Position numbers and translations under genes: made by a program. Below are positions 1 to 64,000 of a DNA stretch of 64,000 nt, one piece after another; the first letter of the stretch is position 1, and each line of letters begins with the position of its first letter. The stretch spans positions 1-64,000 of the forward strand of contig JABDLF010000088.1 in assembly GCA_013003115.1 (NCBI GenBank), read 5' to 3'. The DNA comes from Gammaproteobacteria bacterium (GTDB lineage Bacteria > Pseudomonadota > Gammaproteobacteria > Steroidobacterales > JABDLF01). Under the pieces are notes generated by a model, which saw only the letters and a list, made by a program, of their open reading frames with translations, was not told where the DNA came from and searched no databases.

Positions 1-94
1 CGACCTTGCGCTTGGCGGCGGGTTTACGTTTACGCACTACCTTTTTCTTCTTGGCAGAGCGTTTCTTTTTCGATGCCTTCTTTCTTGCAGCCAT
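1..94 (-). CDS. Lys/Arg-rich histone H1-like basic protein, N-terminal fragment truncated by window edge
   Basis: Minus-strand ATG at 92-94 gives MAARKKASKKKRSAKKKKVVRKRKPAAKRKV..., open to the window edge; AlgP/HctB-like composition. Confidence 0.6.
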   Translation of the reverse strand, partial: MAARKKASKKKRSAKKKKVVRKRKPAAKRKV

Positions 95-297
95 CTCGTT
101 TCTCCGTGTCGGGGTAAGTCGAATTTACTATATACAACAAAATGCGAAATTCCAGCAAGTCAACAATCTTTAAGCACCCCTCGACGGCAAGGGGTTCTTG
201 TCAGCGGCGCGGCGCGCCAGGCGGAACGTGTCGAGTTAAATTTTGAGTCACTCGGGGGTGATACGGGTACCCCGAAAAGGGAATGTCCGGACCTCGC

Positions 298-786
298 TTA
301 ACCGTCGACAGGGCGCGCTTTTTTCTCAAGGCCGACAATAAAATCCCACTCGCGTTTTTTCACCGGCATTACCGAGAGTCGGTTTCCGCGGCGAAGCAGC
401 AAAAGCTCAGAAAGGCTGGAATCCGCGTAGTTACGCAGTTCTTTTAGGGTTACTACCCTTTTTAGTTTGCGCTTGTAGCGAACGTCGACCATAAACCAGC
501 GCGGGTTTTCGGGGTCACTCTTGGCGTCGAAGTGTGCGTGTGCAGGATCAAATGCTGTGTGATCGGGGTACGCTTCCCTTACTACCTCGACTATGCCTGC
601 GATGCCGGGCTCGGCGCAGTTGGAATGATAGAAAAAAGCCAGGTCTCCCTTCTTAAATTCGTCCCGGAGCATGTTTCTTGCCTGGTAATTTCTCACCCCA
701 TCCCAGCAACTTTTGCGCTGATTTTGCGCAAAAAGATCAGCGAGGCTGAATTCCTCCGGTTCTGACTTCAATAACCAAAATGCCAC
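298..786 (-). CDS. EVE domain-containing protein
   Basis: MAFWLLKSEPEEFSLADL...CWDGVRNYQARN is the typical EVE/DUF55 N-terminus. Confidence 0.9.
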   Translation of the reverse strand: MAFWLLKSEPEEFSLADLFAQNQRKSCWDGVRNYQARNMLRDEFKKGDLAFFYHSNCAEPGIAGIVEVVREAYPDHTAFDPAHAHFDAKSDPENPRWFMVDVRYKRKLKRVVTLKELRNYADSSLSELLLLRRGNRLSVMPVKKREWDFIVGLEKKARPVDG

Positions 787-798
787 TGCTTTCTCCGC

Positions 799-1410
799 TT
801 AGCCTTCAATGCCTTTTCGCTGCACATCATCTACTCCGTTCTCGGTTGCAATCAAGTCCAGAGGCACATCCCATTTCTTGTGTTCGATTTTCGATACCCG
901 CTGACAGTCGAATGCAACGCCGCATAATTTCGGAAACCTGGCGGCCCCCTGGTTGCGGCGAAAAGCGAATGCGCGGTCATAGAATCCTGCGCCCATACCC
1001 AGTCGGTTGCCTGAGCTGTCAAACGCGACGACCGGTACAAAAACCGAATGCAGTTCCCTGGCTTCCAGAAACTCACGGTTGCGGCTTTCGGGTTCCGCTA
1101 TGCCGAAATGATTTAGCTGCAAGTGTGCGCCCGGCCGCAGGCGGGCAAAAACCATGTTCCGTCGGTCTTCAGTTATTACAGGCACAAAGACTTTTTTCTG
1201 GTCCGCGTGCGCACGCTCAATCAGCGCCTGAAGGTCGACTTCATTATTAAAAGCGAGATAGGCACCGATGACGTCCGCGTTCCTGAAGCAAGCGCATTCG
1301 AGCAGGTGCCGGGTGATGGCGGCGGAAGCCTTTGCCCGCATCTCCGGATTCATCGCGGCTCTGAGCCGTTTTGCTCTTGCCCGCTGTTGTTCTTGCTTGC
1401 TGTCAGTCAA
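799..1410 (-). CDS. ygfA: 5-formyltetrahydrofolate cyclo-ligase
   Basis: C-terminal GNRLGMGAGFYDRAF motif; located directly after the 6S RNA and zapA. Confidence 0.9.
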   Translation of the reverse strand: MTDSKQEQQRARAKRLRAAMNPEMRAKASAAITRHLLECACFRNADVIGAYLAFNNEVDLQALIERAHADQKKVFVPVITEDRRNMVFARLRPGAHLQLNHFGIAEPESRNREFLEARELHSVFVPVVAFDSSGNRLGMGAGFYDRAFAFRRNQGAARFPKLCGVAFDCQRVSKIEHKKWDVPLDLIATENGVDDVQRKGIEG

Positions 1411-1424
1411 TGGCGCGACTCAGA

Positions 1425-1622
1425 AAGGTGGCGTCTCCCGCATGTGCCGTTTTGGGCCATTGCTCTCGAACCAGAGCAACAGGTGGGGCAGGCCGCGACG
1501 TTTAAGGCTCTCCGCAAGAAACGGATTTGCACAATTGCGCCAGCAGGACCACGCCCCTGGGTTAGTAATTAGGGTCGAGGGATCCCGGCCCTTGGCGAAC
1601 ACCGCAGGAGACGCCAGAGACA
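1425..1622 (-). ncRNA. ssrS: 6S RNA
   Basis: Minus strand between zapA and ygfA; closing stem GGCGTCTCCTGC / GCGGGAGACGCC; internal GGAGAGCCTTAAACGTCGCGGC resembles the E. coli 6S segment GAGAAGCCTTAAAACTGCGAC; canonical synteny. Ends approximate. Confidence 0.88.
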
Positions 1623-1659
1623 GTCTAAACCAAAAATGCTTTCTAATGCCGGAACTGGT

Positions 1660-1968
1660 TCAGAATTCGAGCTGTTTGCCTTTTCCGACCGCTTTCTCCA
1701 CTCGCTCGCGAATTTCGCGGATTTTAAGGCTGACCTCTTCGCCCGGAACCTTTTCCTCGTTGCGCTCTGCGATCAGCTCATTGGAGATATTCAGCGCGGC
1801 GATCACAGCAATCCGATCGAGGCCCACCACTTTGCCGGAATCCCGGATTTCTTTCATTCGGGCATTTAAGAGCTCAGCCGCATCGAGAAGCGCGGTTCTC
1901 TCTTCCACCGGGCAGGCAATCTGATATTCCTTGTCGAGAATCCGCACGCTGACCCTTGCGACGCTCAC
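1660..1968 (-). CDS. zapA: cell division protein ZapA
   Basis: VSVRILDKEYQIACPVEERTALLDAAELLNARM...IAVIAALNISNEL. Confidence 0.9.
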   Translation of the reverse strand: MSVARVSVRILDKEYQIACPVEERTALLDAAELLNARMKEIRDSGKVVGLDRIAVIAALNISNELIAERNEEKVPGEEVSLKIREIRERVEKAVGKGKQLEF

Positions 1969-2243
1969 GAGCCGTGCTCCATCGCCTTGAGACGAGAGAT
2001 CATGGCTTCAACGCGGGCTCTGACCTGCTCATTTTTCTGCAGGAGTCCCGCGCGCTCCGACATCAGAGTTTCCTGTTTCTGTCGGAGCGAGCGATTTTCT
2101 TCCTTGAGACGGTCGCAAACCAGCACCAGCTCGTCGATGCGCTTGTCCAGCCTTCCCAGCTCCGAAGCGAACAGGTCTTTGGCTCCGGCTTTTTCTTTTT
2201 TACTCATGGCGCAAATATAGAGCCGTGCGGCACTCAGGGTCAA
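1965..2243 (-). CDS. small coiled-coil protein (TIGR02449-like)
   Basis: Short coiled-coil ORF overlapping the zapA start, a common arrangement. Confidence 0.65.
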   Translation of the reverse strand: MTLSAARLYICAMSKKEKAGAKDLFASELGRLDKRIDELVLVCDRLKEENRSLRQKQETLMSERAGLLQKNEQVRARVEAMISRLKAMEHGS

Positions 2244-2351
2244 TTAATGTTCATTTCCGGTTCGATGTCTTGTCCTCAGAGGCGATGCTAGAATTGGCTG
2301 TCGGGCCGCAGCTGGGCGGCCGCCAGCGCCTGTCAGGCGGGTCGGGTTTTT

Positions 2352-2918
2352 TTGCACGAGTCCAATTACCAGGTTCTAGACGATCTGCTGCTCGGGGCAG
2401 ATGCGGAGTGCGATGCCGCAGAGTGTCACGGCGTGCTGACGGGTCTGGCGTGCTCGGGCGCACCAGGAGGTATCGATAAGTGGCTGGTTCAGCTCACGGG
2501 CGACCTTGATCCGGCCGATGCCAAGGTTGCCGAATGCCGCGCCGTGATTGCGCAGGCTTTCAACAACTGCTGCACTGACCTCGAGTCAGAGCTGATGAGC
2601 TTTGAACTGATGCTGCCCGATGATTCCGAGAGTCTGAGCGTGCGCGCGGCCGCCATCGGTCGTTGGTGCCAGGGGTTCCTTTTTGGTCTCAGTCTGGGTG
2701 GGCTACCCGATCTTGAAAGCCTCCCCGGGGATGTTGCGGAAATTATTCGCGACCTGTCCGAAATCAGCCGTGCGTCGACAGACGAGGGCAATGACGAGGA
2801 AGAGGATGAGCGGGCATTTATTGAAATCGCAGAGTTCGTGCGTGTCAGCGTGCAGCTTGTGCATGAAGAACTTCAGGCACCGGCCGATGTCAGCCAGCCG
2901 GCGCCGACGTTGCATTGA
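2352..2918 (+). CDS. ygfB: UPF0149 / YgfB family protein
   Basis: LLLGADAECDAAECHGVLTGLACSG...WCQGFLFGLSLGG; divergent from zapA and upstream of pepP; TTG start. Confidence 0.85.
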   Translation: MHESNYQVLDDLLLGADAECDAAECHGVLTGLACSGAPGGIDKWLVQLTGDLDPADAKVAECRAVIAQAFNNCCTDLESELMSFELMLPDDSESLSVRAAAIGRWCQGFLFGLSLGGLPDLESLPGDVAEIIRDLSEISRASTDEGNDEEEDERAFIEIAEFVRVSVQLVHEELQAPADVSQPAPTLH

Positions 2919-2937
2919 ATTAATGGAGGTCTGAAAT

Positions 2938-4245
2938 TTGAATCGCAAGGAATTCGGACGCCGGCGTCGCCATCTTATTGAAATGATCGGTGCCGGCGGT
3001 GTAGCCATAGTGCCCGCGGCCCAGCTCAAAAAGCGAAATCGTGACGTGGAGTATCCGTATCGCCAGGACAGCGACTTTTATTACCTGACGGGATTCAACG
3101 AGCCGGAGGCCGTCGCGGTTTTGATACCGGGCCGGGACCAGGCGGAGTACGTGCTTTTTTGCCGGGATCGCGACCCCGAACGCGAGGCGTGGGATGGCGC
3201 GCGGGCCGGGCCGGAAGGCGCGATTGCAAGCTTCGGCGCAGAGGACGCGTTTCCTATCGATGATATTGACGACATCCTGCCGGGACTGCTGGAAACCTGT
3301 GAGCGTGTTTTCTACACGATGGGCAGTCATCCGGAATTCGACCAGCGCCTGATCGAATGGGTGCGGAAACTCCGCGAGGGAGGCGGGTCGGGCACGCATT
3401 CACCCCATGAATTCGTAACCCTTGATCACTACCTGCATGACATGCGCCTGTTCAAGAGCAGAAGCGAAGCCGCGGCGATGCGAAAAGCGGCGCGGATCGG
3501 CGTCAAAGCGCATGAGCGCGCGATGCGAAGCTGCCGGCCTGGCAAGTGGGAATACGAGATGCAGGCCGAGCTTGATTACGAATTTGCCTTACATGGGGCA
3601 ACGGCCTCATACCAGCCCATCGTCGGGTCGGGGGCCAATGCATGCACCCTGCACTACGTTGAAAACAGGGCGCGAATGCAGGACGGCGATCTTCTGCTGG
3701 TTGATGCCGGCTGTGAATACGACTACTACGCGTCAGACATTACCCGCACCTATCCGGTTAACGGCCGCTTCTCGGATGCCCAGCGGGCTATCTACGACAT
3801 CGTGCTTGAGGCGAGCGAGGCTGCTATAGAAAAAGTCCATCCGGGCTGCCACTGGAATGAGCCGCATGATGCGGCTGTGGAAGTCATCACCCGGGGGTTG
3901 CGCGCGCTCGGCCTGTTAAAGGGCGGCGTAAAGACCTTGATCAAGAAAGAGGCGTATAAGCAATTTTTCATGCACCGGACCGGGCACTGGCTGGGGATGG
4001 ACGTTCACGACGTTGGCGATTACAAGGTTGACGGCGAGTGGCGGCTGCTCGAGCCGGGCATGGTCATGACCGTCGAGCCAGGGATATATATTTCTGCGAA
4101 CCAAAAAGACGTGCCAAAAAAATGGCGTGGTATTGGCATCAGGATCGAAGACGATGTGCTGGTGACGCGCACAGGAAACGAGGTTCTGAGCGCCGGCCTG
4201 GCCAGGACTGCCACCGAGGTGGAAGCCCTGGTGGGTTCGGCGTGA
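2938..4245 (+). CDS. pepP: Xaa-Pro aminopeptidase (M24B)
   Basis: M24 metal-site motifs DAGCEYDYYASDITRTYPVNG, HRTGHWLGMDVHDVG, TVEPGIYI; TTG start. Confidence 0.93.
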   Translation: MNRKEFGRRRRHLIEMIGAGGVAIVPAAQLKKRNRDVEYPYRQDSDFYYLTGFNEPEAVAVLIPGRDQAEYVLFCRDRDPEREAWDGARAGPEGAIASFGAEDAFPIDDIDDILPGLLETCERVFYTMGSHPEFDQRLIEWVRKLREGGGSGTHSPHEFVTLDHYLHDMRLFKSRSEAAAMRKAARIGVKAHERAMRSCRPGKWEYEMQAELDYEFALHGATASYQPIVGSGANACTLHYVENRARMQDGDLLLVDAGCEYDYYASDITRTYPVNGRFSDAQRAIYDIVLEASEAAIEKVHPGCHWNEPHDAAVEVITRGLRALGLLKGGVKTLIKKEAYKQFFMHRTGHWLGMDVHDVGDYKVDGEWRLLEPGMVMTVEPGIYISANQKDVPKKWRGIGIRIEDDVLVTRTGNEVLSAGLARTATEVEALVGSA

Positions 4246-5504
4246 CACAGTCCGGCGAAAAATTTGACCTGTGCATTGTTGGCGGCGGCCTGGTTGGCGC
4301 CAGCCTCGCGATCGCGGTCGGGGATACCGGCAAGCGCGTCGCTGTAGTTGAAGCACACGCTCAAGGGGCGCCCGGGCAGCCGTCGTTTGACGATCGCGCG
4401 ACTGCCCTTTCAAACGGCAGCCGTCGCGTTTTCGAGGCGCTCGGTGTCTGGCCCCGACTTGCGGCGCATGCCACCCCGATTCAGACAATTCACGTCTCTG
4501 ACAAAGGTCACTTTGGTATCAGCAGGATCGATGCGCGCGAAGAGGGTGTTCCGGCGCTGGGCTTCATGGTGCGCAACAGGCACATTGGCGCGGCCCTGAT
4601 GGCGCGACTCGCAGAGTTGCCTGCAATTACAATGTTTGCACCCGCCACGGCAGGCGAGATCGAATTTGGAGATAGCACGGTTTCGCTTAGTGTGCTGCAG
4701 GACGGCGCCGGGGAATCAGGCGCACGAATTCGCGCCCGACTTCTGGTGGCCGCAGACGGGGCGCGCTCCTCTGTTCGCAGCCAGCTGAATATCGAATCCG
4801 AGAGCTTTGATTACCGGCAAATAGCCGTTATCGCCAATATCGCGACGGAGCGTGACCTTGATGGCGTAGCCTACGAACGCTTTACTGAAAGCGGTCCGCT
4901 GGCGGTGTTGCCAATGACTGATGAGGATGCGCCGGGCGCGGGCGGCCGCGCCACCATAGTCTGGTCGCTTGACTCGAAAAGCGCAGAGCAGGTGCTGGCG
5001 CTTGACGACGATGGATTTCTTGCCGGCCTGCAGGAGCAGTTCGGCTTCCGACTTGGTCACATCCTGAAAGCAGGCAGGCGGGTCAGTTATCCACTGGCAC
5101 TGGTTCGAAGCGACGAGCAGGTTCGGGCAAGACTCGTGGTGATTGGAAACGCTGCGCACAGCCTGCACCCCGTGGCGGGTCAGGGATTCAACCTGAGTCT
5201 GCGCGACGTCGCCGCATTGGCGGAGACCATTGAGGATGCGACGGAGGCCGGGGAAGACTTCGGCAGCCTTGATGTTCTCAATCGTTATGCGGATTGGCGC
5301 GAGCGTGATCAGCGCGATGTCATCCGGTTTTCAGACGGGCTGATCCGGGTCTTTGGCAGCCGCAACCCCCTGACGCGCACAGGACGTAACCTGGGCCTGG
5401 TTGCCCTTGAGCTCTTGCCTGGCGCAAAGCGTCTGGTTGCGCGCCAGACCATGGGGGTTGCTGGTCGGCTGCCAAAGCTGGCACGCGGACTGTCGCTGAC
5501 GTGA
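4242..5504 (+). CDS. ubiH: FAD-dependent ubiquinone hydroxylase, UbiH-like
   Basis: GGGLVGASLAIAVGDTG FAD motif, VIGNAAHSLHPVAGQGFNLSLRDV; GTG at 4242 overlaps the pepP stop. The longer ORF from 4038 is overextended. Confidence 0.85.
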   Translation: MTQSGEKFDLCIVGGGLVGASLAIAVGDTGKRVAVVEAHAQGAPGQPSFDDRATALSNGSRRVFEALGVWPRLAAHATPIQTIHVSDKGHFGISRIDAREEGVPALGFMVRNRHIGAALMARLAELPAITMFAPATAGEIEFGDSTVSLSVLQDGAGESGARIRARLLVAADGARSSVRSQLNIESESFDYRQIAVIANIATERDLDGVAYERFTESGPLAVLPMTDEDAPGAGGRATIVWSLDSKSAEQVLALDDDGFLAGLQEQFGFRLGHILKAGRRVSYPLALVRSDEQVRARLVVIGNAAHSLHPVAGQGFNLSLRDVAALAETIEDATEAGEDFGSLDVLNRYADWRERDQRDVIRFSDGLIRVFGSRNPLTRTGRNLGLVALELLPGAKRLVARQTMGVAGRLPKLARGLSLT

Positions 5505-6805
5505 AGCCGGACTTCGACATCGTTATCGCCGGTGCCGGAATAGTTGGTGCGGCGCTGGCGGCACTGCTTGCAAGGCACCCGGCTACCCGCAAGCTAGCCG
5601 TCGCTGTCGTTGACAAGGACGCCGGCAAGATCTTTGCTGCCGACATGCCGGCCGGGCTTCGGGTTTCCGCGCTGTCTCGCGCCTCGCAGAACATTCTCAC
5701 GGCCGCAGGGGCATGGCCTCTGATGCCCGCTGCACGTATGTGCGCTTACCGTGAGATGCGCGTCTGGGATGCCCGCGCGGACAATAAAGACAACCCCGAA
5801 GAGGACGGAATACATTTTGACAGCGCGTTGCTCGGGGAGCCCGACCTGGGCCACATCGTTGAAAACGATTTGCTGAGTGCATGTCTTCAGCACTTGCTGG
5901 AATCCACTTCATCCGTTGCGCTGCTGCGCTCCGCCGAATTGACAGCGGCGAAAGCAGGCTCCAACGAGGTAACGCTCACATTGAGTGCTGCGGAACCGGG
6001 TCACGCTGGCAAGGAGCGTGAGATTACAACGCGATTGCTTGTCGGCTGCGACGGCGCGAGATCGAAGGTACGCGAACTGGCCGGCATCAAGGTCAACGAA
6101 GCAAGCTACTCACAGCGCGGGGTGGTGGCCGAAGTGGCGACAAGCCAGCCGCATCGCGAAACCGCCTGGCAGCGTTTTCTGCCCGACGGGCCGATCGCAT
6201 TTCTGCCCCTTGCGAATGGCCATTGCTCAATTGTCTGGTCATGCAGCGAGGAGCGGGCAGCCAAACTTTTGCAACTGGACGAACGCGCGTTTGGGCGCGC
6301 AGTCACTACGGCAGGCAACGCGGTTCTTGGCGACGCAGAGCTTGCCGGGGCGCGGGCGAGTTTTCCCCTGCGTCGGCTGCATGCGATCCAATACTGTCGC
6401 GATGGCATCGTGCTGGCAGGTGACGCCGCCCACGTGGTTCACCCGCTAGCTGGGCAGGGCGCAAATCTGGGCCTGCTGGACGCCGCTGCGTTGGCAGAAA
6501 TTGTGGCGGCTGCACTGTCGGACGGTGAGTCACCCGGGGATCTGCGCGTCCTCCGCCGCTATGAGCGGTGGCGAAAGGGCGAAAACGAGGCGATGCTCTC
6601 GGCGCTGGACGGCCTGAGCAAGCTGTTCTCCCACACGGGGGGTCCTTTGAAGGTGCTGAGACGCTTGGGCCTGGCAGCCGTTGCCCGCTCGACGGCGGCG
6701 CGCAACCAGTTTGCGCGTCAGGCGCTCGGTGTCAGCGGAGAGCTGCCAAAGACAGCCATCTCGGTTACCGAATGTCCAGGTGAGTCTGCAAGCGCCCACG
6801 GTTAG
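5501..6805 (+). CDS. FAD-dependent ubiquinone hydroxylase, UbiI/VisC-like
   Basis: IAGAGIVGAALAALLA and VLAGDAAHVVHPLAGQGANLGLLD; 4-bp overlap with the upstream ubiH-like gene. Confidence 0.83.
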   Translation: MKPDFDIVIAGAGIVGAALAALLARHPATRKLAVAVVDKDAGKIFAADMPAGLRVSALSRASQNILTAAGAWPLMPAARMCAYREMRVWDARADNKDNPEEDGIHFDSALLGEPDLGHIVENDLLSACLQHLLESTSSVALLRSAELTAAKAGSNEVTLTLSAAEPGHAGKEREITTRLLVGCDGARSKVRELAGIKVNEASYSQRGVVAEVATSQPHRETAWQRFLPDGPIAFLPLANGHCSIVWSCSEERAAKLLQLDERAFGRAVTTAGNAVLGDAELAGARASFPLRRLHAIQYCRDGIVLAGDAAHVVHPLAGQGANLGLLDAAALAEIVAAALSDGESPGDLRVLRRYERWRKGENEAMLSALDGLSKLFSHTGGPLKVLRRLGLAAVARSTAARNQFARQALGVSGELPKTAISVTECPGESASAHG

Positions 6806-6824
6806 ACAACGCAGGCGACTCAGA

Positions 6825-7163
6825 TCAAGGTAGCAGCGCGTCGATCTTCATCGCGCAGATGAAGTCGTTTTCTGAGAGCCCGTCAATTGCGTGCGTGGTG
6901 TAGCGCACAAGGCAATGGTTATAGCCCACTTCGAGATCCGGGTGATGACCTTCTGAATTTGCGATCCAGGCGACGGCATTTACGAATGCCATGGTCTTGT
7001 AATAACCCTTGAATCCGAAGTCCTTGCGAATTTCTTTGCCGTCGTCGCTTACCGCCCAGCCATCAGCCAGGTTTTTCTTGCGCAGACGTTCGGCTTCAGC
7101 GCGATCGAGCGGCTGAACGCCGCCCTCGCAGGGCACGCAGTGTTTTCCTGCAAGATCAGACAT
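6825..7163 (-). CDS. phhB: 4a-hydroxytetrahydrobiopterin dehydratase
   Basis: PCD family: KDFGFKGYYKTMAFVNAVAWIANSEGHHPDLEVGYNHCLVRYTTHAIDGLSENDF; next to phhA. Confidence 0.93.
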   Translation of the reverse strand: MSDLAGKHCVPCEGGVQPLDRAEAERLRKKNLADGWAVSDDGKEIRKDFGFKGYYKTMAFVNAVAWIANSEGHHPDLEVGYNHCLVRYTTHAIDGLSENDFICAMKIDALLP

Positions 7164-7194
7164 AGGAAACTCCAGTTATGTATCAGCTCCGCAC

Positions 7195-8001
7195 TCAGGC
7201 GGATTTGCGTTCTTCTTGGGGCGGATAGGTTGGCGCATGCATGCCAAGCCTGCGTGCCTCTTTGATAAGTGACATCAGGTCACGCTGTGCCAGGCTGTAA
7301 AGCTCGTCAAAACTCTCGATGATGAAATATACGGTCTGATAGATATCAATCCGGTATGGCGTACGCAGGGCATCGACAGGGTCAAATACGCGTCTTTCCG
7401 GTTCGTTGCTATCGAGTGCGTACGGCATTTCGCCGATAGAGGATACGATGCCGGCACCGTAGGTCCGTAATTCTTCGCCGCGCCTCTGAATGAGTCCGAA
7501 CTCTACGGTGAACCAGTAGAGCCTCGCCAGCATCACTCGGTCTTCCTTGCTGGCCGCAAGGCCCGCCTTTCCGTAGGCATGGGTAAAGGCCGCAAAGCGC
7601 GGATCTGTCAGCAGGGGCGTATGGCCAAAAATCTCGTGAAAAATATCTGGCTCTTGCAGATAGTCGAGTTCTTCGCGGCTGCGAATAAACGAGGCGGCCG
7701 GAAACTTCTTGTCAGCCAGCAGCTGGAAAAACTTGTCGAAGTTGATAAGCGCCGGCACCGGTGCAACTTCCCAGCCCGTGCACTCGCGCAGTACCCGCGA
7801 GATGTCCGCGCACTGCGGCACCCGGTCTTCGGGTAAATCGAGCCTGTCCAGCGCATCGAGATACTCGTCGCAGGCGCGGTTCTTGATCATGGCCTTCTGA
7901 CGCGTGATCAACTCCTGCCAGACGGCGTTTTCTTCATCACTGTAGCGGATGATGCCGTCTCGATCTGGAATCTTGGCGACGTACTTGCTTGCCTTTGCCA
8001 T
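7195..8001 (-). CDS. phhA: phenylalanine 4-monooxygenase
   Basis: REELDYLQEPDIFHEIFGHTPLLTDPRFA (iron-binding HEIFGH) and YWFTVEFGLI. Confidence 0.96.
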   Translation of the reverse strand: MAKASKYVAKIPDRDGIIRYSDEENAVWQELITRQKAMIKNRACDEYLDALDRLDLPEDRVPQCADISRVLRECTGWEVAPVPALINFDKFFQLLADKKFPAASFIRSREELDYLQEPDIFHEIFGHTPLLTDPRFAAFTHAYGKAGLAASKEDRVMLARLYWFTVEFGLIQRRGEELRTYGAGIVSSIGEMPYALDSNEPERRVFDPVDALRTPYRIDIYQTVYFIIESFDELYSLAQRDLMSLIKEARRLGMHAPTYPPQEERKSA

Positions 8002-8105
8002 GTCGTCTCCGCTTGCGAAAGCTGGGGAATAGCGCCTGCGAACGGCGCTGCTTGCGAACTTGGCTAAATTATACGAGTAGTCTCGGAGAATTGTATTGCG
8101 TTTTA

Positions 8106-8159
8106 TTGCTTGTTAAGCACAAATTAAGCAAGAATATGCTATATATAATAAATATTATA
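8106..8159. promoter_or_regulatory. candidate regulatory dyads in the phhA / Lrp-type intergenic region
   Basis: TTGCTT (8106-8111) / AAGCAA (8126-8131) and TATAATA-AA-TATTATA (8144-8159) in a very AT-rich divergent spacer. Confidence 0.4.
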
Positions 8160-8174
8160 GTAGAAAATATCGTA

Positions 8175-8654
8175 ATGAACATGAAACTTGACAAAATAGA
8201 CCTCAAGATTCTTGCTGCTCTGCAGCAGGACGCGCGCATGTCCAACAGCAAGCTTGCGGCCGCAGTCGGGTTGTCGCCGACGCCATGCTGGAGGCGCGTC
8301 AAGCAGCTTGAAAAATCCGGGTTGATCGCCCGTTACGTAACACTGCTGGACGCCGAAGCCGCAGGCTTCCCCGTTACGGCTTACCTGCATGTCTCCCTGG
8401 ACAACCATCATCCTGACACGGTCGCGGCATTTGACCGCATGGTGCAGTCGCGAGGTGAGGTGCTTGAGTGCTATGCCATGAGCGGCGAATACGATTATTT
8501 GTTGAAAGTTGCCGCGCGCAGCATGTCAGATTATGAGCGCTTTATGAGCCATCACCTGCTGCGCGAAGCGGAGGTGCAAACCGCAAACACGAGCTTTGTT
8601 CTGAAGCGCATCAAGTACACAACGGCAATCCCGGTGCGCGAATCGGGTGACTAG
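8175..8654 (+). CDS. Lrp/AsnC family transcriptional regulator
   Basis: [49 protein letters not shown]; start ATG 8175 (ORF from 7989 is overextended). Confidence 0.92.
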
Positions 8655-9895
8655 CTGGTCGCGTGCCGCGGTGCGTAGCGTTTTGCCACGTAGTCTTCGA
8701 CTAGCTGTTGAAATTCCTCTGCTATGCGCTCGCCTTTCAATGTCACGTCCTTGCGACCGTCGATGTAGACGGGCGCGACCGGGCGTTCCCCGGTACCGGG
8801 CAGGCTGATTCCAATGTTGGCGTGCTTTGATTCGCCGGGCCCGTTAACCACGCAGCCCATGACCGCTACGGTCATATCCTCGACGCCCTCGTAGCTGTTC
8901 TTCCAGTCCGGCATGCGCGCACGGATGTGCGCCTCAATCTGCTGGGCCAGCTCCTGAAAATAGCTGCTCGTCGTCCGACCACAGCCAGGACATGCGATCA
9001 CTGCGGGTGTGAAGGCCCTGAGCCCCATGGATTGAAGAATCTCCTGCGCGACAATGACCTCCCGCGCTCGGTCTCCGCCGGGCTCCGGCGTCAGTGAAAT
9101 TCGAATGGTGTCGCCAATGCCTTCCTGCAGCAGCACCGCGAGCGCGGCGGTGGAAGAAACGATGCCCTTGCTGCCCATGCCCGCTTCTGTGAGCCCAAGA
9201 TGCAGCGGGTAATCGCAGCGATCAGACAGCATGCGATAGACGGCGATCAGATCCTGCACGCCGCTCATTTTGCACGACAGTATGATCCGGTCGCGGCCCA
9301 GACCGACCTCTTCAGCACGCTGCGCGCTGCCAACGGCAGATTGAACCATTGCCTCGTAAACGACATTGCGGGCGTCATCCGGTTCGCTGCGTTGCGCATT
9401 TTCATCCATAAGCCTGGTGAGCAGGTCTTGATCCAGACTGCCCCAGTTCACGCCAATTCGAATGGGCTTGTCGTTCTCGCACGCGGTTTCGATCATCTGC
9501 ACAAACTGGGTATCGCGCTTGCTGCCGCGACCCACATTGCCGGGATTGATTCGGTATTTCGCCAATAACCTGGCGCACTCAGGGTGTTCCCTCAGCAGTT
9601 TGTGCCCGTTGAAGTGAAAGTCCCCGACAAGAGGCACGCTGATGCCCCAGCTCTCGAGCTGAGCATGAATGGCAGGCACCTGGTCGGCAGCCGCAGCGTT
9701 GTTGACAGTAATCCGCACCAGCTCGGATCCCGCCTCGGCCAGCGCCTTGATCTGGGCGGCCGTGGCGCTGGCGTCGGCGGTGTCCGTGTTGGTCATGGAT
9801 TGCACCACGACGGGCGCGCCGCCGCCGACCGCAACGCCTGAGATATTCACGGCTCGGGTCGCTTGCCGGGGCTTGGGTTGGCGGGAGGCGTTCAT
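8651..9895 (-). CDS. ispG: 4-hydroxy-3-methylbut-2-enyl diphosphate synthase (flavodoxin)
   Basis: [47 protein letters not shown] and [10 protein letters not shown] Fe-S motifs; start MNASRQ at 9895. Confidence 0.95.
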
Positions 9896-10057
9896 TTCGA
9901 TCTCTGCCTGAAAAATTGCGGAGTATGGGCAAGGCTTGCGGGGCCGGTATTCTGGCCCGTGCCGGCTTCTCAGGCAAGCGCCTGATTGGTCGAAGAACGT
10001 TGTGCAACTGTAGAGCCGGCGGCAGGTATGGGCTATTATTCCGCGCTCAATCGACAT

Positions 10058-10243
10058 GTCTCGCGAGAGAGAGCCCGGCGCCATGGTGCGGGGCCGCCGA
10101 AGGCGCAACCAGCCCGGAAACGCTCAGGCAAACGGATCGTGATTGCAGATTGACTCTGGAGAGAGGTTGGCGCGAGCTTGCCCACCGAAGGGGAACGGCA
10201 CCGCCGAAGCGATGCCCTATCTCTCAGGTAACCGGACAGAGGG
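10058..10243 (+). promoter_or_regulatory. tandem glycine riboswitch
   Basis: Two copies of the glycine-aptamer pattern: GCCGAAGGCGCAA...AAACGCTCAGGCAAACGGA and CTCTGGAGAG...CCGAAG...CTCTCAGGTAACCGGACAGAG, directly upstream of gcvT. Boundaries approximate. Confidence 0.88.
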
Positions 10244-10280
10244 GCGGCAGGCCATCAGGCCTGCCGCCTTGTTTGTTTTT
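10243..10280 (+). terminator. intrinsic terminator between the glycine riboswitch and gcvT (candidate expression platform)
   Basis: Perfect 11-bp stem GGCGGCAGGCC-ATCA-GGCCTGCCGCC followed by TTGTTTGTTTTT. Confidence 0.85.
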
Positions 10281-10329
10281 GCCGGGAAAAAAGGCGCATC
10301 GAAGTTGGCCGCTAAAGGGAATCCGCCGC

Positions 10330-11430
10330 ATGGGTAATAAGACACCGCTGTTCGAAAGCCACGTCGAATCGGGCGGGCGCATGGTCGATTTTGGCGGCTG
10401 GGATATGCCGGTTCATTACGGCTCGCAGCTTGAGGAACACCACGCGGTGCGGCGCAGTGCGGGCATGTTTGACGTATCGCATATGACAGTTGTTGATCTT
10501 ACGGGCAGCCGCAGCGGGGAATTCCTCCAGCGCCTGCTGGCGAATGACGTCGCAAAACTCAAGACCCGGGGCAAAGCGCTTTACAGCTGCATGCTGGCTG
10601 AAGACGGCGGCATTCTCGACGATCTCATCGTTTATTTCTTTGATGACAACAACTATCGAATGGTGGTCAATGCGGCGACCCGCGAGAAAGATCTCGAGTG
10701 GATAAAAGAAAAGGCGGCCAGCTTTGAAGTGGAAGTGAATGAGCGGGACGACCTCGCCATGATTGCTGTTCAGGGGCCACGGGCGCGCGAAACCGCCGCT
10801 GCGGTTCTGCCTGCGCACCTGCGCGAGCAGGCGCTGGCATTGAGGCCCTTTGCAGGCGCCGCTTGTGATGACTATTTCATTGCCCGCACGGGCTACACCG
10901 GGGAAGACGGCTGGGAAATCATTTTGCCCGCAGGTCTGGCGTCGAAATTCTGGGCCTCATTGGCGAAGGCGGGCGTGGTGGCGTGTGGGCTGGGCGCCCG
11001 CGATACGCTGCGTCTTGAAGCCGGGATGAACCTCTACGGCACCGATATGGACGAGTCGACTTCGCCGCTGGAGTCCGGACTTGGGTGGACAATTGCCTGG
11101 CAGGATTCCGAGGGAGGAGACAGGCAGTTTATTGGCTCGGCTGCACTGCGAGAGCAGAAAGCGGCGGGCATTGCGCGCAAGTTCGTCGGGCTGGTTTTGC
11201 AGGACCGCGGCGTTCTGCGAGGCCATCAGCGTATTCTGGTTGATGGCGAGGACGACGGCATTACAACCAGCGGCACGTATTCGCCTACTCTTGAATGTTC
11301 TATCGGGATGGGCCGGGTGCCGGCAGCAACCGGCAGCAACTGCAGGGTGGAAATTCGCGGTCGCAGATTGGCCGCGCGCGTCGTCAAGCCGCCGTTTGTT
11401 CGAAACGGCAAAGCATGCATTGAGCTTTAG
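10330..11430 (+). CDS. gcvT: glycine cleavage system aminomethyltransferase (T protein)
   Basis: MGNKTPLFESHVESGGRMVDFGGWDMPVHYGSQLEEHHAVRRSAGMFDVSHM; start ATG 10330. Confidence 0.96.
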   Translation: MGNKTPLFESHVESGGRMVDFGGWDMPVHYGSQLEEHHAVRRSAGMFDVSHMTVVDLTGSRSGEFLQRLLANDVAKLKTRGKALYSCMLAEDGGILDDLIVYFFDDNNYRMVVNAATREKDLEWIKEKAASFEVEVNERDDLAMIAVQGPRARETAAAVLPAHLREQALALRPFAGAACDDYFIARTGYTGEDGWEIILPAGLASKFWASLAKAGVVACGLGARDTLRLEAGMNLYGTDMDESTSPLESGLGWTIAWQDSEGGDRQFIGSAALREQKAAGIARKFVGLVLQDRGVLRGHQRILVDGEDDGITTSGTYSPTLECSIGMGRVPAATGSNCRVEIRGRRLAARVVKPPFVRNGKACIEL

Positions 11431-11445
11431 AAGGGGAGAAGCAAA

Positions 11446-11838
11446 ATGAGCGAAGTTCCTGGTGATCTGCGATACACGAAGGATCATGAGTGGCTGCGGC
11501 AGATGGAAGATGGCACCGTGCTGACGGGCATTACCGATCATGCGCAGGATGCCCTCGGCGACCTGGTGTTTGTCGAGGTACCAACGGTTGGTGACAAGTT
11601 ACTGGCCGGCGATGCGTGCGCCGTCGTCGAGTCAGTCAAAGCGGCATCCGATGTTTACTGCCCGATTGATGCCGAAATCACTGAAGTAAATGATGCCCTT
11701 GCGGACAGCCCCGAGCTGATCAATTCCGATCCTTACGGGGAAGGCTGGCTGATGCGGATTCAGCCGGAGGATGCAGAAGCCGTTGAGGCACTGATGTCGG
11801 CGGAGGAATACGAAGAGCTTCTGCAGGACGAGGACTAA
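11446..11838 (+). CDS. gcvH: glycine cleavage system H protein
   Basis: LRYTKDHEWLRQ..., lipoylation region VVESVKAASDVYCPI. Confidence 0.97.
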   Translation: MSEVPGDLRYTKDHEWLRQMEDGTVLTGITDHAQDALGDLVFVEVPTVGDKLLAGDACAVVESVKAASDVYCPIDAEITEVNDALADSPELINSDPYGEGWLMRIQPEDAEAVEALMSAEEYEELLQDED

Positions 11839-11886
11839 AGCAGCGCGACGCGGCTGACTGGCTGGACCACCACGACGAGAGAAAAA

Positions 11887-13260
11887 ATGCCTTTCATTCC
11901 ACACACTGAAAACGAAATTCGCGAAATGCTGGATGCAATCGGCGTCGACGACGTTGACACGCTGTTTGACGAGATTCCGGCTACGCTGCGGGCACGCGAG
12001 CTATCCGCGCTGCCCGATGCGCTGAGCGAGAACGAGATTACGCGGCTTATGCGGCGCCGGGCTGCTCGCGACGGTGAGCTGGTAAATTTCATAGGGGCCG
12101 GTGCCTATGAACACCACATACCTGCGGCTGTCTGGGAAATTACAACGCGCGGTGAGTTTTACAGTGCTTACACGCCCTATCAGGCCGAGGCGAGCCAGGG
12201 AACGCTGCAGCTTATTTACGAATACCAGACCATGATGGCCGCACTGACCGGAATGGACGTGTCGAACGCTTCTTTATACGATGGCGCATCCGCGCTGGCC
12301 GAGGCCTGTCTCATGGCGGTGCGCGCCAATCGCCGATCGGCAAGCCGCCGCGTGCTGGTGGCTGGCAGCGTGAATCCCGTTTACCTCAAAGTTGCGTCGG
12401 CAATAACGGCGGGGCAGGGCATCGAACTTGAGCTGGTGGCTTTTGACCGTGCGAGCGGAACGGTCGACACCGCCGCATTCGAGTCTGCCAAAGGCGACGA
12501 CGTGACGGCGGTGGTTATCCCGCAGCCAAATTTCTTCGGCCAGCTGGAAGACGTTGATGCCTTGTGCGACTGGGGGCATGCCAACGGGGCGCTCGTAATC
12601 GGCGTGGTGAATCCCGTTGCGCTTGCTTTGCTGAAGGCGCCCGGAAACTGGGGCGAGAAGGGCGCAGACATCGTTTGCGGCGAAGGACAGCCCCTCGGCG
12701 TGCCCTTGTCATCAGGCGGGCCATACTTCGGGTTCATGTGCTGTCGGCAGCCGCTGGTGCGGCAGATGCCGGGTCGCGTCGTCGGGCGCACCGTAGATCT
12801 GGAGGGGCGCACCGGTTACACGCTGACACTGCAGGCGCGCGAGCAGCATATTCGTCGTTCGAAGGCCACGTCCAATATCTGTACCAACCAGGGTTTGATG
12901 GTCACGGCTGCAACCATTCACATGGCGATGCTGGGTTCGGAAGGCCTGGAGCGCGTCGCCGCGGTATCCCACGCCAACACGCAGCGGTTGGTGGATGCGC
13001 TGAGCGGCCTCGGGGGCGTGAAACGCGTTTTCAGCGGTCCGTTTTTTCACGAGGCCGTGCTTGAACTGGAAAGGCCGGTCGAAGCCGTGCTGGAGTCGCT
13101 GGCGGATGCCGGAATCTGCGGCGGGTATTCGCTCCGCGAGAGCTTCCCGGAGCTCGGCAACGCATTGATGGTTTGCGCAACCGAGACACGCAACCCTGCT
13201 GACATAGATCACTACGCGCACGAGCTTAAGCGCATCCTCAAGGGCGCAAAAGCCGCCTGA
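11887..13260 (+). CDS. gcvPA: glycine dehydrogenase (decarboxylating) subunit 1
   Basis: [20 protein letters not shown]..., [57 protein letters not shown]. Confidence 0.95.
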
Positions 13261-13290
13261 AAAAATTGACTTGATAACGGAGCTGGAAGA

Positions 13291-13794
13291 ATGGCCACAA
13301 TAACGCTTAGAGGCGAAGAGACGCATACGGCGGGAGAGCTGCCGAAGATTGGTTCGCGCGTGCCCGAGTTTACCTTGACCGACAGCGGGCTAACCGATGT
13401 CTCGATGAACAAATGGCATGGCCGGCGTCGGCTGTTAAATATTTTCCCGAGCATCGATACGCCGGTTTGCGCAGAATCAACGCGCAAGTTCAATGAGTTT
13501 GCAAGCAAGAACCCGGACGTTGCGATGATTATGATCTCTGCCGATCTGCCTTTCGCACACAAGCGCTTTTGTTCCGACGAGAGCCTGGAAAACGTGGTGA
13601 CGCTGTCGACCATGCGATCGCGCGACTTTGCCAGGGACTACGGTGTTCTTATTGAAGACGGCCCCCTGGCTGGCCTTGCGGCGCGGGCGGTGCTCGTAGT
13701 CGACGAGAATGACGTGGTGGTTCACGCTGAACTGGTGAGCGAAATCGGCAACGAACCTGACTACGAGTCGGCATTGCGTGCCCTCGGCGCCTGA
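13291..13794 (+). CDS. tpx: thiol peroxidase
   Basis: FPSIDTPVCAESTRKFN peroxidatic Cys plus FCSDESLENV resolving Cys. Confidence 0.93.
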   Translation: MATITLRGEETHTAGELPKIGSRVPEFTLTDSGLTDVSMNKWHGRRRLLNIFPSIDTPVCAESTRKFNEFASKNPDVAMIMISADLPFAHKRFCSDESLENVVTLSTMRSRDFARDYGVLIEDGPLAGLAARAVLVVDENDVVVHAELVSEIGNEPDYESALRALGA

Positions 13795-13862
13795 GCAGGG
13801 CTCGTGGTTTGACATGACGATCAGATATTCGCGTACTTTTTAACGTAAGAGAGAACCAGCTG

Positions 13863-15344
13863 ATGTTGATTTTCGAACATTCAAGGGAAGGCCGCAGGGC
13901 TACGGCCCAGGCGCCGCGGGAAAAGCCACATGTGGATATTCCTGCAAAATTCCTGCGCGAAAAACCTGCCGGCTTGCCGCAGGTCTCCGAAATGCAGGCA
14001 GTCAGGCACTACACGCGCCTCTCGCAGAAAAACTTCTCCATTGATACGCATTTTTATCCGCTCGGTTCTTGCACGATGAAATACAACCCTCGGGCGTGCA
14101 ACAGTCTCGCCATGCTTCCGGGCCTGGTGACCCGCCATCCCTTGTCACCGGTTTCCCACGGCCAGGGGTTTCTGGCCTGCATGTTCGAGCTGCAGGAGAT
14201 GCTGAAAGAGGTAACCGGTATGCAGGGCGTTTCTTTGACGCCGATGGCCGGGGCCCAGGGCGAGTTCGCGGGCGTTGCCATGATTCGCGCCTATCATCAG
14301 GCGCGCGCAGACCTTGACCGTGATGAAATCCTCGTGCCCGATGCGGCACACGGCACGAATCCGGCTACGGCCATCATGTGCGGTTGTAAGGTTGTAGAGA
14401 TACCAACGGACAAGCATGGCGACGTTGATATCGACGCCCTTAAAGCCGCTGTCGGCCCGCGCACCGCGGGGATCATGTTGACCAATCCCTCGACGCTGGG
14501 CGTTTTTGAGCGGCGCATCGAAGAGATCGCGAAGATTGTTCACGGTGCTGGCGGCCTGCTGTATTACGACGGGGCAAACCTCAACGCGATTCTCGGCAAA
14601 GCGCGCCCGGGCGATATGGGTTTTGATGTGATCCATATGAATCTTCACAAGACGTTCTCGACTCCCCACGGCGGCGGCGGACCCGGGTCGGGCGCGGTCG
14701 GCGTGGGCAAGCGGCTGCTGCCTTTTATGCCGGTTCCTGTTGTTGCAAAAGAAGGGGAGGGCGACGCTGCCAGCTACCGCTGGCTGACGGAAAAAGACCT
14801 GCCGCAGACCATTGGCCGACTCTCGGCATTTATGGGCAACGCGGGCGTTCTGCTCAGGGCGTACGTTTACGCGCGCATGCTCGGTCGGGACGGCATGAAT
14901 CGGGTCGCAGAGTTTGCGACGCTTAATGCCAACTACCTCATGACGAAACTTCGGGAAGCCGGATTCCAGCTGGGTTACCCCGGACGGCGCGCGAGTCATG
15001 AGTTCATTGTTACTCTGAAGAGGCAGGACAAGGAACTGGGCGTGAATGCCATGGATTTCGCAAAAGCGCTTCTGGACGAGGGCTTCCACGCGCCTACCAC
15101 CTATTTTCCGCTGCTGGTTCCCGAGTGCCTTCTCATCGAGCCGACAGAGACAGAGGCGAAGGAAGCGATCGATGCCTTTGTCGCTGCCATGGTCAGGATT
15201 CTCGAGCAAGCGAAGAAAGACCCGCAGAAGGTAAAGGGTGCGCCGTATTCGACTCCCGTAAGACGGTTGGACGATGTGCGCGCGGCGCGCCAGCTGGACC
15301 TCGTATGGAAAAATGACGCATCGGCCAACGACAAGGTGGCCTGA
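13863..15344 (+). CDS. gcvPB: glycine dehydrogenase (decarboxylating) subunit 2
   Basis: [37 protein letters not shown] (PLP lysine motif). Confidence 0.96.
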
Positions 15345-15406
15345 ATCTTTCGCGCACGCGGTTCCGTTTGTGATATCCGGCGCCTAGCCGCCGGGCAGGA
15401 GAAATT

Positions 15407-16354
15407 ATGTCTGCTCTGATATGCGGCTCCATAGCCTACGATACGATCATGGTTTTTCCCGGTCGCTTCAGAGACCACATACTGCCAGACAAGATTCACC
15501 TCCTGAACGTGTCTTTCCTGGTTCCGCAGCTGCGCAGAGAATTTGGCGGGTGCGCGGGCAATATCGCCTACAACCTGCGCATGCTCGGCGGCACCGGGCA
15601 TCCAATGGGGTGCGTTGGACGCGACTTCGGCGCGTACGAACGTTGGATGGAAAAGTGGGACGTAAGTCGCAGCTTCGTACGCGTTCTTGGCGACGCGTAC
15701 ACCGCGCAGGCTTATATCACAACGGACATGGATGATAACCAGATTACGGCGTTTCACCCCGGTGCGATGAACTGCTCGCAGGAGCAAGCCGTGCCGACGG
15801 ATGCAGGAATCCGGCTGGGCGTCATTGCGCCCGACGGGCGCGCGGGCATGATGGTTCACGCCGAGCAGTTTGCTGACGCGAACATTCCATTTATTTTCGA
15901 TCCGGGCCAGGGGCTTCCGCTGTTCAACGGCGACGAACTCCAGAAGTTTTTTGAACAGGCAACCTGGATCGCTGTCAATGACTACGAGTGTCAGTTGCTG
16001 CAGGAACGAACGGGCCTTAAGCCTGCCGAGATCGCCGAGCGGGTCAAGGCACTCATCGTGACCCGCGGCGCCAAGGGCTCACAAATCTACACGGACGGGA
16101 AAGTCATCGAGATCCCGCCCGTCAAGGCAAGCGAGCTGGTTGATCCAACGGGGTGCGGAGACGCGTTCAGGGCCGGAATGCTTTACGGCCTGCTGAACGA
16201 TATGGATTGGGAGACGACCGGGCGCATCGCGTCATTGATGGGCAGCATCAAGATAGAGACCCATGGTACGCAGAACCATGTCATCGACGCTGACATGTTC
16301 AATGAGCGATTCGCACGGGAATTTGATTACAAGGTCGAAATAGCCGGGCTCTGA
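15407..16354 (+). CDS. PfkB family carbohydrate/nucleoside kinase (adenosine kinase-like)
   Basis: EFGGCAGNIAYNLRMLGG N-terminal and LVDPTGCGDAFRAGMLYGL C-terminal PfkB signatures. Confidence 0.88.
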   Translation: MSALICGSIAYDTIMVFPGRFRDHILPDKIHLLNVSFLVPQLRREFGGCAGNIAYNLRMLGGTGHPMGCVGRDFGAYERWMEKWDVSRSFVRVLGDAYTAQAYITTDMDDNQITAFHPGAMNCSQEQAVPTDAGIRLGVIAPDGRAGMMVHAEQFADANIPFIFDPGQGLPLFNGDELQKFFEQATWIAVNDYECQLLQERTGLKPAEIAERVKALIVTRGAKGSQIYTDGKVIEIPPVKASELVDPTGCGDAFRAGMLYGLLNDMDWETTGRIASLMGSIKIETHGTQNHVIDADMFNERFAREFDYKVEIAGL

Positions 16355-16376
16355 GCCCGACCAACGGGCGGAATTT

Positions 16377-19175
16377 ATGACAAGACTATGGCTGGGCCTC
16401 GCCGGGGCATTCTTATTCGCGAACCTGTCTGCCTCGGAAGCACCGAACTGGTCGGCCACGCTGGAACGCATCTCCTCCGGCGTGATTTCAATTCGGGTAG
16501 ACGGTACCCGTGCGTTTGATACGGAATGGAACCAGACAACCCAGGCAACCGGGTTCATCGTTGACGCAGAGCGAGGGCTGATTCTCACCAATCGCCACGT
16601 TGTGATGCCCGGGCCCGTCGTCGCGGAGGCGGTATTCCTCAACCGGGAGGAGGTGGATCTCAAGCCGGTATACAGGGACCCGGTTCACGACTTCGGATTT
16701 TTTCGCTTTGACCCTGAAGACCTTAAGTTTATAAAGCCTGCCGAACTGCCTCTGGCGCCGGAGGGCGCGCAGGTGGGCCGAGAGATACGCGTGGTCGGCA
16801 ACGATGCTGGCGAGCAGCTGTCGATCCTTGCGGGTACTCTGGCGCGCCTTGACCGCCAGGCGCCGAGCTACGGACGCGGTCAGTACAATGATTTCAATAC
16901 TTTTTATTACCAGGCGGCGTCAAGCACATCGGGGGGCTCTTCCGGTTCGCCGGTAATCGACGTCAATGGCCGGGTCGTTGCGCTGAACGCCGGCGGCAGC
17001 TCGGGCGCGGCCACCAGCTTTTATCTGCCGCTTGATCGGGTTCAGCGTGCGCTGCGTTTGCTGCAACAGGAGCTGCCGGTGACGCGGGGGACCCTGCAGA
17101 CGGTTTTCGTACACACGCCTTTCGACGAGCTTCGCCGCCTTGGGCTGTTGAGTGACACCGAGGCAGAGGCGCGCAGGGCCTTTCCCCGACAAACAGGCAT
17201 GCTGGCCGTTGCCGACGTGGTGCGTGGCGGTCCTGCCGAAGGCGAGCTTCAGTCAGGTGACATCCTGGTGAGAGTGAACGGGCAGCTTCTGGCGGAATTC
17301 CTGCCGCTCGAGTCTGTTCTTGACGACAGTGTGGGTGAGACAGTCGTACTTGATATTCAGCGTGGCGGTCGGGCGCGCACCCTGGAGCTCGAGGTGCGCG
17401 ACCTGCACGAAATTACGCCCGACGAATTTCTCGAAATCGGGGATACGGTTTTACACAGGCTGTCTTATCAGCAGGCGAGACACTTCAACGTTCCACCGAG
17501 AGGCATTTTTGTCGCCAACCCTGGTTATGTTCTGAGTAACATCGCCATACCCCGCGGTGCCGTAATAACGCGCGTCGGGGAGCACGACACGCGCAACGTT
17601 CAGGACTTGCTCGAGGCCCTCGCCGACGTTCCGACCGACGACCGGGTGCGGCTTCGGTTCTTCACCGTGGATGACCCAAAGACCATGCAGCTGGCGGTCA
17701 TGCGCATGGACAGGAAGTGGTTTCCCGTTCGTCACTGCAGGCGCGACGACACCCTGGGATACTGGCCTTGCCAGAATCTCGAAACCGATCAGGTCGCGGC
17801 AGAGCCTGAGGGTGGAAGCACGCAGTTCGTCAGCAACGGTGATCCGCGCACTCGCAAACTGGCGCCGTCCCTTGTCATGGTCAACTACGATATGCCGTTT
17901 CCCGTTTCCGGTGTGTCGGATCAGCATTATCACGGCACCGGCGTGGTCATCGACGCATCAAGAGGCCTGGTGGTTGTCGATCGCAATACCGTTCCCGTGG
18001 CGATCGGCGATGTCCGCTTTACCTTTGCCGGTTCGCTGGAAGTCCCCGGGAAGGTGGAGTTTATTCATCCCATTCATAATCTGGCGGTTGTTTCCTATGA
18101 CACTTCACTGGTCGGTGACACGCCAGTACGGTCAGCAGATTTCAGCAAAAAATCGGTGCGCCCGGGCGAGGAACTTTGGGTCGTGGGGCTCAAGGGCGAT
18201 CACAAGCTGATTTCGCAGGCGACCAAAGTGGCGTCGGTAGACCCGCTGCGGCTTCCGCTTTCCCGTTCGTTCCAGTTTCGTGACAGCAACCTCGAGACCA
18301 TCAGCCTCGTTAATCCACCGGCCAACGTAGACGGCGTGCTGGCGGACAAGCGGGGGCGCGTAGTGGGCACATGGTCGAGTTTCGCCTACCAGAGTGGCCG
18401 CGAAGTGGGCCAGGTTGTGCGTGGCATTCCGGCCGAACTTGTGGTTGAACTGCGTGAAGAAGTCATCGGTGATCGGGAGCTGCGCTCCCTTGAGGCCGAG
18501 CTCCACGTATTGCCGCTCGCAAGTGCACGCAAGCTCGGGCTGCCTGAGAGTTGGAGCCGCCGGCTGGAAACGGTCGAGCCCGATCGACGCACCGTCCTGC
18601 AGATAAGCAGGCTGGTTCAGGGAAGTGACGCTTCGCGGCAGTTGCGCTCCGGAGACCTGCTGCTGGCCATTGACGGCGAGGTTGTGAAGTCCTTCCGCAG
18701 CGTCGAGAAGGCCGTTCAAACGGATAAAGTGCGCCTTACTGTCTGGCGCGAAGGCGCGTTGCAGGAGCTTGAAGTTGCCACAGCTGCGCTGGGAGGCGAG
18801 GGCATTGACCGACTGGTTTTCTGGGCCGGTGCGCTCCTGCAGGCGCCTCATCGCGCAATGGCGGCCCAGCGGGGCGTGGCACCGGAGGGCGTATATGTGG
18901 CGTACTTTGCGTATGGTTCGCCCGCCGCTCGCTATGGGCTTTTTGCAGGGCGACGGATCTTGCAGGTAGATGATGTTCCGACACCCGATTTGAATGCATT
19001 CGTTGCTGCCGTGGCGGAGCGCAGGCATCGTGATTCTGTGCGCCTCAAAACCTATACCTGGAACAATGTTCTTGAGGTCATCACCCTTAAGCTGGATCAT
19101 TATTATTTTCCTGCTTACCAGCTTGAGCGCACGCCATCGGGCTGGGAACGTCTCGGCATCGGGGAGTCGCTGTAG
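16377..19175 (+). CDS. tandem HtrA-like serine protease: protease - PDZ - PDZ - degenerate protease - PDZ - PDZ
   Basis: First domain LTNRHVV / DPVHDFGF / TSGGSSGSPVID; several PDZ-like segments (e.g. GDILVRVNGQLL, GDLLLAIDGEVV); signal-peptide-like N-terminus. Confidence 0.82.
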   Translation: MTRLWLGLAGAFLFANLSASEAPNWSATLERISSGVISIRVDGTRAFDTEWNQTTQATGFIVDAERGLILTNRHVVMPGPVVAEAVFLNREEVDLKPVYRDPVHDFGFFRFDPEDLKFIKPAELPLAPEGAQVGREIRVVGNDAGEQLSILAGTLARLDRQAPSYGRGQYNDFNTFYYQAASSTSGGSSGSPVIDVNGRVVALNAGGSSGAATSFYLPLDRVQRALRLLQQELPVTRGTLQTVFVHTPFDELRRLGLLSDTEAEARRAFPRQTGMLAVADVVRGGPAEGELQSGDILVRVNGQLLAEFLPLESVLDDSVGETVVLDIQRGGRARTLELEVRDLHEITPDEFLEIGDTVLHRLSYQQARHFNVPPRGIFVANPGYVLSNIAIPRGAVITRVGEHDTRNVQDLLEALADVPTDDRVRLRFFTVDDPKTMQLAVMRMDRKWFPVRHCRRDDTLGYWPCQNLETDQVAAEPEGGSTQFVSNGDPRTRKLAPSLVMVNYDMPFPVSGVSDQHYHGTGVVIDASRGLVVVDRNTVPVAIGDVRFTFAGSLEVPGKVEFIHPIHNLAVVSYDTSLVGDTPVRSADFSKKSVRPGEELWVVGLKGDHKLISQATKVASVDPLRLPLSRSFQFRDSNLETISLVNPPANVDGVLADKRGRVVGTWSSFAYQSGREVGQVVRGIPAELVVELREEVIGDRELRSLEAELHVLPLASARKLGLPESWSRRLETVEPDRRTVLQISRLVQGSDASRQLRSGDLLLAIDGEVVKSFRSVEKAVQTDKVRLTVWREGALQELEVATAALGGEGIDRLVFWAGALLQAPHRAMAAQRGVAPEGVYVAYFAYGSPAARYGLFAGRRILQVDDVPTPDLNAFVAAVAERRHRDSVRLKTYTWNNVLEVITLKLDHYYFPAYQLERTPSGWERLGIGESL

Positions 19176-20515
19176 TGAACGACAACAACAAGCTTGGAGA
19201 GCTCTATCCTGCGCATTTGGAAATGGTCAGGAGGCGGGCGGACAAAGCCCTCGAGAAATCAGGCTTCGATCAGCTGGTTATTTTTTCGGGCAGCGAGCGC
19301 TTCAAGCTCTTTGATGATGCGCCGTACCCCTTTTTCGCCAACCCGCAGTTCAAGGCCTGGCTGCCACTGACTGAACACCCCGACTGCTTCGTAATTTATC
19401 GCGGTGGCGACAAGCCGAAGCTGATTTATTTTCAGCCGGAGGGTTACTGGTACGCCCCGCCGGAGCCGCCGGGCGGGTACTGGGCGGAGCACTTTGATAT
19501 TACTGTCATAAATGAGGCGGCGAAAGCGTTGCCGCTGCTGCCGGACTCAGGCCGGGTGGCGTTGCTTGGCGAGTTTGCTGATGAAAAGATGCGGCCTGCC
19601 AATGGTGAGGTGAATCCGGGCGAGCTCGTCAATTATCTTGATTTCCATCGTGCCTGGAAGAGCGCTTATGAAATCGAGTGCATGCGCAGGGCGAATGCTA
19701 TCGCCGCGCGTGCGCACAGGGCCGCAGAGCAAGCGTTTCGCAGCGGTGCCTCGGAGCTCGAGATTCATCTTGCCTACTGTCAGTCGGCGGGGCAGCCCGA
19801 CAACGAACTGCCGTACTCCAGCATTGTGGCGCTGAATGAGCACGGTGCGGTGCTGCACTATCAGAACTGGTCGTCCTCGCGTTACGCAAACGGCGCTCTC
19901 CACAGCTTCCTCATTGATGCAGGGGCCAGTTTCAACGGATATGCGGCGGACGTGACGCGGACCTATTCCGCCAGCGATTCGGGTTTCAGCGAGCTTATAG
20001 AACGTATGGACAGGGCACAGAAGCACCTGTGTGCCCTGCTGAAGCCCGGCGTCAGCTATCCCGACGTCCATTTTGCAGCGCACCGGGCGGTTGCGAAGAT
20101 ACTTAGCGAGATGGGTTTTGTAAAAATCGATCCCGAAGCATCATTTGACGCAGGGATTACGCGCACGTTTTTTCCGCACGGCGTGGGGCATTACATCGGC
20201 CTGCAGGTGCATGACGTTGGCGGGTTCATGGCGGATGAAGATGGCGCACTGCAGGCGAAGCCGGACGGACATCCATTCCTGCGTCTCACCCGCGAGCTGG
20301 ATGATGGCCACGTCATGACCATTGAGCCAGGGCTCTATTTTATCGATTCCCTGCTTGCGTCACTGGCCGCGTCGGAGCACGCGAAGCACATAGACTGGGA
20401 CCGGGTGGAGGCCTATCGGAAATTTGGCGGTGTGCGCATCGAAGATGATGTTGCCGTGACGGTAAATGGCAGTGAAAACCTGACCCGCGGGGCGCTCGAC
20501 AAGCTCGCGGCCTGA
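19175..20515 (+). CDS. pepQ: Xaa-Pro dipeptidase (M24)
   Basis: LIDAGASFNGYAADVTRTYS, FPHGVGHYIGLQVHDVGG, TIEPGLYFI; GTG start overlapping the upstream stop. Confidence 0.88.
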   Translation: MNDNNKLGELYPAHLEMVRRRADKALEKSGFDQLVIFSGSERFKLFDDAPYPFFANPQFKAWLPLTEHPDCFVIYRGGDKPKLIYFQPEGYWYAPPEPPGGYWAEHFDITVINEAAKALPLLPDSGRVALLGEFADEKMRPANGEVNPGELVNYLDFHRAWKSAYEIECMRRANAIAARAHRAAEQAFRSGASELEIHLAYCQSAGQPDNELPYSSIVALNEHGAVLHYQNWSSSRYANGALHSFLIDAGASFNGYAADVTRTYSASDSGFSELIERMDRAQKHLCALLKPGVSYPDVHFAAHRAVAKILSEMGFVKIDPEASFDAGITRTFFPHGVGHYIGLQVHDVGGFMADEDGALQAKPDGHPFLRLTRELDDGHVMTIEPGLYFIDSLLASLAASEHAKHIDWDRVEAYRKFGGVRIEDDVAVTVNGSENLTRGALDKLAA

Positions 20516-20540
20516 GCGGCTTTGCCCGGCCTCGACCAGC

Positions 20541-21020
20541 CTAGTTCAGACTGAGCAGCGAGTAGTTCAGCACGCCGGCGAAACTCACCCAGGCGAGGTA
20601 GGGGAACAGCAGCCCTGCCGCCAGCCGGCTGGTGCGTCGAAAGCGCACTATGGTCGCCAGCAAAACCACCCAGAGCAGCAGCAGATTGATGAGCGCCAGG
20701 TCCATTCGCTTCAGACCGAAAAACAGCGGCGACCACAGCCCGTTCAGGCCGAGCTGCAAAACAAACAGGCTCAGCGCGATGCGATGCTCATGCCAGCTGC
20801 CTTCGCACCACACGCGCCAGGCTGCCACCGCCATCAGCACATAGAGCAGCGTCCAAACCGGCCCGAACACCCAGCCGGGAGGGTTGAAAGAGGGCTTTGC
20901 CAGGGCCGCGTACCAATCGCCGGGCGGGAACGCCGCGCCGATGGCAGCAACGGAAAAACACATAACCAGGAATACGACCAGCCCCAGGATGGCGCGCGTT
21001 CTTGAATCAGCTTTCATCAT
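20541..21020 (-). CDS. TspO/MBR family protein
   Basis: [36 protein letters not shown]. Confidence 0.95.
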
Positions 21021-23110
21021 TGATCCCCGGCCTTCATCTCACCAGTCATCGTTTCGTTCAGGACGCTCGTCAGCTCTGACAATTCGTGCACCGGCGTTTT
21101 GCAGGTCATGCCCCGGCAGCAGTAGGCAACGGTGCCGCCGGTGGCTTTGCGTTCTCCGAGCAGCCCGGGCAGATTTTCTTCAGAGCCGGGTATAGCAAAG
21201 ACCAGCCGCGCAGGAAGGTAAATGGCCTGGGCGGTCTCACGCCAGAGGTCCAGTTCGTCACCTTCTCCCCTGATCACAATAATCTCCAGCGGCGCCAAAT
21301 GGTCTTCCAGCGCGTTGAGGAAGCTGCAGTGAGCCTCGGGAATCTGGTTCATCGTTTCACTTGCTGCTTTGAGCGATCGTTCGGCTGCGTCGACGTAGCG
21401 GGACTGCCCCAGCAGGTGCCCGAGAATATTCAGAAAGCTGGCGGCGACCGCGTTGCCGGAAGGCGTGGCATCATCGGAAAAAGGCTTTGGCCGATGAATA
21501 AGCTGTTCGTGGTCATCCCCGGTAAAAAAGAATCCGCCGTGGTCTTTGTCTTCAAAATGTTCGATAAGGGTGTCTGCGAGCGCAACGGCGAATTCAAGAT
21601 CGCAACTGCGCCAGCTTGCCTGCAAAAGCCGCACCAGGCCGAGGCCGACGAATGCGTAGTCATCGAGGTAGGCGGGGAATCGTGCGCGTCCGGCTCGCCA
21701 GCTGGCCAGCAGGCGGCCCGAGTGCCAGCAGTGAGACCTGAGAAAGTCGGCGGCGCCCTTCGCAGCCTCAGCGTAGGCGGGCTCCTGAAGCGCCGTCGCC
21801 GCAACGGACAGGCCGCCAATGGCAAGACCATTCCAGCCCGTCAGGATTTTGTCGTCGAGTCCCGGCCGCTCGCGCTGGTTGCGCGCGTTCAGCAAGACCT
21901 TGCGCGCCTTCTCGAAATGCGCCCGGGCGTCTTTTTCATCCATTTCCAGGTCGGCTGCGATCTCTGGAAAATCCGCAAACACGTGCAGGTGCCAGCGGCC
22001 CTCGAAGTTTGGTTCACGGTCAAGGCCAAAGCGCTTCGCGACGACAGCGAATTGCTGGTCGTCCAGCAGCTCACGTATTGCGCTTTTTTCCCAGGCGTAG
22101 AACCGGCCCTCCTCACCTTCGGAGTCCGCGTCGAGCGCGGCGTAGAATCCGCCTTCGGGCGAACGCATTTCTTCCAGCATCCACCCCGCCGTTGCGATGG
22201 TTGTGTCGACAAAAAGCTGCTCGCCTGTTGCCTGTCCCGCCCACGCGTAAATCGGCAGCAACAGGGCATTGTCGTAAAGCATTTTCTCGAAATGCGGAAT
22301 CATCCAGTAGTCATCCACTGAATAACGGCAAAAGCCCCCGGCCAGCTGGTCGTTGATGCCGCCGTCGGCCATGCGTCTCAAGGTCAGCGCGGACATATAC
22401 AGCGCATCCATGTCGGGCTCCGACATGAGTGCACTCGCACGCCAGTGACGAAGCAGTCTCTCGAGAGCTGCCGCATTGGGAAAGCGCGGGGCTTTTCCAA
22501 AGCCGCCACAGCGCGCGTCAAAAATGGCAGCGAGTTTCTCGCGGGCGGCGCCAAGTGCCTTGCTATCGAGATGGTCGGCCGGCTTGTTTGCCGATTCAAT
22601 TCGGGTGAAAACCTCCCGAATAGCTTCTGCCTGCGCATTTATTTCCTCGCCGTGCTGCCGAAAGTAAGTGGCAACCCGGTCGAGCAGGTCGGTAAACGCC
22701 GGCAGTCCGTGGCGCGCATCCGGTGGGAAATACGTGCCGCCGAAAAAGGGGGTGAGTGTATCCGGCGTCAGGAACATCGTGAGCGGCCAGCCCCCTGGCC
22801 TCTGCACCAGCATCTGATGTGCGAGCTGGTAAACGCGATCGAGGTCGGGGCGCTCTTCGCGGTCGACCTTGATGTTTACAAACAGCTCGTTCATGCGCGC
22901 CGCCGTTGCCTGATCTTCAAACGACTCGTGAGCCATCACGTGGCACCAGTGGCAAGCCGAGTAACCAATGGACAGAAGGATCGGCTTGTTTTGTTCTCGT
23001 GCCGCAGCGAGCGCTGCGCCGTCCCAGGGTTGCCAGTGAACCGGGTTACTCGCGTGCTGCAGCAGGTAGGGGCTGGTTTCCCTGCCCAGACGATTGCTTG
23101 CGTGATCCAT
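21017..23110 (-). CDS. thioredoxin-fold / glycosidase-like protein (DUF255, YyaL/SPATA20 family)
   Basis: [17 protein letters not shown]...[20 protein letters not shown]; likely start MDHASN at 23110. Confidence 0.93.
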
Positions 23111-23250
23111 TTTTGCTCGACGGTTCCGTGGTGGGCACAACACTATAGCGGAATGCGGTGCGGCTTCGTAAGCACCAACATCGTTGCTTAGAGAATTGCA
23201 AGCAATTAGTCGCCATTCGACCTGGCAGACGCGTGCTAAACTAGCGCGCC

Positions 23251-24042
23251 ATGCTCACCTACCCCGACATAAATCCGATCGCTGTTGCGCTCGGCCCTGT
23301 GAAAATTCGCTGGTACGGACTGATGTACCTGGTTGGTTTTCTGGCGTCGTGGGTGTTGCTCCGGCGCCGGGCGCGCACGGGGCGCTGGGCCTTTACCGTC
23401 AACCATGTCGAAGACATTATTTTCTACGGCGTGCTTGGTGTAATGATCGGCGGCCGACTCGGTTCTATGCTGTTCTACAATTTCAGTTCGCTGCTCGCGG
23501 ATCCGTTGAGTCTGCTGCGCGTCTGGGAGGGCGGCATGTCGTTTCACGGCGGTCTGCTCGGCGTTCTCGTTGCCATGTGGCTGTTCGCCCGCAAGCACGG
23601 CTTTGGTTTCTGGCAGGTAGTGGATTTCATCGCGCCGGTTACGCCGATCGGGCTGGGCGCCGGCCGCATCGGGAACTTTATCAATGGCGAGCTTTGGGGC
23701 AAGGCCACGGACGTGCCATGGGCCTTCGTGGTCAACGGCACGCCGCGTCACCCCAGTCAGCTTTACGAGGCGCTCCTCGAAGGCCTGGTGATGTTTGTCG
23801 TTTTGTGGGCTTTTTCGTCGCGCCCCCGACCGACAATGGCAGTTTCCGGGCTGTTCGCGCTGCTGTATGGCAGCTTTCGAATCGGTGTGGAGTTCGTGCG
23901 TCTGCCTGATGCCGACATTGGCTACATCGCCTTTGGCTGGCTGACTATGGGACAGCTCCTGTCCCTGCCCTTGCTTGTGGTCGGCGCGGCCCTTGTCTAT
24001 TTTGCCTACTCGCGGAAAACGAAAAATGAAGCAATATCTTGA
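23251..24042 (+). CDS. lgt: prolipoprotein diacylglyceryl transferase
   Basis: [37 protein letters not shown]. Confidence 0.97.
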
Positions 24043-24820
24043 TCTGATGCGGCACGTGCGCGATACCGGCGTACGTAAAGAAGATCGTACCGGAACGGGG
24101 ACCCTGAGTATCTTCGGGCACCAGATGCGATTTAATCTGTCGGACGGGTTTCCCCTGGTGACCACCAAAAAACTCCACATCAACTCGATCATCCATGAGC
24201 TGCTGTGGTTCTTGCAGGGCGAGACAAACACCGACTATCTGAAGAAGAACGGCGTGAGCATCTGGGATGAGTGGGCTGATGGCAACGGCGAGCTTGGACC
24301 CGTGTATGGCTATCAGTGGCGCTTCTGGCCGGCTGCGGATGGTCGTCACATTGACCAGATCAAGAAGGTGATGGAGCAGCTTAAGAAGAACCCGGACTCG
24401 CGACGCATTATTGTCAGCGCCTGGAATGTTGCCGATCTCGACAAAATGGCGCTGCCTCCCTGTCATGCGTTTTTCCAGCTATGGGTTGCCGATGGCAAGC
24501 TGTCCTGCCAGCTCTACCAGCGTAGTGCAGATATTTTTCTGGGACTGCCGTTTAATATCGCCTCGTATTCGATTTTGACGCATATGTTTGCCCAGCAGGC
24601 GGGCCTGTTACCAGGTGACTTCATCTGGACAGGTGGCGACTGCCATCTGTACGTGAACCACCTCGAACAGGCAGAGCTGCAGCTCGCGCGTGAGCCTCAT
24701 CCGTTGCCTGTGCTTAAGATCAGGCGTAAGCCGGCATCGATATTCGAGTACAAGTTTGATGACTTTGAGATTGCCGGTTACGAAAGCCACCCGCATATCA
24801 AGGCCGCAGTGTCAGTCTGA
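24026..24820 (+). CDS. thyA: thymidylate synthase
   Basis: [28 protein letters not shown]; start ATG 24026 overlaps the lgt end. Confidence 0.98.
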
Positions 24821-24834
24821 TATGTCGCGGGCAT

Positions 24835-25335
24835 GTGATGCGCGTTAGCCTGGTTGCCGCGCTCGCGCGCAATGGCACCATCGGTAAAGACGGCGACTTG
24901 CCCTGGCGGCTGCCTGCCGATCTCAGGGCTTTTAAAGCCACTACCATGGGCAAGCCCGTGATCATGGGCAGAAAAACCTGGGAGTCCATCGGACGGGCCC
25001 TTCCCGGCAGGCCAAATTTTGTAATTAGTCGCGACAGCCAGCTTGCGCTTGCCGGCGCGACGCTGTGCCACAGTCTCAGCGAGGCTCTTGCCGAGGCGGC
25101 GAAGCTTGGCGCAGATGAGGCCATGGTTATCGGTGGCGCCGCCATTTACGCTGAGGCGCTGCCTGTCGCGGACACCCTTATTCTGACGGTAATCCAGGCC
25201 GAAATTGAGGGTGATCGGGTGTTTCCGGCATTCGATGAAACCCTGTGGCAGGTGGTACAGCGAGAGTTGAGGCCCGCGGACGAAGCGAATGCCTATGCGA
25301 TGGAGTTTTTACGTTTGGAGCGCCTGGTCGGCTAG
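24835..25335 (+). CDS. folA: dihydrofolate reductase
   Basis: VSLVAALARNGTIGKDGDLPWRLPADLRAFKATTMGKPVIMGRKTWESIG. Confidence 0.97.
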   Translation: MMRVSLVAALARNGTIGKDGDLPWRLPADLRAFKATTMGKPVIMGRKTWESIGRALPGRPNFVISRDSQLALAGATLCHSLSEALAEAAKLGADEAMVIGGAAIYAEALPVADTLILTVIQAEIEGDRVFPAFDETLWQVVQRELRPADEANAYAMEFLRLERLVG

Positions 25336-26709
25336 CCGATCCGGGTCCATCACTGGCAGCTCGTCCTTTACGACCTGCAGGGCGTGCTCCATATCGATGT
25401 CTGCAAGAGTTGCAGCACCGTGGGCCAGCTTTTTAAGCAGCGCCGCCTGCTTGGCCCCTCTGCGTTGAGCTACGGCATACGGGATGCGCCGGAACATCAC
25501 CATGGAGTAACGCGGCACAAATCGCTCGGGAATTTTTGCTTCGAGCTCCCATGCCAGGGACTTCTGCAAATGGAAGTTCGGGTCGTTTACGCGGTCGCGC
25601 ATTTCGAGGTAGTTGTCCAGCGCCATGTCGGCGATGGCATCCGCATTTGGTTTTCGTGATTCGCTGAATCGCGCGAACAGATCTTCCGAAAGTGCGTTGT
25701 CAGTCGCGAGCATCTCATCGAGGACGACGCAGTCTTCAAATGCGCAGTTCATTCCCTGACCATGAAACGGCACGATTGCGTGGGCTGCATCGCCGATTAG
25801 GAGCGCCTTGTCGCCCGCATACCATGGACGGCAGCGGATCGTGCCGAGAATGCCTGTCGGGTTCTTGAAAAATTCCTCCGCCAGCCCGGGAATCAGCGGC
25901 ACGGCATCCGGAAACTCTTCGCGGAAGAACGCCAGCACGCGCTCACGAGTGTCGAGCTGCTCGAAACCGGGCTTAGCGTCGTACGCCATGAACAGCGTGA
26001 CGGTGAAGCTTGCGTCGGGGTTTGGCAGTGCGATGAGCATAAAGCCGCCGCGTGGCCAAATGTGCAGCGCGTTGGGATCCATTCGAAAGCCGCCGTCGGC
26101 TGCGGGCGCAATTGTGAGTTCTTTGTAGCCGTGGCTCAGCAGCTCTTCGCTTGCATCGATCAGACCTGCCTCGGCAAGGGTTCGGCGAACCAGCGAGCCC
26201 GCGCCGTCTGCGGCGATGATCGGACGCGCGCGCAAAACCTGGGCGCCATCAAGCAGCCCGGTGGTCACGGTTAGCTCGGAGTTGCCTATATCCAGCCCGG
26301 TGATGCTGTGATTAAACAGAATTTCTACTTTTCCCGTTTGCTCCGCGGCGTCAAGCAAGGTGGCAGTAAGGCCCGAGCGGGACACCGAGTAGATGACTTC
26401 GTCTGCGTTGCGGCTATACGGCTGAAGCTTGAGCTGGCCCTCGGGATCGTGGAGCATTCGTCCGCGCATCGGGATGAGCAGTTCTTTAACCTGGTCGAAC
26501 ACACCGGCTTTTTTCAGCGCATGAATGCCCCGTTCCGCGAGTGCGAGATTTATGGAACGGCCGGCGGGTGCGGTATGGCGCCTGAGATCCGGATTGCGCT
26601 CGATGAGCCGCACCGAATGGCCCCGCCGCGCCAGAAATATCGCCAGCAGCGTGCCCGCGAGGCCTGCACCGAGGATAACCGGCCCTTCCTGTCGTGCTTC
26701 CGCATTCAT
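25309..26709 (-). CDS. kmo: kynurenine 3-monooxygenase
   Basis: GAGLAGTLLAIFLARRGHSVRLIERNPDLR, AGRSINLALAERG, IGDAAHAIVPFHGQGMNCAFEDC. Confidence 0.95.
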   Translation of the reverse strand: MNAEARQEGPVILGAGLAGTLLAIFLARRGHSVRLIERNPDLRRHTAPAGRSINLALAERGIHALKKAGVFDQVKELLIPMRGRMLHDPEGQLKLQPYSRNADEVIYSVSRSGLTATLLDAAEQTGKVEILFNHSITGLDIGNSELTVTTGLLDGAQVLRARPIIAADGAGSLVRRTLAEAGLIDASEELLSHGYKELTIAPAADGGFRMDPNALHIWPRGGFMLIALPNPDASFTVTLFMAYDAKPGFEQLDTRERVLAFFREEFPDAVPLIPGLAEEFFKNPTGILGTIRCRPWYAGDKALLIGDAAHAIVPFHGQGMNCAFEDCVVLDEMLATDNALSEDLFARFSESRKPNADAIADMALDNYLEMRDRVNDPNFHLQKSLAWELEAKIPERFVPRYSMVMFRRIPYAVAQRRGAKQAALLKKLAHGAATLADIDMEHALQVVKDELPVMDPDRLADQALQT

Positions 26710-27986
26710 GAGTCTGCGAGCCTCTTCAGCAGCTGCACGAAGTGAAAAACGTCCTCGAAGCTGTTGTAAAGCGGTACCGGCGCGGCACGAATTACGTCAG
26801 GCTCACGCCAATCCACAAATACGCCGAGATCCGGGAGACGTTTAAACAGCGCCCGGCCGCGTTCTGCGCCGTCGCGAAGCCTGAGAGAGATCTGGCAGCC
26901 TCTTCTCGATGCTTCTTTCGGCGTAATGATCTCGAACACCTCGTGGAGCTGCGTGTTCACCAGAAATTCGAGGTAGCCGCTCAGACGTCGGGACTTGGTC
27001 ACAAGCTGCGCCATACGCGCGCGGCGAAAAATGTCGAGTGATGCGACCAGCGGCGCCAGCGCTAGGATGGGTGGGTTGGACAGCTGCCAGCCTTCCACGC
27101 CCGGGATGGGGTGGAACTCGGGGCCCATTTCAAATCGCGTTGCCTTTTCGTGCCCCCACCAGCCGGCAAATCTCTGCAGGGACGGGTCGCGGCCGTGGCG
27201 TTCGTGCAGAAAGCAGCCAGCGACCGCGCCCGGCCCGGCGTTGAGATACTTGTAGCTGCACCAGACGGCGAAATCGACGTCCCAGTCGTGAAGGCTGAGC
27301 AGCGTGTTGCCTGCCGCGTGGGCGAGATCGAAGCCGGCAATGCAGCCCATACGGTGAGCTTCATCCGTAATGGCCGCGATATCGAACAGCTGGCCGCTGT
27401 AGTACTGGACACCTGGCAACATGACCAGCGCGATTTCGTTCCCGTGCTCGGCGATCAGGGAAATGACATCCTCGTCGCGTATAACTGTTTCGTTTTCGCG
27501 CGGCGCCACTTCGATCAGCGCGTCGGCGGCGTTTAAGCCATGAAACCTGAGCTGCGAAACGACCGCGTAGCGATCTGAAGGAAAGGCCGGTTTTTCGATC
27601 AGTATCTTGTGACGCCCCTGCTGCGGCCTGAAGAAGCTCACCATCATGAGATGCAAATTAACCGTGAGGGAGTTCATGGCGACCACCTCACCAGCTCTCG
27701 CCCCGACGAGTCCGGCCAGGTCGGCGCTCAGGTTTTCGTGATAGGGCATCCACGGACGCCGCGCCTTCCAGTGGCCCTCGACCGCAAGACGCTGCCAGTC
27801 CTCGAGTTCCTCCTTGACGAGCTCGGCCGCACGCTTTGGCTGCAGCCCAAGGGAATTGCCGCACAGGTAAAGTACGCGCTCTGCGGAAGCAGGTTTCTCA
27901 GGGAAATAGAACTCGTCGCGGAAGCGGGCGCAGGGATCGTGGCGATCCTGGCCTATGGCGAAGTCGATGCCCGCTGCGTAACTCAT
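26706..27986 (-). CDS. kynU: kynureninase
   Basis: YLCGNSLGLQPK, FAVWCSYKYLNAGPGAVAGCFLHERH. Confidence 0.96.
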   Translation of the reverse strand: MSYAAGIDFAIGQDRHDPCARFRDEFYFPEKPASAERVLYLCGNSLGLQPKRAAELVKEELEDWQRLAVEGHWKARRPWMPYHENLSADLAGLVGARAGEVVAMNSLTVNLHLMMVSFFRPQQGRHKILIEKPAFPSDRYAVVSQLRFHGLNAADALIEVAPRENETVIRDEDVISLIAEHGNEIALVMLPGVQYYSGQLFDIAAITDEAHRMGCIAGFDLAHAAGNTLLSLHDWDVDFAVWCSYKYLNAGPGAVAGCFLHERHGRDPSLQRFAGWWGHEKATRFEMGPEFHPIPGVEGWQLSNPPILALAPLVASLDIFRRARMAQLVTKSRRLSGYLEFLVNTQLHEVFEIITPKEASRRGCQISLRLRDGAERGRALFKRLPDLGVFVDWREPDVIRAAPVPLYNSFEDVFHFVQLLKRLADS

Positions 27987-28807
27987 GCTGCGTATGCCGG
28001 AAACAGGATGGGCCTGCTTGGTGCCGCATCGCTGACAAACGGGGCAACCTGTAGATTCAGCAGGTAGATGCCGTCTTCAAGATCGTCATCTACAAACACC
28101 ATTTCCGTAATGGTAGCGTCGCGGCGGGAGTCGGCATCGGTTTCTGCAGCGCCTTGCTCGAGACCCCAGAACAACCGGTGTCCGGCCAGTTTTCCCTCAT
28201 CGTCAAAGCGATCAATTGACGGCGTGTCTACCAGAAGGTGCTTGACGCCGCGCGCCACCAGCATCTCGATTGCGGCAAGGCTGAAGTATGGATGGTCATC
28301 GCTCTCGGTATAACGTCGCTCACGCTTGTCGGGAGCATTTGGCAACGTGCGTACGACCAGGGCGGGATATTCTCCCCGCGGCAGCTGCTTCCAGGCGCTG
28401 GCCAGTGACGCCGCTGTAATGAGCCTGTCCCCGCCGAGGGGAGGGGGCTCAGAAAATTCCCCGCTCCCGGAGGCGGGCGCGGGCGTGACGCTCACCAGTG
28501 CTGCCGGCAGGATGGCCGGCGGCGCCGCAGCAAGAACATTGTGACGCTCTTTGGTTACATGACCCAGGCATTCTGTGTGCGTGCCGTTGCAGTGTGGGTT
28601 TATTGTGAGCACCGCTGCGTTGCAGCTGCCACCGGCGCGGGTGTCACCGACGAATTCCCCGGCTCGCATCGGCTTCGCACTCGCAGGGCTTGCGCCAAAG
28701 TGATTAGGCTGCGGGCCTTCAAAATCCAGTGCGATACTGATATCCCTGCCATTCCTGGCATCCGCGATGAACGTTCTGTCGCCCGCTTGCAGCTTCAGCT
28801 GTGTCAC
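27983..28807 (-). CDS. cyclase-family hydrolase, putative kynurenine formamidase-like (divergent KynB)
   Basis: [18 protein letters not shown] metal-site-like segment; position in the kynurenine cluster. Confidence 0.7.
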
Positions 28808-29811
28808 AGGAAGGCAGCTCTATCGAGTCCCAGCCATTTCAGCGCGGTGCCGGCCAGCAGAAAGTCGCGGACTGTTTCATCCAGTTCCATGCTCTCTATC
28901 ATCGAGCCCGGTACGTGTTCTCCCAACGGGAAAGGGTAGTCGCTGCCAAGCGCGATACAGTCTGCACCCATGAGTTCGATCATATAGTTAAGTACATGTG
29001 GTTCGTGAACCAGTGAATCGACGACAAACCGCCCAAGGTAATCTCGCGGGTTGGTCGTGTTGTTTACGGCAACCAGATCCGGGCGCACCTTGAAACCATG
29101 TTCGATGCGACCAATGGTGGCAGGAAAGGCGCCACCGCCATGGGCGAAGGCAATGCGCAGGCGAGGCAGGCGCTCGAAAACGCCGCCAAAAATCATGGAA
29201 CAAATCGAAAGCGCGGTCTCAGCGGGCATGCCCACCAGCCAGGGCAACCAGTATTTATCCATGCGTTCGCGGCCAAGCATCTCCCAGGGGTGAACAAAAA
29301 CCGCAGCGCCCAGTTCCTGCGCCGCCTCGAATACGGGAAATATGCTGGGGTGGTCGAGGTTAAGTCCGTTGACATGGGTGCCGATCTCGACGCCGTTGAG
29401 TCCAAGCTGACGTACGCAGCGCTCCAGTTCCTTGCAGGCGAGATCGGGGTCTTGCATGGGTAGCGTGCCGAGCCCCACAAAACGTTTCGGGTGCCTGCCA
29501 ACCATTCCGGCGATGTGGTCGTTCAGTATCTTGCATAGATCGTGAGTGTGCGCAGGCTTGGCCCAGTAGCTGAACATTACCGGCACCGTTGAAAGCACCT
29601 GTACGTCGACGCCATGGGTATCGCATTCGGATATTCGCTCTTGTCCGTCCCAGCAGTTTGCGCAAATTTCCCTGAACGACGTCCCGTCGCGCATCATGCG
29701 CGCGCAGCCCGGGCCGTTGTGTTGTAGCTGCACCCATCCGCCGTAGCCATAGCGCTCACTGAGATCCGGCCAGTTTTCCGGCAGTACATGGGTGTGAATG
29801 TCGATTTTCAC
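28804..29811 (-). CDS. 2-amino-3-carboxymuconate-6-semialdehyde decarboxylase (amidohydrolase)
   Basis: [17 protein letters not shown], cluster context, [16 protein letters not shown]. Confidence 0.93.
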
Positions 29812-30341
29812 CGGGCTTTCTTGTTGGCCGGAGGTGCCGGCATCACGCTGTGGCAGCGCGAGCAGGTTCGGCGCTGCTTATCCGCATAAAAAGCCTCGAA
29901 CACCGGAGGCAGCTGGGTTTCAATGTCTTCAAGCTGAAAGTATTCCTCATACAAAAGGTTATCGCAGTCATCGCAATACCACATGAAACCGTCCTGCTCA
30001 CCCGGGTTTCGCGGTCGCTCGACCACCAGACCCACAGTGTTTTCGAAGCGCTGCGGCGAATGCGGGATTTCGGGTGGCAGCAGGAATACCTCGCCCTCGC
30101 GGATCGGAATGTCGACGCGCTTGCCGTCCTGTATCGTTTTGAGCAGCATATCGCCTTCGATCTGGTAAAAGAACTCTTCGCCGGGATCGTAGTGATAGTC
30201 CTTGCGGCTGTTGGGCCCGCCCACAACCATAATGACAAACTCGGAATTCTCGAAGACCTGTTTGTTGCAAACCGGCGGGCTGAGCAGTTCACGATTGTCT
30301 TCGATCCATGCCTTGAAATTAAATGGTTTGAGTTCGCGCAT
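29808..30341 (-). CDS. 3-hydroxyanthranilate 3,4-dioxygenase
   Basis: [25 protein letters not shown] cupin site; C-terminal [11 protein letters not shown] and CSRC motifs. Confidence 0.95.
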
Positions 30342-30377
30342 ATTGGTCTCGCTGCTTCCTTCCTGAATCCTTCGGCA

Positions 30378-30809
30378 TCACACAGTGGCGATGCACTTAA
30401 GCTCAATGGCAATCGGCGTGGGCAGGCGGCTTATCTCAACGGTGGTACGACAGGGCGCCGGTCCGGGGAAATACTCCGCCCACAGGGCATTATACTTGGC
30501 GAAATCGCGCCTTATGTCGGTAAGGAATACGGTTACGTCCAGCAGCTTGTCCCAGCCGGAGCCAGCTTCCTCCAGAACGCTGCGAACGTTCGCAAAAACC
30601 GCCCGGCACTGCGCCTCGATATCGTAGTCAACAATGCTTCCCTGCGCGTCGCGCACGAGGCCGGGAATCTCGTCGCTGCCGGATTGACGCGGACCGATGC
30701 CGGATAGGAAAAGCAGATTTCCGCAGCGGCGCGCATGAGGGTACTTGCCGACCGGGTCCGGCGCGTCGCCAGCATGGATTCCGTCATCGCCCATAAGGCT
30801 GCCTCCCAC
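30378..30809 (-). CDS. RidA family protein, probable 2-aminomuconate deaminase
   Basis: RidA fold: GNLLFLSGIGPR...DIEAQCRAVFANVRSVLEEAGSGWDKLLDVTVFLTD; next to the aminomuconate genes. Confidence 0.85.
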   Translation of the reverse strand: MGGSLMGDDGIHAGDAPDPVGKYPHARRCGNLLFLSGIGPRQSGSDEIPGLVRDAQGSIVDYDIEAQCRAVFANVRSVLEEAGSGWDKLLDVTVFLTDIRRDFAKYNALWAEYFPGPAPCRTTVEISRLPTPIAIELKCIATV

Positions 30810-30815
30810 TCAACG

Positions 30816-32258
30816 CTAAATGCTGATACACACGTTTTTTGCTTCGGTAAAAAAGCGCAGGGTCTCGAACCCGCCCTCACGGCCGACGCCGGAGTGCTTG
30901 AAACCGCCCATCGGCGTTCGCAGGTCTCTCAGCATCCAGCAGTTCACCCACACCAGGCCGGATTGCAGCGCTGCCGCCACGCGATGGCAGCGCGAAACGT
31001 CCTGGCTCCAGAGTGATGCCGCCAGCCCATAGCGCGTCGAGTTTGCCGCCGCCACTGCGTCATCCTCGTCATCGAAAGGCATGATGCTGACGACCGGGCC
31101 AAATATTTCTTCCTGGTTGGTCTTACAGCTCGCATCGAGACCTTCGATGACGGTGGGGCGTATGAACCAGCCGTTCGCACAGCGGCCCTCAGGTTTCACT
31201 GATTCGCCGCCGCAAAGAGTCTGTCCACCCTCGTTGCGGGCGCGGCCGATCGCCGCCATCACTTTGTCGAAATGGGCGGCCGAAACGACGGCGCCCTGGT
31301 CCGTGCCTGGCTCGAGGGGATCGCCAACGATGAGCGCGCGGGCGCGCTCAACAAACCGGTCTCGGAAATCTTCATAGATGCTGCGCTCGACAAGCAACCT
31401 CGAACCGCAAAGACAGATCTGCCCCTGATTAGAAAAGGCTGCCCGCAGCGCACCGTCCAGCGCTTTTTCCTGATCAGCATCTGCGAACACGATCGTTGGA
31501 TTTTTGCCACCGAGTTCCAGCGACAGTTTCTTGAACATCCCCGCGGTGCGGGCCGCAATATCTGCACCCGTTGCCGTTCCGCCAGTAAAGGAGATCGCGC
31601 TGATGCCGGGATGATCTACTATAAGCCGGCCGATCCGGTTGCCCCGCCCGTGCAGGACATTCAGTACGCCCTTGGGCACGCCGGCCTGGTTGAGCAGGCG
31701 CGAAAACAGGTAGGCGGTCATGGGCGTGACTTCTGACGGCTTGGCGATAACGCAGTTGCCGGCCGCCAGTGCCGGAGCGATTTTCCAGGTGAGCAGGTAC
31801 AACGGCAGATTCCAGGGCGAGATACAGCCAACGGTGCCGAGCGGCTCGCGCAGCGTGTAGTTGATGGCGCTGGTGCCCATTGCATGGGATTCACTGAAAA
31901 ACTGCGTCGCGGCGGACGCGTAAAAGCGCAGGTTGGCAGCTACCCTGGGGATATCCAGCCGGGCTGCGACATGCAGTGGCTTGCCCGTATCAACACACTC
32001 GGCGAGTGCAAGGTCGTCTGCGTTGTCGTCGACCAGGTCGGCCAGCCTGTTGAGAATCCTGGCCCGCTCCTCTGCCGGCGCCTGCGCCCAATTTTCCCGG
32101 GCGCTTTCGGCCGCGGCCACCGCCATCGCAAGATCTTCGGCATCAGAATCTGGCAGCTGAGAGTAGACCGCCCCTGTGGCAGGATCGACGTTATCCAGCT
32201 CATTGCCATTCACCGGCGCCACAGTGCGCCCATCGATGTAGTTATAGATTTTTTCCAT
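30816..32258 (-). CDS. aldehyde dehydrogenase, probable 2-aminomuconic semialdehyde dehydrogenase
   Basis: LSLELGGKNPTIVFADAD, FSNQGQICLCGSRLLVERSIYE; cluster context. Confidence 0.9.
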   Translation of the reverse strand: MEKIYNYIDGRTVAPVNGNELDNVDPATGAVYSQLPDSDAEDLAMAVAAAESARENWAQAPAEERARILNRLADLVDDNADDLALAECVDTGKPLHVAARLDIPRVAANLRFYASAATQFFSESHAMGTSAINYTLREPLGTVGCISPWNLPLYLLTWKIAPALAAGNCVIAKPSEVTPMTAYLFSRLLNQAGVPKGVLNVLHGRGNRIGRLIVDHPGISAISFTGGTATGADIAARTAGMFKKLSLELGGKNPTIVFADADQEKALDGALRAAFSNQGQICLCGSRLLVERSIYEDFRDRFVERARALIVGDPLEPGTDQGAVVSAAHFDKVMAAIGRARNEGGQTLCGGESVKPEGRCANGWFIRPTVIEGLDASCKTNQEEIFGPVVSIMPFDDEDDAVAAANSTRYGLAASLWSQDVSRCHRVAAALQSGLVWVNCWMLRDLRTPMGGFKHSGVGREGGFETLRFFTEAKNVCISI

Positions 32259-32269
32259 AGGCCTCGGCG

Positions 32270-33073
32270 CTACAGGCTGCCGGTGCGCCCGCCGTCCACG
32301 GGCAGGTTCACTCCGTTGATGTAAGAGGCGGCGCTGGAAGCCAGAAATGCGATGACGTCGCCAAGTTCGTCCGGCTCGGCGAACCGCCGCGCCGGCACGC
32401 TCATGCGCGCCTGATCTTCGATTTCGGCAACGTCGACGCCCGCGCGATTCGCCCGCGCTTCGAAAATCGGCTGCAGCCGCCCCGTGCGGGTGTATCCCGG
32501 CAAGACGTTGTTCACGGTGATGCCGTCGGGGCCGACTTCCATCGCCATGGTCTTTGCCCAGCTCGCCATCGCGCCGCGAACGGTATTCGAAACCCCAAGC
32601 CCGGCTATCGGCTCTTTTACCGAAGTCGAGATCACATTGATGATACGGCCGTACGCCGCCGATCGCATCCCGTCGAGCAGCACGCCGCTGAGGACCTGTG
32701 CTGCGATGACATGCTGTCGGAAAGCATCGGCGAAGTCCTGCTGGTTTGCCTGGGTAATCAAACCGGGCGCGGGCCCCCCGCTGTTGTTGACAAGGATGTG
32801 AACAGGGGGCTCCCGCCGAAGCATTTCGGTGACATCGGTCTCAAGCTTCTGCGTATCGCCCAGGTCCGCAGCAACAATAGCGTGATTCTGTCCCTGCTTC
32901 GCTGGCAGATTCGCGAGTGTTTTTGCGAGCTTGTCAGGTGAGCGCGCCAGCAGGAGGATTGATGCGCCTTGCCCGGCCAGCGACATCGCGGCGGACTTAC
33001 CTATGCCCTCGCTGGCGCCGCAGACAAGGGCGCGTTTGCCGTCAAGTCGAATTTTCTCATTCAAGTTGCTCAT
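32270..33073 (-). CDS. SDR-superfamily oxidoreductase with degenerate active site
   Basis: GASEGIGKSAA and LVNNSGGP Rossmann motifs, but SNTVR where YxxxK is expected. Confidence 0.85.
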   Translation of the reverse strand: MSNLNEKIRLDGKRALVCGASEGIGKSAAMSLAGQGASILLLARSPDKLAKTLANLPAKQGQNHAIVAADLGDTQKLETDVTEMLRREPPVHILVNNSGGPAPGLITQANQQDFADAFRQHVIAAQVLSGVLLDGMRSAAYGRIINVISTSVKEPIAGLGVSNTVRGAMASWAKTMAMEVGPDGITVNNVLPGYTRTGRLQPIFEARANRAGVDVAEIEDQARMSVPARRFAEPDELGDVIAFLASSAASYINGVNLPVDGGRTGSL

Positions 33074-33130
33074 GACATTATCCGCGCTTGCATCGAGATT
33101 TAAACGTTGCTCCGGAGTTTGCGGCGGGGC

Positions 33131-34009
33131 TCACGCTTCCGGCTGTTGCCAGGCCTCGCAGGCTACGCTGCTGAGCACCGTTTCACCATCGAGGCGCGCC
33201 GCGAGCAGTTCGCCGCCCCAGACGCAACCGCCATCCAGTGGCAAAACCTGATCGTGTGCTGCAATCTGGCTATTGATGCTCTCACCCCGCGGTTTTCCGG
33301 CAAAGGTCGCGCCACCGAGCGTGGACCAGTGTCCGAAGACGATTCTCGCGCCGCGACTTGCTCTGCCAGGAACGCGGAACCAGGGCAGCAGTCCGTCAGG
33401 CTGCGTTCCGGGGGCGCCGCTGTGCTTCATGACAATTCCGCCGTCGGGTCGACAGTATCGCAGGCGAGTGAGGCAGTTGGTAGTAATTCGCAGCCGTTCG
33501 ATTCCCTGCAGGTCATCCTCCCACTTGTCAGGCTGCGTTCGAAAGAGTTTTTTCAGAAGCTTGACGTAGTCATCGCCGCGTAGTCGGGCTTCGAGTTCGC
33601 GTGCGCAGCGCTCTGCCATGGCAATATCCCATTGTGGCGCAAGACCTGCGTGCACCATGACCCAGTCAAGATCCCTGTCCCGATGCAGGAGTGGGCGCCG
33701 GCGCAACCAGTCAAGCAGCTCAGGCCCGTCCGGAGCGCTTAGCACATCTTCAAGAGTATCTCCCGAAGCGCGGGATCGGGCACCGCAGGCAACGGCCAGC
33801 AGGTGCAGATCGTGATTACCGAGCACGCAGACGGCGCGGTCACCGAGGTCACGGACGAAACGCAGTACCGCAAGATTTTCGGGCCCGCGATTAACCAGAT
33901 CACCGGTTAACCAGAGCTTGTCCTTTTGCTCATCAAATTCAATTCTGTCCAGCAGCGCCCGAAACTCGGCGTAGCAACCTTGAATGTCGCCGACCGCGTA
34001 GACCGCCAT
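33131..34009 (-). CDS. apaH: symmetrical bis(5'-nucleosyl)-tetraphosphatase
   Basis: AVYAVGDIQGCYAEFRALLDRI, LTGDLVNRGPENLAVLRFV, LGNHDLHLLA. Confidence 0.97.
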   Translation of the reverse strand: MAVYAVGDIQGCYAEFRALLDRIEFDEQKDKLWLTGDLVNRGPENLAVLRFVRDLGDRAVCVLGNHDLHLLAVACGARSRASGDTLEDVLSAPDGPELLDWLRRRPLLHRDRDLDWVMVHAGLAPQWDIAMAERCARELEARLRGDDYVKLLKKLFRTQPDKWEDDLQGIERLRITTNCLTRLRYCRPDGGIVMKHSGAPGTQPDGLLPWFRVPGRASRGARIVFGHWSTLGGATFAGKPRGESINSQIAAHDQVLPLDGGCVWGGELLAARLDGETVLSSVACEAWQQPEA

Positions 34010-34017
34010 TCATTTCC

Positions 34018-34401
34018 TCAGTTAATTTTGCCGGGCACGGCCAGGGTAAACGGCGGGATCGGCGCGTCGAAGCGGTCGCCGTTGTCGGCGAGCATCAGGT
34101 AGCTGCCCTGCATGCTGCCGACGGGCGTGTCGATAATCGCGCCGCTCGAATACTGAAATCCTTCGCCGGGTCCGAGATGGGGCTGTTCTCCCACAACGCC
34201 GTCTCCGCGCACTTCCCTGACTTTGCCGTTGCCGTCTGTGATGAGCCAGTGACGCGCCATAAGACGGGCAGGAACCTTGCCGTCATTTCTTATATTTATC
34301 GTATACGCGAAAACGAACCTCGCCTGAGCAGGGTCCGACTGTGCCGGGTCATAGACAGTGCGTACGCGGATCTGAAACTGGTGCTGGGTGCCTTCGGGCA
34401 T
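34018..34401 (-). CDS. apaG: Co2+/Mg2+ efflux protein ApaG
   Basis: FAYTINIRNDGKVPARLMARHWLITDGNGKVREVRGDGVVGEQPHLGPGEGFQYSSG. Confidence 0.97.
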   Translation of the reverse strand: MPEGTQHQFQIRVRTVYDPAQSDPAQARFVFAYTINIRNDGKVPARLMARHWLITDGNGKVREVRGDGVVGEQPHLGPGEGFQYSSGAIIDTPVGSMQGSYLMLADNGDRFDAPIPPFTLAVPGKIN

Positions 34402-34411
34402 TAGCTGTGAC

Positions 34412-34840
34412 TCACTGTTTAATTCTCACGGCCAGGACATCACACGACGCAGCATGCAGCACGGTGTCTTCGGTGAGATTGACCAGGACGCCCAGACCGT
34501 GACGCTCGAGACTGCCGATGACTATCAGGTCCGCGCCCAGGTCACTGGCGCGGCGAATGATCTCGCTCTTGACGCTTCCGACGGCGACTTCGCTGTCGCA
34601 GTCCTGCAAGCCTGATTTCTTGAGCAGGTCATCCAGCCTGCGGCGAGCCGTTTTGACAAGGTCATCCTCGAAATTAATTGCGGGCAGCACTGCCTCCCCC
34701 ATGGGTTCGACCGGTATGTACTCCACTACGTGCAGCACCGACAGTTGCGCATCGTATGTTTTCGCCAGGTTCGCGGCTCGCCCGGTGATTTCGGCGGTGC
34801 CGTCACCGAGGTCTATTGCGAGCAGAATTTTCTTGTACAT
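34412..34840 (-). CDS. universal stress protein family
   Basis: MYKKILLAIDLGDGT...ADLIVIGSLERHGLGVLVNLTEDTVLHAASCDVLAVRI; start 34840. Confidence 0.93.
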   Translation of the reverse strand: MYKKILLAIDLGDGTAEITGRAANLAKTYDAQLSVLHVVEYIPVEPMGEAVLPAINFEDDLVKTARRRLDDLLKKSGLQDCDSEVAVGSVKSEIIRRASDLGADLIVIGSLERHGLGVLVNLTEDTVLHAASCDVLAVRIKQ

Positions 34841-34888
34841 AGTCGTGTTCTCAAAACCGAGCAAAGGGCAGGCCGCAGGTGGAGTATA

Positions 34889-35698
34889 TCAAAGCGCCGC
34901 GCCGCGCCTCGCCGTGCAGGCATTTGCGAGGCGCACGAAGTCTGCGGTGGACAGCTGTTCCGGACGCCTGCCGGCGTCGACCTCGGCTTGTGCAAAATCG
35001 TCGGTTTCAATCAGGTCGGCGAGGCTTCTGCGCAGTGTTTTCCTGCGGCCGGAAAATGCAGTGCGGACAACGTTTTCAAACAGCGCCATGTCGTTAAGCT
35101 GATCGGCAAGTGTCCCGTCGGGGATAAGGCGGACAAAGGACGACGCGACGCGCGGCGGCGGGTTAAATGCACCGGGTCCGATGTCGAACAGTCGTTCTGC
35201 CCTGCAGCGCAGCGCAAGCATGATAGTCAGGCGTCCATATTGCTTGTTGCCAGGTGATGCGGTCATGCGGCGCACAACTTCTTTCTGCAGCATGAAGTGC
35301 ATGTCTGCGATGCACTCAACCTGGTTGAGGAGGTGAAACATCAGCGGCGTGGAAATATTGTAAGGAAGGTTGCCGACAATCCTGGCTTTGGCCTGTGGCG
35401 GTGCCAGGCCGGCTGCCACGGCGCAGAAGTCGGTCTTCAGCGCATCGCCGACAATAATCTCCAGGTTTGCCGTACCGTCGATATGGCCAGCCAGTGCGGC
35501 CGCGGCGTCACGGTCAATCTCGATCGCCGTGAGCCGATTTACTGCATTCAGCAGCGGCAGGGTAATAGCACCAAGGCCCGGGCCGATTTCAATAATCTTG
35601 TCGTTTACGGCAGGTGCGATTGCAGAAATAATCTTTTGGATTATGGCCGGATCATGCAAAAAATGCTGGCCAAATCGCTTGCGATGTATGTGGGCCAT
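34889..35698 (-). CDS. rsmA: 16S rRNA dimethyladenosine transferase
   Basis: KRFGQHFLHDPAIIQKI, EIGPGLGAITLPLL, VGNLPYNISTPLMFHLL; start MAHIHRKR at 35698. Confidence 0.97.
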   Translation of the reverse strand: MAHIHRKRFGQHFLHDPAIIQKIISAIAPAVNDKIIEIGPGLGAITLPLLNAVNRLTAIEIDRDAAAALAGHIDGTANLEIIVGDALKTDFCAVAAGLAPPQAKARIVGNLPYNISTPLMFHLLNQVECIADMHFMLQKEVVRRMTASPGNKQYGRLTIMLALRCRAERLFDIGPGAFNPPPRVASSFVRLIPDGTLADQLNDMALFENVVRTAFSGRRKTLRRSLADLIETDDFAQAEVDAGRRPEQLSTADFVRLANACTARRGAAL

Positions 35699-35702
35699 TG
35701 CC

Positions 35703-36704
35703 TCAGTGAGGCTGCCTGCGGGCGACGAGGTCAATGGCCTGCCAGGTCGCGGCGACCATGCTGCCAGGATCGGCGCGTCCGGTTCCGGCAAGCTCCAGCG
35801 CGGTACCATGGTCCACTGACGTGCGTATTATCGGTAGTCCCAGGGTGACGTTTACTGCCTTGCCGAATCCCGCATACTTCAGTACCGGGAGCCCCTGATC
35901 GTGATACATGCACAGGATGCCATCAGCACTCCCTGATCCGGAGGGTGTGAATGCCGTGTCAGCCGGCAGTGGCCCGATCAATGCCAGCCCCTCCTGCCGC
36001 ATTTCGTCCAGCAGCGGTCCTATGGTCTCTATTTCCTCAAGACCGAGATGACCCCCTTCGCCGGCGTGCGGATTCAAACCGCAAACCGCAATAACGGGCT
36101 GCGCGATGCCAAACATATTCTGTAGCCCCGAATGCAGCACGCGGATTACTCGTCGCAGTCGCTCCGGCGTGATGTGTCGGCTGACCTCGCTTAAGGGCAG
36201 GTGAGTCGTTACCAGCGCCACCCTGAGACTGCCGGCGACCAGAAGCATGACCGGCTGAGGGCTGCCCGTGAGCTGCGCCAGGAATTCGGTATGACCCGAG
36301 AACGCAATTCCCGCCTCGTTGATTACCGCCTTGTGTACGGGCGCCGTGACGAGGGCGTCGAAGCGACCCTCAGTGCAGCCTCGGCCCGCCATGCCGAGAG
36401 TATCAATCACGTAGCTTGCGTTACCGGAATTCAGGCGTCCCGGCACGACTTCGTGTCCGAGCTTTGCCGCAATGACGCGGAGGTCGCCGGGCCGGTGGGC
36501 GATCCGCTCTTCGCCAAGGTCTTCCATTCTCAATTGGTTGATCGAGACATTGAGCCCCATGTGCGAGGCCCGCTCGCGCAGAAGTTCCGGATCCGCTATG
36601 AATATCAACTCTGCGTCCCAGTTGCGCCGCGCGAGTTCGAGGCAGAGGTCGGGGCCAATGCCGGCGGGTTCGCCTGCTGTGATGACCAGGCGAGGCAGTT
36701 TCAC
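35703..36704 (-). CDS. pdxA: 4-hydroxythreonine-4-phosphate dehydrogenase
   Basis: ITAGEPAGIGPDLCL, GHTEFLAQLTG, MYHDQGLPVLKYAGFGKAVNVTLGLPIIRTSVDHGTA. Confidence 0.97.
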   Translation of the reverse strand: MKLPRLVITAGEPAGIGPDLCLELARRNWDAELIFIADPELLRERASHMGLNVSINQLRMEDLGEERIAHRPGDLRVIAAKLGHEVVPGRLNSGNASYVIDTLGMAGRGCTEGRFDALVTAPVHKAVINEAGIAFSGHTEFLAQLTGSPQPVMLLVAGSLRVALVTTHLPLSEVSRHITPERLRRVIRVLHSGLQNMFGIAQPVIAVCGLNPHAGEGGHLGLEEIETIGPLLDEMRQEGLALIGPLPADTAFTPSGSGSADGILCMYHDQGLPVLKYAGFGKAVNVTLGLPIIRTSVDHGTALELAGTGRADPGSMVAATWQAIDLVARRQPH

Positions 36705-36722
36705 TGCGAGGCCCAGTTCTTG

Positions 36723-38003
36723 CTAGAGGCGGATATCGACGTACGCCTCATCGCGCAGGCGCCTGACAAACATCTGCAGTTCTTCCTCGGCCTTCCGCGC
36801 GCGAATGGCCATATATGCCTGGTTGCGGCGATTCGCATCAGAGGTATCTTGCTCGCGGCGCTCAAGCAGCTGCACGATATGCCAGCCGAACTGCGTGCGA
36901 AATGGTTCGCTGATCTCACCGGGTGCAAGCGCCGCCATTGCCGCGTTGAATTCCGGTACAAATGTATTCGGGCCGTTCCAGCCCAGTTCGCCGCCGCGCG
37001 GTGCTGATCCCGGATCGTCGGAAACGGTGCGCGCGAGGTCACCGAAATCGGCGCCTTCCAGCAGCTGAACCCGGATTTCCGAGAGCTTCTCCCGGGCCTG
37101 CTCGTCGCTGTTCAGCTCGTCGGGCATGATGAGTATGTGGCGCGCATTTGTTTGCTGCTCATAAACCGGGTTTTCACCGCGAACATCGTTGAGTCGGATG
37201 ATATGAAAGCCACTCGAACTGCGCATGGGCTGTGAGATATCGCCGCGCTCCATTTTGACGACCTGCTCGGCGAACAGCGTAGGCAGCTCTCTGCCTTTAC
37301 GCCAGCCCAGAGCCCCGCCATTCAGAGCCTGCTGGCCGTTCGAATACGCCACCGCAAGTCGCCCAAAGTCCTCGCCTTCGCGCAGTCGGTTGGTCAGGTC
37401 CCCGGCTTTTTCGAGGGCCGTGGCAACCGCAGCCTGGTCGGCGTCGGCGGGCAGCGCCACAAGGATGTGGGAGATGTTGTAGTCCTTATCGCTGGTCTGG
37501 CCGCTGGCTTCGAGCATCTGGTCTACTTCCAGCTGTGATATTTCGATGCGGCTGATGATCTCTCGCTGTCTTAGCTGGTTGAGCGCCAGCTCATCCCGCA
37601 GTTCTTCGCGAAAATCGAAGTAGGCGATGCCTTCGGAAGCAAGAACCGCTGGCAGTTCGCCCAGTGTCGTGTTGTTGCGGCGGGCAATTTGCTCAAGCGC
37701 AGCATTAAGCTGGGCATCGGCGATTACGATGCCCGCTCTTTCAGCCAGCTGCTGCTGGAGGTTTTTGACAATCAGGCTTTCAAGAACCTGTTCCTGCAAA
37801 ACGTCATCCGGCGGGATTTCCGTGTTCGATGCGGTTAACTGCTGCTTGATGGTCGTTACACGACTGTCAAGCTCGCTTTGCAAAACTATGCCGTCATCGG
37901 CGACCGCTACGATGCGGTCGAGAAGTTCGCCTCCCACGTCATCTGCGCCGGCGGCAGACAGGGGGAAAAGGCCAATTATTGAGATCGCAATTAACTTACG
38001 CAT
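36723..38003 (-). CDS. surA: periplasmic chaperone / peptidyl-prolyl isomerase SurA
   Basis: DRIVAVADDGIVLQSELDSR and two parvulin domains (NISHILVALP..., RHILIMPDEL...). Confidence 0.96.
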   Translation of the reverse strand: MRKLIAISIIGLFPLSAAGADDVGGELLDRIVAVADDGIVLQSELDSRVTTIKQQLTASNTEIPPDDVLQEQVLESLIVKNLQQQLAERAGIVIADAQLNAALEQIARRNNTTLGELPAVLASEGIAYFDFREELRDELALNQLRQREIISRIEISQLEVDQMLEASGQTSDKDYNISHILVALPADADQAAVATALEKAGDLTNRLREGEDFGRLAVAYSNGQQALNGGALGWRKGRELPTLFAEQVVKMERGDISQPMRSSSGFHIIRLNDVRGENPVYEQQTNARHILIMPDELNSDEQAREKLSEIRVQLLEGADFGDLARTVSDDPGSAPRGGELGWNGPNTFVPEFNAAMAALAPGEISEPFRTQFGWHIVQLLERREQDTSDANRRNQAYMAIRARKAEEELQMFVRRLRDEAYVDIRL

Positions 38004-38037
38004 GAGTAGTGTTTACCACAAGTTTCTAGGGGTTCGT

Positions 38038-40260
38038 TCAGCGATTCTGCGAGTAGCCAAGGATACCACGATCCAGAAAGCTATCTGTCCGTCGTCCGAC
38101 ACTGGAAAGGCCTTTGAGTTCCAGCTGTAGCAGCAGCGTGGTGTCGCTCTCGCCCGTTCGCGTAGTGATAAACCGGCGTGACGCTACGCGCAGGCCCCAG
38201 CAGCAGCGCTCGTATTCAAGACCGATGAGGCGGTCAAGCGTCTGGCTCTCGCGCATGGAGTAGTTCCAGCGCCCCACAAAGCGCCAGCGATCGCCCAGCG
38301 GCCACGCCATGGCTATATCGGATTGTTCGAGAAGGCCTCGTCGGAAGCGATAGCCGAGGCTGAGAATGCGGCGTTGACCTGGCGTGTAGAACAGGCGGGC
38401 AGCTGACTTTGTCGCGGTGCTGTCGGAGGGATCCCACTGCAGACTCATGTCGGCCCGCCAAAGTTCGGAGAAACTGGCGGAGACTTCGGCGATCAGATCG
38501 GATGATTTCGATGTCGGGGCGATCTGGCCGGGCAAAGCCACCTGCCGATCGTCAAAAAAGGCGGTCTGACCTAAAGTCGCGCTGAGGTACTGGCGCCCTG
38601 TGTTTGTGTTCAGGTAGCGTGAAGTGACGCCGATACTGACCTGGTTGGCATCGCCAAGGCGGTCTGCGCCGATGAAGCGATTCGCCTGGAACAGCTGAAC
38701 GAGGTTGAAGTCGGCAAGGTCGGTATCGAACACCGGTAGCATGGACTGATCGCGATAGGGTATGTAGGAATAAAAGAACCTCGGCTCAAGGGTTTGAACT
38801 ATGTCTTTGCCCACTGCGCTGTCGCGCTCAAAGACAAGTCCCGTATCAAGCGTCAGGACGGGCGCGGAGCGGGATGGCCCATCGTCCTCGCCGGGCGCTG
38901 TGTCGTTCAGGTCGTAGTGGGTCAGGCGATATGCCGCCCGTGGAATGAAGTAGTACCCATTGCCGAGAATTTTCAGACTGACCTCGGGTTGCAGGTCGAG
39001 CCGCACTCCTGTGACGCCTGTACTGCGGTCGAAGTTGACGAGCTCTGCGTCGAGGCCCAGTCCGAAGCGACCGCCTCCCGGATTCCAGTCGCCGTTCAGC
39101 AACAACTGGGGAAGCCGGCGATACGGGCGATCCTCCGGTCCGATGCTGTCAAAAATAGTCTGCAGAAACTGCCAGCGATTAAGGACACGCCAGCTGTCCG
39201 CGTCATAACGAAAATCAACACGGCGCTCCAGGTGAGTAAGGCTCGCTTCGCTTGAACTGCTGCCCAGATCTTCGAAATAGGTGTTGTCACTGACGTGGTT
39301 GAGGTCCGCCTGCATTGACCAGCGGCGGGCCCAGCTGCTTTGATTCTGATAGCTGACATACTTGCGGTCATCACGCGTTTCGTCGTCGTTGTTCAGATAT
39401 TCGACATACAGCTTGCCGCTGGTTCGTGGCAGCAGGTAGCGAAATTCTGTATTGAGCTGCAGGCCCCGGGACAGCAACAGTCGCGGTGTGATAGTCGCGT
39501 CGTAGTTTGGCGCGATGTTCCAGTAAAATGGCAGCTGCACTGCCGTACCGCTGCGATTGGCGTGCCCGAAATCCGGGGTCAGAACTCCGCTTTTGCGCTT
39601 ATCGCTGATCGGGAATGAAATATACGGTGCGTAAATCAGGGGAAACCCCTTGAAGTCCACCCTGACATTCCGCCCGCTGCCGGTGCCTTTTTCGTTGTCG
39701 AGCACGAGCTTTGGCGCCACCAGCGTCCAGGCAGGCTTGTCGCCGGCGCAGGTCGTGTAGCGAACGCCGTTCATCACCACGCGGTTCTGCCCTTCGATGG
39801 CAATTCGATCGGCGGAACCCCGACCGCCGCTGTCGGTGAGTCGAAAGCTGGTCAGCGATATGGCGCCTCTTTCCGACTCACCTTCAAAGCGTGCCCGTTG
39901 TCCTGAGACTTCTATCCCGGGCTGTCTGAAGCGAACATTGCCAACCGCGCTCAGGTTGTCGGATTCAGGGTCGTAGCGCGCTTCGTCAGTTTCAAGCACG
40001 ACGTCTGAGCGTTTTATCTGCACGTTGCCGGACATGACCGAAATGTCGTCTTTGGACACGTCCGCGCGATCTGCAGAGATGACGATAGTGTCTTCGCCCA
40101 GCTTGGCCCCGGATGCAGATTCAGGAACCTCGTCGGCCGTGACAATGCTTGCGCTGCCATCGAATTCGGACGGGCAAACGTCTGCCGTTTGTGCCGGCGC
40201 TGGCCGGGCCACAAACAGAGCGGCTGACAGGAGCAGAAATGTTGCTGGGCGGGAGCGCAC
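38038..40260 (-). CDS. lptD: LPS-assembly protein LptD
   Basis: N-terminal OstA-like ISADRADVSKDDISVMSGNVQIKRSDVVLETDEARYD; long beta-barrel C-terminus; upstream of surA. Confidence 0.95.
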   Translation of the reverse strand: MRSRPATFLLLSAALFVARPAPAQTADVCPSEFDGSASIVTADEVPESASGAKLGEDTIVISADRADVSKDDISVMSGNVQIKRSDVVLETDEARYDPESDNLSAVGNVRFRQPGIEVSGQRARFEGESERGAISLTSFRLTDSGGRGSADRIAIEGQNRVVMNGVRYTTCAGDKPAWTLVAPKLVLDNEKGTGSGRNVRVDFKGFPLIYAPYISFPISDKRKSGVLTPDFGHANRSGTAVQLPFYWNIAPNYDATITPRLLLSRGLQLNTEFRYLLPRTSGKLYVEYLNNDDETRDDRKYVSYQNQSSWARRWSMQADLNHVSDNTYFEDLGSSSSEASLTHLERRVDFRYDADSWRVLNRWQFLQTIFDSIGPEDRPYRRLPQLLLNGDWNPGGGRFGLGLDAELVNFDRSTGVTGVRLDLQPEVSLKILGNGYYFIPRAAYRLTHYDLNDTAPGEDDGPSRSAPVLTLDTGLVFERDSAVGKDIVQTLEPRFFYSYIPYRDQSMLPVFDTDLADFNLVQLFQANRFIGADRLGDANQVSIGVTSRYLNTNTGRQYLSATLGQTAFFDDRQVALPGQIAPTSKSSDLIAEVSASFSELWRADMSLQWDPSDSTATKSAARLFYTPGQRRILSLGYRFRRGLLEQSDIAMAWPLGDRWRFVGRWNYSMRESQTLDRLIGLEYERCCWGLRVASRRFITTRTGESDTTLLLQLELKGLSSVGRRTDSFLDRGILGYSQNR

Positions 40261-40370
40261 TATTGCGGTTTAGTTCCTGACATAAAACGCGGATACAATG
40301 GCACAGATGATAAGTCCCTTCAATCGCTTAGCAGTGCTTCTTGTAGCCGCTTCGCGCAGGAGCTGTTTTA

Positions 40371-41375
40371 TTGGAAGATTCAACGACCGACGAGAGGCTG
40401 GCCAGGCTGAATAGCTGGCTTGCGGGCGTTTTTTCATCGGCGCCATTTACTCTTGAGCCGGCATCGGAAGATGCCAGCTTCAGGCGATATTTCAGGGTCA
40501 CAACGCAGGATCATTCGCTGATCGCGATGGATGCGCCGCCAGAAAAAGAAGACAGCCGACCGTTCGTCCGAGTCTCGAAGCTCTTGTCTGCAGCGGGGCT
40601 CAACGTACCTCAGATCGCAGAGGCCGATCTCGAGCAGGGCTTTCTGTTGCTGACGGACCTTGGACAGGATCTGTACCTTCAGTCCTTGCTTCGCAAGACG
40701 CGCGTTCGTGAGCTCTATCACAGCGCCATCGATTCGCTTGTGACCATGCAGTCGCAGGTCGTTTGTGATGATCTGCCGCCGTACGACCATCGGCAACTTA
40801 TGAACGAGATGAGTTTGTTTCGCGACTGGCTGCTGGGCCATCACCTGGGAATCTCGGCAGACGACGTGGCACTGCAGGACACCATGGAATTCCTCGCGAC
40901 CAGTGCGCTTGCCCAGCCGCGCGTGTTCGTGCATCGGGATTTTCATTCCCGCAACCTGATGATTGGCAATGCCGGCAAGCCGGGAATACTCGATTTTCAG
41001 GACGCGATGGCAGGGCCGGTCAGCTACGATCTCGCTTCTCTTCTAAAAGACTGTTACGTCAAGTGGCCGGAGTCGCTGGTGGATGAGTTGCTCGATTACT
41101 ACCTGGCGGGGGCCGGCGAGGCCGGAATCGAAACGGGTAATGATGCCAGGCGTTTTCGCGAGTATTTCGAACTGATGGGCGTCCAGCGTCATCTCAAGGC
41201 AAGCGGGATATTTGCCCGTTTGTTCCATCGTGACGGCAAGCAGGGATTCCTTGCCGACGTGCCGCGCACGCTGTCCTACATTGTCGACTGCAGCGACCGG
41301 CATCCGGAACTCGCCTACCTTGGAGAACTGGTAAGGGCGAGGGTTTTGCCGGCGCTTGAGGCGGCGCGCACATGA
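40371..41375 (+). CDS. amgK: N-acetylmuramate/N-acetylglucosamine kinase (APH-fold)
   Basis: FVHRDFHSRNLMI, GILDFQDAMAGPVSYDLASLLKDCY; divergent from lptD and followed by murU; TTG start. Confidence 0.9.
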   Translation: MEDSTTDERLARLNSWLAGVFSSAPFTLEPASEDASFRRYFRVTTQDHSLIAMDAPPEKEDSRPFVRVSKLLSAAGLNVPQIAEADLEQGFLLLTDLGQDLYLQSLLRKTRVRELYHSAIDSLVTMQSQVVCDDLPPYDHRQLMNEMSLFRDWLLGHHLGISADDVALQDTMEFLATSALAQPRVFVHRDFHSRNLMIGNAGKPGILDFQDAMAGPVSYDLASLLKDCYVKWPESLVDELLDYYLAGAGEAGIETGNDARRFREYFELMGVQRHLKASGIFARLFHRDGKQGFLADVPRTLSYIVDCSDRHPELAYLGELVRARVLPALEAART

Positions 41376-42040
41376 TCGGCGGCAATGCCATGATACTTGC
41401 AGCGGGCAGGGGAGAGCGGCTGCGCCCGCTGACGGATGATCTGCCCAAGCCGCTCATAGAAGTTGGCGGCAAGCCGGTGATTGCCTGGCACCTGGAAAAT
41501 CTCGCTGCGGCAGGCTTCAAGCTTGTTGTTATCAATTTGTCCTGGCTTGGGCAAAAAGTGAAAGATGTGCTGGGCGATGGCCGTAGCTTTGGGCTGGAAA
41601 TTCGCTACTCCGACGAAGGAGATACGGCCCTGGAAACCGGTGGTGGCATTTTCAAGGCGCTGCCGCTATTGGGAAGACGCCCCTTTGTTGTCATAAACGG
41701 CGATGTATTCAGTGACTACCCGCTGGCAAACCTCAGCCTGGATAATGACCGGCTCGCACACCTGGTCCTGGTTCCGAATCCGCCGCATAACCCAAGCGGA
41801 GATTTCGGCCTCAGGGGGAAGGATGTTGAAAGCGCAGGCGAGCTTTACACCTTCAGCGGCATTGCTGCCTACGATCCCGAAATTTTTTCTGAGTGTCGCG
41901 GCGGGATTTTTCCGCTGGCGCCCGTTCTGCGTGCCGCCATAGACCTGGGCAGGGTTAGCGGTGAGCTGTGGCCGGGAAACTGGCACGACATCGGCACCCA
42001 GCAAAGGCTGACCGCGCTGCAAAAAGAGTTGGCGGACTAA
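41372..42040 (+). CDS. murU: N-acetylmuramate alpha-1-phosphate uridylyltransferase
   Basis: AMILAAGRGERLRPLTDDLPKPLIEVGGKPVIAWHLENL. Confidence 0.92.
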   Translation: MIGGNAMILAAGRGERLRPLTDDLPKPLIEVGGKPVIAWHLENLAAAGFKLVVINLSWLGQKVKDVLGDGRSFGLEIRYSDEGDTALETGGGIFKALPLLGRRPFVVINGDVFSDYPLANLSLDNDRLAHLVLVPNPPHNPSGDFGLRGKDVESAGELYTFSGIAAYDPEIFSECRGGIFPLAPVLRAAIDLGRVSGELWPGNWHDIGTQQRLTALQKELAD

Positions 42041-42061
42041 CGGGATTGGCGGGCAAAAAAA

Positions 42062-42089
42062 AGAGCCACGCCTTTGCAGGCGTGGCTCT
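42062..42089. terminator. bidirectional intrinsic terminator between murU and the repeat lipoprotein gene
   Basis: AGAGCCACGCC-TTTGCA-GGCGTGGCTCT, 11-bp perfect stem; minus strand followed by TTTTTTTT, plus strand by GGTTCTTT. Confidence 0.9.
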
Positions 42090-42149
42090 GGTTCTTTAAG
42101 CACAGAATCTGCGCTTACAGGATGGACCCTCTTACGGGATGATCCGTCC

Positions 42150-43652
42150 TCAGAACTTCAGGCCGAGGGAGCGAATGACATCAATCGTGATGTACTTCTC
42201 ACCCGAACTCAGGCCATTGCGCTCGGCATAGCACTGAGCAGCTTTCAGCGTGCATGGACCCATGATGCCGTCAATCTGGCACTCATTGCGGTTAGGTCCA
42301 CAGCGGCAGCAGCCAGTCTTGTTCAGCGAGCTCTGCAGCGCGCTGACGTTCTCGCGGGTCATGTTGACTTCGCACAGCACCGGACGCCACTCAACTTGCT
42401 CATCCGTGACCTTGTTGCGACGGCTGATGGTTGTGTACTCCGCCGGAATCGCAATGCGACGCTCGCTGGCAGGCTTGATCTGCTTCGTGACCTTCACGGT
42501 GCCGTATTCGGCAGGGATGGTTACTTCACGCGTCGTCTCAGGACGAACCTGCTTGGTCACTTCGACCGTGCGGTATTCAGCCGGAATCGTGATTTCGCGA
42601 GTGCGCTCAGGCGTCTTCAACACCGTCTTCTTGACGGTCTTGTATTCGGCCGGAATGCTGATTTCGCGAGTCGTGGCAGGCCGCTTCAGAACCGTCTTCT
42701 TGACAGTCTTGTACTCAGCCGGCTCTTCGACTACACGCGTGGTAGCTGGCTTAACGAGAACCTGCTTCTCGATGGTCTTGTACTTGGCGGGGATTTCCAC
42801 CAGGCACATAACTTCGCCGGTTTCTTCTACGCGGGTCTCGAGAACCTTCAGATCGCCAAAGCGCTCAATAGTCTGGGTTGCGCTTGACATGGCAACGCCG
42901 CTGCCCGAGCCGATGCCGGTGCTGCGCTTCCATTCGGTACGCGCCGGCTCGTCAAGGACGCGCTCGGTAACCGTGTCGTAGACCGCAGGCACTTCGACGT
43001 TGCGCGTGCTTGCAGCCCTGACCATGACCTGCTCTGTAACAGTCTCGTATTCAGCAGGGATGCTCTCCAGGCGCGTAGATGCCGGCTTTACCAGCACCTG
43101 CTCGGAAACCGTCTCGTACTGAGCGGGAATGATTTCAAGACGCGTAGACGCCGGCTTTACCAGCACCTGTTCGGAAACCGTCTCGTACTTGGCCGGAATA
43201 ATCTCAACTCTGCTTGACGCTTCTTTCATCAACACGGTTTCTTCTATCGTGTCATAGCGGGCAGGGATGATCTCTATGCGCTCAGCTGCGTCGCGCTTAA
43301 GCACCTTTTCCGTCAGGGTTTCGTACTTCGCAGGAATAATCACCCGCGCGTAGCACTCACCCGGCTTTGGGTTCGGTGGCATCAGGCCAGAGCTGCTGGC
43401 GTTGCTCATCTGCGGCTGTGCGCTTTGCATCGCGCGACGCTGCTCTTCGAGGCGCATTTTTTCAGACTTGAGCTGCTGCGCCTCGCGAGCGAGCGCGGCT
43501 TCTTTTCGGTCAAGCTCGGCTTTTTGAGTCGCAATGGCTGATGCGGATGCGTTGCCCGCGCCAGAGCGATCATCGGCGCCGGTGCTTGCGCAGCCACCGA
43601 GCACGAATGTCGCGATGGCGACCATCGCTGTTAAATGTAACTTCTTCGTCAT
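42150..43652 (-). CDS. lipoprotein with 12 tandem 23-aa repeats and a Cys-rich peptidoglycan-binding-like C-terminus
   Basis: Lipobox-like FVLGGC; heptad-like N-terminal helix; repeats IPAxYxTVxxxVLxxPAxTRxxx; C-terminal LQSSLNKTGCC...IDGIMGPCTLKAAQCYAERNGL. Confidence 0.85.
   Translation of the reverse strand: MTKKLHLTAMVAIATFVLGGCASTGADDRSGAGNASASAIATQKAELDRKEAALAREAQQLKSEKMRLEEQRRAMQSAQPQMSNASSSGLMPPNPKPGECYARVIIPAKYETLTEKVLKRDAAERIEIIPARYDTIEETVLMKEASSRVEIIPAKYETVSEQVLVKPASTRLEIIPAQYETVSEQVLVKPASTRLESIPAEYETVTEQVMVRAASTRNVEVPAVYDTVTERVLDEPARTEWKRSTGIGSGSGVAMSSATQTIERFGDLKVLETRVEETGEVMCLVEIPAKYKTIEKQVLVKPATTRVVEEPAEYKTVKKTVLKRPATTREISIPAEYKTVKKTVLKTPERTREITIPAEYRTVEVTKQVRPETTREVTIPAEYGTVKVTKQIKPASERRIAIPAEYTTISRRNKVTDEQVEWRPVLCEVNMTRENVSALQSSLNKTGCCRCGPNRNECQIDGIMGPCTLKAAQCYAERNGLSSGEKYITIDVIRSLGLKF
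42381..43337 (-). repeat. coding tandem repeats, 69-bp unit: six copies (42924-43337) and six copies (42381-42794)
   Basis: Direct alignment of the translated protein, residues 106-243 and 287-424, each exactly 6 x 23. Confidence 0.93.
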
Positions 43653-43900
43653 TGGGTTAGTTCCTCCCGGTTAATTCCCCATGCAGCCAGCCGATCTGTG
43701 CGGTGGCTGCCATTGTCGTCCTTTTGATCCTGCTTCCAGTGTCCTTACTCGCCGCCCTCTATGTCAGGAAAACTGACGTAATTAACAGATCGGCGCTAAT
43801 CAGGTGGCGGCATGATACTGCTGCTTGCGATGAATAGGAGGCGCCGAAACATCAGTTAACACTGTGTGCAACATGTTTTGACAATTGCAGGCTTCTCGAC

Positions 43901-44524
43901 TCAGGCAGAGAAGAGTTCCTGCAGGCAGGGCCGGAGGATTCTGGCAACTACCGAGGTGGCTGACGGGCCGCCGAGATTGGCCAGCGACGTGACTTCGAGG
44001 CCGTCAAAGCCACAGGGGTTGATTCGTGAGAAGGGCTCGAGATCCATATCGACATTGAATGCCAGGCCGTGATAGCTGCAACCCCTGCGAATCCTGAGGC
44101 CCAGGCTCGCAATCTTTCGGCCTGACACGTAGACACCCGGGGCATCTGGCCGACTTGCCGCCTCTATGCCGTAGTGTGCAAGGGTTGTAACAACAGCCTG
44201 CTCAAGGCCGCTGACGAGAGCCCGAACCCCGAGTTTGCGGCGTTTCAAATCGATGAGCGGATATACGACCAGCTGACCGGGCCCGTGATAGGTAACCTGC
44301 CCGCCTCGATCAATGCGAATGACGGGTATGTCGCCCGCATTGAGCACGTGCTGCATATCGCCATTGAGCCCGACGGTGAATACCGGCGGGTGTTCAAGCA
44401 TCCAGATCTCATCATCGGTTTGAGGATTGCGATTGTCGGTAAAGGCCTGCATGGCCGCCCAGGTGCTTCTGTAGTCAGCCAGACCAAGGTCCTTGAATTT
44501 GAGACCAGGGTTTTCCTGCATCAC
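43901..44524 (-). CDS. lipB: lipoyl(octanoyl) transferase
   Basis: [51 protein letters not shown]. Confidence 0.97.
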
Positions 44525-44787
44525 AGGGCCATTACTACGTCTTCGTGTGCGGTCAATTCGCGATATATCGCATCAAGCTGGTCTTGGCTTTTAGCCGTAA
44601 CGGTAAACTTAATTGCAACGTATCGCGCCGCCTTGCTGGCGCGCGTCGTGACGCGGTGGTCATCTAGCTGGCCGACGTGACGTTCGACGATCGCTCTTGC
44701 TGGTGCGAGTATGTCGCTTTTCGACGCGGCAAAAATCTTTATCGGAAACTCGCAGGGAAACTCGAGGACTCCGGGAGACTCACTCAT
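44521..44787 (-). CDS. DUF493 family protein (YbeD)
   Basis: [14 protein letters not shown]...; small ORF between lipB and dacA. Confidence 0.9.
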
Positions 44788-44803
44788 GACATCCTCGTCT
44801 GGT

Positions 44804-45958
44804 TTATTCGAACCAGAGCAGAACCGTATCGGCCATGCGCCGAAAAATACTGCCGCTTGGCACGTCCGCCAGGGTCACAAGGGGCAGCTCTGCCAAGGGT
44901 TCTTCGTCAAGGCTCACCGAAACACTGCCCACGCCGGTTTGCACTTCGACGGGCGCTGTCAATGATCCCTGGAGGTCCATCACTGCCTTCAGGTTCTTGT
45001 AAGACCCGCGCGGAATAGTGACAAAAAGATCGTTCGCAAGACCAACCGCAACGGTCTCATTGTCGGCTTTCCAGACGCGCGCATTTTCGATCGTCTCCCC
45101 GGCGGCATACAGGCGGTGCGTCTCGAAGAACCTGAAGCCATAGTTGAGCAGCGCCTGGCTTGAGTCAGCGCGCGCTTTCTCGCTAGGGGTTCCCATTACG
45201 ACAGTGATGAGGCGCATGCTCTCTTTTTTTGCCGAGGCGACAAGGCAATAGCCGGCTGCGTCCGTATGACCTGTTTTGAGGCCGTCTACCGAAGCGTCTC
45301 GCCACAGCAGCGTGTTGCGATTGTGCTGGGTGATGTCGTTATAGGTAAACTCTTTTTGCGAGTACCAGAGATAGTAGTCGGGAAACTCCCTGATGAGGGC
45401 GCTCGCCAGAATGGCCATGTCGCTGGCGGTGGAATAGTGGTCGTCCGCAGGAAGACCGGTGCTGTTTCTGAATCGGCTGTTCGCCATCGCAAGCTGGTCG
45501 GCATAGTAGTTCATCAGGTCGGCAAAACTATCCTCCGTGCCGGCAACGTGCTCAGAGAGCGCCACGCTGGCATCGTTGCCGGACTGGACGATCATTCCCT
45601 TAAGCAGGTCTTCTACGGTGACCTGCTTGCCCACCTCTATGAACATCCGCGATCCGGGCGTGCGCCATGCCTTTTCGCTGATGGTGACCAGGTCATCAAG
45701 CCCCAGCTTGCCCTGAGCCAGTTCGCTGAAGGTGACATAGGCTGTCATCAGCTTGGTGAGGCTTGCCGGTGGAAGACGCTCATCGGCATTTTTCTCTGCG
45801 AGTATCACGCCGCTGTGATGGTCGAGCATGATGTAGCCCTTGGCATTCAGGCTTGGCGGCGCCGGTACGGGCGCGGCCGCGCCCAACGAGAACGCCGGCA
45901 GGCCCGAGAGAATGATCAGGACTGCGGCGAAACTGGCGAAACTTGGCTTGTTACTCAT
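44804..45958 (-). CDS. dacA: D-alanyl-D-alanine carboxypeptidase (PBP5/6)
   Basis: SLTKLMTAYVTF (SxxK), SGNDASVAL (SxN), DGLKTGHTDAAG (KTG). Confidence 0.96.
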   Translation of the reverse strand: MSNKPSFASFAAVLIILSGLPAFSLGAAAPVPAPPSLNAKGYIMLDHHSGVILAEKNADERLPPASLTKLMTAYVTFSELAQGKLGLDDLVTISEKAWRTPGSRMFIEVGKQVTVEDLLKGMIVQSGNDASVALSEHVAGTEDSFADLMNYYADQLAMANSRFRNSTGLPADDHYSTASDMAILASALIREFPDYYLWYSQKEFTYNDITQHNRNTLLWRDASVDGLKTGHTDAAGYCLVASAKKESMRLITVVMGTPSEKARADSSQALLNYGFRFFETHRLYAAGETIENARVWKADNETVAVGLANDLFVTIPRGSYKNLKAVMDLQGSLTAPVEVQTGVGSVSVSLDEEPLAELPLVTLADVPSGSIFRRMADTVLLWFE

Positions 45959-46118
45959 AGCTTTTACTTCTCAGGACCGCGGTTGTAATGGGTTTCGTCA
46001 TGATATGGTCGAGGTTTCGGCACGTGGCGTGCGGCGGCGGGCGCCATTTTACTCATGTTGGATAATTTTGCATGGAAGTTGGCGAATTTCATGAACAGCG
46101 ACGTGTCGCGCGGCGAGG

Positions 46119-47006
46119 TCACTCGTAGGCCAGGTGATAATTGTCGATGCCTGCTGTGGCTAGTTCAGTGGTCAGCGCATCCAGTTCCGGTATACCGGGT
46201 ACCGGGCCAATGCGCACACGGTAGATCATCCGTTCCGGAACCGGAACGGCCATGACGTTGACGTTGCCGAAACCACGAGACGATAGGTCGGCCGCGAAAT
46301 CTTCTGCATTTAAGGGATCTGAAAAAGCGCCCAGCTGAACGAAAATGGACTCGGGGGTGCTCTGGTCTTCCTGCGGATCAGCGACGGGAGCCGGGCTGTC
46401 GTTGCCAGGTGCGGTTATGTCCGCCGATTGTGTGGCGTCCGGCTCAATCATCGCAGGTAATGGCTGCGCAGCAGCGACCTGCGTGCTTTGCTGGCCGGTC
46501 AGCGCTTCTACCTCGACCAGCCCGGTACCGTTTTCGATTATCCCGAGCCGGTCGGCGGCAGTGTAAGACAGATCAATAATTCGGTTGTGTACAAATGGAC
46601 CGCGATCATTGACCCTGACCTTCACCGAGCGACCATTCTTCAGATTTGTCACGCGAACGTAGGTTGGCAGGGGCAGGCTCTTGTGGGCTGCCGTCATGCG
46701 ATACATGTCATAGGTTTCGCCGCTGGATGTGCGGCGCCCATGAAACTTCTCGCCATACCATGACGCCACTCCCCGCTCTCGATAGTTATGGGCGGTATCG
46801 AGCACGTGATACCGCTTGCCAAATACTTCGTAGGATTGCGGGTTGCCATAGCGGCTTTTCGGTTCTTCGCGCGGCACGGCGTCGGGCACTGATGAAACAT
46901 CCGGCGGGCGTCTGGGGGCACGGTCATCGCGGGGGAATCTTGTGCAGGCACTGGTGGTAATGGCCAGTAACACGAGGCCCGTGACCAGGGTGCTAGTTGA
47001 GCGCAA
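46119..47006 (-). CDS. rlpA: septal ring lytic transglycosylase RlpA family with C-terminal SPOR domain
   Basis: GVASWYGEKFHGRRTSSGETYDMYRMTAAHKSLPLPTYVRVTNLKNGRSVKVRVNDRGPF; SPOR-like FVQLGAFSDPLNAEDFAADL. Confidence 0.95.
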   Translation of the reverse strand: MRSTSTLVTGLVLLAITTSACTRFPRDDRAPRRPPDVSSVPDAVPREEPKSRYGNPQSYEVFGKRYHVLDTAHNYRERGVASWYGEKFHGRRTSSGETYDMYRMTAAHKSLPLPTYVRVTNLKNGRSVKVRVNDRGPFVHNRIIDLSYTAADRLGIIENGTGLVEVEALTGQQSTQVAAAQPLPAMIEPDATQSADITAPGNDSPAPVADPQEDQSTPESIFVQLGAFSDPLNAEDFAADLSSRGFGNVNVMAVPVPERMIYRVRIGPVPGIPELDALTTELATAGIDNYHLAYE

Positions 47007-48003
47007 CGGTCTCCTCCATCTGCTCAGCGATCTTTTCGCCCAGCTGCTTTACAGCCATGGCGTACATGAGGCTCCGGTTGTACCTTGTGATGACGTAGTA
47101 ATTGCGAAATCCGACCCAGTACTCAGGACCGCTCTCTGCCGTGAGCTTGAACAGCATTGCCGGCTGGCCGTTATCCAGGGGCGTGTGAAGCCCGACGCCA
47201 CGATTCCTGAGTTCCAAAATCGTCGTATTCAGATCCGCACGCTCATTCAGCAATTCGAGACCGCTGCTGCCAGGTGGCGCAACCCTGGCGGCCACCGGCT
47301 CGCCGGCTCGCCAGCCGTGGCGAGTGAAATAATTGGCGACACTGGCGATGATGTCCTGCCAGTCATCCCAGAGATCCCTGCGGCCGTCGCCGCTGCCATC
47401 GACCGCGTAATTGCGAAAACTGCTGGAGATGAACTGCGGTGATCCCATCGCGCCCGCGTAGGATCCCTTTGGCACCAGCGGGTCCAGCTGTTCCTCCTGG
47501 GCCAGCAGCAAGAACTCCTCGAGCTCCGAGCGGAAGAACTTGCTGCGCGGTGGGTAATCGAACGCGAGGGTTGCCAGTGAATCAATGACCCGATAGCTGC
47601 CCTTGATGCGCCCGTAGTAGGTCTCGACGCCGATTATTGCGACGATGATGTGCTCCGGAACCCCGGTCTGCCCGGCAATGGCGCTGAGCGTCTCGCGCTG
47701 ATCCTGCCAGAACTTCACGCCGGCATTGATGCGTTTTGCATTCACGAAAATCTTGCGGTACTCATGCCACTCCAGCGTTTTCTCCGCGGGCCGACTGATC
47801 GCATCGATTATCGACTGCTGGTAGCGCGCTTCGCCCAGCAAAGAGTTGAGCCAGGCACGATTCATGCCGTGCTTTTCGACCATTTCCTCAACGAATTCAG
47901 CAACAGCCGGGCGCGCGGCATCATACGGTTCGGCTAGCGCCGCCGTAAACGCTGCAACCAGCAGCACGATGCAGGCACAAAAACGCGTTATGAGAGGTAG
48001 CAT
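46993..48003 (-). CDS. mltB: lytic murein transglycosylase B
   Basis: GVETYYGRIKGSYRVIDSLATLAFDYPPRSKFFRSELEEFL...GSYAGAMGSPQFISSSFRNYAVDGSGDGRRDLWDD. Confidence 0.96.
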   Translation of the reverse strand: MLPLITRFCACIVLLVAAFTAALAEPYDAARPAVAEFVEEMVEKHGMNRAWLNSLLGEARYQQSIIDAISRPAEKTLEWHEYRKIFVNAKRINAGVKFWQDQRETLSAIAGQTGVPEHIIVAIIGVETYYGRIKGSYRVIDSLATLAFDYPPRSKFFRSELEEFLLLAQEEQLDPLVPKGSYAGAMGSPQFISSSFRNYAVDGSGDGRRDLWDDWQDIIASVANYFTRHGWRAGEPVAARVAPPGSSGLELLNERADLNTTILELRNRGVGLHTPLDNGQPAMLFKLTAESGPEYWVGFRNYYVITRYNRSLMYAMAVKQLGEKIAEQMEETVALN

Positions 48004-48012
48004 GCGGCTTCC

Positions 48013-49149
48013 TTAACGAGACAAAAGTTTTCGATGCGTATGCACCGACATCAGGATACCGAAACCGGCCATCAGGGTCACGATGGCAGTTCCGCCGTAA
48101 GAAATGAGTGGCAGCGGCACGCCGACCACGGGTAGCAGTCCAGTGACCATGCCGGCGTTTACAAAAACATAAACAAAAAATGTCAGGCTGATGCTCCCTG
48201 CAAGCAGACGCGAGTAAGTATCCTGACCCTGCGAAGCAATAAACATTCCCCTGGATACAATAAAAATATAGATACCCAGCAAACCGAGCAGCCCCAGAAG
48301 GCCGAATTCTTCACCCATCACGGCAAAGATAAAGTCGGTATCTGGCTCAGGCAGGAATTCCAGCTGCGACTGGCTGCCATTCAGCCACCCCTTGCCAAAT
48401 ACGCCACCGGAGCCAATCGCGATTTTGGACTGAATAATGTGATAACCGGCGCCGAGCGGATCGCGCTCGGGATTTAAAAAAGTCAGCACGCGCTGCCGCT
48501 GGTAGTCGTGCATGAAGTACCAGAGTGCGGGCGCACCCAGGGCAACCATGCCCGCCATGGCTGCAATCAGGTGCAGCCGCAGGCCGGCGAGCAGAACGAC
48601 AAACAGTCCGGAAGCCGCGATCAGCAGCGCTGTGCCAAGATCGGGTTGCAGGGCGATCAGCACGGTCGGCGCGATGATGATCGCGAGCAATACAAAGACG
48701 TGGCGTGTATCAGGTGGCAGTGGCCTTTCATGCAAATACCATGCTGCCATCATGGGCATAGCCAGCTTCATAATCTCTGAAGGTTGAAAACGAATAAAGC
48801 CGAGGTCGAGCCAGCGCCTTGCGCCCTGGCCTATATCTCCTGAGACCAGCACGATCAGCAACAGCAGTACCCCGCTCAGGTAGACCCAGGGCGACCACAG
48901 CCTGAGCAGGCCAGGCGGCAGCTGCGCAACGAATAACAGGGCCAGCATTGCAACGCCGAAGCGCATGCCCTGGCGTATCACCATGTCCACCTGCTGGCCA
49001 CCTGCGCTGTACAACACGATCAGGCCAAATGCGCAGATGATGAGCAACGAGCTTAATAGAACTGCATCGATATGCATCCGCCGGAGAATCCGGCCGACAA
49101 AACCCATGCTCTGGGTGTCGCGAAAGGATCTTGCGTCCTCAAAAATCAT
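48013..49149 (-). CDS. rodA: rod shape-determining protein RodA
   Basis: SEDS family: RWLDLGFIRFQPSEIMKLAMPM, LQPDLGTALLI, SYGGTAIVTLMAGFGILMSV. Confidence 0.96.
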   Translation of the reverse strand: MIFEDARSFRDTQSMGFVGRILRRMHIDAVLLSSLLIICAFGLIVLYSAGGQQVDMVIRQGMRFGVAMLALLFVAQLPPGLLRLWSPWVYLSGVLLLLIVLVSGDIGQGARRWLDLGFIRFQPSEIMKLAMPMMAAWYLHERPLPPDTRHVFVLLAIIIAPTVLIALQPDLGTALLIAASGLFVVLLAGLRLHLIAAMAGMVALGAPALWYFMHDYQRQRVLTFLNPERDPLGAGYHIIQSKIAIGSGGVFGKGWLNGSQSQLEFLPEPDTDFIFAVMGEEFGLLGLLGLLGIYIFIVSRGMFIASQGQDTYSRLLAGSISLTFFVYVFVNAGMVTGLLPVVGVPLPLISYGGTAIVTLMAGFGILMSVHTHRKLLSR

Positions 49150-51011
49150 TGAGATTCACCCGCGAAATAACGGTCAAATACACTGCGCGCAACCGGCGCC
49201 GCGGCGCTGCTGCCGCTGCCGGCGTTTTCAACTATGACCGCGATTGCAATGCTGGGTTCGGTAACGGGAGCGTAGGCGATGAACAGGGCGTGATCCCGTA
49301 ATCGCTCCTCCAGTGCCTCGGCGTCATACTCTTCTTCCTGGGCGATCGCATAAACCTGTGCGGTGCCGGTTTTTCCTGCCATCCGGTAGTTCGTCGGTGC
49401 GATGGCGCGCGCAGTGCCTTTCTCGCCATGTACAACTTCTTCCATTGCAGCGAGCACCAGGTTCCAGTAGCCCGGTTCGTTGCTCCCGGCGCTTTGCAGT
49501 GGGATTGGCAATCTGGCGTCCCGCGCGCCGCTGACCGGGTCTTCCGTTGCCGCAAGCAAGTGCGGTTGCAGGCGCGCACCGCGCGCGGCGAGAGTCGCGC
49601 TGAAGTGGGCGAGCTGCAGCGGTGTGGTGAGCATGAAGCCCTGGCCGATTCCTGCGATCACCGTTTCGCCCGGAAACCAGGCCTGGTCTGCCGGTTTCGA
49701 AAAATTTCTGCGCTTCCAGTCGCGAGACGGAAGCAGGCCGGCTTTTTCGCCAAGAATATCGATACCGGTTGCCTGCCCGAGGCCAAAAGTCGCGAGGTAG
49801 CTTTCCAGCCGGTCGATACCAAGTTCCAGGGCCATTTCATAAAAGTAAACGTCACAGGACTCGGCGATCGCGTCGATCAGGTCGACGTTTCCATGGCCTT
49901 CTCGTTTCCAGTCGCGATACTTTCGTTCATGGCCCGGCAGCTGGAAGAACCCGGGGCAAAAAGTACTGTGCGCGGGCGTTGTCGCGCGGTGATGCAAACC
50001 GGCCAGCGCGAGCATCGGTTTAATGGTCGAACCAGGTGGGTAGTTGCCGCGCATTGCACGGTTAAACAGGGGCTTGTCCGGGTCGTTATTCAGCGCCGAG
50101 AAATCCGCTCTGCTAAGGCCGGCGCCGAACTGATCGGGGTCGAAACCCGGCGTACTGACGAAAGCGAGGATGCCGCCGTCGCGGGGGTCGATGGAGACCA
50201 CGGCGCCGCGGTGGTCCTGCAGTGCTTCGAATGCCGCAAGCTGCAGGTCGGCGTCAAGAGTTAAATGCAGGTTCATACCCGGCACTGGCGGATTGTTTTC
50301 TATAACCTGCAGTGCGCGGCCCTGAGCATTGACCAGCACCTGGCGATATCCAACCTCGCCGTGCAGCAAGTCTTCGTAGGCGCGTTCAATGCCGACCTTG
50401 CCGACGTGCGACGTGCCGGCGTAGGAAGTCGGGTCCAGGCGCTGCAGATCCTGGTCGCTGAGTGCCCCCACGTAGCCGATGGCGTGTACGGCTTGTTCAC
50501 CCAGCGGATAGTGGCGCGCGAGCCGGGCACGTATTTCTACCCCCGGAAAGTGCTGGCGCTGCACGGCAAATCTCGCGACTTCTTCATCGCTCAGGCGAAA
50601 CCTCAGTGGTATGGACTCGAATTTCCGCGAGCGCGCAAGCCGTTCCCTGACGCGCACCAGGTCGGCATCGTCGACGAGCGCAAGCTCTTGCAGGCGTCCG
50701 AGTGTGTCCTCGAGATCCTGCACCTGCTCCCCTATCAATTCGAGCTGATAGGAAGGCAGGTTCTCAGCCAGCACGACACCGTTGCGATCGAAAATCAGGC
50801 CACGGATCGGGGGCACGGGTTCGATGCGTATTCTGTTGCCGAGTGAAAGCGCGCTGTAATGCTCGAAGTTTAGGACCTGCAGGACGACGAGGCGGCTGAC
50901 AAGGATGAGAATAAGTACGCCGGCAATGACTGCGGCGGCAAGCGCACGGAAGAAAAAAATTCTCTGCTCTCGCCAGTGATCCTTTATTCGCTCACGCCGA
51001 AGGAACTCCAT
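49146..51011 (-). CDS. mrdA: penicillin-binding protein 2
   Basis: YPPGSTIKPMLALAGL (SxxK), SCDVYFYEMA, AGKTGTAQVYAI. Confidence 0.97.
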   Translation of the reverse strand: MEFLRRERIKDHWREQRIFFFRALAAAVIAGVLILILVSRLVVLQVLNFEHYSALSLGNRIRIEPVPPIRGLIFDRNGVVLAENLPSYQLELIGEQVQDLEDTLGRLQELALVDDADLVRVRERLARSRKFESIPLRFRLSDEEVARFAVQRQHFPGVEIRARLARHYPLGEQAVHAIGYVGALSDQDLQRLDPTSYAGTSHVGKVGIERAYEDLLHGEVGYRQVLVNAQGRALQVIENNPPVPGMNLHLTLDADLQLAAFEALQDHRGAVVSIDPRDGGILAFVSTPGFDPDQFGAGLSRADFSALNNDPDKPLFNRAMRGNYPPGSTIKPMLALAGLHHRATTPAHSTFCPGFFQLPGHERKYRDWKREGHGNVDLIDAIAESCDVYFYEMALELGIDRLESYLATFGLGQATGIDILGEKAGLLPSRDWKRRNFSKPADQAWFPGETVIAGIGQGFMLTTPLQLAHFSATLAARGARLQPHLLAATEDPVSGARDARLPIPLQSAGSNEPGYWNLVLAAMEEVVHGEKGTARAIAPTNYRMAGKTGTAQVYAIAQEEEYDAEALEERLRDHALFIAYAPVTEPSIAIAVIVENAGSGSSAAAPVARSVFDRYFAGESQ

Positions 51012-51017
51012 GACTTG

Positions 51018-51518
51018 CTAAGCCCCGCGTCGGCGGCTGCGTACCGCCCCCAGCAGCTGCGCGATAAGTGGCCACAGCAAGGTGCCTGTGACGACCGGCA
51101 GCCAGCGTGTGGGTGGCATGCCCGCTGCGCCCGCCAGTCCATCAACCCAGAAAAGAACAAACTGGTTGATAGCGAGCATCATGAAGACGGTCATGGTTTG
51201 CTGCCAGATGGGAAACACGCGGATACGCAGGTGAAATTTTAACGAGATGAAGGCGATTAGCGACAGGCCGAGTGCATGTTGTCCCAGCAAGGTTCCCGTC
51301 AGCGCATCGAGAGCAAGGCCTGCGGTCCAGGCGCTGCCGATGCCAAACTTCCTTGGCAGCGCAAGCGACCAGTAAATGACCATCAGCGCCAGCCAGTCGG
51401 GGCGCGCATCGGTGGCCCATTCGGGCAGCGGGACAATCGCCAGCGCCAGCGCCAGCAGCAGGCTCAGAAAAACACGCAGCCCTTCGCCGTCTCCCGAACG
51501 CTTTCGATATATTCTCAC
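51018..51518 (-). CDS. mreD: rod shape-determining protein MreD
   Basis: Small polytopic membrane protein between mreC and mrdA; RPDWLALMVIYWSLALPRKFGIGSAW. Confidence 0.93.
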   Translation of the reverse strand: MRIYRKRSGDGEGLRVFLSLLLALALAIVPLPEWATDARPDWLALMVIYWSLALPRKFGIGSAWTAGLALDALTGTLLGQHALGLSLIAFISLKFHLRIRVFPIWQQTMTVFMMLAINQFVLFWVDGLAGAAGMPPTRWLPVVTGTLLWPLIAQLLGAVRSRRRGA

Positions 51519-52411
51519 CGGCGGTCGGCTTCGTCAGTTTGTTCGGCGGCGTTGTCGGCCTGTGCAGCCGCACTTTGAAAAACCAGCAGCACTTCGCGAA
51601 TGCTGCCAAGCGCTGCGCTGGGTTCTGCCATGACGCGCGCGAACGGCTCGCCCAGATCCCGTCCCACGGTTTTGACTGTTGCTACCGGGTAACCTCTCGG
51701 AAAAGTGCCGCCAAGGCCGGAACTCACCAGCAGGTCTCCCTCGCGAATATCTGCATTATTTGGCAGGAAAGGCAGGCTCAGCGAACTTATATCTCCGGTA
51801 CCGACCGCGATGGAGCGCAGGCCATTACGGTTGACCTCGACGGGCAGAGCGTGACTGGCGTCGCTGATGAGCAACGCTTCCGCACTGAGCGGATCGGTTC
51901 GCGTAACCTGGCCTACAATGCCGCTTGCGTCCAGCAGCGCCTGCCCGGCAAAGACTTCATCTCGCTCGCCTTTGTTGATAATTATTTTCTGTCGATACGG
52001 GTCCAGATCTACCGCCATGATTTCGGCGACGAGCACCCGATTTTCCACGCGTGCAGAGGACTGCATAAGCTCGCGCAGTCGTTTGTTCTCTGATTCGAGA
52101 GCAGCCAGTCGCTGCAGTCGCGCGCTGTTCTCCAGCTGTTCCTGGTGCAGCCGCTCATTTTGTTCAATGAGTGCAGAGCGTTCCTTGAAATTTCTACCGA
52201 CCCAGGTGGAAATCGAAAACGGCAGATCGACAATGGCTCGTACCGGGTAGACCGCATAAGACAGAACGTCACGTATGCGATCAAGATGACCCTGGCGGTG
52301 GTCCAGGATCATGAGGGAAATCGATAGCACGGCGAGAAGGAAAAGGCGCATGCCCAGCGTTGGACCACGCTGGAACAGCGGTTTGCTTCTGGAGTCTCGG
52401 AGCGTCGTCAA
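51515..52411 (-). CDS. mreC: rod shape-determining protein MreC
   Basis: ENKRLRELMQ..., VLVAEIMAVDLDPYRQKIIINKGERDEVFAGQALLDASGIVGQV. Confidence 0.96.
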   Translation of the reverse strand: MTTLRDSRSKPLFQRGPTLGMRLFLLAVLSISLMILDHRQGHLDRIRDVLSYAVYPVRAIVDLPFSISTWVGRNFKERSALIEQNERLHQEQLENSARLQRLAALESENKRLRELMQSSARVENRVLVAEIMAVDLDPYRQKIIINKGERDEVFAGQALLDASGIVGQVTRTDPLSAEALLISDASHALPVEVNRNGLRSIAVGTGDISSLSLPFLPNNADIREGDLLVSSGLGGTFPRGYPVATVKTVGRDLGEPFARVMAEPSAALGSIREVLLVFQSAAAQADNAAEQTDEADRR

Positions 52412-52484
52412 TTGGGGACGCCTTCTAAGTCAACACTATTGACGTTGATGACCGTCGCCCCCTGTCGCCCGGATCAGGGGCGCA

Positions 52485-53582
<1,098 letters not shown>

Positions 53583-53670
53583 CTACTGTAGCAACGGGTG
53601 AGACAATCAGCAAGCCACGGTGTATTATTGCCAGCCTTTTTCAGGGGCAGGATTACTCGGAGAAATCGGT

Positions 53671-53958
53671 ATGCCACTTTCCAGCAAAGACGTTGAGAAT
53701 ATTGCGCATCTTGCACGCCTGAGGTTTGCCGAAAACGAGGTTCCGGCGTTCACCGACAACTTGTCGCGGATTATTGACTTTGTGAACCAGCTGGAGGCGG
53801 CGCCGGTGGGCGATGCGCCACCCATGGCGCATCCGCTTGACCAGCCGCAGAGGCTGCGCAAAGACGTGGTGACCGAGAAGGACCAGAGGGCCGAATTCCA
53901 GAAAAATGCGGCGGCCATCGAGGCCGGCCTTTATCTCGTCCCGAGAGTCATTGAATGA
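53671..53958 (+). CDS. gatC: Asp-tRNA(Asn)/Glu-tRNA(Gln) amidotransferase subunit C
   Basis: MPLSSKDVENIAHLARLRFAENEV; start ATG 53671. Confidence 0.95.
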   Translation: MPLSSKDVENIAHLARLRFAENEVPAFTDNLSRIIDFVNQLEAAPVGDAPPMAHPLDQPQRLRKDVVTEKDQRAEFQKNAAAIEAGLYLVPRVIE

Positions 53959-54012
53959 TTAAAATCAATAAGTTATGTCCGGACAGCGGCGGGCGTCCCG
54001 GCGAGCATTCGC

Positions 54013-55485
54013 ATGCATGAGAAGAGCGTAGCAGCCCTCGCCGCAGGCCTTGCAAGTGGGGAATTTTCCAGTGTAGAGCTGACCCGGCACTACCTGGATC
54101 GTATCGAGCGTTTCGACGGCGATCTCAATGCTTTTATCACCGTCACCGCCGAGCAGGCGCTTGACCAGGCGGCCGTCGCGGATCGTGACAGGGCCGATGG
54201 CAAAGCGGGCCCGCTGACGGGCATACCCATCGCGCACAAGGATATTCTTTGCACCGAGGGTGTGCGAACCAGCTGCGGTTCGCGCATGCTCGACAACTTC
54301 GTCTCACCGTTTGATGCGGCGGTCGTTGCCAGGCTGCGAGAGGCCGGCGCGGTAAGCCTCGGCAAGACGAATATGGACGAGTTCGCGATGGGTTCGTCGA
54401 ATGAAACCAGCTATTACGGCCTGGTCAGGAATCCATGGGATCACAGCCGGGTCCCGGGCGGATCTTCAGGCGGCTCCGCAGCTGCCGTGGCGGCCCGGCT
54501 TGCCCCGGCTGCGACGGGGACCGACACGGGCGGATCCATTCGGCAGCCCGCCGCGCTTGCGGGCATTACCGGGATAAAGCCCACCTACGGGCGGGTCTCA
54601 CGCTACGGCATGATTGCGTTTGCCTCCAGTCTCGATCAAGCGGGGGTGCTCGCGCAGAGCGCCGAGGACGCGGCGCTGTTGCTTGCTGCGATGTCCGGGT
54701 TCGACGAGCGGGATTCCACCAGCGTTGACCGCGCGGTGCCTGACTATGCAGGCGGCCTCGCGGAGGATCAACGCGAAAAGTTGCGCGGGCTTCGATTCGG
54801 ATTGCCAAAAGAGTTTCTCGACGACGGTCTCGAGCCGGGAGTTCGTGTGGCGCTGGAAGAGGCCATAAAAGTTTACGAGTCGCTGGGCGTCGAGATCGTG
54901 CCGGTGACTTTGCCAAATCTCCCGCTGTCGGTGCCAACCTACTACGTAGTGGCGCCCGCCGAATGTTCGTCCAACCTCTCGCGTTATGACGGCGTACGTT
55001 TTGGCTATCGCTGTGAAGATCCGAGCGACCTCGAAGATCTCTACAAGCGCTCCCGCAGCGAGGGATTTGGTGATGAGGTCAAGCGACGGATCATGACGGG
55101 CACTTACGTGCTGTCTGCCGGTTATTACGACGCCTATTATCTGAAGGCGCAGAAAGTGCGTCAGCTGATCAGCGCGGACTTCAAAAATGCGTTTTCTGAA
55201 GTCGATATGATAATCGGGCCAACAACCCCCGGACCGGCCTTTGAGATCGGTGCCAAAACCGATGACCCCATTACCATGTACCTGAACGATATCTACACGA
55301 TCGGCGCAAACCTGGCCGGGCTGCCCGCTATGTCGGTGCCCGCGGGCTTCGTGGATGGTCTGCCGGCAGGCATTCAGCTCGTCGGCAATTATTTCGATGA
55401 GCAGCGCCTGCTGGGCGTGGCACATGGTTACCAGCAGGTAACCCATTGGCATACGCAGGCTCCGGCCGCGTATGGCAGCGAGTAA
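54013..55485 (+). CDS. gatA: Asp-tRNA(Asn)/Glu-tRNA(Gln) amidotransferase subunit A
   Basis: Amidase signature [51 protein letters not shown]. Confidence 0.98.
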
Positions 55486-55489
55486 TTCG

Positions 55490-56923
55490 ATGAGCTGGGA
55501 AGTCGTCATAGGCCTCGAAGTCCACGCGCAGCTCAGAACGCGCAGCAAGATTTTCTCCGGTGCGTCTACGGCATTCGGCTCTTCGCCGAACACCCAGGCG
55601 TGTGCAGTCGATCTGGGCTATCCGGGCGTGCTACCCGTGCTTAATGGCGAGGCGGTTCGAATGGCGGCGATGTTCGGGCTTGCCACAGGCTGCAGCATCG
55701 CCAGGCGCTCGGTTTTCGCCCGCAAAAACTATTTTTATCCGGACCTTCCGAAGGGCTATCAGATCAGCCAATACGAGCTGCCGATAGTTCATGGCGGCGA
55801 GGTTTCTATTCGCCTGGAAGACGGCACCGAGAAAACGATCGGCATTACGCGGGCGCACCTCGAAGAGGACGCCGGCAAGTCGCTGCATGAGGACTTTCAC
55901 GGGCTGTCGGGCATCGATCTCAACAGGGCGGGCGTGCCCTTGCTTGAGATTGTATCGGAGCCCGACATGCGCTCGGCTCGCGAAGCCGTCGCCTACCTCA
56001 AAAAGATCCATACGCTGGTGAGGTATCTGGAAATTTGCGATGGCAACATGCAGGAAGGCTCCTTTCGCTGCGACGCGAACGTCTCGGTGCGACCGCAGGG
56101 GCAAACCGAGCTTGGAACGCGAGCGGAACTTAAGAACCTGAACTCCTTTCGTTTCATTGAGAAAGCAATCAACCTCGAAGTCGAGCGCCAGATTGACGTA
56201 ATCGAGGGTGGTGGCAAGGTAGTCCAGGAGACACGTCTGTACGACTCAGACAAGAACCTGACTCGCTCGATGCGCAGCAAGGAAGAAGCGAACGACTATC
56301 GTTACTTTCCGGACCCCGACCTTTTGCCGGTGGTTCTGGATGAAGACTGGATAGAGGCTCGCAGAGCGGAGTTGCCGGAGTTGCCAGGTGCGAAGCGAGA
56401 ACGCTTCGTCAAGGATTTCGGGCTTTCGGATTATGACGCCGACGTGCTCACCAGCGCTCGTGAAACGGCTGACTACTTTGAGCAGGTGGTGGCCGGGCTG
56501 GACGACGCCAAGCTGGCCGCCAACTGGATTATGGGAGAGCTCTCCGGTGCGCTCAACCGAGACGCGCTCGACATCGAACGAAGCAAAGTAGATGCCGCAG
56601 CAATGATCGGCCTGCTTGCGCGAATCAAGGACGACACTATTTCAGGAAAGATTGCGAAGGAAGTGTTTGAAGCCATGTGGGAAGGCGAGGGCAGCGCGGA
56701 CGAAGTTATTGAGAAGCGCGGCCTGCGCCAGATCACTGACACGGCGGCTATAGAGGCGATCGTCGACGAGGTGATTGCTGCGAATCCGACGCAGCTGGAG
56801 CAGTACCGGGCAGGCAAGGACAAACTCCTGGGTTTCTTTGTTGGGCAGGTAATGCAGCGGACCGCAGGTAAAGCCAATCCTGGCCAGGTCAACAAGCTGC
56901 TGCGCGAGAAGCTCAAAGGCTGA
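55490..56923 (+). CDS. gatB: Asp-tRNA(Asn)/Glu-tRNA(Gln) amidotransferase subunit B
   Basis: [43 protein letters not shown]; start ATG 55490 or 55472. Confidence 0.98.
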
Positions 56924-56927
56924 GTGA

Positions 56928-57812
56928 GTGGCGAACCGCGACTCTATCCACAGATTTCTGTTTGAGAATTTTCCTGTTCGCGGCGAGATCGTTCATCTCG
57001 ATGCCACCTGGCAGGCCGTGCTCGAGCGCTTCGACTATCCGCCCCACATTCGTACGGTGCTGGGCGAGCTGATGGCGGCCACCGCACTGCTTGCATCAAC
57101 GCTGAAATTCAGTGGCATGCTCACGGTGCAGCTGCAGGGCAAGGGGCCGTTACATCTCCTGGTGGTGCAATGTTCAAACAGGATGGCTTTGCGCGGCCTT
57201 GCACGCTGGAATGGAGATGTGCCGGTCGGCACACTCTCGGCTATGACGGGCGACGGCCGTCTCGCAATCACCGTGGAATCGCCCGAAGAGGGTCACCGTT
57301 ACCAGGGAATCGTGCCCCTGGAGGGCGAGACGATTGCGGACTGCCTGCAAAACTACTTCCGCGACTCCGTGCAGCTGCCTACCCGACTCTGGACTGCGAC
57401 CGGTGCGCAGGGCGCGAGCGGCATGCTGCTGCAGCGATTGCCGCAACAACCGGGGCAGAGCAACGTCGAAAGCGACGACTGGAACCGCGTACAGATACTC
57501 GCCGATACGATAACGGCTGACGAGCTTCAGAATCTCGCAGACGAAGTTATACTGCGTCGGCTCTTTAACGAAGACGATATTCGTCTCTTTGAATCTGCGC
57601 CCGTTTCTTTCCGATGTGGCTGTTCACGCGAACGCGTCGAGAGAATGCTGCGTGGGCTGGGCCGGGAAGAGGTCGAGTCGATTCTTGAAGACGAGGGCAA
57701 GGTCGAAGTGCGCTGCGAATTTTGCAATAAAGCTGAGGACTTCGACCGCGTTGATGCGATCCAGCTTTTTGAGGGCGAGGGACCGCCCCCGCCCGCCGGA
57801 AAGCTGCACTAA
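56928..57812 (+). CDS. hslO: redox-regulated chaperone Hsp33
   Basis: FRCGCSRERVERMLRGLGREEVESILEDEGKVEVRCEFCNKAEDF (CxC...CxxC zinc switch); GTG start. Confidence 0.97.
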   Translation: MANRDSIHRFLFENFPVRGEIVHLDATWQAVLERFDYPPHIRTVLGELMAATALLASTLKFSGMLTVQLQGKGPLHLLVVQCSNRMALRGLARWNGDVPVGTLSAMTGDGRLAITVESPEEGHRYQGIVPLEGETIADCLQNYFRDSVQLPTRLWTATGAQGASGMLLQRLPQQPGQSNVESDDWNRVQILADTITADELQNLADEVILRRLFNEDDIRLFESAPVSFRCGCSRERVERMLRGLGREEVESILEDEGKVEVRCEFCNKAEDFDRVDAIQLFEGEGPPPPAGKLH

Positions 57813-57836
57813 AATACCCGGTATCTTGCGCGAACT

Positions 57837-58322
57837 TTAGTCCACGGTAGTCACGGCAACGATGGTGACGGCCTCCTGAGGCACGTCTGCGTGCATGCCG
57901 CTTCGGCCCGTTTTCACCGCGGCTATTTTGTCCACCACGTCCATTCCCTCGGTAACTTCAGCAAAAACGGCGTAGCCGAAATCCCGGTCACCGTGGTCGA
58001 GAAATTTGTTGTCACTGAGGTTGATGAAAAATTGCGACGTCGCACTGTTGATGTCACTGGTTCGCGCCATGGCCAGCGTTCCACGCTTGTTGGATAAGCC
58101 GTTGTCGGCTTCGTTGGTGATGGGAGCCGCGGTTTTTTTCTGCTTCATGTCTGCGGTAAAGCCTCCTCCCTGGACCATGAAGTTCGGAATCACGCGATGA
58201 AATATCGTGTTCTCGAAAAAACCATCGTTGACGTAAGAGAGAAAGTTCTCAACCGAGATCGGAGCCTTGTCGTTGAACAGCTTGATCTTGATTGATCCCA
58301 GCGAGGTTTCGATATTCAGCAT
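57837..58322 (-). CDS. ppiB: cyclophilin-type peptidyl-prolyl cis-trans isomerase
   Basis: [19 protein letters not shown]...[28 protein letters not shown]; start 58322. Confidence 0.93.
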
Positions 58323-58529
58323 TTTTTGCAGCTCCTGTTTCAAGCATGAATCCTGGATTGTTGTGCCAGGCGAAACGGGTCCCGGCGATCCGTCGGGCCA
58401 GAACGCGACGGGGCGGCGGATTGTAGCCCGAATCGGTCGCGAGCCCACGTTTCCGCAGTGGCGGGCCTGAGGCAGTCCCTGGCCCTGACCTGGTGGTCGT
58501 TGGTGGGTCAGAATGGGCAGTAATTACTA

Positions 58530-58548
58530 TGTAAAATAATATTTTACA
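58530..58548. promoter_or_regulatory. candidate operator palindrome upstream of the ArsR-methyltransferase gene
   Basis: Perfect TGTAAAATA-A-TATTTTACA; followed by a second inverted repeat TATAAAC (58552-58558) / GTTTATA (58574-58580). Confidence 0.55.
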
Positions 58549-58591
58549 AGATATAAACATATCTTTAACTTTAGTTTATAATCCCGGGCCT

Positions 58592-59518
58592 ATGTATACG
58601 CCCATGCAAGATTTTCTGAGCCAGCTGAAGGCGGCGGCGGAGCCGACGCGCATGCGGCTGCTCGCGATCTGCGCGCGCGGTGAACTCTCGGTATCCGAGA
58701 TAAGCCAGGTCCTGGGTCAAAGCCAGCCTCGCGTATCGCGCCACCTGAAGGTCATGTGCGACGCGGGTCTGCTCGATCGTTTCAGAGAGCAGCATTGGGT
58801 TCTGTACCGCATCGCCGACAAAGGCGAAGGCGCGGAGGTTGCGACCCAGCTGTTGGCGATGATCCCGGACGAAAGCCCGGAGTTTGTGGCTGACCGCGAG
58901 CGCATCGGCGGGCTTTTGCGGGAGCGTGAGCGACTGGTTTCGAGGATCATTGCGAGCGGCCCCAGGCAGCTTGACGCAGTGGCCGAGATTGCCGCGCACC
59001 GTGAGCGGCTTGACCTTGCAGTAATGCAGATACTTGGTGAGCGCGAGCCCGGTGATCTGCTGGACATCGGCACGGGCAGTGGTTGCATGCTGGCCTTGCT
59101 AGCTGACCGGGCGACGCATGCAATAGGCATCGATATTTCGCGAGACATGCTGCTCGTTGCTCGCGACAAGCTGCGCGCTGCAGGCGTCGGCAACGTGTCG
59201 GTCAGGCAGGGCGATATGTATCAGCTGCGCTTCGCGCCGGCGAGCTTCGACACCGTGACCATGGATCTCGTGCTGAGCCACGCAGAACAGCCGGCACAGG
59301 TCGTCGCCGAGGCGCGTCGGGTGCTGCGGCCTGGTGGCGTGATGGTGATTGTGGATTTCGCAGACGAGGCTGAGGGCGTCAGCGAAGAAGACCTGATGAA
59401 ATGGTGGGGCGAATCCGGTCTGTCACCCCTTTCAGGTACGACCGTACGACTCGGTACGCATGAGTTGGGGATATGGCTGGCTCGCGCAGTGCCAGGTGAG
59501 AAACAAGAGGCGGCGTGA
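58592..59518 (+). CDS. ArsR-family regulator fused to a SAM-dependent methyltransferase domain
   Basis: wHTH RMRLLAICARGELSVSEISQVLGQSQPRVSRHLKVMCDAGLLDRFREQHWVLYRI, then DLLDIGTGSGCMLALLADRATHAIGIDIS. Confidence 0.93.
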   Translation: MYTPMQDFLSQLKAAAEPTRMRLLAICARGELSVSEISQVLGQSQPRVSRHLKVMCDAGLLDRFREQHWVLYRIADKGEGAEVATQLLAMIPDESPEFVADRERIGGLLRERERLVSRIIASGPRQLDAVAEIAAHRERLDLAVMQILGEREPGDLLDIGTGSGCMLALLADRATHAIGIDISRDMLLVARDKLRAAGVGNVSVRQGDMYQLRFAPASFDTVTMDLVLSHAEQPAQVVAEARRVLRPGGVMVIVDFADEAEGVSEEDLMKWWGESGLSPLSGTTVRLGTHELGIWLARAVPGEKQEAA

Positions 59519-59525
59519 ATTTTAA

Positions 59526-60419
<894 letters not shown>

Positions 60420-60436
60420 TTCGGGGACTCGCGCCT

Positions 60437-63400
60437 ATGTCTGCCACCGCTCCGGAAAGAAATAACGACGACAGCCGTGCCGTGCGCATCCGGCAGCTTC
60501 GACATGCGCTGGACGAGCGCATCGTCGTGATTGATGGCGCCATGGGTACCATGGTGCAGTCTTACAAGCTGGCAGAAGAGGATTACCGGGGCGAGCGCTT
60601 TGCAGACTGGCCAAGTGCTCTAAAGGGTAACAACGACCTGCTGAGCCTGACCCGTCCGGCGCTCGTGCGTGAAATACACAACGCCTACCTTACAGCCGGC
60701 GCCGACATTGTCGAAACGAACACCTTCAATGCCAATGCGCCGTCCATGTCCGACTATGGCATGGAGGCGCTGGTTTATGAGCTAAACCACGCATCCGCGA
60801 GCATCGCGCGCAGCGCGGCCGACGAGATGTCGGCGCAGACCGGCAAGCCGCGGTTCGTCGCCGGCGTGCTGGGCCCAACCAGCCGGACGGCATCCATATC
60901 ACCGGACGTCAACGACCCGGGTATGCGCAACACGGACTTCGACAGCCTGAGGGATAGCTATAGAGAATCCGCGCGCGGGTTGATCGACGGTGGCGCCGAC
61001 CTCCTGATGGTCGAGACGATTTTCGACACGCTGAACGCGCGTGCCGCGCTGTACGCCATCGATGAAGTTTTCAATGAACTTGGCTTGCGATTGCCGATCA
61101 TGGTTTCGGGAACCATCACCGATGCCTCCGGGCGCACGCTTTCGGGTCAGACTACTGAAGCATTCTGGAATTCTGTCCGACACGTGAGGCCACTCATTGT
61201 CGGGCTCAACTGTGCCCTCGGTGCAGAACAGCTGCGACCTTACGTGCAGGAGCTTTCCCGCGTTGCGGACACCTTCGTTTCTGTGCATCCCAATGCAGGG
61301 TTGCCCAACGCGTTCGGTGAATATGACCAGACAGCCGGCGAAATGGCCGCCATCGTGCGTGAGTTTGCCGAGAGCGGGTTTGTAAACCTGGTGGGCGGCT
61401 GCTGCGGGTCCACGCCGGAGCACGTCACGGCGCTGGCCCGGGCCGTTGCAGGCATCCATCGCAGAGCGCTGCCCAAGCGCCCACGGAAATGCAGGCTTTC
61501 AGGTCTTGAGCCCCTGAACATTGGTGACGATAGCCTGTTCGTAAACGTCGGGGAAAGAACCAATGTAACGGGTTCAGCGGTATTTCGCAGGCTGATCGAG
61601 GCGGATGACTATGCAGGGGCTGTGGAGGTGGCGCGCCAGCAGGTACTGAACGGCGCGCAGGTTATCGACGTCAACATGGACGAGGGCATGCTTGATTCGG
61701 AAGCTGCCATGACCCGGTTTCTGAATCTCGTCGCCGTCGAGCCCGACATCGCGCGTGTGCCGGTAATGATCGACTCGTCGAAGTGGACGGTGCTCGAAGC
61801 AGGCTTGCGCTGCGTCCAGGGCAAGCCGGTGGTCAACTCCATTAGTCTCAAAGAAGGCGAAGATATTTTTCGCGAGCAGGCCCGTGAAATTCTGCGTTTT
61901 GGCGCGGCCGTCATCGTGATGGCCTTTGACGAGAAAGGTCAGGCGGACACACTGTCGCGCAAGGTAGACATCTGCGGGCGGAGCTATCGAATTCTGGTTG
62001 AAGAACTCGGTTTTCCGCCTGAAGACATTATTTTCGACCCCAACATTTTTGCCGTGGCGACGGGAATCGAAGAGCACAACAACTACGCCAAAGATTTCAT
62101 CGAGGCCACCGCTGAGGTAAAGAAAAAGTGCCCGCACGCGCTCATCAGCGGTGGGGTCTCCAACGTCAGCTTCTCATTCAGAGGCAATAACCTGGTGCGT
62201 GAAGCCATGCACTCGGTGTTCCTCTATCACGCGATCGAGGCCGGCATGGACATGGGCATTGTGAATGCGGGTCAGCTGGCAATCTACGAGGACATCCCCC
62301 TTGAGCTCAGGGAGGCGGTCGAGGACGTGATCCTGAATCGCCGCGACGATGCCACCGAAAGACTGCTGGCGATCGCGGACAGGTTTCGCGGTGACGGCAG
62401 GCGCGGGCCAAGAAAAGAAGACATGACCTGGCGCGAAAGCAGCGTTGAGGAGCGCCTGAGTCACGCGCTGGTGAAAGGCATAGACGAGTTTGTCATCGAT
62501 GATACGGAAGAGGCGCGGCAGAAATTTGATCGGCCCATCGAGGTTATCGAGGGGCCCTTGATGGCCGGCATGAACGTTGTGGGCGACTTGTTCGGGGCGG
62601 GCAAGATGTTCCTGCCGCAGGTGGTTAAGTCTGCACGGGTGATGAAGAAGGCGGTGGCCCACCTTATTCCTTATATCGAGGCGGCAAAGGAAGCTGGCGC
62701 CCGACCGCGTGCGCGAATCGTGATGGCGACGGTAAAGGGCGACGTGCATGACATCGGCAAGAACATTGTCGGCGTCGTGCTCCAGTGCAACAATTTCGAG
62801 GTGATTGATCTTGGCGTTATGGTGCCAGCCGAGCGCATTCTCGAAACCGCGCGCGAGTCCGGTGCCGACTATATCGGGCTGTCCGGGCTGATAACGCCCT
62901 CGCTCGATGAAATGGTGTATGTCGCAAGTGAGATGCAGCGTCTCGGCCTCGATCTGCCGCTTTTGATCGGTGGTGCTACGACGTCCCCGGCTCACACAGC
63001 GGTGAAGATTGCGCCTGCCTATGAAGGCCCTGTTGTCTACGTGAAAGACGCGTCGCGCGCGGTGGGCGTGGTGCAAACCCTGGACACGGATACCCAGCGC
63101 GATGAGTTTCTGGCAAAAGTGAACGCTGATCACGCGCGACGGCGCGAACAGCACAACAAGCCGCGGCGCCGCTCGCCGGTCATAAGCATCGGGGACGCGC
63201 GCGCCAACGCCTACACCGCCGACTGGGACAACTATGAGGCGCCGGTGCCGGCTAAACCCGGCGTTCATGTGCTAGAGGATTTTGATCTGGCGGATCTTGT
63301 CGATCGTATCGACTGGATGCCGTTTTTCAACGCCTGGGAATTTTCAGGCAAGTTCCCCGACATCCTGAACGACCCGGACAAGGGCGATGCGGCAAGCAGG

Positions 63401-64000
63401 CTTTACGAAGATGCGCGGGCAATGCTGGATCGCATCGTCAGCGAAAAGTGGCTCGGTGCTGCTGCGGTTGTTGGCCTGTTTCCCGCCGAGCGCAGCGATC
63501 ACGAGCAGGTAACAGTGTTCGCGGACAGTGCGCGCAAGCGGGAACTGGAGAAATTTCAGTTTTTGCGCCAGCAGAAGGCGCGGCGCGCTGATCAGCACAA
63601 CCTCTCATTGGCTGACTACATAGCACCGGCCGGACACGGCGACTTTTTTGGTGCTTTTGCGGTGACGGCGGGTCGCGGCATTGAAGAACGAGTGAAGGCG
63701 TTTGAGGACAAGCACGACGACTACAGCGCGATCATGCTCAAGGGTCTCGCCGATCGCCTCGCAGAAGCACTCGCCGAGCGTCTGCACGAAATGGTGCGCA
63801 AAGAGTACTGGGGCTATGCCGTGGCCGAGAACCTCGATAACACCGCGTTGATTCGCGAAGCCTACCGCGGCATACGTCCGGCGCCGGGGTACCCGGCGTG
63901 CCCCGACCATACAGAAAAAGGCACCCTTTGGCGGCTACTGGATGTGGAAAAACAAATTGGTATCCGGCTGACAGAGTCCTACGCCATGATCCCGACGGCC
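60437..64000 (+). CDS. metH: cobalamin-dependent methionine synthase, 3' truncated by window end
   Basis: Manual translation from ATG 60437: [16 protein letters not shown]...[11 protein letters not shown]...[21 protein letters not shown] (B12-binding); open to the edge and therefore absent from the ORF track. Confidence 0.96.

Follow-up and report, generated by a model that had tools for sequence, protein, structure and literature searches.

Paired-arm repeat proteins of the bacterial cell envelope form a family that has not been described so far. One polypeptide carries two arrays of 23-residue units, arm A and arm B, whose unit numbers are nearly always matched. One member is encoded in the window, which is the whole 64,000-nucleotide stretch of DNA analyzed here, and this protein is best understood from the equality of its two blocks, a point that the earlier note on this DNA missed. 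Sequence comparisons show equal unit numbers, an antiparallel register with a fixed offset and a linker that does not depend on the number of units per arm (n), and from these we infer the three-dimensional shape and function. The best explanation, which we consider highly probable, is that a single chain forms a giant β-hairpin with paired arms and serves as a rooted spike or scaffold. An architecture in which two arrays zip together rung by rung, adjustable from 2 to 10 rungs, evolve in lockstep and form a spike that is rooted at one end and conserved at its tip has, on balance, probably not been described before.

The repeat lipoprotein gene and its product

The gene and the parts of its product are as follows (AF2, AlphaFold2):

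42150..43652, minus: complete gene for the repeat lipoprotein, 500 aa (ATG start, open reading frame, ribosome-binding site)
43663-43668, minus: ribosome-binding site GGGAGG, upstream of the repeat lipoprotein gene
43590..43652, minus: signal peptide with lipobox LGGC, residues 1-21, Cys21, Ala at +2 (sequence pattern)
43422..43544, minus: long charged helix, residues 37-77 (AF2/DSSP, mean pLDDT 81-88 in most 10-residue blocks)
43335..43379, minus: N side of the predicted hairpin base, cap PPNPKPGECYARVII, residues 92-106, C1 = Cys100 (conserved cap)
42921..43334, minus: arm A, six 23-aa units, residues 107-244, Trp241 in the last unit
42792..42920, minus: tip/linker, residues 245-287, ending TGEVMCLVEI, C2 = Cys283 (conservation)
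42378..42791, minus: arm B, six 23-aa units, residues 288-425, Trp422 in the last unit
42153..42377, minus: C side of the predicted hairpin base (C3 = Cys427) and PG_binding_1-like C-terminal domain (profile, Foldseek, PDB)
42062..42089, minus: intrinsic terminator, 12-bp stem followed by a T run

The open reading frame is real, with a ribosome-binding site and a terminator of its own, confirming the earlier observation of a repeat gene at this place; on the plus strand, no open frame spans 42150-43652, which is interrupted by stops. The motif PA-x-Y-x-T occurs 12 times at an exact spacing of 23 residues (residues 107-222 and 288-403), while 2000 shuffles of the protein's own residues gave at most one copy. 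Two blocks of six exact-length repeats with a PAxYxT core were thus correctly seen in the earlier note, which counted units from the Ile preceding each Pro (106-243 and 287-424), where we count from the Pro. Also borne out were the 43-aa linker between the blocks (residues 244/245-287), the lysine richness of the second block (17 Lys in arm B versus 8 in arm A), the lipobox (residues 18-21, with C21) and the seven cysteines of the C-terminal part (427, 448, 449, 451, 458, 467 and 474). Six of these lie beyond C3, in a PG_binding_1-like part of about 75 residues. With 6+6 units and caps C100/W241 and C283/W422, the window protein has the features by which we define the paired-arm family. Within the window gene, A3/A4 (86% DNA identity) and B2/B3 (80%) are the most recently duplicated pairs of units, indicating that each arm underwent its own recent duplication, as separate events.

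Searches of Pfam, NCBIfam, PHROGs and the PDB with the whole protein returned nothing for the 23-aa repeats, in agreement with the earlier note, which recognized no characterized family, and a search of the open-access literature turned up neither the repeat motifs nor the paired-arm idea. MORN repeats have a 23-residue period and are all-β and extended, with self-folding GxG/YxGEW hairpin units (PMC7725318). The window repeats share this period and the predicted β content and extended shape, but differ from MORN repeats in their PAxYxT motif and in that the partner of each unit would lie in the opposite arm; the window protein had no Pfam match to MORN at E <= 10 and does not fit the GxG/YxGEW consensus.

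Relatives were detected at class level in 50 of 369 genomes, at order level in 27 of 297 and at phylum level in 10 of 299, under thresholds that differ among these ranks. Named records, which are metagenome-assembled genomes, came from Woeseiaceae, Beggiatoa/Thiomargarita, Granulosicoccaceae, a Geminicoccaceae bacterium, a Campylobacterales bacterium and Nitrospirota. A minimal 2+2 form occurs in Methylobacterium. Phage records contained no match to the repeat protein and plasmid records contained one. This defines an uncharacterized envelope family of marine and sulfur bacteria (Woeseiales-type, Beggiatoa/Thiomargarita) and Nitrospirota, so far visible only as "peptidoglycan-binding domain" matches.

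Matched copy number and antiparallel covariation of the two arms

In most tandem-repeat proteins, unit numbers rise and fall without constraint. In the survey of repeat number across relatives that the earlier note had proposed, the number varies, while the two arms stay equal with one exception. All 63 cleanly parsed two-arm proteins (63/63) had equal numbers of A and B units, with n = 3, 4, 5, 6, 7, 8 and 10. This count leaves out L063 and L091, which the parse dropped, and L116, a four-arm protein misread as 3+8, which was the only unequal row of the parse and was discounted. Minimal 2+2 forms, read by eye, extend the family range to 2 to 10 units per arm. The spacing from the first cap Cys to the Trp of the last A unit is 3+23n residues, and that from the second cap Cys to the Trp of the last B unit is 1+23n residues. 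Of the 17 parsed rows other than 4+4, 16 were equal, as compared to a mean of 4.0 and a maximum of 11 in label shuffles. Along the tree, n changed about 8 times, and a test on independent pairs, which comprised 3 pairs only, gave agreement in all of them, a number too small to reach significance. Orthologues at the same chromosomal site have 3+3 (L049/L185), 5+5 (L034/L183, L184), 6+6 (the window), 8+8 (L181) and 10+10 (L182) units. One unequal two-arm protein was seen, the 3+4 protein of a Nitrospirae (Nitrospirota) bacterium (L063, 2311-3315), so arm equality is not absolute; its relative L066 is 4+4. Linker length was independent of unit number. We propose that copy numbers remain equal because a change in one arm needs a matching change in the other.

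To examine residue-level coupling between the arms, average-product-corrected mutual information was calculated for 43 distinct 4+4 proteins (a small effective number, about 27) and averaged over registers, in which antiparallel pairing appears as a constant position sum and parallel pairing as a constant position difference. The antiparallel sum of 86 (= 23n-6) ranked highest, with a z of 4.56, and was followed by 85, 87 and 84, while the best parallel A-B register reached 2.04 and the sums that are one unit off, 63 and 109, fell below 0. When these proteins were divided by linker length into two disjoint groups, both groups peaked at sum 86 (z of 3.19 and 4.16). That one constant sum holds over the whole arm suggests that long and short strands share one continuous ladder. 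Charge complementarity between the arms was also best at the covariation register. In every parsed case with n >= 5, including the 8+8 and 10+10 proteins, A-arm YGxG units oppose B-arm ANVDTT-type units in the antiparallel arrangement and never in the parallel one, for which the chance is about 1 in 960, counting two lineages.

Four-arm proteins provided a further comparison (23 proteins, order A1 A2 B1 B2, three units each). Here, the nesting expected of a folded-back chain was seen: A1-B2 covariation peaked at the predicted sum of 63 (= 23x3-6) with a z of 3.05. The A2-B1 signal was weaker, with a z of 2.2 to 2.6, and was equalled there by a parallel offset (2.86). Neither A1-B1 nor A2-B2 showed a peak at the predicted register in these 23 proteins. 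Within this subfamily (L104-L128, L172), A1/A2 and B1/B2 co-vary in parallel register 0 (z of 3.07 and 3.84), which perhaps reflects shared ancestry or the packing of two ladders.

Antiparallel pairing of A and B units is thus well supported by the sequence comparisons, and the covariation suggests that each A unit pairs with its mirror-image B unit, giving one giant β-hairpin. In the window protein, arm B is taken as the antiparallel partner of arm A at a residue sum of about 525.

The predicted hairpin and alternatives to it

In the proposed fold, the two arms of one polypeptide would fold back onto each other such that A unit i pairs with B unit n+1-i. Together, they would form a continuous antiparallel two-stranded β ladder with rungs of 23 residues, in which the "PA" corners of opposite arms face each other. 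In AF2 models of P0001 and one 4+4 relative, each arm is made of strands that alternate between 12 and 7 residues, in line with the earlier suggestion of β-rich repeats; these models are of moderate to weak confidence (mean pLDDT 66-67, pTM 0.33 and 0.40), which is lowest in the middle units. The predicted strand boundaries mirror at the sums expected from covariation, but a parallel offset fits almost as well, since the strand pattern is nearly palindromic, so the mirroring is compatible with the hairpin and not decisive. We therefore dropped it as proof of antiparallel pairing. In Foldseek searches with both models, the C-terminal domain alone was matched credibly; the repeats gave matches to a phage collar, pore toxins, Fabs and a herpesvirus protein that had low probability or an rmsd of ~26 A and more.

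Other arrangements would account for part of this evidence. Arm A of one molecule might pair with arm B of another in a domain-swapped dimer or fibre, which would fit the covariation and the equal numbers as well as pairing within one molecule does, and the conserved tip Cys could link chains. We regard this as rather unlikely, given that the linker, often only 19 residues from Trp to Cys, stays short whatever the value of n, as a simple turn needs, and that nested four-arm proteins fit a single chain folding back. It is more doubtful still that each arm is an independent β-solenoid or meander of the MORN-like kind, with equal numbers left by duplication history. The exact 23-residue period, the β content, an AF2 strand pattern compatible with such a fold and a weak within-arm signal at offset 23 (z of 1.8) speak for it, but in both disjoint subsets the strongest covariation is that of the antiparallel A-B register, and A and B duplications are separate events, so history alone would not hold equality through 3, 5, 6, 7, 8 and 10 units. 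Solenoid stacking of neighboring turns was rejected, with no covariation at sums 63 or 109.

The earlier note had favored an envelope-spanning lipoprotein. As a tether, it would have its lipid end in the outer membrane, repeats that cross the periplasm and its far end on peptidoglycan, consistent with the lipobox, the PG_binding_1-like end and a gene that adjoins a rod-type wall-synthesis operon. Antiparallel arms, however, would bring both ends to one side of the repeats, and paired arms are kept in relatives without either end; this reading is therefore unlikely and the claim was not upheld. A role of the long hairpin as a pore-forming stem like that of aerolysin-type toxins is a very remote possibility. 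Lysenin, epsilon toxin and aerolysin were among the low-probability Foldseek matches, but at probabilities of 0.03 to 0.23 and an rmsd of ~35 A or more. Moreover, hydropathy differs little between the two faces of the ladder (-0.50/-0.21 in the long segment and -0.38/-0.41 in the short one), which suggests that there is no membrane-facing side. The pore-former was rejected on this ground, both faces being similarly polar rather than those of an amphipathic hairpin.

The single-chain hairpin recalls a known layout. SMC and Rad50 fold-back coiled coils are built from one chain with equal arms, the termini together and a conserved tip at the other end. The window protein would, by analogy only, have the same layout of two equal arms, shared base and conserved tip; SMC/Rad50 arms, in contrast, are helical, lack fixed-length repeats and have no sequence relation to the paired-arm family. 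The paired-arm ladder may in effect do with β strands what fold-back coiled coils do with helices. Two arrays within a single gene that shift copy number jointly, in fixed 23-residue steps and with a measurable residue register, make lockstep evolution of repeat arrays directly testable, and they offer a modular β rod with its length set by unit count.

Base, tip and genomic setting

At the base of the predicted hairpin, the two chain ends would meet, with the lipid anchor and helix on the N side and the peptidoglycan-binding-like domain on the C side. The earlier call of a lipoprotein is graded probable by sequence pattern (Cys at 21, Ala at +2). Ala at +2 of a lipoprotein favors outer-membrane sorting. 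The peptidoglycan-binding-like nature of the C-terminal end likewise gained support: PG_binding_1 (PF01471) matched all 7 relatives tested (7/7; best E 4.5e-15, with at least one member below the Pfam cut-off), whereas the window protein itself gave a sub-threshold match to PG_binding_3 only (Pfam, E 0.083). In the PDB, the C-terminal 75 aa resemble the C-terminal domain of Pseudomonas SltB3 (5ao8) and the N-terminal domain of SleB (6tci), and this region had no PDB matches other than PG_binding_1-type domains. The likeness covers sequence profile and fold over about 45-57 residues. PG_binding_1 proteins match the C-terminal end only and not the 23-aa repeats, and the domain is missing in some relatives.

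The lipobox is kept in most proteobacterial relatives and missing in several relatives. L173 (3+3) and L069 (2+2) lack both the lipobox and the peptidoglycan-binding domain. The earlier note had counted homologues without these ends as evidence against its reading, which such proteins weaken in part; they suggest that anchor and domain are accessories and that the paired arms are the defining part. In the long-arm relatives L006, L007 and L038, low-complexity stretches rich in Ser/Gln/Ala or Gly/Ser lie between anchor and helix.

Conservation in the 4+4 relatives climbs toward the tip in both arms and is highest in the tip stretch TGE-[IV]-MCL (3.60 bits/column), while the N-side cap has 3.34 bits/column. 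Several relatives (L092-L094, L167, L169) have lost C2 and kept C1 and C3, suggesting a C1-C3 disulfide at the base, by which the base is probably locked. The conserved tip would be held away from the base as the working end. As antiparallel arms would place the lipid anchor and the peptidoglycan-binding-like domain at the same end, the protein is probably not an envelope-spanning tether, and a rooted spike or scaffold arm is more likely. Such an arm would likely be anchored in the outer membrane and docked on peptidoglycan, with a reach predicted to be set in 23-residue steps.

The window gene adjoins lipB, ybeD/DUF493, dacA, an RlpA-type lytic transglycosylase gene, mltB, rodA and PBP2; on its other side are genes for a MurU-type nucleotidyltransferase and an AmgK-type kinase, lptD and surA (facing). 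These neighbors were assigned by Pfam, except for lptD, which was identified by its sequence. In relatives, the orthologue site reads dacA - lipB - lipA - gene - nucleotidyltransferase/lptD. The lipA gene, which lies between lipB and the repeat gene in those relatives, is absent here (window 43653-43903), and its best match in the same genome is on contig C5, with 45% identity.

A 5+5 paralogue in the same genome (L005, contig C104:1-12000) lies beside genes for caspase-domain (PF00656), CHAT-domain and TPR proteins, a setting shared in whole or part by two other 5+5 relatives, and many 4+4 relatives have response regulators and Hpt proteins as neighbors. Since there are several gene contexts, the family appears to be used variously, and the neighborhood fixes no single function. 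The cluster around the 5+5 paralogues L005, L035 and L040 is conserved and includes two small unknown proteins besides a TPR protein and an envelope protein of the PKD or a related type; L005 and L035 have the caspase-domain and CHAT-domain proteins in this cluster, and L057 (4+4) has a caspase neighbor too. Response regulators and Hpt proteins adjoin L041, L050, L052, L053, L056, L058 and L065 (4+4 and 3+3), and a large protein without Pfam match (LLFGAEKQALDSIAERV) is found beside these relatives. In two 3+3 relatives, L058 and L065, a Ras-like GTPase and a hybrid histidine kinase lie alongside.
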